Assembly (NCBI GenBank): GCA_905235565.1
Contig: CAJOLR010000020.1
Span: 1-32,717, forward strand
Origin: an uncultured Bacteroidaceae bacterium
GTDB lineage: Bacteria; Bacteroidota; Bacteroidia; Bacteroidales; Bacteroidaceae
Direction: 5' to 3'
Length of the DNA stretch: 32,717 nt
Shown: piece by piece, positions 1 to 32,717 of the stretch
Layout: every line of letters starts with the position of its first letter
Numbering within the stretch: position 1 is the stretch's first letter
Translations under genes and position numbers: made by a program
Notes under the pieces: generated by a model
What the model saw: only the letters and a program-made list of their open reading frames with translations
Database searches by the model: none
What the model was told of the DNA's origin: nothing

Positions 1-110
1 TGGAAAACTTTCGGAGGATTGCCATGGACTATGAATTCTACTCAGATACAGGTGAAGCGATGGTTCAACTCGCTTTCTGCCGGCTTATGTATAACAAAAC
101 CTACGATTGA
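1..110 (+). CDS. IS5-like transposase, C-terminal end (partial)
   Basis: The third forward frame is open from the window edge to a TGA at 108-110 and encodes the last 35 residues of a protein. The residues FRRIAMDYEF, then SDTGEAMVQLAFCRLM, fit the C-terminal helix of IS5-family (IS427-like) transposases, which commonly end in F/YRRL-x-KDYE ... SEAxxxLAxxRLML. The catalytic part would lie upstream, outside the window. No terminal inverted repeat can be recognised between the stop and the next gene, which ends only 15 bases later on the other strand, so the element may be truncated on this side. The family call rests on a short segment and is moderate. Confidence 0.6.
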   Translation, partial: ENFRRIAMDYEFYSDTGEAMVQLAFCRLMYNKTYD

Positions 111-124
111 AATTTAAACAGCTT

Positions 125-1033
125 CTAAGATTTAAACAGATTCTTAATCAGGTTGTTGAAGGTCTGGGGTTTGATGCCCCAGGCGGGGGCTATGAGCATA
201 TTCTTGGGAGTCTCGGAGACAAAGCGGTCGTAGCAGAGGTCCGGGCGGGCTTTTTCAATGAATGCCGATGCTACCGCTGCGTATTCTTGTGGCGTATTGA
301 ACAGCGGGATGCTTGCGGGATTCTGCTCATACATGCGTGCCAGCGCTGTGCCTTTTACCACCTGCAGCTGATGCAGTTTCAATGTCTTGATAGGTAGGGC
401 CGATATGCGGTCGGCATGTGTCATCCAGTCCTGCTCAGTCTCACCGGGTAATCCTAAGATCAGATGTGCTCCGGTGTCTATTCCTCGCTCGTAAAGGTCG
501 TTGATACAGTCCGATGCACACTGGAATGTGTGGTGGCGGTTGATTAGTTGGAGCGTTCTGTTAATAGTGGATTCAATACCTATCTCCACCAATAAATGAG
601 GGTGGCCTTGCGGTGCTTTGCGGCCAAACCTTTGCTCAAACCAATCGGCCAGGTCCGGTTTGATGCAGTCAGGACGTGTGGCAATGACCAATCCTTTTAC
701 TCCGGGAAACCTCAACGCCTCCTCATATAACTCAATCAGTCTGTCAGTTGGTCCGTATGTGTTGGTATATGACTGGAAGTAAGCCAGATATCCGTAGCAC
801 TCATCCTTGCGGCTGTTGAACCTTACGCCTTTCTCCAACTGCGCGGAGATACTGCCGGACAAATCATTTGCGGCATACGCAGGATTGAATGACTGGTTGT
901 TGCAGTAGATGCATCCGTCACGGCCCAAAGTGCCGTCGCGGTTGGGGCATCCTAACCCCGCATTTACCGCAATCTTGATTACCCGCCCGGGAAACACACC
1001 GCTCAGATAATCATTCATGGTCCTGTATTCCAT
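125..1033 (-). CDS. YhcC-type radical SAM protein (TIGR01212 family)
   Basis: A 302-residue protein of the YhcC/TIGR01212 radical-SAM group. The N-terminal cluster has CPNRDG, then GCIYCNN about 12 residues on, which is the family's extended CxnCxxC motif for the [4Fe-4S] cluster that cleaves S-adenosylmethionine. Further family signatures are YFQSYTNTYGP (about residue 100), ATRPDC (about 140), a conserved EIGIES and HLILGLPGE. The length is normal for the family. It is predicted to be a soluble cytoplasmic enzyme; the physiological substrate is not known to me. It is the last gene of a minus-strand run, 13 bases after the gene before it. Met6 (position 1018) is an alternative start and would put the N-terminus nearer that of other members. 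Confidence 0.9.
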   Translation of the reverse strand: MEYRTMNDYLSGVFPGRVIKIAVNAGLGCPNRDGTLGRDGCIYCNNQSFNPAYAANDLSGSISAQLEKGVRFNSRKDECYGYLAYFQSYTNTYGPTDRLIELYEEALRFPGVKGLVIATRPDCIKPDLADWFEQRFGRKAPQGHPHLLVEIGIESTINRTLQLINRHHTFQCASDCINDLYERGIDTGAHLILGLPGETEQDWMTHADRISALPIKTLKLHQLQVVKGTALARMYEQNPASIPLFNTPQEYAAVASAFIEKARPDLCYDRFVSETPKNMLIAPAWGIKPQTFNNLIKNLFKS

Positions 1034-1046
1034 CGGTAGAAGGCTC

Positions 1047-1598
1047 CTAATCAGAGAGTTTCTTCATCTCGTAACCTAAGCGGTGAAGCTCTATGGCGGC
1101 GCCGATGGAGAACATCACCTGGACGGCGCGGGCATAGACGTAGAATGCGCGCTTGCTCTGGGGCTCAATGTGCTCCTGACGGATAAATGTCACGGCGGTC
1201 TGGGCGCAACTCTGCATTACCGCGGTTATCTGCTGTGCCTGTTTGCCGTCCGGCAAGAGTCCCAGTATGTCTTTTATAATGTGGTCATCCATATCATCAA
1301 ATCCGTTGGGGCCAAGCAGTATGCTGTAGGGCTGGTCTTTCAGTTTGTTCCAGTCGCGGTTCCACCAGCAGGCCACAGCCAGGCCAATGTATCCGGCCCA
1401 GGCAATGGACACTGTGGGGTATGCTGCAATCTCCTTTACGCCATCGGCCATATATTCCGGTGCCAGTTCCTTCCATTTCAGGTCGATGTCATCGGACCTG
1501 AGCAGTATCCCCTCCAGCATCCCGGCATCGGTACAGATTTTGAGCATCTCCTTGCAGAGCCTGTCCTCAAACATTGTATAGTAAAGCTGATCTTCCAT
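1047..1598 (-). CDS. conserved-looking hypothetical protein, 183 aa
   Basis: I do not recognise this family. The protein is mostly helical, with a Trp-rich central segment (WAGYIGLAVACWWNRDW, about residues 66-82) that could be a buried hydrophobic helix, and no signal peptide. A second helix near residues 150-170 (VYARAVQVMFSIGAAIELHRLGYEM) is also apolar. It lies between a phosphotransferase-like gene (14 bases upstream) and a YhcC radical SAM gene (13 bases downstream) on the same strand, so it is probably co-transcribed with them. The reading frame is real judging by its tight packing between neighbours and the absence of another long frame on this strand. No function can be assigned from the sequence. 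Confidence 0.75.
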   Translation of the reverse strand: MEDQLYYTMFEDRLCKEMLKICTDAGMLEGILLRSDDIDLKWKELAPEYMADGVKEIAAYPTVSIAWAGYIGLAVACWWNRDWNKLKDQPYSILLGPNGFDDMDDHIIKDILGLLPDGKQAQQITAVMQSCAQTAVTFIRQEHIEPQSKRAFYVYARAVQVMFSIGAAIELHRLGYEMKKLSD

Positions 1599-1612
1599 CT
1601 TATCGAGATTTT

Positions 1613-2452
1613 TTATTTAATTCCCAGCATGGCATGGACGGCGGGACGGATATATGTAACGGCATACCCCATCATCTTCTCTACGCAGAGTATGCGCAGC
1701 AGGGCGTAGGGGAGTATCTGCTTGTTGAATTCGTCAACATTCACGTCGGGTCCCAGGTAGTTTTTAATGAAAAGGTTCCAGAACGGGACCGATATATCCT
1801 TGGTGATATGGTAGAGTTCCATCTCAACTTCATCGGGAATGAAACAGCACTGCATATAGGTTATACCCAGGTCAAACAGCGGGCTTCCGGTGCTGAACTC
1901 ACTCAGGTCTATGAGGTATTTTTGGCCGTCCTCATCAAAAATCACATTGCCTATGTGAAGGTCGCCGTGCAGAGCAGTGTCGGCATCGGGCAGGGTGTCG
2001 ATGAAACGTATCATACCACTTCTCTCATCATCGGTCAGGAACGGATTCTCCATGATGTATTGCCTGCTCTGGTCCTTGAATGTGGGGAAGAGTCCAGGTG
2101 GGGGCGTGGTGGAGTGGAGCTGCTTGCAGATGGCAGCAAAATCAGCGGCATACTGCTCCATCCGTTCGGGGTGAATGCTCAGAGCACGGGCGTATGACAG
2201 CTTGCCGTGAATGCGTTTGAACTGGATGCCTACGCGGTTATCGGCCGTGCGTACCACCTGGCCGGGTTCGGGGCAGGGCAGCCCCAGATTGTACACTTTA
2301 CAGGCTCTGTCATATTCGTCAAGCCCCATCTTCTCCAACTCCGTGGAATAGAGTTTGAGCAGTATATCCGGGTCATCCTTCTTGATATAACTCTCACCGA
2401 GCTTTCCGCCTCCCGAGAGTTCATAGTCCTTAAGGTCAATAACAGTTTTCAT
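1613..2452 (-). CDS. aminoglycoside-phosphotransferase-like kinase (TIGR02172-like)
   Basis: A protein of 279 residues with an APH/choline-kinase fold. The Brenner motif is LHGDLHIGNVIF (catalytic Asp in HGD, Asn in IGN), followed by the metal-binding YLIDLSEFSTGSPLFDLG. The N-terminal GKLGESYIKKD region and LLKLYS stand for the nucleotide loop and the conserved Lys. This pattern fits the TIGR02172 group of Bacteroidota and Fibrobacter; substrates are unknown to me and drug resistance should not be assumed. The ATG at 2452 was chosen because the -7 element at 2473-2480 leaves no room for the upstream in-frame starts: the one at 2467 would sit on the transcription start and that at 2515 lies before the promoter. 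It is the first gene of the minus-strand run that continues to 125. Confidence 0.8.
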   Translation of the reverse strand: MKTVIDLKDYELSGGGKLGESYIKKDDPDILLKLYSTELEKMGLDEYDRACKVYNLGLPCPEPGQVVRTADNRVGIQFKRIHGKLSYARALSIHPERMEQYAADFAAICKQLHSTTPPPGLFPTFKDQSRQYIMENPFLTDDERSGMIRFIDTLPDADTALHGDLHIGNVIFDEDGQKYLIDLSEFSTGSPLFDLGITYMQCCFIPDEVEMELYHITKDISVPFWNLFIKNYLGPDVNVDEFNKQILPYALLRILCVEKMMGYAVTYIRPAVHAMLGIK

Positions 2453-2472
2453 ATTAGCAAATTTCATATTTG

Positions 2473-2480
2473 CAAACTTA
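2473..2480 (-). promoter_or_regulatory. Bacteroidota -7 element (TAAGTTTG) of the APH-like operon
   Basis: On the minus strand TAAGTTTG matches the TAnnTTTG consensus. Transcription would begin near 2467, about 15 nt before the ATG at 2452. Confidence 0.65.
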
Positions 2481-2564
2481 CAAAAAAACAGGATACCATT
2501 TATGATTTTACACAAGTGTCAGACATTTTAGTCAGAATAATGCATTCGTTTCCGGAATGTGTTG

Positions 2565-2572
2565 TAACTTTG
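2565..2572 (+). promoter_or_regulatory. Bacteroidota -7 element (TAACTTTG) of the activase operon
   Basis: TAACTTTG matches TAnnTTTG. Transcription would begin near 2578, about 18 nt before the ATG at 2596. This excludes the in-frame start at 2557. The element is divergent from the one at 2473-2480, with about 85 bp between them. Confidence 0.7.
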
Positions 2573-2595
2573 CGTTCCAAAAAATCATTGAATAC

Positions 2596-4395
2596 ATGAC
2601 AACGGGAATCAGGACAGGCATTGACATTGGCTCAACCACAGCCAAGGCAGTTGTGCTTGATGACTCCGGCAAGACGCTGTTCAGCTGTTACAGAAGGCAT
2701 AATGCCAGAATAGCCGATACCTTGGAGTCCATTTTCAATAATATGTTTTCTGAACTGGGCAATATCAAGACATCCGTAGCCATAACCGGCTCCATCGGAA
2801 TGGGTGTAGCCCAGAGGTGCGGCATAGGTTTTGTGCAGGAAGTAGTGGCAGAGACCAAGGCCATACGGCACTCCGGAAACACGGTCAAGACACTTATCGA
2901 TATAGGTGGTGAAGATGCCAAGGTCGTGTTTTTCGGACCTGACGGCAAGGCATCGGACCTGAGGATGAACGGAAACTGTGCAGGAGGAACCGGTGCATTC
3001 ATAGAGCAGATGGCTCTCATACTGGGTGAGTCCACGGATAGTCTTAACACTCTGGCCCTTGAATCCGACAGGATTTATCCTATAGCAAGCCGCTGCGGGG
3101 TATTCTGCAAGACCGATATTCAGAATCTCATTGCCAGGAACGTAAGCAAGCAGGACATATCGGCTTCCATTTTCCATGCAGTAGCCGTACAGACCATCGT
3201 CACACTGGCTCACGGATGCCGGATAGAGGCTCCGATAGTCTTCAGCGGAGGTCCGCTCACCTTTATCCCTGCCCTGGGAAATGCTTTCCGGAATTATCTG
3301 AAGCTGACCGACAGCGATATTGTGGATATGCCGGGGAGAGAACTGTTGTCTGCCATGGGCACGGCTCTTGCTGCCGAATCAGAGCCCATGGATATATCGC
3401 AATGGATGGTCAGGATACGGGACGGACTCTCATCGGGCTATGTCAGGAAAACCGGTTTGGAACCTTTGTTCAAGGACCGTGAGGATCTGGATTCATGGCT
3501 CAGTAAACTGGATGCATATAGTATTCCCAGAGGTGAACTTCAACCCGGTAATCAGAACTATTTTATAGGTATAGACTCCGGTTCCACTACCACCAAGATA
3601 GTTATCCTGGATACAGATGGCCGTCTGGTCTATTCATTCTACCACGGTAATGAAGGGAATCCTGTGGAAACGGTACGGAACGGTCTGGACGGATTCATGG
3701 AACTATGCCGCGTACACGGTACAGAACCGGCCATAAACAGCGGATGCTCTACCGGCTACGGTGAGGATCTCATCAAGACTGCTTTCCGTCTGGATTACGG
3801 CATAATAGAGACCATTGCGCATTATACAGCTGCCGCAAAGACAGACCCGGAGGTGAGTTTCATCCTGGATATAGGCGGACAAGACATGAAAGCCATCTAT
3901 GTGGACCATGGCATAATAAACAGGATTGAGATAAACGAGGCCTGTTCATCAGGGTGCGGTTCTTTCATAGAGACATTTGCCCGCTCACTTGGATTTACCG
4001 TTGCTGATTTTGCCGGGATGGCCTGCCTTGCCGCTCACCCATGTGACCTGGGTACACGGTGCACGGTATTCATGAACTCCAAGGTCAAGGAGGTGCTGCG
4101 TGAAGGATATGAAGCCCCTGACATTGCAGCCGGACTTGCATACTCCGTGATAAGGAACTGTCTTTATAAAGTCCTTAAAATAACCGATATATCGGCTTTG
4201 GGCAAGCACATCATAGTGCAGGGTGGAACCATGAAGAACAATTCTGTAGTCAAGGCATTGGAGAACATGAGCGGAGCCAAGGTATCACGCAGTGACTGTC
4301 CGGAACTCATGGGTGCATACGGATGCGCCATTTATGCCATGGAACACTGCATTACAGAATCTGAATCAGAACAAAAGTATGAGAAAGCTGTCTGA
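2596..4395 (+). CDS. two-domain 2-hydroxyacyl-CoA dehydratase activase-like ATPase (BcrAD/BadFG type)
   Basis: A 599-residue protein made of two tandem ASKHA ATPase domains. Each starts with a phosphate-1 loop (GIDIGSTTAKAV near residue 7; GIDSGSTTTKIV near residue 320). Each also carries the two cysteines that in HgdC-type activators hold a [4Fe-4S] cluster between subunits: NGNCAGGTGAF with RCGVFCKTD in the first half, and NEACSSGCGSF with RCTVFMNSK in the second. In the family such proteins use ATP to push an electron at low potential onto a dehydratase-like partner. The partner domains are encoded by the next gene, which overlaps this one by 17 bases. In many relatives activase and partner form a single chain of about 1400 residues; here they are separate. 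The true substrate of this branch is not established as far as I know. Confidence 0.9.
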   Translation: MTTGIRTGIDIGSTTAKAVVLDDSGKTLFSCYRRHNARIADTLESIFNNMFSELGNIKTSVAITGSIGMGVAQRCGIGFVQEVVAETKAIRHSGNTVKTLIDIGGEDAKVVFFGPDGKASDLRMNGNCAGGTGAFIEQMALILGESTDSLNTLALESDRIYPIASRCGVFCKTDIQNLIARNVSKQDISASIFHAVAVQTIVTLAHGCRIEAPIVFSGGPLTFIPALGNAFRNYLKLTDSDIVDMPGRELLSAMGTALAAESEPMDISQWMVRIRDGLSSGYVRKTGLEPLFKDREDLDSWLSKLDAYSIPRGELQPGNQNYFIGIDSGSTTTKIVILDTDGRLVYSFYHGNEGNPVETVRNGLDGFMELCRVHGTEPAINSGCSTGYGEDLIKTAFRLDYGIIETIAHYTAAAKTDPEVSFILDIGGQDMKAIYVDHGIINRIEINEACSSGCGSFIETFARSLGFTVADFAGMACLAAHPCDLGTRCTVFMNSKVKEVLREGYEAPDIAAGLAYSVIRNCLYKVLKITDISALGKHIIVQGGTMKNNSVVKALENMSGAKVSRSDCPELMGAYGCAIYAMEHCITESESEQKYEKAV

Positions 4396-6817
4396 GATAG
4401 TAGAAGGTGCCAGATTCACTACCCGCACGCTGCACTGTCATGGCTGCGAGAACAACTGTAACGTCATAAGGTATGATTTCGGAAGCGGACAGCCCTATTA
4501 TTCCGGAAACCGCTGTGAAAAGGTTTTCAATAATGGTGCCGCAACAACGCTCAAGGGGCTGAACGCATACAAGATAAAGGAGGAACTCCTGTTCAGCAGG
4601 GCTCAGGAAAAACCGGCACAATCGTCTGACGGCAGGATAATCATAGGCATTCCTCGCGTTCTGGGTCTGTATGAGGATTTTCCGTTTTGGTATAGCCTGT
4701 TTTCAGAATGCGGTTTCAGGGTGGTGCTGTCATCGGCTTCAGATTACAGGCGCTATGAGCAGACTGCCGGTATGGTTATGTCAGACAACATTTGCTTTCC
4801 GGCTAAGCTGGTCCACTCACATATAGATAACCTGATTCACCGCAAGGTGGACCGTATTTTTTTTCCTTATGTGGTTTATGGCCCCAAGGGAGAGGACCAG
4901 AACAGTTACAACTGCCCAGTCGTGACAGGCTATCCAGAGGTGGTGCGCAATGTTCAGTCCACCTCAGGGATACCTCTTGACACACCTGTATTCTCCATGA
5001 AAGACAATAAACTGTTCCTTAAAGAGTGCACTGCCTATCTTGCCACACTCGGAGTGGAGAGTGACATGGCCAGTAAGGCTTTCCGGTCAGCACTCTCTGC
5101 CGCCGGACAATTCTCGGCCGATATGGCCGCTGCCTGCTGGGATATCCTGGACAAAAGTCAGGGCATGACCATACTTCTGGCAGGAAGGCCGTATCATACC
5201 GATCCGCTTATACAGCATCAGGTGTCGGACATGATTGCCCAGATGGGAGTGAACGTGATAACTGATGATATTGTGCGTGGCAGCACCCTGGAACTGTCTG
5301 AAACCAATTTCCTGCCTCAATGGACCTATACCAACAGAATCCTGAGGGCCGCCAGGTGGGCTTCGCTCCAGGGACCGGATGTGCAGTTTGTGGAACTGAC
5401 CTCATTCGGATGCGGACCGGATGCGTTCCTGACGGATTCAGTACGTGACCTGCTTATGCTCCATGGCAAGAGCCTTACTCTACTCAAACTGGATGACATC
5501 AACAACGTTGGGTCCATGAAGCTAAGGGTGAGGTCACTGATTGAATCGCTCAAGCTCTCAGTGGGCAACACGCAAAAAAGGAAACCTTTCCGTACCACCC
5601 CTGCATTCCGTAAGGAGGACCGTTCCAGGACCATACTGGCACCGTTCTTCACACCGTTTGCATCTCCTCTAATACCTGCATTGTTCCACACTGAGGGATT
5701 CAATGTAGTCAACCTGCCGTTGAGTGATGAGCGGTCAGCCGACATTGGGCTCAGGTACGCCAACAATGAGGTGTGCTATCCCGCTACCCTTGTAGTGGGT
5801 GACATAATAAAAGCTTTACAGTCTGGAGAGTATGATCCGGATAATACGGCAGTGGCAATCACCCAGACCGGCGGTCAGTGCCGTGCCAGCAACTATATGA
5901 GCCTTATAAGGAAAGCCCTTTCAGATGCAGGCTACGGCCAGGTTCCGGTCATATCGGTAAGTCTGGGCAGCGGAATAAGCAATGAACAGCCCGGTTTCAG
6001 GATAAACTGGCTCAAACTGCTGCCTCAGGCACTGTATTGCATATTGTTCAGCGACAGTCTCTCCAAGTTCTACTATGCCACCATAATCAGAGAGAAGGAG
6101 AAAGGTGCCGCTAACGCACTTAAGGAACGTTATCTTGAAACAGCTGCCAAACTTGTAGAGAACCGTGAATGGCGCAAACTGCTCCCGCTCACGGCACAGG
6201 CAGCGGCAGACTTTGAAAGCGTCTGCACAGACCGCAATACAAAAAAGGTAGGCATTGTGGGTGAGATTTACCTCAAATTCAATCCTTTTGCCCATAGGCA
6301 CATCACGGACTGGCTGTCAGAACATGATGTTGAGGTTGCATATCCCACTCTGCTTGAGTTCTTTATCCAGTATTTTGTGAACCGTAAGACCAATAAACGG
6401 AGTAACATTGAGACATCGTCTATCCCTGAGTTCATATACAACTGGTTCTATTCACGGGTACGCCGGAGCATAGACAGGTTCAATGAAGCCGCCTCAGCAT
6501 TCAGCAGGTTCCGTCCGTCGTCCGATTTATTTGAACAGGCAGAACGCGCGTCACACATAGTAACCCTGAACGCCCAGTTCGGCGAGGGCTGGCTGCTTCC
6601 GGGTGAGATAGCCACTTATGCCGAGGAGGGTATCCCTAATGTGCTTTCACTCCAGCCTTTCGGATGCATAGCCAATCATATTGTTGCCCGTGGAGTGGAG
6701 AAAAAAATCAAACAACTCTATCCTGACCTCAATTATCTGGCCATAGATTTTGACGGTGGTGTATCTGAAGTAAACATTACCAACAGAATGCTTTTGTTCC
6801 TGGACTCACTCAAATAA
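4379..6817 (+). CDS. 2-hydroxyacyl-CoA dehydratase-like partner protein (HGD-D / DUF2229-like)
   Basis: An 812-residue protein that corresponds to the C-terminal part of the large fused acyl-CoA dehydratase activase-related proteins (COG3580/COG3581-like). The N-terminus has a cysteine cluster, CHGCENNC (about residues 18-25) followed by SGNRCEK, that probably binds an Fe-S cluster. Downstream are family landmarks: SDNICFPAKLVH, LLAGRPYHTDPLIQHQ, FGCGPDAF, NNEVCYPATLV, TQTGGQCRASNY and QPFGCIANH. The ATG at 4379 lies inside the upstream activase gene; the overlap suggests translational coupling. The earlier in-frame Met at 4292 would translate activase sequence out of frame and was rejected. 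It is followed after 23 bases by a TetR gene. Reaction and substrate remain unknown. Confidence 0.88.
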   Translation: MRKLSEIVEGARFTTRTLHCHGCENNCNVIRYDFGSGQPYYSGNRCEKVFNNGAATTLKGLNAYKIKEELLFSRAQEKPAQSSDGRIIIGIPRVLGLYEDFPFWYSLFSECGFRVVLSSASDYRRYEQTAGMVMSDNICFPAKLVHSHIDNLIHRKVDRIFFPYVVYGPKGEDQNSYNCPVVTGYPEVVRNVQSTSGIPLDTPVFSMKDNKLFLKECTAYLATLGVESDMASKAFRSALSAAGQFSADMAAACWDILDKSQGMTILLAGRPYHTDPLIQHQVSDMIAQMGVNVITDDIVRGSTLELSETNFLPQWTYTNRILRAARWASLQGPDVQFVELTSFGCGPDAFLTDSVRDLLMLHGKSLTLLKLDDINNVGSMKLRVRSLIESLKLSVGNTQKRKPFRTTPAFRKEDRSRTILAPFFTPFASPLIPALFHTEGFNVVNLPLSDERSADIGLRYANNEVCYPATLVVGDIIKALQSGEYDPDNTAVAITQTGGQCRASNYMSLIRKALSDAGYGQVPVISVSLGSGISNEQPGFRINWLKLLPQALYCILFSDSLSKFYYATIIREKEKGAANALKERYLETAAKLVENREWRKLLPLTAQAAADFESVCTDRNTKKVGIVGEIYLKFNPFAHRHITDWLSEHDVEVAYPTLLEFFIQYFVNRKTNKRSNIETSSIPEFIYNWFYSRVRRSIDRFNEAASAFSRFRPSSDLFEQAERASHIVTLNAQFGEGWLLPGEIATYAEEGIPNVLSLQPFGCIANHIVARGVEKKIKQLYPDLNYLAIDFDGGVSEVNITNRMLLFLDSLK

Positions 6818-6840
6818 TTAACAACTCATTTACAGGTCTT

Positions 6841-7476
6841 ATGTTGAAGGAAAAAGACAAAATGGAGATCCGTATCCTCAAAGCCGCCACGGAAGTGTTC
6901 CTGGAAAAAGGATATGCAGGAACCAATATGACCCTGATAGCCCAGGCTGCCGGGATAAACCGTCCGGCCCTATACTACTATTTCAGGACCAAGGACCGGA
7001 TTTTCAATGAACTGTTCGGCCTTATGGTCAAGTCATTCATTCCACGCCTTCTGGAGATACTGAACAGTAATGACCCCATGGAAGTCCGTTTGGAGAGATT
7101 CGTAGACAGTTATTTTGAGCAGTTAAGCAAGGAGCCGCGACTGCCCATATTCATACTGCGTGAGAATTTCCGTGATCCAGAGTTCCTGCTCAAGACCGTC
7201 TTTGACCTGAACCTTGAAAACTATTTCAGTGAGCTGCGCCTTACTTATGAGAAAGAGGTATCCCTTGGAAACCTTAAAGAGGTACCGCCGTTTGCCATTT
7301 TATATACATGTCTTGGACAGATAGTCTTTCCGTTCCTTACCAAGCCTTTCGTACAGACCGTATTTGTAGGGAATCAGGAAAAGCCGTGGGTCGTAGCATC
7401 TGATTTCAACTCTCTTATGACCATGTGGAAACCCTACGTGGTGAAAAGCCTGAAATCTTTGCTGTTTGCACGATAA
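6841..7476 (+). CDS. TetR/AcrR family transcriptional regulator
   Basis: A 211-residue regulator. The N-terminal helix-turn-helix is clear: ILKAATEVFLEKGYAGTNM, then IAQAAGINRPALYYYFRTKD and IFNELF (about residues 12-57). The remaining 150 residues are helical, as expected for the ligand-binding and dimerisation part, and show no recognisable specificity. It lies 23 bases after the dehydratase-like gene on the same strand, so it probably belongs to that operon and may control it in answer to a small acyl or lipid-like ligand; that last point is inference. An alternative start is Met8 at 6862. No operator palindrome was found by eye at the promoter at 2565. Confidence 0.9.
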   Translation: MLKEKDKMEIRILKAATEVFLEKGYAGTNMTLIAQAAGINRPALYYYFRTKDRIFNELFGLMVKSFIPRLLEILNSNDPMEVRLERFVDSYFEQLSKEPRLPIFILRENFRDPEFLLKTVFDLNLENYFSELRLTYEKEVSLGNLKEVPPFAILYTCLGQIVFPFLTKPFVQTVFVGNQEKPWVVASDFNSLMTMWKPYVVKSLKSLLFAR

Positions 7477-7579
7477 AGTGGCTGACGGTTGATGTGCCGG
7501 AGATATCACCCTGATTTGGATACTTGCTTCCGGCCCCCGGCAATTATATTCATCGTGTGTATAATTGCAGGATTTTATG

Positions 7580-7587
7580 TAAGTTTG
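7580..7587 (+). promoter_or_regulatory. Bacteroidota -7 element (TAAGTTTG) of the GH54 gene
   Basis: TAAGTTTG matches TAnnTTTG, with a TTG at 7565-7567 upstream. Transcription would begin near 7593, about 21 nt before the ATG at 7614, so the longer in-frame start at 7524 is untranscribed. The rest of 7477-7579 shows nothing else I can name. Confidence 0.7.
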
Positions 7588-7613
7588 TAAACCAAAAGCA
7601 ATTACAACCTGTT

Positions 7614-10040
7614 ATGAAGAAATACTCCATCCTTATTGCCGCCGCCCTGATGCTGGCCGGTTGCACAGGCAAGGTAAAGGGCCCCTGCGACATTTATGAG
7701 AAGTTTGGAACCAAGTGTGTGGCCGCTCACAGCACCACCCGCAAGCTCTACTCCAAGTATGACGGACCCCTCTATCAGGTGGTGCGCGAATCGGACGGCA
7801 AGACGCTTGATATTGGTACCATAGACGGCGGTTATGCCGATGCCGCTGCACAGGATGCTTTCCTGGAGGGAACTATCGGATACATAAGCATCATATATGA
7901 TCAGACCGGTCACGGAAATGACCTGATGCAGGCTGCTCCCGGTACTTTCAACGGTCCGGCCAAGGGTGAGTTCAATACGCTGCCCATAGCCGATATGGCT
8001 CCGGCAGTGCTGAACGGCCACAAGGTTTACGGTGCATATTTTATGCCCGGCATGGGACTCAGGAACAACAACGCATCATATCTGGCCATCAACGATGAGC
8101 CCGAGGGAATCTACTACGTTGTGGACGGTAACCATTTTGACAGCGGCTGCTGCTTTGACTACGGCAATTCATCAACCAACGGACGAGCTGTGGGCCGCGG
8201 CACTATGGAGACTACATACTTTGGCACATCCACCAACTGGGGCAGCGGAAACGGTGACGGTCCCTGGATTATGGCCGATATGGAGGCCGGACTTTTCTCC
8301 GGTTTCAACGCCAAGAAGAACGAAGTACCGTCTATTACTGACTGGAGGTTTGTATCGGCCTACGTGAACGGCGGAGGCGGTAACAAGTGGGATCTGCGCG
8401 GCGGTGACGCCACCAAGCCCGATGTGGTGACATTCTACGAGGGCGAGCGCCCCGTATCGCCCGATCCCAACGAGGGCTACTATCCCATGAGCAAGAAGGG
8501 TGGTCTGCTGCTGGCCAACGGAGGCGACAACGGTAACGGATCGGCCGGAACGTTCTATGAGGGTGCAATGACTGTGGGCTATCCTACACTTGAGGCAGTC
8601 CAGGCTGTTCAGGCAAACATCGCCGCAGCAAAATATTCAGAGCCTACGCTCAAGGCCTCACGGCTGCTTACATTCCGCAAGGGAGAGCCGCAGAGTCTGG
8701 TGGTTACTTTCCGCAATACAACCGATTCTCCCATCCGGAATCTTGGCATCGGAATAGATATGGACGGCGGATGGAAAACAGAGGTGGAGTATTCAGATGT
8801 AAATGAGCAGATTATGCCGGGCGCTACCGCCAGCACCAGGTTCAGGATAACGGGTCCCGGTAAAGACTATTACGGTTTTGCCCGTATCACAGCCGATTGG
8901 AATGACGGCGGGCATGAGTCGGCCCAGATCCGTATCCGCAGTGCTGCGGCAGTGAGTATCAATGAGATAAGTCTGGGCGGCGAGCAGTTTATTGAACTTT
9001 ATAATTCATCCGATGAGCCTGTTGACGTGTCCGGCTGGGAGCTTGAGATTACCCGCAGCGGATGGGCTCCGGTACGTGCGGCCAGACTGCCTGCCGGTAC
9101 TGTAATCAAGGCAAAGGATTTCCTGGTGCTGCGTCCCAATGCCGATGCGCTCAAGTTTGACGCAGCACCTATGACCAAGATATTCATCCCTGTATCAACG
9201 GCTCCCAAGAGCGTGTTCAAGGCCGGAAGCACCAACCTGCCTGTAGCATCGGTAGCAGGACTTGAGGCAGGCCAGAAGATAGGTATTGACCTGGGCGGCA
9301 GGTATGAGGAGGTGACCCTGACCAAGGTGGGCACTCCCGGAACCTTGACAACTCTTGCAGGTCCCGCCAAGGCCGGCGACAAGACCCTGAACCTGGAGGT
9401 CACAGCCAATCTCAGTGAGGGTATGGAGATAACCATCAGCACCGGTCAGCGCAAGGAGGTGCGCAAGATTACCAAGGTCATCAAGGTATCTCAGGCTCCG
9501 CAGCCCAGACGATTCGGACAGCAGGGCCAGCCTCATGAGCCGGGCATTGTTGAGATAGACCGTCCGCTCACCATGGACCAGATAGCAAGTGTTGATGTGT
9601 GGGCTCCGGGTACTGGAATTGAATTCACACCCGCCCTAAAGTATGATCATATAAGCGGTGATGCGATATCGGCCCCGTTTACAAAACCTGCTAATGACGG
9701 CAGTTACAGTTACACATATTCTACAAGGGCAGGGGCTATTGCGTTGTATCACGGCGATGTTCCGGTGGATGCTGTCATTTACGGCTCCAAGCAAAGCAAC
9801 TCAAGCGCCAACGGCACAATCTGCCGTCCGGACCTGGCTGTATTGGAGGGAGAGCAGACTCAGGGCGGCTGTCTGGCCGAGGTTCCGCAGATACGTATGC
9901 CGCGCGGCATGAATCAGGGACAGGCATCGGCCCCCACATACTCGCTGGTAAGGTTGCCCGACGGCAATGACCGCGATGCCCTGTGTGAGATTCAGTACAC
10001 ACAGGATCCTACACCAGGTGTGTCAAACAAGTTGCGTTAA
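7614..10040 (+). CDS. GH54 alpha-L-arabinofuranosidase lipoprotein with NEW3-like and lamin-tail domains
   Basis: An 808-residue exported lipoprotein (lipobox LAGC, Cys17). Residues 24-342 match the fungal GH54 AbfB catalytic domain closely: GPCDIYE, AHSTTR, IIYDQTGHGNDLMQA, DEPEGIYYVVDG, the vicinal CCFDYGN (Cys179-Cys180), DGPWIMADMEAGLFSG and GGDNGNGSAGTFYEG. By alignment to the Aspergillus enzyme, Glu224 would be the nucleophile and Asp305 the acid/base. Instead of the arabinose-binding CBM42 of fungal enzymes it carries a NEW3-like beta domain (about 350-442), a lamin-tail domain (from about 448, ELYNSSDEPVDVSGW) and two repeats of an AGxxxLxVxxxxxLxxGxxIxI type. It would remove arabinose side chains from arabinoxylan or arabinan at the cell surface or in the periplasm. 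Its stop overlaps the convergent ABC ATPase gene by 4 bases. Confidence 0.88.
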   Translation: MKKYSILIAAALMLAGCTGKVKGPCDIYEKFGTKCVAAHSTTRKLYSKYDGPLYQVVRESDGKTLDIGTIDGGYADAAAQDAFLEGTIGYISIIYDQTGHGNDLMQAAPGTFNGPAKGEFNTLPIADMAPAVLNGHKVYGAYFMPGMGLRNNNASYLAINDEPEGIYYVVDGNHFDSGCCFDYGNSSTNGRAVGRGTMETTYFGTSTNWGSGNGDGPWIMADMEAGLFSGFNAKKNEVPSITDWRFVSAYVNGGGGNKWDLRGGDATKPDVVTFYEGERPVSPDPNEGYYPMSKKGGLLLANGGDNGNGSAGTFYEGAMTVGYPTLEAVQAVQANIAAAKYSEPTLKASRLLTFRKGEPQSLVVTFRNTTDSPIRNLGIGIDMDGGWKTEVEYSDVNEQIMPGATASTRFRITGPGKDYYGFARITADWNDGGHESAQIRIRSAAAVSINEISLGGEQFIELYNSSDEPVDVSGWELEITRSGWAPVRAARLPAGTVIKAKDFLVLRPNADALKFDAAPMTKIFIPVSTAPKSVFKAGSTNLPVASVAGLEAGQKIGIDLGGRYEEVTLTKVGTPGTLTTLAGPAKAGDKTLNLEVTANLSEGMEITISTGQRKEVRKITKVIKVSQAPQPRRFGQQGQPHEPGIVEIDRPLTMDQIASVDVWAPGTGIEFTPALKYDHISGDAISAPFTKPANDGSYSYTYSTRAGAIALYHGDVPVDAVIYGSKQSNSSANGTICRPDLAVLEGEQTQGGCLAEVPQIRMPRGMNQGQASAPTYSLVRLPDGNDRDALCEIQYTQDPTPGVSNKLR

Positions 10041-11110
10041 AGCAGGATCTTGATGCGGAAACCACGGGCGGTGGGTTCCTGGATTATGTCCTTAGTCCGT
10101 GCACTGACGGCTATCGGGACATTGCCTCCTGCGAACGGTGATTCAGTCAATCCTTCCACCATGAAATCCAGGGCGGTCTCACCGGTAAGTTCGGTGTATG
10201 TAAGCCTGAATGTCAGCGGGCGGAAGGATGCCATGTGATTCTGAATCATGTCATCGGCCACAGGTATTGCCTCGGCGGCTTTTTCGGCTATGTTGTACTT
10301 GATGCAGAAACGGTTCATTTCTGAATGCATTTCAAGCAAGTCAAACTCATCGTCACTAATCTCAAAAACCAGCTTCTGGATTCGGTTGACAAAGGATTTG
10401 GTTACGCTGTGTACGGGATGCTCAAATATCTGTCCGGGGCTGCCGTCCTCATAAATAATACCGTCGTACATAAAGAATATGCGGGTGCTCACGTCACGGG
10501 CAAACCGCATCTCATGAGTTACTATGAGCATGGTCAAGCCCTCGGATGCCAGCTGACGTATTACACTCAGCACCTCACCCACCATAGTGGGGTCCAGGGC
10601 CGATGTGGGCTCGTCAAAAAGTATCACCTCCGGGTGCATGGCAAGCGATCGGGCTATGGCTACACGCTGCTTCTGTCCGCCGGAGAGTGACGAGGGATAG
10701 ACATCGGCCTTTTGCGACATTCCCACTTTCCTGAGCAGGGTCATGGCCTCGGCGCGGGCATCGGCCTCACTGAGACCAAGCAGACGTATGGGGGCGTAGA
10801 TTATATTCTCAATGACCGTCATGTGCTCAAAGAGGTTGAAGCTCTGGAATACCATACCCATACGGCGGCGCAGGACATCCAGACGGTATCCCTTGGCCGT
10901 GATATCCTCTCCGTCAACCAGAATCTGTCCGCTGGTGGGCGGTTCCAGCATGTTGAGCGCCCTGAGCAGGGTACTCTTGCCAGTACCTGAAGGGCCGATG
11001 ATGCTTATTACCTCACCCTTGTCAATATCGCAGTTGACATCCTTGAGGACAGTTACAATGCTGCCGTCAGGATTATGGAAAGTCTTGCTTAAGTGCTTTA
11101 TGCTTATCAT
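10037..11110 (-). CDS. polar amino-acid ABC transporter ATP-binding protein with C-terminal extension
   Basis: A 357-residue ATPase of the GlnQ/HisP group. Walker A is GPSGTGKST (about residue 38), the Q-loop is VFQSFNLFEH, the signature is LSGGQKQR and Walker B is VILFDEPTSALDP, followed by the H-loop IVTHE. GlnQ-type proteins end near residue 245; this one has about 110 further residues that begin LVFEISDDEFDLLEMHSEM and end ARGFRIKILL. The end resembles the last strands of a GHKL-type ATPase fold, though no ATP-binding N or G box is evident. It starts 1 base after the stop of the permease/binding-protein gene (TAATATG), so the two are certainly co-transcribed. It acts on the inner face of the membrane and powers uptake of an amino acid or similar polar solute. 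Confidence 0.9.
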   Translation of the reverse strand: MISIKHLSKTFHNPDGSIVTVLKDVNCDIDKGEVISIIGPSGTGKSTLLRALNMLEPPTSGQILVDGEDITAKGYRLDVLRRRMGMVFQSFNLFEHMTVIENIIYAPIRLLGLSEADARAEAMTLLRKVGMSQKADVYPSSLSGGQKQRVAIARSLAMHPEVILFDEPTSALDPTMVGEVLSVIRQLASEGLTMLIVTHEMRFARDVSTRIFFMYDGIIYEDGSPGQIFEHPVHSVTKSFVNRIQKLVFEISDDEFDLLEMHSEMNRFCIKYNIAEKAAEAIPVADDMIQNHMASFRPLTFRLTYTELTGETALDFMVEGLTESPFAGGNVPIAVSARTKDIIQEPTARGFRIKILL

Positions 11111-11111
11111 A

Positions 11112-12560
11112 TTACTTTCTGGTTATTAGGAGGTTCAAAAGTTTGCGTATCAGCCACGCCAACACAAAGTATATGATGGTGATGATGAGCAAAGGGATGA
11201 GCGCATCAAACGTGCGGCTACGGATAAGGTCACTGGCGCGGGTCAGGTCCTGGATGGCTATATAACCCACTATCGATGTACTCTGAAGCAACTTGACGCA
11301 CTCGCCGGCATACAGCGGCAGACCCTTGCGGAGTGCCTGCGGCATGACTATACCTGTAAAGGTTCTGAAAGGAGTGAAACCCAGACTCAATCCGGCCTCG
11401 GTCTGACCTACAGGAACTGTGGATATTGATGAGTCAAAGATGCTTCCGGCCGATGAGGCAAAACTGAAAGCAAATGTGATGATTGCCACTATCGATGCAC
11501 TCATGCCTGAACCTGCAAATATCACGTAGAACATTATGAGGAGCAGCACCAGAGTAGGGGTTCCCTGTATGAATGAACAGTACAGGCCGATTGCTGAGCG
11601 TACCCAGTTGCGGCGGCTGCGCAAAGCGCTGCATACACCTATTCCTAAAACAGTACCGATCAGGATAGACAATAGGGTAATCTTTATGGTTTCAGTCAAT
11701 CCCTGGGTTATCAGTTTCCACCTATCCTCCCTGACAAGATTCATCCTTAAGCGTTCGGCAAGTCCTACATGGACTTTACTGTCATGATCAGCCACGATGA
11801 ATACCGGGTGGCAGATATAGTAGTAATCAGTGAAATCCATGAAAGTCTTTCTCTCCTCGGTTACAAAGATGTTGCCGGCCATAAAATCAGCCTGTCCTGT
11901 CTGAATGGCTGTGACTGCCCCGCCCAGATCAATGAAACTGAAATTTATGGGGCGTCCCAGATAATTGGCGAATCGGGTCAGTATATCCGGGTCCATACCC
12001 ATCCATTTGCCACCTTCGCCAACATAACTTACAGGCTCAAGATTGTTACATACTACACAGTGCAGGGGCTCTGAACTGACAGTATGGCCTATGTTGGGAT
12101 CTTCAACCTGAGGTCCGTCTTTAGTCCAGCGGTTGATGATATCCTGTATCGGAATGGTTTTAAGGAATGCGTTGAACTGCTCAAGCAGCACGGTATTGCC
12201 TTTCTTGATTCCGAAAGCAACCTCAAAGGAGTCTTCACCATACATTGCCACTTTGACTCCCAGCCGTTTGCGGTTAGGCTCTGTCAATTCAATCTCATCG
12301 CCCACAAACACATCGGCAAGCCCTTGCCTGACTGCCTGCAAAGCATCGGCCTGAGTGGCGCATGCAAAGACTGTGACATCGGGGCGGGCTGAGTATTTGT
12401 GCTCGTAATAATTGCCTGCACCACAACTTATGGTAAGTCCGGTCAGATCAGCCTCAGATTCCAGTGTTATGGTTTTGCTTTTGTTGCCTGAACATGATAC
12501 ACAGATTGCAAGAACCAGGATTCCTGCAATCTGTTGTAATGTTATAGTCCTTCTGTCCAT
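11112..12560 (-). CDS. ABC transporter substrate-binding/permease fusion protein (polar amino acids)
   Basis: A 482-residue single chain. It opens with an export or lipoprotein signal (residues 1-23, Cys20 or Cys23). Residues 36-135 resemble the second half of a SBP_bac_3 binding protein (LTGLTISCGAGN ... QGLADVFVGDEIE ... INRWTKDG). Residues 165-265 resemble its first half (NLEPVSYVGEGGKWMGMDPDI ... AIQTGQADFMAG ... TEERKTFMDFTDYYY). The two halves are thus in reverse order relative to a standard binding protein. Residues 280-482 are a HisM/GlnP-type permease with about five membrane helices and the EAA-loop region GIVMPQALRKGLPLY. The gene lies 34 bases after the GH3 gene and 1 base before its ATPase. 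No good -7 element was seen in that gap, so read-through from the GH3 gene is possible. Confidence 0.85.
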   Translation of the reverse strand: MDRRTITLQQIAGILVLAICVSCSGNKSKTITLESEADLTGLTISCGAGNYYEHKYSARPDVTVFACATQADALQAVRQGLADVFVGDEIELTEPNRKRLGVKVAMYGEDSFEVAFGIKKGNTVLLEQFNAFLKTIPIQDIINRWTKDGPQVEDPNIGHTVSSEPLHCVVCNNLEPVSYVGEGGKWMGMDPDILTRFANYLGRPINFSFIDLGGAVTAIQTGQADFMAGNIFVTEERKTFMDFTDYYYICHPVFIVADHDSKVHVGLAERLRMNLVREDRWKLITQGLTETIKITLLSILIGTVLGIGVCSALRSRRNWVRSAIGLYCSFIQGTPTLVLLLIMFYVIFAGSGMSASIVAIITFAFSFASSAGSIFDSSISTVPVGQTEAGLSLGFTPFRTFTGIVMPQALRKGLPLYAGECVKLLQSTSIVGYIAIQDLTRASDLIRSRTFDALIPLLIITIIYFVLAWLIRKLLNLLITRK

Positions 12561-12594
12561 TTCTTTTCTAATAGTTCAAATGACTGAAATGCAA

Positions 12595-15159
12595 TTATTT
12601 AATTGTATGTTGTAGTTTCTTGAGGGCCGACATGTCCGATGATGCACCGTACAGTATCTCATACTTTCCGGGCATTGTGGTCATGAGGTTGTGGTTGGTA
12701 TCGAACCACTCGAATGACTCCGGGGTGAGCTCGAACTCAACGTTTACGGTCTTGCCCTTGGGTATTGATACGCGCCTGAATGCACGCAGTGCGTGACTGG
12801 GACCTTCGGTATCGCCGGGACGGCTCACGTAGAGCTGCACCACTTCCTGACCATCCAGTTTTGATGTGTTCTTGACCTTTACTGATACAAGTACCTTGTC
12901 TCCATCCTTACGGATCTTAGCCTTGCCGTACTTGAAGGTGCTGTAGCTAAGACCGTAACCAAAGGGGTACAGGGGCTTATCTGTCATGTAGCGGTAGGTG
13001 CGGCCCTTCATGGAGTAGTCCTCAAAATCGGGCAGCTGGTCTGTTGACTTATAGAATGTAACAGGCAGACGGCCTGCAGGGTTATATGTGCCATACAGGA
13101 CCGATGCAATTGCGTTGCCGCCCTCCTCGCCGGGATACCAGGCCTGCAGGATTGCATCGCATGAAGGCTCAACATCGGTAAGTCCCATTGCGGAGCCGCT
13201 GAAGTTCACGAACACCACTTTCTTGCCGGCAGCCTTGAGAGCCTTGACAAGCTCTGTCTGTGCTGTGGGCAGTTCTATCCTGGTGCGGTCACCGCCGCGG
13301 AATCCCTCAATGCTTACAGGCATCTCCTCGCCCTCAAGTGAGGGGGATATGCCGCCGGCAAATATGATTACGTCGGCATCGGCACAAGCGGCTACGGTCT
13401 TATCGACGCTTACCTCCTCCTCATAGCCCAGGTCAAATGAGAGTGCGGCCAGACCGCTGCGGCAGCTGTAGTTGATGGTAATCTCATAGTCCTGACCGGC
13501 CTTGGCGTTCAGGGTATAGACCTTGCGGGGCTCGTTGCCGTTACGGCCTGTGGCCACGCGGCGGCCGTCAACGCTGATTGAAGCCTGGCCCTGGTTCTGC
13601 ATGTAGAATGCCACCTGACCGTCCTTATCGGCATGGAAGGTCGATGTATATACGGCTGCAAAGTTCTCCAGGTTCACATTGGGGGCGAACACTGTGGCAC
13701 CGCCGGTTGAGAAACGCAGCGGGGTGGCGTTGTGGCGCAGTACATCGGGCTCACCCTCGGCACGGGAGTTGTTCCAGTACCTGGCGTCAAAACCCTGCTG
13801 TCCGCTGGCCTTGCACTGGCTGAACAGGCTTATCAGGGCCAGAGAGTTTGATGCGTAGTCACATCCGCGCATATACTCTACCTGTGCGCCTGTGGCCTGG
13901 ATTCCGGCCAGCATGGTTACTGTGCGTGACGGGGTTCCGTTGTAGTTACCCCACTGCATTACGGAGTCATTGGCGTTGGGGCCCATAACCACCACCTTCT
14001 TGCTTGAGCCCAGCGGCAGTATGCCGTTGTTCTTGAGCAGAACCATGCTCTCCTGGGCCATCTTGAGCGCCAGGGCGCGGTGCTCCTTGCTGTCAACCAC
14101 GCTGTACGGTATCTTGCTCCACTCAACCTGACCGGGGTCATCCATCTCGCCCAGTTCAAAACGGGCGGTCATAAGGCGGGTTATTGAAACGTCTATATCG
14201 GACTCCTTTATAAGACCGTCCTTTACAGCCTGTACCAGCTGGGCGTAAGAGCTTCCGCACTCCAGGTCAGTTCCGGTCAGCACGGCTTTTGATGTGGCGT
14301 GCCTGGCATCGGGCTCGGTATTGTGGTGGCCCTGGGTAAAGAAGTCGTTGATGGCCCAGCAGTCCGATACCACTATGCCCTTGTAGCCCCATTCGTTGCG
14401 CAGTATCTGCTGGAGCAGACGGTTGCTGCCGCAGCAGGGCTCATCCTCGTAGCGGTTGTAGGCGCACATCACCTCTTTTACACCTGCCTCCTGCACCAGT
14501 GCCTTGAAGGCGGGCAGGTAGGTCTCACGCAGGTCACGTGCGGCTATGTTCTCGGCATTGAACTCGTGGCGGTTCCACTCCGGACCGCTGTGCACGGCAA
14601 AATGCTTGGCGCAGGCGTGCAGCTTGTCATATTTGGAATCGGCAGGGCCCTGCAGACCGTTCACTACCGATACGCCCATCCTGGATGTAAGGTACGGATC
14701 CTCACCGTAGGTTTCCTGACCGCGGCCCCAGCGGGGATCACGGAATATGTTTATGTTGGGAGTCCAGAACGTAAGACCCTGATAGCGGCGCAGACCGCCG
14801 TTCTCACTGTACTGGGTTGATTTGGCGCGGGCCTCATCGCTCACTGCCGTAAACACGTCCTGGAGCAGGGCATCGTCAAATGATGCGGCCATACCTATGG
14901 CCTGCGGGAATACTGTAGCCAGACCAGCGCGACCCACACCGTGAAGGGCCTCGTTCCACCAGTCGTAGGCTTTGATGCCAAACTCAGGGATGGCGGGCGA
15001 TCCGTTCTGCATCAGGGCGACCTTCTGCTCTAGTGTAAGACGGCTTACCAGATCGGCTGCACGCTGGGCGGCAGGCAGACTGGCATTCCTGTAGGGTTGT
15101 GCGTTACAGAAAATGACTCCCGTGACGGTGCATAAAAGCGCAGTAAAAAATTTTTTCAT
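12595..15159 (-). CDS. GH3 beta-glycosidase (beta-xylosidase/glucosidase type) with PA14-like insert
   Basis: An 854-residue exported enzyme with a cleavable signal peptide (residues 1-20, ending FCNAQP). The (beta/alpha)8 domain shows DWWNEALHGVGR, FWTPNINIFRDPRWGRGQET, KHFAVHSGPEWNRH (Lys185-His186) and VVSDCW, where Asp266 is the expected nucleophile. The alpha/beta sandwich follows, interrupted around residues 440-560 by a PA14-like module (FDARYWNNSRAEGEP ... VAFYMQNQGQASISVDGRRV), and a fibronectin-III-like domain closes the chain (from about 745). The SDCW motif and overall layout resemble Bacteroidota beta-xylosidases and related enzymes; substrate is not decided by sequence. With the GH54 enzyme nearby, arabinoxylan is a sensible guess. 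It is first in a minus-strand run that leads into the ABC transporter genes. Confidence 0.9.
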   Translation of the reverse strand: MKKFFTALLCTVTGVIFCNAQPYRNASLPAAQRAADLVSRLTLEQKVALMQNGSPAIPEFGIKAYDWWNEALHGVGRAGLATVFPQAIGMAASFDDALLQDVFTAVSDEARAKSTQYSENGGLRRYQGLTFWTPNINIFRDPRWGRGQETYGEDPYLTSRMGVSVVNGLQGPADSKYDKLHACAKHFAVHSGPEWNRHEFNAENIAARDLRETYLPAFKALVQEAGVKEVMCAYNRYEDEPCCGSNRLLQQILRNEWGYKGIVVSDCWAINDFFTQGHHNTEPDARHATSKAVLTGTDLECGSSYAQLVQAVKDGLIKESDIDVSITRLMTARFELGEMDDPGQVEWSKIPYSVVDSKEHRALALKMAQESMVLLKNNGILPLGSSKKVVVMGPNANDSVMQWGNYNGTPSRTVTMLAGIQATGAQVEYMRGCDYASNSLALISLFSQCKASGQQGFDARYWNNSRAEGEPDVLRHNATPLRFSTGGATVFAPNVNLENFAAVYTSTFHADKDGQVAFYMQNQGQASISVDGRRVATGRNGNEPRKVYTLNAKAGQDYEITINYSCRSGLAALSFDLGYEEEVSVDKTVAACADADVIIFAGGISPSLEGEEMPVSIEGFRGGDRTRIELPTAQTELVKALKAAGKKVVFVNFSGSAMGLTDVEPSCDAILQAWYPGEEGGNAIASVLYGTYNPAGRLPVTFYKSTDQLPDFEDYSMKGRTYRYMTDKPLYPFGYGLSYSTFKYGKAKIRKDGDKVLVSVKVKNTSKLDGQEVVQLYVSRPGDTEGPSHALRAFRRVSIPKGKTVNVEFELTPESFEWFDTNHNLMTTMPGKYEILYGASSDMSALKKLQHTIK

Positions 15160-15182
15160 GACAAATATTATTGATTTGTAGG

Positions 15183-15190
15183 CAAAGATA
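15183..15190 (-). promoter_or_regulatory. Bacteroidota -7 element (TATCTTTG) of the GH3 gene
   Basis: Minus-strand TATCTTTG matches TAnnTTTG. Transcription would begin near 15178, about 19 nt before the GH3 ATG at 15159. It is divergent from the promoter at 15224-15231, only 33 bp away, so the -33 regions overlap. Confidence 0.7.
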
Positions 15191-15223
15191 CAAAAGGGGA
15201 TGTTCTTTTTTACACTTTTTTCC

Positions 15224-15231
15224 TAATTTTG
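15224..15231 (+). promoter_or_regulatory. Bacteroidota -7 element (TAATTTTG) of the queuosine operon
   Basis: TAATTTTG matches TAnnTTTG. Transcription would begin near 15237, which leaves a leader of about 58 nt before the ATG at 15295. That is unusually long for this window and is filled by a hairpin (15241-15257, stem AGCAG/CTGCT) and the preQ1-I-like pseudoknot at 15261-15290. Confidence 0.7.
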
Positions 15232-15260
15232 CTCCCGAGTAGCAGGAAGTGTCTGCTGCA

Positions 15261-15290
15261 AGTGTGCTTGGAACCACTATAAAAACAAGT
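15261..15290 (+). ncRNA. preQ1-I-type riboswitch aptamer
   Basis: An H-type pseudoknot with the layout of preQ1-I aptamers. P1 is AGTG (15261-15264) with CACT (15275-15278). The 10-nt loop TGCTTGGAAC has the same length as the loop of the Thermoanaerobacter tengcongensis aptamer and shares its first U and final AAC. An A-rich tail then leads to CAAG (15286-15289), which pairs with loop CTTG (15267-15270) as P2. The three preQ1-contacting bases of the T. tengcongensis structure (U6, C15, A29) map to 15265, 15274 and 15285, and G11-C30 to 15270-15286. P2 ends 5 bases before the ATG, so ligand binding should block translation initiation. The genes behind it (transporter, queF) belong to queuosine metabolism, which supports the call independently. 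P1 is short, at 4 bp. Confidence 0.85.
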
Positions 15291-15294
15291 AAAA

Positions 15295-16014
15295 ATGACT
15301 GAAAAAACTAATTCTGCGGGGCAGCGCGGGCTGTCCGTCACGTTTGTGGTATTGGCAGTGACATTCTGCGTCTGCCTCATTACATCAAATCTTTTTGTGC
15401 CAAGGCTTTGGCGGGTAGGGAACACCTGGATGCAACTTTCAGGTGCAGTTGTGATTTTTCCCATATCGTACATAATCAATGACCTGCTGACCGAGGTTTA
15501 CGGTTACCGCAAGGCCATGAAGGTTATCTGGATGGGATTTGCCATGAGTGCGTTTGTGGCACTGGCAGCTGGTCTGGTAAGCATCCTGCCGGCCCCCATC
15601 GACCCTGAGAATCAGGCAGTGGCCGACAGTTTCAACCATCTGTTCGGACTCATTCCGCGTACTACGGCCGCATCACTGCTGGCATTCATCCTGGGATCTC
15701 ACATGAATTCATGGGTACTGTCCAGAATGAAGATTGCCACCAAGGGTAAGGGATTCGGCTGGAGAGCTGTTTTATCAAGCATTGTGGGTGAACTTTCCGA
15801 TTCTGTGATTTTTTACCCGCTCGCGTTCATCGGCTCAATGCCTTTCAAGACTATCCTGTCAATAATAGTAACCCAGGTAACAGTCAAGACGCTTTACGAG
15901 GTTGTCATACTGCCTGTGACCGCGCTGATTTCACGCAAACTTAAGGAAAAGGAGGGTATTGACACCTTTGACTACGATATCAAGTATAATCCCTTTAAGA
16001 TAAAGTCCGAATAA
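15295..16014 (+). CDS. yhhQ: queuosine precursor transporter (YhhQ/QPTR family)
   Basis: A 239-residue membrane protein of the VUT_1/YhhQ family, which takes up preQ0 or preQ1 for tRNA queuosine synthesis. Six or so membrane helices are visible, and the family signatures are present: ITSNLF near residue 30, [25 protein letters not shown] (about residues 50-75, with the Asp-Leu-Leu-Thr-Glu core), [12 protein letters not shown] and [14 protein letters not shown]. Its leader holds a preQ1-I-type riboswitch, and queF starts 1 base after its stop (TAATATG), so both are one operon. The substrate could be preQ0, preQ1 or queuine; having queF next door, preQ0 or preQ1 fits, and only the queF reductase is visible here, not the preQ0-synthesis genes. 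Confidence 0.92.
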
Positions 16015-16015
16015 T

Positions 16016-16477
16016 ATGTCCGAAGACAGAAAACAGGAGGGCCTGACAGCCCTTGGTGGCAAGACCACATATTCAAACACATACAATCCCGGGCTGCTGG
16101 AGGCGTTTGAGAACCTTAATAAGGAGAATGACTACTGGGTGCGCTTTAACTGCCCGGAGTTCACTACCCTGTGTCCCATAACCGGACAGCCCGATTTTGC
16201 CGAGATCCGCATAAGCTATATCCCTGATGTAAAGATGGTTGAGAGCAAATCTCTCAAACTCTACCTGCACAGTTACCGAAATCACGGCGGATTCCATGAG
16301 GACTGCGTGAACCGCATCATGAAGGACCTTATCAGACTGATGGACCCCAAGTACATAGAGGTGACCGGATTCTTTGTGCCGCGTGGCGGAATATCCATCT
16401 ATCCCTACGCCAACTACGGCCGTAAGGGCACCAAGTATGAGGCTCTTGCCGAGAAAAGGATGGAAACCCATGAGTAA
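16016..16477 (+). CDS. queF: NADPH-dependent preQ0 reductase (7-cyano-7-deazaguanine reductase)
   Basis: A 153-residue type I (single-domain, B. subtilis-like) QueF. It reduces the nitrile of preQ0 to the aminomethyl group of preQ1, the base that Tgt inserts into tRNA. The catalytic thioimide Cys53 lies in [14 protein letters not shown] with Asp60, the QueF motif that binds NADPH is ESKSLK (residues 76-81), and the substrate-binding FHED is at 93-96. Length is normal. It lies 1 base after the transporter gene and its last 8 bases overlap the start of the prolyl-tRNA editing gene, so it is the middle gene of a riboswitch-controlled operon. Confidence 0.95.
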
Positions 16478-17057
16478 GACTGAATTTGTACTGAAGTGGC
16501 TTGAGGAGCACGGGATAGAGTATCAGGTGCACTACCATCCGCCGTTGCCTACCATCGAGGAGGCACTGGCCTATTGGAAGACAATTGACTCAACGCACTG
16601 CAAGAACCTGTTTTTCCGCAACCATAAGGGCAACCGCCATTATATGGCCAGTTTTGAGTGCCATAAGAATCTGGATATTCACGCTCTGGAGCATATTGTA
16701 AGGCAGGGTAAACTGAGTTTTGCCAGCCCTGAGCGTATGGACCGGTGCATAGGCGTTGCGCCTGGTTCAGTGTGCGCATACGGCCTTATTCACGACATGA
16801 ATCTGGTGGAACATCCCGCAATACCGCAACCCGACGGCACCCGTGACTTTGGCTGGATAAAGGAGGGCGTAAACCCCAAGGAACTCTTTGACAACGGCCA
16901 CCGTGTAAAGTACTTCCTGGATGCAGACCTCAGGACAGCTCCAAAAGTTTCATTCCACCCGTGTGAAAACACAGCCAGCGTTGTGGTGAGCAACGCCGGC
17001 TTTATGCGCTTCCTTGAAATCTGGGGAGGCGATGTGGAGTGGATTACCGTTGAGTGA
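16470..17057 (+). CDS. YbaK/ProX-type prolyl-tRNA editing deacylase
   Basis: A 195-residue free-standing editing protein related to the ProRS INS domain. Such proteins hydrolyse mischarged tRNA, typically Ala-tRNA(Pro). The conserved Lys45 lies in [16 protein letters not shown], followed by LSFASPERM and the substrate-loop segment [12 protein letters not shown]; the end [13 protein letters not shown] is also characteristic. The start at 16470 was chosen over the longer frame because it overlaps queF by only 8 bases and gives the normal family length. Being third in a queuosine operon is unexpected but keeps a tRNA theme. The stop lies 5 bases from the convergent surface-protein gene, with no room for a separate terminator. 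Confidence 0.88.
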
Positions 17058-17062
17058 TTCTT

Positions 17063-18793
17063 TTACCATCCTCCGGGTCCTCCACCTGGACCACCAGGGA
17101 ATCCACCTCCACCTGGACCACCAGGGAATCCACCTCTACCTGGATCACCAGGGAATCCTCTTCCAGCGGGTCCACCCGGTCCTCCCGGTCCGCCAGGACC
17201 ACCTCCTTTATAAGCAGACATTGTAACAGGTGTTCCGCTGCTTACAGAGCAATTTGTCCGGACTTTACCTTCAAGCAATTCTGTACCGCCTTGAATCATA
17301 ACACCGGCATTAAGGGCAGGGGAGGATTTGCCTGAAACAACAAGCGTTGAGCCGCCGTTTACCGGGGTCTTGAATGCAATACACTCCTGGCCTATTGTCA
17401 TTGAATACCAGATGTTTTTGCTCCAGACTGTAGTCTGAAAACAATCCTGAGAGAGTCTTGACCCTGACTCCAGCCCTCCTATGGCTATCAGCGTACCACC
17501 CTGTAAGTAAAGCCTGTATCCTCTTTCGGTATTGGCATCAATTGCCACCTCGGGAACTCTGCTCCCAATGGCATATACCAGACCTCCTTTGATGTAGAAG
17601 TTGCCGTTGGCATCCAGACCGTCATTGCGTGCTGAACAGCCATATACCATTCCGCCCTCAATGGTAAATGTGCCGCCGGAGTTTATTGCATCATCAGCGG
17701 CCGAATAGCTGTAAACCGAGCCTTCTTTCACAATTATGTCACTCTTGGACTCTATGCCTTCATGCGCTTCGCTGTTTACAGAGACTGTTCCGCCATGGAA
17801 CACAATGTCTCCGTCAAACTTTATGCCCTTGGCCGATGCGCTGTTTGATGTAAAGCCACGTCCTCTGCCAGTTGAACCTACGTTGGAGCCTATTGTGGTT
17901 ACGTGTACTCTGCCACCGCTGAAACAGCCTGTACCGTCACCGCTTATACCCTTGCCACCTGCCCCGAAACAGACTATGTCAAGCGTACCCGCAGTAATCT
18001 CAAACCTGCGGTCCGCCTTGATACCTGAAGTGCCTTTGTATTCTCCACTCGCTGTATCTAATGCTGCAGCTCCTGACACACTGATATTTGTATTGCCCCC
18101 GGCAATAAGCACCAGTGAGTCTGATACTATGCCTTTTTTCATGTCGGCTGATACAATGATGCCTATTGCCCCGCCTTCTATAATTACTGACTCCTTTCCG
18201 CGTATTCCGTGACCTGCTGCTGAAATAACGTTAATTACAGGTTCCCCTGTTATCCTGACATAGTCATCACTGCTGATGCCGGATTTTCCTACTGCTGTTA
18301 CGTTTAATGTTCCTTTACCGCAGATTATCAGCTCTCCCTCACTGAACAGGGCGGCTTTCTCATCCTCACTATCCGGTGTGACTGAATAAATGGCCGCATC
18401 ATTCAGGCTGTTTTTGCCGTTTATTACAAGATGGCATTTTTTCTTGCTCTGGTTGTTTATGGCAGCTCCAGTTGAGTTTGTCAGGTTAAGGTTATTCAGG
18501 ACCAAAGCCTGTTTCCTGTTGCTGTACAGTTTGACAGAACCGTCGTGTGTAGTCCCCGACAGTTCATAAGCCACCGTTTCATCAGTTGTGTTGTTTACGG
18601 TTACATGGCTGCCGTTTACGGTTACAGTATTATTGGTATCGCCCGTAACCTGAACACCACTCCCTGAAAAAACAATCCTGACGTTACGGTCATACTCATT
18701 AATGTTGAATCCTTCATTCAGATCTTGACCTGAACTATGTGTACCGCACGCAAAAAGAAACGTTGGTAAAATGAAATGATATACAGCTCTCAT
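17063..18793 (-). CDS. Cthe_2159-type carbohydrate-binding beta-helix protein with Gly/Pro tail (shorter paralogue)
   Basis: A 576-residue exported protein, probably a lipoprotein (LFACG, Cys16). Residues 33-525 match the carbohydrate-binding family PF14262 (Cthe_2159), a right-handed beta-helix that binds acidic or cellulosic glycans with calcium. Conserved pieces include TVNNTTDET, AAINNQSKKK, SEDEKAALFSEGEL, GISSDDYVR, GHGIRGK, KGIKFDGD, AHEGIESKSD, DDAINSGGTFTIEGG and NDGLDANGNFYIKGG. The last 48 residues are nearly all Gly, Pro and Phe with a few Arg, in repeats of the FPGGPGG type, and end in PGGW. It is the last gene of the minus-strand operon; its start overlaps the stop of the gene before it by 4 bases. 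It is a clear paralogue of the 804-residue protein at the head of the operon but lacks its N-terminal domains. Confidence 0.85.
   Translation of the reverse strand: MRAVYHFILPTFLFACGTHSSGQDLNEGFNINEYDRNVRIVFSGSGVQVTGDTNNTVTVNGSHVTVNNTTDETVAYELSGTTHDGSVKLYSNRKQALVLNNLNLTNSTGAAINNQSKKKCHLVINGKNSLNDAAIYSVTPDSEDEKAALFSEGELIICGKGTLNVTAVGKSGISSDDYVRITGEPVINVISAAGHGIRGKESVIIEGGAIGIIVSADMKKGIVSDSLVLIAGGNTNISVSGAAALDTASGEYKGTSGIKADRRFEITAGTLDIVCFGAGGKGISGDGTGCFSGGRVHVTTIGSNVGSTGRGRGFTSNSASAKGIKFDGDIVFHGGTVSVNSEAHEGIESKSDIIVKEGSVYSYSAADDAINSGGTFTIEGGMVYGCSARNDGLDANGNFYIKGGLVYAIGSRVPEVAIDANTERGYRLYLQGGTLIAIGGLESGSRLSQDCFQTTVWSKNIWYSMTIGQECIAFKTPVNGGSTLVVSGKSSPALNAGVMIQGGTELLEGKVRTNCSVSSGTPVTMSAYKGGGPGGPGGPGGPAGRGFPGDPGRGGFPGGPGGGGFPGGPGGGPGGW
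17083..17163 (-). repeat. 27-bp tandem repeat, three copies, in a coding tail
   Basis: Units 17083-17109 and 17110-17136 are identical (27 of 27); 17137-17163 is a diverged third copy. Each unit encodes nine residues of the FPGGPGG type near the C-terminus of the surface protein. Such repeats can gain or lose units by slippage without breaking the frame. Confidence 0.9.
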
Positions 18794-20022
18794 CGGATAT
18801 GAATTTTGAAATCCCCTTCATTTATAGTCCCGTTGTTATTGAGCCCGGTCAGATATGTGTCTGCTGTCAGGTTCCATACGGCATTCTTTTCAACCGTTAC
18901 TGTCGCTGTTTTAGCAGTGTTGCCGGTATTGGCTGCTCCGTTCCAGATTACGTTATTACCTATTGTAACGCTAACATTGTTTACATCATCAGCACATACG
19001 TCACCATTGTAAGTCCATGATTCTTTAGTGGTATTGAGCAGAAGATTACCGGTTGATCCGTTACCGCGCTTATAGTATTCTACACTCATCAGTTTTCCGC
19101 TGGCCACATTAAGGGTGACATCGGTCAGGGTAAGAGTACCCGACACATTGGTAACAAAACAGAGCGGCGCTCCAGTGCTGGTAACGCTTAACGTACTGTT
19201 GGTCACGGAGCAGACAGGATTGGAGCCATCGGCATCGCCCGATGTGGACTGGTGCAAGAGAATTCCACGTGTATCAGACCGGGATGTCATCCGGCAGTTA
19301 TTTACAGTTACCCGGTTGCTGCCCTCTATAGTGGCGATAGGACCTTTTTCTGACAATCCTGTTATGTCTGTCACGGTAATTTCGCCTGTACTGTATATTA
19401 CCGCCGATTTACTGCCCCTGGCCGTAACTGAACCACCTGTAACATTGACTGTACCTCCACCACGGTCTGTGGCAATGGCCGAACTGGTCTCACTCCGTGT
19501 GGTTATGTTTACGTTTGATGCGTTTATTATCCCGCCCCCCGTACAATGCAGTCCGCGTGACACGCTTGCAGAGTTGTCAATGGTAATTCCATTGATGTCA
19601 ATCCTGGCTCCGTTTGTGGCGAAAACAGCGTTTGAACCCTTGGAAACAGTTGTCACAATACAGTCTTTAATGTTTATGACAGACTCCTTACCCGATGCAT
19701 ATACGGCTGAGTTTGTGCCGTAAAAGCTTGTGGCATCGCCTGTATAGTTACTGCTGTAGTCTCCTTTTTTTGTGATATTACAGTCAGAAAGAGTCAGTTT
19801 GCCGTTTGTGACCTGTATTACATTGTAATCAGGAACTGTTGTGGTAAGCGCCTCATCCTTCAGTTCCTTTACGGATTCGTCAGAGATGACATATTCCGCT
19901 CCGGCAGGGGACTTAGAGCTGGGATTTCCGCGTTCACCGTTCCTGCCATGTCCTGGCTGGGCGTCAGATTCCGTACAGGCTGCAAATATCGTTATTGCAA
20001 CAAGAATGAACTTTGCATTCAT
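18790..20022 (-). CDS. beta-helix surface lipoprotein, 410 aa
   Basis: A lipoprotein (lipobox FAAC, Cys16) with a low-complexity Gly/Pro/Asn/Ser linker right after the lipidated Cys and then some 350 residues of short beta-strand repeats rich in Thr, Val, Asn and Ser, such as VINIKDC, ITIDNSAS, VNITTRSE, GGTVNVTGGSV and VTVNNCRM. This is the look of a right-handed parallel beta-helix (pectate-lyase-like or polymorphic-outer-membrane type) with about 20 residues per turn. There are no catalytic residues I can point to, so binding or structural roles are as likely as an enzyme. It lies between the shortened DUF2490 gene (12 bases) and the shorter Cthe_2159-type gene (4-base overlap), in one operon. 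It would be displayed on the outer membrane or held in the periplasm. Confidence 0.8.
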   Translation of the reverse strand: MNAKFILVAITIFAACTESDAQPGHGRNGERGNPSSKSPAGAEYVISDESVKELKDEALTTTVPDYNVIQVTNGKLTLSDCNITKKGDYSSNYTGDATSFYGTNSAVYASGKESVINIKDCIVTTVSKGSNAVFATNGARIDINGITIDNSASVSRGLHCTGGGIINASNVNITTRSETSSAIATDRGGGTVNVTGGSVTARGSKSAVIYSTGEITVTDITGLSEKGPIATIEGSNRVTVNNCRMTSRSDTRGILLHQSTSGDADGSNPVCSVTNSTLSVTSTGAPLCFVTNVSGTLTLTDVTLNVASGKLMSVEYYKRGNGSTGNLLLNTTKESWTYNGDVCADDVNNVSVTIGNNVIWNGAANTGNTAKTATVTVEKNAVWNLTADTYLTGLNNNGTINEGDFKIHIR

Positions 20023-20034
20023 AATGGTTATTTT

Positions 20035-20394
20035 TTAAAAAGAGTACTTGTATCCAATGCAGATTTGTGGCATTATAGTACGGTCATACGTCAGTGACTT
20101 CAGTCTGGTCCCGCTTCTGTGGGTTAACTGGAGTTTTTCCTTGAGCGAGAAGCGCCAGTCTCCGCTTTTAAGTGTGCCGGTAAGGTCCAGATATAGCCGG
20201 TGGCGCGGATTCCACTGGTCTGATGAGTTCTTTACGTCTATATATACATATCCAAGGCCGGCCTTAAGAAAGGAATTGATTTTATAATCTCCTCCAATTG
20301 TAGCCTGATAACGCCATATTTCGTTAAAACTGTCTTTTGTACGTAGCTCAAGGTCGGCAATCATATAGTCGCCCAGTTCCTGAATTGAAATCAT
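20035..20394 (-). CDS. shortened DUF2490-like beta-barrel protein
   Basis: A 119-residue protein with the features of DUF2490 outer-membrane proteins: DLELRTKDSFNEIWRY, GGDYKINSFLKAGLGYVYID, WNPRHRLYLDLTG, WRFSLKEKLQLTHR and a C-terminal strand ending IGYKYSF, a usual last strand for insertion by the BAM machinery. Full-length members are about 200-270 residues with a signal peptide. This one has no signal peptide and, after LTHRSG, jumps almost directly to the last strand, so most of the barrel is missing. It starts inside the stop of the small exported-protein gene (ATGA overlap). It may be a decayed gene or a reduced form. Joining it to the upstream gene by a frameshift was considered, but neither alternative frame restores recognisable DUF2490 sequence. 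Confidence 0.6.
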   Translation of the reverse strand: MISIQELGDYMIADLELRTKDSFNEIWRYQATIGGDYKINSFLKAGLGYVYIDVKNSSDQWNPRHRLYLDLTGTLKSGDWRFSLKEKLQLTHRSGTRLKSLTYDRTIMPQICIGYKYSF

Positions 20395-20696
20395 AATGCT
20401 GTAACTTTTTTGTTTATAATCTTTTCTATAATACGTACCTTTTGCTTGAACCTTCCTGGCCGTACACCCGGATCTGTCATTGTCACTGCAATGCAGTATT
20501 TGCTGACTCTCCTGGATCTGACTCTGTGGTATAGCAGGATATTTTTCATAAGACTGAAGGAACGTCCGTCCTGTTTAAGTTCTACTTTCCACTCCTTGAC
20601 TACAAGGTTCTTCTTGTTGATTTTCTGTGTCTCCTGTGCGCCTGCCGTAAACGGGATCAACAGCAGAATGCAGAGCAAATAACAGTACTTTTTCAT
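20391..20696 (-). CDS. small basic exported protein, 101 aa
   Basis: The first 20 residues are a normal signal peptide (MKKYCYLLCILLLIPFTAGA, cleavage before Gln-Glu). The mature part of about 80 residues is rich in Lys and Arg (for example HRVRSRRVSKYC and KQKVRIIEKIINKK) and unlike any family I know. The start at 20696 was taken over an upstream in-frame Met because of the signal peptide. It lies 28 bases after the 804-residue surface-protein gene and shares an ATGA overlap with the DUF2490-like gene. It could be a genuine small periplasmic factor, or the signal-peptide end of a gene whose remainder was lost; the DUF2490-like protein behind it lacks a signal peptide of its own, which makes the second reading worth testing. 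Confidence 0.55.
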   Translation of the reverse strand: MKKYCYLLCILLLIPFTAGAQETQKINKKNLVVKEWKVELKQDGRSFSLMKNILLYHRVRSRRVSKYCIAVTMTDPGVRPGRFKQKVRIIEKIINKKVTAL

Positions 20697-20724
20697 AACT
20701 CGTGCATTTTGATTGTTTATAATA

Positions 20725-23139
20725 TCACCAGCCTCCCTTTCTGCCGCCGCCACCGGGACCACCCGGATTTATGCCACCGCCGTTGCCTCCGGTATATGAA
20801 GACAGCGTTACTGATGAACCACCGCTTATGGAGCCGCCTGTAGTGACAATTCCATCAAACCAGCTTGAGCCGCCAGATACCGTGATACCGGATTTAAGGG
20901 TAGGGGTGGATGCTCCAGATACCACCAGAGGTGTTCCGCCGCTGGCTGGAGTCTTGAAAGCTATAACGTTTGAACCTACTGTGAGCGAATACCATGTGCT
21001 TCTGTTCCAGGATGATGACTGATAACAGCTCTGAGTGAGGCTTGCTCCTGACTCCAGTCCGCCGATAGCAATCAATGTGCCCCCTTGAACGTATAGTTTG
21101 TATCCTCCCTCTGTGTTTGCATCAAGTGCTACCTCGGGCGATGTGGCACCTATTGCATACACAATACCGCCTTTTATGTAGAAATTGCCGTTAGCATCCA
21201 TTCCGTCATTGCTTGTGGCATAGCCGCCAACCATTCCGCCTTCTATCGTGAATGTACTGGCTGAGTTTATAGCATCATCTGCCTGCGAGTAGCTATAGAT
21301 GACACCATCCTTGACAGTAATAGTTCCTTTGGACTCTATACCTTCATGTGCCTTGCAGCTTACTGTTACTGTCCCGCCGTTAAAGTACAGGTTCCCGTCG
21401 AACTTGATACCCTTGGCCGATACACTGTTGGATGAACTGCTGTTACGGCCTCCCTGTGATGAACCGTAGTTGGAGCCTGTTGCAGTGACATTTACAGTAC
21501 CTCCGTTGAAATAACCCGCTGCATCGCCGCTTATGCCCTTACCGCCGGTGCCGGAATTGGTAATTGTCAGTGTGCCTGCATTCATCTCAAAACGCTGGTC
21601 GGCCTTGATGCCTGCAGTGCCTGTGTATTCAGCATCATCACTGTCATACGCAGCTGATCCTGTAACCTTGATTGTGGTTGAACCACCGTCAATGCATACC
21701 AGAGAGTCTGATGTGATACCCTTCTTCATATTGGCTGACACCTCAGCATTCAACACTCCGTTTGATACTATCACCGCATCCTTGCCGCGTATGCCATGAC
21801 CGGCTGAGGAAATAACCTTTATTGTAGGAGATGACATGAAACGTACGTAGTCATCACTTGTGATACCGGCCTTTCCGGTTGCTGTAACTGTAAGCGTGCC
21901 GTCTCCGCTGAATATCAGCTGTCCCTCACTGAATATAGCGGCTTTCTCATCCTCGGATGAAGGAGTGTCTGTGTATGACGAGCCATCGGCGACAGAGTTT
22001 GTGCCTTTGACAACAACAAAACAGCGTTTCTTGCCCTGATTGTTTATGGCGGCACCGTTCCTGTTGGTCAAGCTGAGTCCATCCATTACTATTGCCTGCT
22101 TTTTGGAGCTGTAAACTTTAAAATAACCGTCACTGGCAGTTCCGGTCAGGTAGTAAATAATCTTCTCATCTGTGGTGTTGTTTACTGTGACATCATTGCC
22201 AGAAACGGTTATAATACCGTCAATATCTCCGCTCACAGTGGCTCCTGAACCGGAATATGTAACATATATGGTACGGTCAAATACGGTATTGGACACATTG
22301 TCCTCGCTCTCTTCAGTATCGTCACTCTCAATTATTCCGCCACCGGACTCTCCATCCTGGCTAACGGTCAGCTTGGCACTCACTTCACCTGATGAGAAGG
22401 TTATGCAACCGGACCGTGCTGTGTCCTCATTGGGCTGTACGGTTACAGTTATCCGGGTGCTCCCTGATGTTCCTGTTTCTGAAGACAGTTCTATCCAGGA
22501 CTCAGATATAATAGTAGTCCAGTCACTGCCCGAACTTACAGTAACCGTAAAACTGCCACCTTCTTTGGCTGCTTTAACAATAGTTTCTGACAGGGTAATG
22601 TAATCATTGCCGGAATATCTGGGGATGTTGATTCCTGTCCCGTCGGACAGAGTTATGTACACGCTGTCGGCATCATGGGTCATACTGTTGAAGACAGGAA
22701 TGCTGCGGCCTTCAAGAATTTCATATACCTTATTCCATTCGCCGCCATAATATGCATACCAGAAACCGTCGGAACCCTTTATCCTTAAAAGTTCGGATGC
22801 GAATTCAGAACTGACGGTATTCCCGTCAATCAGCCATTGTGAGGCCCCTACGCCTATTGTCGGGTTTGCGTAATTGAAACCGTAGGCGGCGCGGGCATTT
22901 ATAATCATGGTGTTGCCCGATGAAAACGTGATAGTATCTTCACTTACTGATGTGACCGTACTGCCGGCAACATACTCATTGGAAAGAGCCTGTAGAGCGG
23001 CTATGTCTGTGTTTAACTGAGAACAGTCAACAGAAACACCAGTCTTTTCCTGTACGATAACGGTAATGTCATCACCCGCACATCCGCTAAACATAAGTGG
23101 CAGAATCAAACCGATTGTTGTTATTTTTTTCATAATCAT
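20725..23139 (-). CDS. Cthe_2159-type carbohydrate-binding lipoprotein with DUF4988-like and BACON domains (longer paralogue)
   Basis: An 804-residue lipoprotein (lipobox FSGC, Cys20; Met3 at 23133 is an equally good start). Residues 36-175 resemble the DUF4988 / PL29 N-terminal domain of Bacteroidota (a short Leu-rich coiled segment LNTDIAALQAL, then VTSVSEDTITFSSG and SDGFWYAYYGGEW). Residues 180-263 are a BACON domain (ending VSAKLTVSQDG). An acidic linker follows (264-286), then a full Cthe_2159-type beta-helix (287 to about 775) with the same motifs as its shorter paralogue, including GITSDDYVR, GHGIRGKD, KGIKFDGN, AHEGIESK, DDAINS and NDGMDANGNFYIKGG. The tail is Gly-rich and ends RKGGW. 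It is the first gene of the minus-strand operon, divergent from the LytTR regulator. The role is probably glycan binding at the cell surface. Confidence 0.85.
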   Translation of the reverse strand: MIMKKITTIGLILPLMFSGCAGDDITVIVQEKTGVSVDCSQLNTDIAALQALSNEYVAGSTVTSVSEDTITFSSGNTMIINARAAYGFNYANPTIGVGASQWLIDGNTVSSEFASELLRIKGSDGFWYAYYGGEWNKVYEILEGRSIPVFNSMTHDADSVYITLSDGTGINIPRYSGNDYITLSETIVKAAKEGGSFTVTVSSGSDWTTIISESWIELSSETGTSGSTRITVTVQPNEDTARSGCITFSSGEVSAKLTVSQDGESGGGIIESDDTEESEDNVSNTVFDRTIYVTYSGSGATVSGDIDGIITVSGNDVTVNNTTDEKIIYYLTGTASDGYFKVYSSKKQAIVMDGLSLTNRNGAAINNQGKKRCFVVVKGTNSVADGSSYTDTPSSEDEKAAIFSEGQLIFSGDGTLTVTATGKAGITSDDYVRFMSSPTIKVISSAGHGIRGKDAVIVSNGVLNAEVSANMKKGITSDSLVCIDGGSTTIKVTGSAAYDSDDAEYTGTAGIKADQRFEMNAGTLTITNSGTGGKGISGDAAGYFNGGTVNVTATGSNYGSSQGGRNSSSSNSVSAKGIKFDGNLYFNGGTVTVSCKAHEGIESKGTITVKDGVIYSYSQADDAINSASTFTIEGGMVGGYATSNDGMDANGNFYIKGGIVYAIGATSPEVALDANTEGGYKLYVQGGTLIAIGGLESGASLTQSCYQSSSWNRSTWYSLTVGSNVIAFKTPASGGTPLVVSGASTPTLKSGITVSGGSSWFDGIVTTGGSISGGSSVTLSSYTGGNGGGINPGGPGGGGRKGGW

Positions 23140-23228
23140 TTTTTTTGTTTTCTGTTTCTAAAGTATGTCAGAAAGGCTTTACTGAAAAAAATATTCAACA
23201 AACGCCATATTTTTCTCAACAAAACGGG

Positions 23229-23257
23229 TTGACAGAACAACAAAAAAACTACTTTTG
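23229..23257 (+). promoter_or_regulatory. promoter of the LytTR regulator gene
   Basis: TTGACA at 23229-23234 and the -7 element TACTTTTG at 23250-23257, with 18 bases between the TTG and the -7 element, fit the Bacteroidota consensus well. Transcription would begin at about 23262-23264, which is at the ATG (23264) itself, so the message may be leaderless unless the ATG at 23300 is used. For the divergent operon only a weak element was found (TACTTTAG on the minus strand, 23158-23165). Confidence 0.65.
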
Positions 23258-23263
23258 CGCGTT

Positions 23264-24181
23264 ATGCAGAATGCCGGACAGGGAGTGGATAATCTAATTA
23301 TGGGGATAGTGATACAGATACTGCCATATCTGTTACTGCTCTTGTTGCACCATTTTGTGCTGGCTCCGCTGTTCTTCAAAAAGAAACTGCTTGTTTATTT
23401 GCTGGTTACTTTGTCTCTGCTTACGGCTTTCGGCTTTTACTGCTTCAAGGTTGGCAATCCGCAGGATTTTGGTCCGGGTGGTCCGGGACAGTTCCAGGGG
23501 CCGCCACCCATGATGCAGCGGGGGCCAATGCCTCCTCCGCGGCCTATTGATGATATGCGTCCTCCAATGGACAGCATGATGCCTCCTCCTGATGAATTGC
23601 GGCCTCCTATGGATGAATTGCGGCCTCCTATGGATGATGTGCGGCAGCCAATGATGTCCCCTGGTAATCACAGGCCCATGCGCCCCGAGGTTATGAAGCT
23701 GCTTATCGGCCTGCTGCTGGTATTGGTGGACCTTGGAGTGATGGTGTATCTGCGCAATCTGCGCACCGAAAAACAGGTTGATGACTTAATGGCCGAGAAC
23801 CAAAGACATCAGGAAAAGCTGGATGAGATGAGCCGCAACGCGGTCAATATGCAGAAAGCCGATACAGAACTTACATTCAAGACCGATTATAAGCAGGTGC
23901 ACGTCAAGCCATGCAACATACTATATGTCGAAGGGATGGGAGAGTACCTTAAGATATACCATAAGGATTCTGCTACGCCGCTTGTGGTGCTCATGAGCAT
24001 GAAACGTATCCTGGAGCAGTTGCCCGATGACCGTTTTGCGCGTGTCCACAAGTCATACATCGTGAACATTAATCATATAGCAAGCAACAGCCGTACCCAG
24101 ATCACTGTAGATAACGGTAGCGTCATACCCATAGGTGAATCCTACCGCGTTTCGGTCTTGGAGCGTCTTAATGCAAAGTAA
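23264..24181 (+). CDS. membrane-bound LytTR-family transcriptional regulator with Pro-rich exposed loop
   Basis: A 305-residue protein. Two membrane helices (about 11-38 and 42-61) separated by KKK are followed by an 80-residue Pro/Met/Gly/Asp-rich loop (63-143) with GPGGPGQ and a repeated RPPMDEL motif. A third helix (145-163) leads into a charged coiled-coil segment (166-200) and a LytTR DNA-binding domain (about 203-304: TDYKQVHVKPCNILYVEGMG, RVHKSYIVNINHI, IPIGESYR). With the DNA-binding domain in the cytoplasm the loop faces the periplasm. There is no histidine kinase or receiver domain, so it works as a one-component membrane sensor. It is divergent from the operon it presumably controls. 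Starts at 23264 (on the promoter edge) and 23300 (MGIVIQILPY) are both possible. It converges with the phosphate-transporter fusion gene 52 bases downstream. Confidence 0.85.
   Translation: MQNAGQGVDNLIMGIVIQILPYLLLLLLHHFVLAPLFFKKKLLVYLLVTLSLLTAFGFYCFKVGNPQDFGPGGPGQFQGPPPMMQRGPMPPPRPIDDMRPPMDSMMPPPDELRPPMDELRPPMDDVRQPMMSPGNHRPMRPEVMKLLIGLLLVLVDLGVMVYLRNLRTEKQVDDLMAENQRHQEKLDEMSRNAVNMQKADTELTFKTDYKQVHVKPCNILYVEGMGEYLKIYHKDSATPLVVLMSMKRILEQLPDDRFARVHKSYIVNINHIASNSRTQITVDNGSVIPIGESYRVSVLERLNAK
23591..23653 (+). repeat. 21-bp tandem repeat, three copies, in the sensor loop
   Basis: Units 23591-23611 and 23612-23632 are identical; 23633-23653 is diverged. Each encodes seven residues of the DELRPPM type in the periplasmic loop of the LytTR regulator. 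Confidence 0.9.
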
Positions 24182-24233
24182 TTATTACTTTTGCAGTTAC
24201 TCAATGCAGTTCCGGCCCTGTGTGCCAATCCCC

Positions 24234-26198
24234 TTATTCCTGGAAGCAGTAACCGAAACCGGCGCGGGTAGCCAGGCAGTCAGCGTACGGCTCAATCTTC
24301 TTGCGGATGCGGGTGATGTTTACATCTACAGTACGGGTATTCACCACAACGTCATCGGGCCAGATGGCCTGCAGCAGCTGCTCGCGTGAATAGACCACGC
24401 CGCGGTTCATCATGAACAGTTTGAGGAGTTCATATTCAGTCTTGGTGAAAGAGACCGCATTGCCGTCAACTGTAACCTCCTTGCTGTCTGTGTCTATCTG
24501 GATGCCTCTGTAGCGGATTCCGTTGCGTGCGGCACCCAGGCGGGATTCAACTACGTTTATGATGTAGTCGCCGGTCTTCTCGCATTCAATTATCAGGTCT
24601 ATGAATACCGTTCCGCTGCCATAACCGTATGTATGCTGGTCCAGATTGTTGATATTCTCCTGCTTAAGGCGGTTGCGGCAGGCGTTTATGCTGTTCTCAA
24701 TCTCCTCCGACAGGGTTATGTCATACTCCTCCCTGCGGCCGGCCAGAAGCTCGTTCATACGGGTAAGCGCCTGGTCCAGGAGTCCGAACATCTGATTGAC
24801 TCCGTCCTCCTGTGTCTGGTTGAACTCAATCTTGTTCTCCTGCTTGCGGCGCATGATGCGTGCCAGTCCGAAACAGCTGTCACCGATTGACTCCAGCTCG
24901 CCAATCTGGCGGAGCATGGCGCGGATCTTATCCTTGGTGTCATCCGACAGATGAGCATCGGCTACGTCACCCAGATACTTTCCTATCTCCTGCTCCATGC
25001 GGTCGCTGCCGTCCTCGGTCTTCTCAATGCGCTCAAACAGTTTCTTGAACGCCTGCTCATCGGTAGTATTGTATAGCTCCTTGACCAGACCGAACATGTG
25101 CTGCATCTTCTCGCCGAATATTACAATCTCCTTCTGAGCCTGAAGCACAGATATCTCAGGGGTCTTCATGATACCGCCGCGTATGAACTGCAGGCGGAAC
25201 TCGTCCTCATCGTCGGTCTTGCCGGTTTTGATTATATAGCACACCAGTTTCTCCAGCTGAGGGATGAAACCTATCAGCAATGAGGTGTTGATTACATTGA
25301 ATGCAGAGTGGAACGTGGCGAGCGCGAATGTGAGTCTGGCGGGGTCAACGGTATCGGCCGTAACGTCAATGCCTACAACACGACATACGGTGCGTACAAA
25401 GGGGTAGAAAATTATAAGCACCCAAATCACACCGAACACATTGAACAGCAGGTGAGCCATAGCTGCCCGTCGGGCTTGCGTATTGGCTGACATTGCCGCC
25501 AGGTTGGCCGTGAGGGTGGTACCTATGTTCTCACCCATAACAAGCGCGATACCCTGGAATATCGATATCGCTCCGGTTGAGCAGAGCACCATGGTGATGG
25601 CCATAAGTGCAGCCGATGACTGAGCTATGCAGGTTAGTATGGCACCTATCAGAAGAAACAGCAGGATCGTGGTGTAACGTCCCGAGTCAAATGAGGCAAA
25701 AAAGTTTACAACGGCAGGGTTGCTGGCCAGATCCATCTCACGGCCGGTCTGGTTGAGCATACCTAAAGCAAACAGCAGGAAACTGATACCGAAAAGGAAA
25801 TCGCCGATGTAACGGTGCTTACCTATTTGTATTAATATGATTCCTATAAGGAATGCCGGCCATACCAGGTTTGCTATATTGAATGAGAATCCGGCCGACA
25901 TGATCCAGGCGCTCAGAGTGGTACCTATGTTGGCACCCATAATTACCGATATGGCCTGGCTTAATGTGAGCAGTGCGGCGTTTACGAACGATACTGTCAT
26001 TACCGTTGTTGCTGCCGAGGACTGGACTGCTACTGTTACAAGTGCTCCTGTTGCTACTCCTGAGAACCGGTTTGTGGTCATTGCGCCCAACAGGTGACGC
26101 AGTTGCGGGCCTGCCATCTTCTGCAACGCCTCGCTCATGACCTTCATACCGTAAATGAGCAGGGCGATGGACCCTAAAAGCTTCAATACAATTAGCAT
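24234..26198 (-). CDS. Na/phosphate cotransporter - PhoU - OmpR-type winged-helix fusion protein
   Basis: A 654-residue chain with three parts. Residues 1 to about 315 are an NptA/PNaS-type Na+/Pi cotransporter with its two repeats marked by AVQSSAATTV plus GANIGTTLSA and AQSSAALMAI plus GENIGTTLTA. Residues about 330-555 are a helical PhoU-like domain (QLRFIRGG, LGDVADAHLSDDTKDKIR, GELESIGDSCFGLARIM, IIECEKTGDYIINVVESRL). Residues 562-654 are a complete OmpR/PhoB winged helix (SFTKTEYELLKLFMMNRGVV, YSREQLLQAIWPDD, RTVDVNITRIRKKI, ending RAGFGYCF). The receiver domain that normally precedes such a winged helix is absent. The ATG at 26198 was chosen by its -7 element at 26220-26227. The fusion implies that a membrane carrier can bind DNA, as CadC or ToxR do. 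Confidence 0.88.
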   Translation of the reverse strand: MLIVLKLLGSIALLIYGMKVMSEALQKMAGPQLRHLLGAMTTNRFSGVATGALVTVAVQSSAATTVMTVSFVNAALLTLSQAISVIMGANIGTTLSAWIMSAGFSFNIANLVWPAFLIGIILIQIGKHRYIGDFLFGISFLLFALGMLNQTGREMDLASNPAVVNFFASFDSGRYTTILLFLLIGAILTCIAQSSAALMAITMVLCSTGAISIFQGIALVMGENIGTTLTANLAAMSANTQARRAAMAHLLFNVFGVIWVLIIFYPFVRTVCRVVGIDVTADTVDPARLTFALATFHSAFNVINTSLLIGFIPQLEKLVCYIIKTGKTDDEDEFRLQFIRGGIMKTPEISVLQAQKEIVIFGEKMQHMFGLVKELYNTTDEQAFKKLFERIEKTEDGSDRMEQEIGKYLGDVADAHLSDDTKDKIRAMLRQIGELESIGDSCFGLARIMRRKQENKIEFNQTQEDGVNQMFGLLDQALTRMNELLAGRREEYDITLSEEIENSINACRNRLKQENINNLDQHTYGYGSGTVFIDLIIECEKTGDYIINVVESRLGAARNGIRYRGIQIDTDSKEVTVDGNAVSFTKTEYELLKLFMMNRGVVYSREQLLQAIWPDDVVVNTRTVDVNITRIRKKIEPYADCLATRAGFGYCFQE

Positions 26199-26219
26199 CT
26201 TTACCTTTTGAATACAGCA

Positions 26220-26227
26220 CAAAAATA
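26220..26227 (-). promoter_or_regulatory. Bacteroidota -7 element (TATTTTTG) of the phosphate-transporter fusion gene
   Basis: Minus-strand TATTTTTG matches TAnnTTTG. Transcription would begin near 26215, about 17 nt before the ATG at 26198. An AAAGGT lies just before the start. Confidence 0.65.
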
Positions 26228-26290
26228 TAGGATTTTCTAATTTTCAAAAAGGTCTGAAAGCAATTGTAACATAATCTTAACATCAAAAAC

Positions 26291-26329
26291 GACGCAAAGG
26301 GGTCGTTTCGTTTTGCGTCGATTTTTCAG
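26291..26329 (-). repeat. dispersed palindromic repeat, copy 1
   Basis: On the minus strand this reads CTGAAAAAT, then CGACGCAAA, a loop containing CGAAACGAC, then CTTTGCGTC. It forms a 9-bp stem (26290-26298 with 26312-26320). Its copy at 31778-31817, in the opposite orientation, has the same stem and the same loop core, with about five differences in the 33-base core. It resembles a REP-type element. It lies between the divergently transcribed phosphate-transporter fusion and BlaI-like genes. Confidence 0.7.
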
Positions 26330-26386
26330 CGAAAAAATTTTGCTGAAAAAAATTTTTCGCTTCATTTGAAACGAAATTTTTTCGCT
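26322..26386. repeat. overlapping AT-rich inverted repeats upstream of the BlaI-like gene
   Basis: Two mutually exclusive pairings are visible. TTTTTCAGC (26322-26330) pairs with GCTGAAAAA (26342-26350), 9 bp with an 11-base loop. AGCGAAAAAATT (26328-26339) pairs with AATTTTTTCGCT (26375-26386), 12 perfect base pairs. They directly adjoin palindromic repeat copy 1 and end 22 bases before the BlaI-like start codon. Either could be an operator, an extrinsic terminator for upstream transcription, or part of a decayed mobile repeat. Confidence 0.7.
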
Positions 26387-26408
26387 AACACGATTTAAAG
26401 ATTTGCTT

Positions 26409-26768
26409 ATGAGACGCTTGACCAGGAAGGAGAGAGTAATAATGGACTACTATTGGACCTACGGGCCCATGTTCATCCGCGAGCTTCAGGAGCACTATCC
26501 TGACCCCAAACCATCGTTCGGCACGCTGTCCAACCAGGTGCGCACACTCCAGACCGACGGCTTTATGAGCCACAACGCCTTCGGTACCAATTATCAGTAC
26601 TATCCGGTTGTTGACCGTGAGCAGTACAGCAAGTCCGGCATAAACGGTATAGTCGATGAGTTTTTCAGCAATTCTTACTCAAGCGTGGTGATGTCGTTCG
26701 TAAAGGATGAGAAACTGTCGGTTGGGGAGCTGGAGCAGATTATTAAGGAAATCAAGAAACAGCAATAG
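26409..26768 (+). CDS. BlaI/MecI/CopY-family transcriptional repressor
   Basis: A 119-residue winged-helix repressor. The DNA-binding part is RLTRKERVIMDYYWTYGPMF, then IRELQEHY and FGTLSNQVRTLQTDGFMSH (about residues 2-60), and the C-terminal dimerisation helices end VGELEQIIKEIKKQQ. Family members bind DNA as dimers and are released when a membrane-bound M56 metalloprotease (BlaR1/MecR1) senses its ligand and leads to cleavage of the repressor. The partner gene follows after 2 bases but is cut to 59 codons, so the repressor appears to have lost its sensor. The start at 26409 is the Met of MRRLTRKER; the longer frame begins only two codons earlier with a non-ATG codon. Confidence 0.88.
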   Translation: MRRLTRKERVIMDYYWTYGPMFIRELQEHYPDPKPSFGTLSNQVRTLQTDGFMSHNAFGTNYQYYPVVDREQYSKSGINGIVDEFFSNSYSSVVMSFVKDEKLSVGELEQIIKEIKKQQ

Positions 26769-26770
26769 TC

Positions 26771-26950
26771 ATGAGCGCATTCCTTCTTTACATATTAAAG
26801 GTGGCGTTGCTCACAGCGGTATTCGTGCTGCTGTACCACCTGCTGCTGCGGCGTGACACGTTCCACCGTACCGCACGCATAGTTCTTGTATCGCCGCTTA
26901 CCGATTATCAGCGAAGCCGGAGGGAAAAGTATTTCCGGCGGAAGAAATAA
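26771..26950 (+). pseudogene. truncated M56/BlaR1-type sensor metalloprotease (N-terminal 59 codons)
   Basis: The reading frame begins with an ATG 2 bases after the BlaI-like stop and encodes MSAFLLYILKVALLTAVFVL, LYHLLLRRDTFHRTARIVLV, then a foreign-looking SPLTDYQRSRREKYFRRKK before TAA at 26948-26950. The first 40 residues match the first membrane helix and the conserved RLLLxxxTFHRxxRxxLL stretch of Bacteroidota M56 peptidases. Full-length members have several more helices, the zinc site HExxH and often a TonB-like or carboxypeptidase-regulatory part; none of these is present. A short inverted repeat (GCCGGA/TCCGGC, from about 26915 to 26941) sits at the break. Deletion is the simplest explanation. 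Confidence 0.75.
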
Positions 26951-26962
26951 CCCTTTGCGGCG

Positions 26963-27754
26963 CTAATGAGTCAAGCCAAAGTGTTTTAGGGCGTTCAGGA
27001 TGCCGTCCTCATCGACTGAGGTGGTCATGTAGTCGGCATGCTGCTTGAGCTGGGGGGTGGCGTTGCCCATCGCTACGCCTATTCCGGCCTGCAGTATCAT
27101 TGAAAGGTCATTGCCGCCGTCACCGAATGCTATGGTGCGGGCTGGGTCAAAGCCCTTGTGGCGGGCTATAGACAGGATGCCTTTGCCCTTATCGGCCTCC
27201 CGGGAGGTGATATCGGTGAACTCCGGATGCCATCGGCCAGATACACAATGGGGCATGCGTGGCAGCATCTGCTTTTCATAATCTGCATCAAAGAATGCGG
27301 TCAGCTGCAGGACATCCTGGCTGAGCAACTCCTGGAGCGGTGACGGTTTATCGAACTCCCTGACGTTGAGATACTGACGGAAAATGCGGTCCACACAGCC
27401 GGTAGGGTCAAGCACCGCCACCTGGTCACGGCCTACGACTATCAGGCCGTATTCCTTTTCCTGCGCATCGCGGACACATGTCATCACATCCTGCAGTGGT
27501 ATCGGCCGATAACATACAACTTCACGGCCGATGTAACAGAGCGCACCGTTAATGGTAATGTACCCGTCTATAAGATGCTCTATTGCGCCCAGATTGGTGA
27601 TGATCATGGGCGGACGTCCTGTGGCGATATACACCTGCGCCCCGCCAGCCTTTGCATCGGTCAGCGCGCGGACGGCAGATTCAGGGATCTGATGTGTGTT
27701 GAAACTCACCAGCGTCCCGTCAATATCAAAAAAGAGTGCGTACTTATCGGTCAT
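26963..27754 (-). CDS. HAD-superfamily Cof-type phosphatase
   Basis: A 263-residue HAD hydrolase of the Cof/YidA (IIB cap) type. Motif I is FFDIDGTLV (nucleophile and acid Asp near residues 10 and 12), motif II ATGRP, motif III the Lys in SREADKGKGI and motif IV IAFGDGGNDLSMI. These enzymes dephosphorylate sugar phosphates, FMN or similar small metabolites; the substrate cannot be read from the sequence. The start at 27754 follows the -7 element at 27768-27775 and leaves a leader of only about 9 nt; the longer in-frame extension upstream lies before the promoter. It is divergent from the EamA transporter gene. Confidence 0.9.
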   Translation of the reverse strand: MTDKYALFFDIDGTLVSFNTHQIPESAVRALTDAKAGGAQVYIATGRPPMIITNLGAIEHLIDGYITINGALCYIGREVVCYRPIPLQDVMTCVRDAQEKEYGLIVVGRDQVAVLDPTGCVDRIFRQYLNVREFDKPSPLQELLSQDVLQLTAFFDADYEKQMLPRMPHCVSGRWHPEFTDITSREADKGKGILSIARHKGFDPARTIAFGDGGNDLSMILQAGIGVAMGNATPQLKQHADYMTTSVDEDGILNALKHFGLTH

Positions 27755-27767
27755 ATTATTCCGGGCG

Positions 27768-27775
27768 CAAAGGTA
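27768..27775 (-). promoter_or_regulatory. Bacteroidota -7 element (TACCTTTG) of the HAD gene
   Basis: Minus-strand TACCTTTG matches TAnnTTTG and sets the start at 27754. It is back to back with the forward element at 27790-27797, so only one promoter may be occupied at a time. Confidence 0.7.
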
Positions 27776-27789
27776 CGCATCTTTTTTGC

Positions 27790-27797
27790 TATTTTTG
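27790..27797 (+). promoter_or_regulatory. Bacteroidota -7 element (TATTTTTG) of the EamA gene
   Basis: TATTTTTG matches TAnnTTTG. Transcription would begin near 27803, about 22 nt before the ATG at 27825. Confidence 0.7.
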
Positions 27798-27824
27798 CAC
27801 CGCCTTTTGACACGATAGAAAAAC

Positions 27825-28760
27825 ATGAACCACATTGGCCAGATAATTTCACTCATTGTTGCGGTGCTTTGGACGGTCACCGCAATCTATTCCGACAAAG
27901 CCAGTCACCGCATAGGCACTATGTCAGCCAACGTTTTCCGCCTGACACTCTCCACATTCCTGCTGGCAATGATATTGTGGGTTACCATAGGACATCCGTA
28001 TCCCGTTTATGCCGATGCCAGGACCTGGTTCTGGCTGGCGCTGTCGGCTATTGTAGGTTACGTTTTCGGTGACTGGTGCCTGTTTAACTGCTACCTCTCC
28101 ATAGGGGCCAGATTCGGCCAGTTGTTCATGACTCTTGCCCCTCCGATGGCCGCGTTTGCCGGTTGGGCTATGCTGGGCGAGCAGCTATCCTGGCGCACTG
28201 CATTGGCAATGGCGGTGACGCTGAGCGGTATAGCCATATCAATCCTGAGCCGAGACCGCGAGCATCATTTCAAGTTCACTCTGCCGCTCAAGGGAATACT
28301 GCTGGGAATCGGAGCAGGAACGGGGCAGGGAGTAGGGCTTGTGCTGAGCAAGATAGGCCTGGAGCACTATTCAGCTGCTCTTCCGGAACAGACTCCGGAG
28401 CTGATGCAGACCATGCTGCCGTTTGCATCGACCATGATCCGCGCCATATTCGGCAGCATCGGCTTTATACTGCTAATGACTCTGAGCAAGGAACTGCCCA
28501 AACTCAAGGCTGCCAAACGTGATCATAAGGCAATGCTTTATGTGCTTATAATGAGTCTGTTCGGCCCGGTGGTGGGAGTTTCGCTCTCACTAATGGCCGT
28601 GCGTTATACCGATGCCGGAATAGCATCGACACTGATGGCGCTCACTCCAGTGCTGATACTTATCCCGGCCGCCGTGTTTGACAAGCAGCGCATCAGGTTC
28701 AAGGAGGTGATTGGCGTGCTGGTCAGCATGACCGGTGTAGCCCTGTTCTTCCTTCTGTAA
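27825..28760 (+). CDS. EamA/DMT-superfamily transporter
   Basis: A 311-residue inner-membrane protein with ten predicted helices arranged as two EamA repeats. Examples are IISLIVAVLWTVTAIYSDKA at the start, FMTLAPPMAAFAGWAMLGEQ at the end of the first repeat, and ALTPVLILIPAAVFDKQRI with VLVSMTGVALFFLL at the end of the second. A cytoplasmic link of charged residues (SRDREHHFKFTL) separates the halves. Drug/metabolite transporters of this group export or exchange amino acids, nucleotides or other small metabolites; the substrate here is unknown. No operon partner is seen. Confidence 0.88.
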   Translation: MNHIGQIISLIVAVLWTVTAIYSDKASHRIGTMSANVFRLTLSTFLLAMILWVTIGHPYPVYADARTWFWLALSAIVGYVFGDWCLFNCYLSIGARFGQLFMTLAPPMAAFAGWAMLGEQLSWRTALAMAVTLSGIAISILSRDREHHFKFTLPLKGILLGIGAGTGQGVGLVLSKIGLEHYSAALPEQTPELMQTMLPFASTMIRAIFGSIGFILLMTLSKELPKLKAAKRDHKAMLYVLIMSLFGPVVGVSLSLMAVRYTDAGIASTLMALTPVLILIPAAVFDKQRIRFKEVIGVLVSMTGVALFFLL

Positions 28761-28794
28761 ATACGCCGCATAGGGAGATGACCCTAATGAGCCA

Positions 28795-28838
28795 TTTTCA
28801 CCCGCATATCCGGTGGCTCCTGTCAGAATTATCTTCAT
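28795..28838 (-). pseudogene. NAD(P)-dependent epimerase, N-terminal remnant
   Basis: The frame starts MKIILTGATGYAGE, the Rossmann GxxGxxG start of short-chain epimerase/reductase proteins, and then runs into unrelated sequence (NGSLGSSP) and finally the antisense of the EamA gene. It begins 7 bases after the DUF1593 stop on the same strand. The first 14 codons are close in DNA and protein to the start of the decayed epimerase gene at 31866-32210 (MKIILTGATGYVGE). It is read here as the stub of a deleted downstream gene of the DUF1593 operon. Confidence 0.55.
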
Positions 28839-28845
28839 ATTTATC

Positions 28846-30270
28846 TTATTTACAATTAATTATTATACGGCGGTATGCGGTAAGGTTGAACGGACCGTTG
28901 TCGTGAATCTCGCAGACCAGATGGTAGGTCTTGCCGCTGGAATTATCGGGTAGGGTAACGGTAATCCTGTCCGATGCGGGGTCGCTGATAAGGGGGTAGA
29001 CGGTCTCGCCTGGGAACTCCTGGAACCACCAGCTGAATGTGAGTCTGTCCCGGTCCGGGTCAAAGGAACGGGATGCGTCCAGCTTTATGTGTTGTCCTGA
29101 TTTGCCCGATAACTCCATAGGCTTAAGGTCCTGACTGCCGTTTATGACGGCTACGGGGTTGCGGTTGCCACTGCCGGTATCTGCCCACTGCATGCGGGCG
29201 GCAAAATCGTTGAACTCATCGGGATAGAACTTGTGCTCATAACGATCGGATATATCTTTGAGCGGCTGCTGCCAGTTGGTCCAGGCGTAGGTCTCGCGGT
29301 CAGGTGATATGCCAAATTCATGGCAGCCTCCCCAACCCGCCTGCGTGGGGTCATCGGGATTGTTCAGGCCGTTGGGCATCACGTGCAGGAAACTGGGCGT
29401 ATCGCCCTCAACGCCCCACAGGAACTTGGGATAGACCTTGCCCATGGCACCCTTGCCCTGGATCAGGCTCTCATATTTGTCCCAGTTGGATTTGCCCAGC
29501 TCGTTCTGGTTAAGCCAGGCGCTCTCATCCCATACCAGCATCAGCTCCTGTGCGTAGTCACGTCGGAGCCATTGGTGAGAGCTGTAAGCGCGGTTCATGC
29601 GCATGCTCCATTGCATATCCTGGTCGGTAATGGTGTAGAGGCGGAACTTGCTCAGGAATTTGCGGAGCTGCTCCGGGCTGCGCTCCTGTTTAACGCGCCA
29701 GACGGCCTGCGCAAATGTGTTGGCGCCTCCCCATGAGCAGAGCCAGATGGGGCGGTCATCGTCCTCATCGGCCAGCTGGATCAGCAAACGGCTTCCGGGT
29801 GAGTCATTATCGGGACCGATTACACCGATGCCGGCACGGGTGCTGCCCATCATGGCGCGGCTGCTGATGTACTCATAACTGGGCCAGTAACCCAGTTCCT
29901 GACGTCCGTTCTCCTGCTCTATGCTCTTGTGCCTTTTCTGGCCGGAGCGTTTCATAAGGTTCTGCACATCGGTCTTATATGCGTCTATCACGCGTGTCAG
30001 ATATACCGCCCAGTCCTTGGGGTAAGGGTCACAGTTCCAGCCTATTGTGGTGATTATGCCCTCTATCTCAAAGCGGTCGGCGTAAGCCAGCAGCCTTACG
30101 GCCGATTCATTGTCATCGGGCTCCACCTCCGACGGGCCGATATCGGTCATCACAACTATTCTGGGCTTTAGCGCACCGGTCTCTGCTTTTTTTCCGCTAC
30201 AGGAAATTAAGACTGCACACAATGCAAGCATCATGCCTGCTATTCGGTTAATTACTTTCATCCTGTCCAT
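28846..30270 (-). CDS. DUF1593 lipoprotein (nucleoside-hydrolase-like domain plus C-terminal Ig-like domain)
   Basis: A 474-residue lipoprotein (lipobox LISC, Cys24). Residues about 36-320 form the DUF1593 domain, related to nucleoside hydrolases: the Asp-rich TDIGPSEVEPDDNES is the usual metal-binding start, followed by IEGIITTIGW, RPIWLCSWGGANTFAQA and a conserved tail with LWGVEGDTPSF and GWGGCHEFG. The last 100 residues are an Ig-like domain (HIKLDASRSFDPDRDRLTFSW ... YHLVCEIHDNG). Related proteins are found in polysaccharide-degrading contexts and have been called cellulose-binding, but the enzymatic activity is not settled as far as I know. Starts at 30270 and 30261 are both possible; the variant -7 element TATATTCG at 30279-30286 lies just upstream. 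A stub of an epimerase gene follows after 7 bases. Confidence 0.85.
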   Translation of the reverse strand: MDRMKVINRIAGMMLALCAVLISCSGKKAETGALKPRIVVMTDIGPSEVEPDDNESAVRLLAYADRFEIEGIITTIGWNCDPYPKDWAVYLTRVIDAYKTDVQNLMKRSGQKRHKSIEQENGRQELGYWPSYEYISSRAMMGSTRAGIGVIGPDNDSPGSRLLIQLADEDDDRPIWLCSWGGANTFAQAVWRVKQERSPEQLRKFLSKFRLYTITDQDMQWSMRMNRAYSSHQWLRRDYAQELMLVWDESAWLNQNELGKSNWDKYESLIQGKGAMGKVYPKFLWGVEGDTPSFLHVMPNGLNNPDDPTQAGWGGCHEFGISPDRETYAWTNWQQPLKDISDRYEHKFYPDEFNDFAARMQWADTGSGNRNPVAVINGSQDLKPMELSGKSGQHIKLDASRSFDPDRDRLTFSWWFQEFPGETVYPLISDPASDRITVTLPDNSSGKTYHLVCEIHDNGPFNLTAYRRIIINCK

Positions 30271-30278
30271 GTTTTCTG

Positions 30279-30286
30279 CGAATATA
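30279..30286 (-). promoter_or_regulatory. variant -7 element (TATATTCG) of the DUF1593 gene
   Basis: Minus-strand TATATTCG differs from TAnnTTTG at one position. The longer TATATTCGCAG also occurs upstream of the decayed epimerase gene on the same strand (about 32225-32235), which suggests that the variant is used. It adjoins the forward element at 30290-30297. Confidence 0.45.
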
Positions 30287-30289
30287 CTA

Positions 30290-30297
30290 TATATTTG
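30290..30297 (+). promoter_or_regulatory. Bacteroidota -7 element (TATATTTG) of trkH
   Basis: TATATTTG matches TAnnTTTG exactly. Transcription would begin near 30303, about 21 nt before the ATG at 30324. Confidence 0.7.
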
Positions 30298-30323
30298 CAT
30301 CCGTTCATTGCCTTAATTGATAA

Positions 30324-31766
30324 ATGAGACCGTTTGTGATAATACGGCATTGCGGAATATCTCTGCTAATAATATCCGCACTGATACTGTTGTCAGCTCT
30401 GATTGCTCTGTTTGAGCCTGCCGACAACAGTTTGTGGCCACTTACATTCTCTTTTCTGGCCACTTTTGCCTGCGGATTTGCGGCTGTCAGATACACCCGT
30501 CCCATCTATTACATTTATGTCAGGGAAGGATACGCGATAGTGCTTGCATCGTGGATTGCATCCTGGCTATTCGGAGCGTTGCCGTATCTTATATATGGTG
30601 GAGAGTTCACATTTGTGAATTCGCTGTTTGAGAGCATGTCGGGGTTCACCACCACAGGCGCATCCATACTCAATGACATTGAGGCATTGCCGGCTGGATT
30701 GCAGTTCTGGCGGATTGCATCGGCCTGGATAGGGGGTATCGGAGTGGTTCTGCTCATAACCCTGGCTATTCCCGATGACCGCAACGGTCAGGTGATTCTG
30801 GTCAGCACCGAGACATCGAGCCTGGCCAGAGAGTATTTCAAGGGCGGCAAGCGCGGATTTGTAAGGATGATGCTCATTACCTACACATCCATCACACTGA
30901 TCTCTTTCATCTGCCTCAAACTGGCCGGGATGGGGTGGTTCGATGCCCTGATTCATGCCATGTCGGCCTGCAGCACATGCGGATTCAGCAACAAGAACAG
31001 CAGTATTGCATTCTTTGACAATCCGTTGATAGAGACAATCCTGGTGCTCTCCATGCTGTTCGGAGCGGTCAATTTCACTCTGCTCTATTCGACCATAATA
31101 CCCGGCCGCCGCAAACGTTTCTACATCTTCAAGTCCGATGTGTTCAGGGTATTCATGATACTTCTGGCAATAGCAACGCTGTTCATAACCGTGAACCTGA
31201 GGAACAGAATGATGTCCGATACCACCGGCGGGGCATTCCGGCAGGCTATATTCCAGACCGTTTCAATAGCCACGACAACCGGATTCGCCACGGCCGATAC
31301 CAACGTATGGCCCGATTTCAGCATCGGCATACTTATAATGTGCTCATTGATATGTGGTTGCGCCGGATCTACATCGGGCGGAATCAAGATTGACCGTATT
31401 GTACTGATTGGTAAGCAGATACATTTTCAGTTCCATCAGTTCAGGGATCCATACGTGGTAAGGCGCAACAGGGTTGACGGACGTCTCCGGAATCCTGTGG
31501 AGATCAATCAGGCAGGCCTGTTCATACTTATGTATTTTGCGCTGATATTCGTTGGCGTTGAGTTTAATACCATAGCCGGAATGGACTTCCGGTCGGGCAT
31601 ATCGGCCGCAATAGCCTGCATGGGTAATGTGGGGCCGGGATTCGGTGATGTGGGCTCATTCGGCAACTACTCATCCATGCCCGTAGCAGCCAAACTGTTC
31701 AGCATCGTGCTTATGCTTGCCGGCCGCCTGGAAATCTATCCGCTCATCCTTTCCTTCAGAAAGTAA
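30324..31766 (+). CDS. trkH: TrkH-family potassium uptake channel subunit
   Basis: A 480-residue membrane protein with the four pore-loop repeats of the TrkH/KtrB family. The filter segments are SGFTTTGAS (about residue 110), STCGFSNKNSS, TTTGFATADTN and NVGPGFGDVG (near residue 440), each with the central Gly that lines the K+ filter. The positively charged segment between the last repeats (VRRNRVDGRLRNP) and the end LEIYPLILSF are also typical. Normally it works with a cytoplasmic TrkA/KtrA regulatory ring; no such gene is within this window. It is expressed from its own promoter, divergent from the DUF1593 gene. Confidence 0.92.
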   Translation: MRPFVIIRHCGISLLIISALILLSALIALFEPADNSLWPLTFSFLATFACGFAAVRYTRPIYYIYVREGYAIVLASWIASWLFGALPYLIYGGEFTFVNSLFESMSGFTTTGASILNDIEALPAGLQFWRIASAWIGGIGVVLLITLAIPDDRNGQVILVSTETSSLAREYFKGGKRGFVRMMLITYTSITLISFICLKLAGMGWFDALIHAMSACSTCGFSNKNSSIAFFDNPLIETILVLSMLFGAVNFTLLYSTIIPGRRKRFYIFKSDVFRVFMILLAIATLFITVNLRNRMMSDTTGGAFRQAIFQTVSIATTTGFATADTNVWPDFSIGILIMCSLICGCAGSTSGGIKIDRIVLIGKQIHFQFHQFRDPYVVRRNRVDGRLRNPVEINQAGLFILMYFALIFVGVEFNTIAGMDFRSGISAAIACMGNVGPGFGDVGSFGNYSSMPVAAKLFSIVLMLAGRLEIYPLILSFRK

Positions 31767-31777
31767 CGCGTTGGGAT

Positions 31778-31817
31778 CTGAAAATAGCGACGCAAAGCGA
31801 AACGACACCTTTGTGTC
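31778..31817 (+). repeat. dispersed palindromic repeat, copy 2
   Basis: It reads CTGAAAATAG, CGACGCAAAG, loop core CGAAACGAC, CTTTGTGTC, and matches the reverse complement of 26291-26329. The stem is kept with one G-U pair, so the differences between the copies preserve the fold. It lies 12 bases after trkH, where it could act as a 3' end stem-loop, although no T-tract follows. Confidence 0.7.
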
Positions 31818-31865
31818 CTCATAATGCTGCAATGCCCTGACAGAAGTTTGCGTTTATGTCCGATA

Positions 31866-32210
31866 TCATTCAATTTTTGCCAGTCTGGTGATGTCGCGGG
31901 GGCCGATGGCGAATTTGGGGTAGCCGTTGCGGGAGCAGGCAATCATGGAGAGGGCCACCTCGGTCATGGTGTTGCCGCCACCAAGCAGACGGGTGATGGG
32001 GTAGAACGGGATGAACCGGTATTGCATCTTTTAGATGCGGCGCTGCCCTTTGGCCCAACGCATGAATGCAGGCCTGCCTGTAGGCAAATGCATACCGGAA
32101 CCCGGCTTGCAGCTTACTGAAAGCACTTTATTAACCTGCTGTGAGCGGAGCAGTTCCAGCATCAAGCCTTCGCCTACATATCCTGTGGCACCTGTCAGAA
32201 TAATCTTCAT
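31866..32210 (-). pseudogene. decayed NAD(P)-dependent epimerase gene with internal deletions and a stop
   Basis: Reading from the ATG at 32210, the frame gives MKIILTGATGYVGEG, LMLELLRSQQVNKVLSVSCK and MHLPTGRPAFMRWAKGQRR, an in-frame TAA at codon 60, then MQYRFIPFYPITRLLGGGN, MTEVALSMI, NGYPKFAIGPRDITRLAKIE and a final TGA. These pieces follow the order of an atypical SDR/epimerase family (Rossmann start, a GRxMWARxKG-like helix, then RPGF...PFYPxxRxL and a C-terminal AMI...GYPK segment), which normally has about 220 residues. About half, including the middle of the Rossmann fold, is missing, yet all pieces stay in one frame. It therefore cannot encode an active enzyme. Confidence 0.75.
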
Positions 32211-32528
32211 ATTTCCTTTTTTAACTGCGAATATACAAATAATGCATAAAATCGTAGAACAGACAAATGAATATGAGAAACACTGAATGTGTAGGTAAAA
32301 ACGGATGTGAAAACAGTTTTTTAGCTCACAATTGCGACTTATTTACATGATAAGCATTGACTATGTTTTTTTTAGTAAATTTAAAGCCAAATAATGAACG
32401 AAATGAAACGTGTTAGAATCAACCGCCAGGAGGTGGCAGATATAGTGGAGATGTTCATTCATTTATCTAAGATATAAAGTGTTGATGATTCATTTTGTAC
32501 AGAAGTAGGATATAGTTTTAATTAATTT
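32211..32528. other. AT-rich spacer before the right-edge gene
   Basis: This stretch is clearly richer in A and T than the rest of the window and holds no long reading frame. A possible 27-codon ORF lies at 32394-32477. A TATGTTTT at about 32362-32369 is a one-mismatch -7 element for it. No terminator, RNA gene or att-like repeat was recognised. The composition change suggests the edge of an acquired segment. Confidence 0.5.
32394..32477 (+). other. possible small ORF, 27 codons
   Basis: ATG at 32394 to TAA at 32475-32477 encodes MNEMKRVRINRQEVADIVEM followed by FIHLSKI. The peptide is plausible as an amphipathic helix and may be either a real small gene or the start of a truncated one; I do not recognise it. 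It lies 51 bases before the helicase-like gene on the same strand. Confidence 0.3.
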
Positions 32529-32717
32529 ATGGCAAGAATATACGATAACATAGAAACCATATTCGCAAGGGGAATACAGGGTATCATCACCAATGTGGGT
32601 GTAAAGCGTGTGGACTTTTGCGTCGGCTATTTTAATCTGCGAGGATGGAATCTCGTAGTGGAACAGATAGACACTCTTACGGGCGATTATGTCTATGAAA
32701 ACGACAAGCGCATTTTT
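32529..32717 (+). CDS. probable PLD-domain helicase of defence type, N-terminal 63 codons (partial)
   Basis: The frame is open from the ATG at 32529 to the end of the window. The start ARIYDNIETIFARGIQGIIT, then VGVKRVDFCVGYFNLRGWNL and VYENDKRIF fits, from memory, the N-terminal phospholipase-D-like part of large SNF2/DEAD-type helicases (COG0553-related) that are often found in mobile or defence islands. YFNLRGW is the most telling segment. The helicase part, if present, would lie beyond the window. The AT-rich region just before it is consistent with the start of an accessory island. Confidence 0.55.
   Translation, partial: MARIYDNIETIFARGIQGIITNVGVKRVDFCVGYFNLRGWNLVVEQIDTLTGDYVYENDKRIF

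Follow-up and report, generated by a model that had tools for sequence, protein, structure and literature searches.

The 305-aa protein encoded at the end of the segment studied here is probably the product of a two-component system that collapsed into one transmembrane protein, a one-component regulator acting on its former neighbour, the gene for a PF14262 surface protein. The window (the whole stretch of 32,717 nucleotides that was analysed) comes from an uncultured Bacteroidaceae bacterium. This reading is based on the domain content of the regulator, the homology of both its halves to a kinase and to a response regulator, a conserved divergent gene pair, and a repeat between the two genes that was found nowhere else in the genus genomes scanned.

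Organization of the locus

Between 17063 and 24181, five ORFs on the minus strand face one LytTR protein on the plus strand, the divergent arrangement that the original prediction had described. The features are the following:

17063 to 18793, minus: CtheB, second PF14262 protein (Pfam) with a Gly/Pro tail; local duplicate
18790 to 20022, minus: exported 410-aa protein; local addition, as only G033 has a close orthologue (92%, with 28% for the second-best match)
20035 to 20394, minus: partial DUF2490 protein, 119 aa; probable remnant
20391 to 20696, minus: small exported basic ORF, about 101 aa; probably part of the gene remnant
20725 to 23139, minus: CtheA, exported BACON and PF14262 protein (Pfam) that has a Gly/Pro tail and a Trp at its C terminus; the conserved partner
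23158 to 23165, minus: probable -7 box of the PF14262 gene (TACTTTAG on the minus strand), in a conserved CTAAAGTA block
23195 to 23227, no strand: proposed operator, direct repeat TCAACAAACG (23195) and TCAACAAAACGG (23216) with a 21-bp period
23250 to 23257, plus: -7 box TACTTTTG of the regulator, called from sequence and aligned in nine genomes; near-leaderless ATG
23264 to 24181, plus: membrane LytTR regulator, 305 aa (PF04397, E 1.6e-16); orthologues in nine other same-genus genomes, one a fragment
23273 to 23452, plus: TM1 and TM2 with LFFKKKLL between them (AF2 helices 4-37 and 42-63, low confidence)
23447 to 23680, plus: Pro/Met-rich loop, 31% Pro and 15% Met by hydropathy cut; predicted disordered
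23684 to 23863, plus: TM3 running into a coiled coil, one AF2-predicted helix (141-200) that corresponds in the alignment to the linker preceding the H-box of the kinases
23894 to 24169, plus: LytTR DNA-binding domain (PF04397)

The two PF14262 proteins of the window score 146.5 and 140.4 bits against a cut-off of 25.8, and CtheA and CtheB both end in Gly/Pro tails, as had been noted. Their binding of polysaccharides is putative, being what the family name suggests. CtheB is 60% identical to CtheA, and a tandem copy at the locus was otherwise seen only in G033, the nearest relative. As the tandem CtheB and the gene for the 410-aa protein were seen at this locus in two genomes only (G000 and G033), the "five-gene operon" is local; one conserved module of five genes is not supported, and only the PF14262 partner is conserved. 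The 410-aa protein had been described as a beta-helix lipoprotein, a fold that is left unproven by the lack of any significant Pfam or NCBIfam match; the lipoprotein status of the exported proteins was judged by eye only.

The DUF2490 protein of the window matches profile positions 20-107 of 186 only, and two full-length DUF2490 proteins from the genus, of 285 and 297 aa, match 2-181 and 2-179. It has weak matches only, in three other genus genomes, and both it and the small exported ORF are absent from G033, where the flanking genes lie 65 bp apart. Together, these two ORFs look like a remnant rather than the working "reduced barrel" that had been predicted. The VTC, DUF4956 and DUF2490 labels were checked by Pfam on two gene runs. 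The small ORF showed no Pfam or NCBIfam family over the cut-off, NCBIfam gave no match for six window proteins, and scanning the window for Rfam families and tRNAs gave no hits.

Architecture of the membrane LytTR regulator

PF04397 is the sole Pfam match over the cut-off in the regulator (60.8 bits versus a curated cut-off of 22.6), and the four regulators scanned all showed PF04397 only, with no kinase or receiver match (PF06580, PF00072). Together with three predicted helices, this agrees with the earlier description of a membrane LytTR regulator lacking both domains. The presence of the DNA-binding domain and the transmembrane segments in a single protein is the layout of a one-component transmembrane regulator, which is predicted to control transcription from the membrane. 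The LytTR domain matches the solved relative 3d6w (E 3.4e-7) and is 38-46% identical to 27 matches from other genera, among the matches listed. The mean AF2 pLDDT of the regulator is 58.4, falling below 50 for residues 62-139. Regarding the translation start, ATG at 23264 is likelier than TTG at 23255, because the TACTTTTG box ends 6 bases upstream of the former, which is also aligned in eight relatives.

The Pro/Met-rich loop, which would lie outside the membrane, contains GPGGPGQ and two copies of RPPMDEL, as the original prediction stated. Its core PGQFQGPPPMMQ is kept in 5/5 aligned sequences and in eight of the nine that have the loop (G008 has M for Q), so this Pro-rich core is not due to chance. 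The helix that continues from TM3 into the coiled coil is proposed as the signalling helix. Moreover, alignment and trees with LytS-type kinases showed TM1 and TM2 to be the homologues of kinase helices two and three, and BLASTP matched regulator residues 20-95 to the G038 kinase (37%, E 1e-4). This kinase-like origin of the sensor had been overlooked in the first reading.

Conservation of the divergent pair within the genus

The regulator was found in 10 of 37 genus genomes, many of whose assemblies are incomplete. It faces a CtheA-type PF14262 gene head to head in all nine other genomes carrying it, one of them with fragments only; the partner is truncated or broken in G009, G008 and G022. 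The association across genomes that had been put forward as a check was found within the genus. The outer neighbours of the pair differ between genomes, as does the gene after the regulator. The idea of a self-contained regulator and surface module is supported for the divergent pair and not for its five-gene extent. Both genes are fragments in G022, which has no operator motif, and in G008 the regulator lacks TM1 and the partner gene has a stop, a pattern that may reflect co-decay and that was counted in favour of the collapse. On the other hand, G011 and G013 keep a tailed surface protein with no adjacent regulator and no motif.

Other LytTR matches in the 37 genus genomes were none better than E 1.1e-9, and the best response regulators of the family gave LytTR matches of about 1e-18 to 1e-24. 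PF14262 is present in 127 of 201 sampled genomes of the family. One homologue search returned mostly ordinary LytTR genes.

Candidate operator and promoters

Both promoter boxes were called on the -7/-33 consensus. The TTG at 23229 is a possible -33 element of the regulator promoter, and the direct repeat lies just before it, as the direct repeats of LRS systems, spaced by about 12 bp, precede their promoter. Columns invariant across nine genomes make up 24/37 of positions 23194-23230 versus 22/87 of the remaining intergenic region. A scan of the 37 genus genomes, with a pattern built from the same sites that it then found, located the motif once in each of the nine whose regulator is nearly complete; the remaining 28 lack it. 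The region 23140-23260, previously named for a binding test, contains this candidate LytTR-type operator, to which the LytTR domain may bind. The excerpt of PMC6193735 gives TATCTTTG for Bacteroides promoters, 22-bp-period direct repeats upstream of Bacteroides LRS-like promoters, and Streptococcus mutans LytTR repeats of 9 + 12 bp, which equal the 21-bp period seen here.

At nine two-component loci, the 300 bases upstream of PF14262 held neither the genus motif nor a similar 21-bp repeat, apart from traces: L187 has a single short ACAAACG, and both L187 and L126 have weak repeats. Since these bases often belong to a further gene of the same run, the actual two-component promoter may be located further upstream.

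Kinase and response regulator relatives

The three homologous pairs scanned consist of a PF06580 kinase and a PF00072-PF04397 regulator. A kinase of this kind was in the stretch at 11 of 61 surveyed PF14262 loci, ten of which also had a LytTR gene on the same strand; 28 family loci were chosen by hand from the top of the PF14262 list to spread genera (G091 came from another search), so this is not a random sample. Three genomes with weak PF14262 matches (G317, G412 and G251) were dropped from the gene-order survey. L141 was counted as linked, as was L169, because one search found its PF14262 gene though the profile missed it; L138, with a LytTR fragment and no kinase, was counted as unlinked. 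By hand comparison, 12 of 108 other-genus LytTR genomes have a LytTR match 2.2-2.9 kb downstream of a same-strand PF14262 match, among the matches listed. The LytS-LytTR pairs beside PF14262 (L126, L144, L163, L170, L171, L189 and L191) share the sensor layout, DNA-binding family and neighbour family of the regulator, but they consist of two separate proteins that retain the kinase and receiver, have an additional TM helix and are encoded in a same-strand order. No PF14262-linked two-component locus that could be an intermediate was seen inside the genus (37 genomes).

In the sensor tree, nine regulator sensors join eight kinases (bootstrap/SH-aLRT 99/92; 94 in a quick tree), five linked to PF14262 and three unlinked (G182, G202 and G093); the L141 sensor, a very long branch, was left out of the careful version. 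The LytTR trees, of about 110 columns, were built with two long rows left out and, in a second version, four more. They grouped the regulators with seven linked domains and those of G202, G182, G093 and G165, with a support of 96/90 without the four long-branch rows and 90/89 with them. Where these rows (the unlinked response regulators G100, G180, G149 and G150) were kept, they formed with the regulators the best-supported set to include the latter (95; 98/93).

Probable collapse of a two-component system

According to the preferred reading, the TM and Pro-rich-loop sensor of a LytS-type (PF06580) kinase would have become fused to the LytTR domain from the partner response regulator, with the coiled-coil linker of the kinase as the junction and both halves deriving from one shared ancestor pair. 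The kinase and receiver domains would have been lost in the fusion, so phosphate would no longer be used in signalling. Instead, stimulation of the TM bundle and the loop may alter the helix extending from TM3 into the coiled coil, and with it the way in which two LytTR domains pair or are spaced. These domains would bind the 21-bp-period repeat between the divergent promoters. The regulator would thereby control its own gene and that of the PF14262 protein, probably by activation and with positive feedback. The surface protein without regulator in G011 and G013, the grouping with four response regulators and the lack of a genus intermediate were counted against this reading, as were the occurrence of the regulator in just 10 of 37 genus genomes, the small number of columns in the trees, the motif pattern built from its own sites and the lack of a similar repeat at the nine two-component loci.

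The origin of the two halves could be explained otherwise. The protein could be a chimera of a kinase sensor and a LytTR domain from another regulator, which appears unlikely. The grouping with the four response regulators, taken at face value, would separate the sources of the halves, as the kinases of these four have a different sensor and lie far from the regulators in the sensor tree. However, their branch length is 1.4-1.6, so long-branch attraction is possible, and without them the regulators join the PF14262-linked regulators plus G202, G182 and G093, genomes that recur in the sensor tree; the target family is also common to the regulators and the kinase pairs. That the protein is an ordinary membrane LytTR regulator of the Bacteroides or Caulobacter type, resembling kinases by chance hydrophobicity, is very improbable. 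Bacteroidota LytTR proteins with different TM domains are known (also in the excerpt of PMC6193735), and by direct BLASTP the regulator gave short, weak kinase matches (E 4e-5 and 1e-4); yet regulators and kinases have a motif in common (HHFVLAP versus HNFLLAP), as well as the basic turn, loop place and linker, and the sensors group firmly with one kinase set.

Other alternatives concern the stimulus. The regulator could sense its own exported partner, the Pro/Met-rich loop contacting the Gly/Pro tail or the glycan-bound protein. The constant divergent pairing and the conserved loop core are consistent with this, as are the enrichment in Pro and Met and near absence of Lys compared with kinase loops, and the tail is present in 8/8 other genomes whose contig includes the partner C-terminus. 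Nevertheless, we regard it as clearly unlikely, since Pro-rich loops occupy the equivalent place in homologous kinases with and without a nearby PF14262 gene, some next to tailless PF14262 proteins (e.g. L126, L170 and L171), and tails do not track the regulator, occurring without it in G011 and G013, among others. Tails, for which the final 25 residues had to contain 40% G+P or more, were found at 2/10 linked versus 4/50 unlinked loci (Fisher p 0.26) in a count that omits L169, and the Pro content of linked versus unlinked kinase loops (p 0.07) was not taken as evidence. A surface lipoprotein would also be distant from an inner-membrane loop. The special pairing of loop and tail put forward in the original prediction is thus not supported. 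It is still less probable that the loop senses a metal or oxidant, being His/Pro-rich in kinases and Met/Pro-rich once collapsed, and responding to a soft metal or Met oxidation. Met is 15% in regulator loops versus 3.5-5.3% in kinase loops, which carry 6-8% His, but Met may merely accompany the growth of the PPM repeat, fixed Met spacing was not seen except for MM in the core, and no metal-handling gene was noticed in the pair. A closed two-gene loop, in which a phosphorelay collapsed beside its target into a phosphate-free membrane switch and the inherited loop was remodelled into a disordered, Pro/Met-rich and nearly Lys-free sensor, is speculative and rather unlikely; such a sensor would read the exported partner or, at the cell surface, an oxidant or soft metal.

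Comparison with known systems

Hybrid two-component systems of Bacteroides also carry a sensor and a DNA-binding domain in one membrane protein; they keep the kinase and receiver, both of which are missing from the window regulator. LRS systems consist of a soluble LytTR regulator and a separate membrane inhibitor gene in one operon, and here the regulator itself is membrane-bound.

The excerpt of PMC10269533 considers that one-component membrane regulators might emerge from two-component systems, with Rsp of Neisseria gonorrhoeae, the PilS sensor joined to the PilR DNA-binding domain, as an example. The regulator resembles Rsp as so described, since both link a kinase's membrane receptor to the partner regulator's DNA-binding domain, and differs in its LytTR domain, its place in Bacteroidota, the intact two-component relatives beside the same target family and its presence in ten genomes of one genus. 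ToxR-type regulators (same excerpt) likewise combine a TM part and a cytoplasmic DNA-binding domain in a single protein, but the window regulator has LytTR, three TM helices with a Pro/Met loop and kinase ancestry. Several TM helices also precede LytTR in the Bacteroides "LRS-like" operons and in Caulobacter HigX, as far as the excerpts of PMC6193735 and PMC13384398 describe them; unlike these, the window locus has no NfeD/DUF2154 partner and no toxin-antitoxin genes. HigX is said in the latter excerpt to have no periplasmic domain, whereas the window regulator has a long loop. Its kinase-like sensor and the divergent surface-protein gene, its putative target, further set it apart from both.

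This locus allows the collapsed form to be set against its intact relatives and the neighbour family that they share, with a predicted place for the operator, so the abilities that a kinase sensor retains without its kinase become testable. Furthermore, no description of the control of PF14262 surface proteins was found in the literature searched, and the locus offers a candidate regulator and a candidate operator for these proteins, which are common in this family. The hosts of the putative collapsed switch are uncultured gut bacteria.

Locus and gene content

At 17063-24181, a membrane LytTR gene on the forward strand stands opposite five reverse-strand ORFs. The main features are:

23264-24181, forward strand: regulator, a 305-aa membrane LytTR protein with LytTR as the sole Pfam match over the cut-off
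20725-23139, reverse strand: CtheA, with Pfam matches to BACON and PF14262
17063-18793, reverse strand: CtheB, with a Pfam match to PF14262

One of the remaining three ORFs carries a partial DUF2490 and the other two gave no significant Pfam match. The most likely start codon of the regulator is ATG 23264, which lies six bases past a TACTTTTG box and is aligned in eight relatives; in three more orthologues Pfam likewise found LytTR alone. The source genome (~2.2 Mb, 91 contigs) has four close named relatives, labelled Bacteroidaceae or Bacteroidales, which are metagenome assemblies including yak omasum, yak reticulum and red deer.

Next to the regulator, gene 24234-26222 (reverse strand) joins a PF02690 Na/Pi cotransporter, PhoU and a C-terminal PF00486 winged helix in one 662-aa frame. 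By Pfam, this transporter thus carries a DNA-binding domain itself. Copies with 87-96% identity are found in loci L075, L077 and L079 and partially in L083.

A conserved two-gene unit

The search of 60 relatives found regulator orthologues in nine other genomes of the genus, one of them a fragment. The PF14262 gene is divergent to the regulator in 9/9, being cut or broken in three, and the outer neighbours of the pair vary between genomes. The conserved unit is thus two genes, the regulator and its PF14262 partner. Two further genes, the tandem CtheB and one for an exported protein of 410 aa, were seen at this locus only in the window's genome and its nearest relative, G033, and the DUF2490/small-ORF pair is absent even from G033, where CtheA lies 65 bp from the next gene. 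Both partners seem to decay together: genome G022 (L083) keeps fragments of the two genes and lacks the intergenic motif described below, and genome G008 (L082) has a regulator without TM1 and a stop within the partner, with the motif still present.

A candidate operator

Alignment of the divergent intergenic region in nine genomes showed two promoter-like boxes pointing outwards and, between them, a direct repeat of 21-bp period, its copies lying at 23195 and 23216. Invariant columns are 24/37 in the repeat region vs 22/87 across the remaining intergenic region. When 37 genus genomes were scanned with up to two mismatches, the motif appeared once per genome, always in this intergenic region, in all nine with a near-complete regulator, and in none of the 28 others, including G022; a reversed control pattern matched once, in genome G015. 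Since the pattern was derived from the nine sites themselves, recovering them proves nothing; what does count is the absence of further sites and of any site without a regulator gene. The period equals that reported in the LRS paper for the LytTR repeats of Streptococcus mutans, 9 bp plus 12 bp (PMC6193735), and the repeat is a candidate for a dedicated operator of the regulator.

Kinase-regulator pairs beside PF14262 genes

A comparison of the sensor half with the ORFs at 54 LytTR loci gave weak matches to two histidine kinases (E 4e-5 and 1e-4). Both kinases come from other Bacteroidales families and adjoin LytTR response regulators. In one of the two, genome G046, the kinase/LytTR pair adjoins a PF14262 gene. 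A further 60 PF14262 loci were fetched and scanned with profiles built here, 28 of them from the same family and 32 from elsewhere in the order. With G046 the set numbers 61: 33 matches of the order, after three weak ones were dropped, and 28 hand-picked from the family lists. A LytS-type kinase lies in the fetched stretch at 11/61, against a rough expectation of ~1/61 if a 3.5-Mb genome holds about three such pairs; many loci are related, so the observed count is not a probability. Ten of the 11 also hold a LytTR gene (L187 stops at a contig end), and where all three genes were seen the PF14262 gene is followed by the kinase on the same strand (in L169 with an additional search). Three pairs scanned with Pfam consist of PF06580 kinases and PF00072-PF04397 regulators.

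Of 108 genomes of other genera with a listed LytTR match, comparison by hand found at least 12 in which it lies 2.2-2.9 kb downstream of a PF14262 match. In the reverse search, PF14262 occurred at 1/20 loci that surround the nearest extra-familial LytTR genes and at 1/20 loci of the top family matches not already linked, there ~6 kb from the kinase. Therefore, the kinase-regulator pairs form a broad family in which only some members adjoin PF14262. No match covering both halves of the regulator was found outside the genus at E 1e-18 among the up to five candidates scored per genome in 399 family genomes.

Ancestry of the regulator

The regulator is best read as a two-component system fused into one protein, with the kinase and receiver lost. 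Its layout is that of the kinases: two helices joined by a basic turn, then a loop, then another helix that leads to a coiled coil. The first of these helices ends in HNFLLAP in the kinases and in HHFVLAP in the window regulator. In the kinases the coiled coil immediately precedes the H-box and the loop is often Pro-rich; their first helix is missing from the regulator. The careful sensor tree groups the nine regulators with five PF14262-linked and three unlinked kinases (support 99/92). LytTR trees place the regulators inside a 25-row group with seven linked and eight other domains (90 and 90/89), the latter including those of the three unlinked genomes of the sensor tree.

Against this reading, the best-supported LytTR set within that group joins the regulators to unlinked response regulators of genomes G100, G180, G149 and G150 (95; 98/93). 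The kinases of these four are placed far off in the sensor tree, and their LytTR rows sit on a branch of 1.4-1.6. Without them, the regulators group with the linked set plus G202, G182, G165 and G093 (96/90).

Loop, tail and proposed mechanism

The original prediction was that the regulator's Pro-rich loop may sense the state of the exported proteins or of their glycan. A contact of this loop with the partner's Gly/Pro tail is an unlikely reading that no result here favours. Kinase loops are Pro-rich too (median 19% Pro in linked and 15% in other kinases), so this property was probably inherited; in the regulators the loop has medians of 31% Pro and 16% Met and is nearly Lys-free. Tails do not track kinase linkage (2/10 kinase-linked vs 4/50 unlinked loci, p 0.26) and are kept in L097 (G011) and L098 (G013), whose PF14262 proteins have 68-70% identity to CtheA and no adjacent regulator or motif. 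Besides Pro, the loops of L126, L170, L171, L189 and other kinases are rich in His (6-8%), which would fit putative metal binding.

A low-confidence AF2 model of the regulator, built from five sequences, has two helices followed by a disordered stretch, the loop, at 62-139, then a single helix (141-200) and a LytTR domain rich in beta structure. Most likely, a signal received by the loop or TM bundle would turn or pair the long helices and thereby set a LytTR dimer on the repeat, the site that we infer it binds. By analogy with LRS, activation with positive feedback would be the likeliest sign of control, since the repeat adjoins what may be the -33 element of the regulator's promoter.

This kind of regulator is already known. 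According to a survey of TTRs, these may derive from two-component systems, and the gonococcal Rsp, cited there, is a PilS-PilR chimera (PMC10269533). Multi-helix membrane LytTR proteins have been noted in Bacteroides (PMC6193735), and Caulobacter HigX is another, whose N-terminal part is reported as required for promoter control (PMC13384398). A literature search that covered few subscription journals found no LytTR-based case in which related two-component systems adjoin the same family of target genes.

Other PF14262 loci of the genus

Many of the 20 other PF14262 stretches of the genus are runs of VTC, DUF4956, DUF2490 and PF14262 with a small protein carrying a Por secretion-tail domain. 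The labels were Pfam-checked on two runs (L109 and L116), and profiles gave the same order in L107, L108, L110, L112 and L114. No Gly/Pro tail was found on the PF14262 proteins of these runs.

All regulator-paired PF14262 proteins that end inside their contig have a C-terminal Trp. It is present in 14/60 surveyed PF14262 loci, often following a Gly/Pro/Arg tail; examples are 17063-18793 and 20725-23139 in the window, L144, L164, L172, L186, L189 and others. This residue looks like a putative C-terminal signal.
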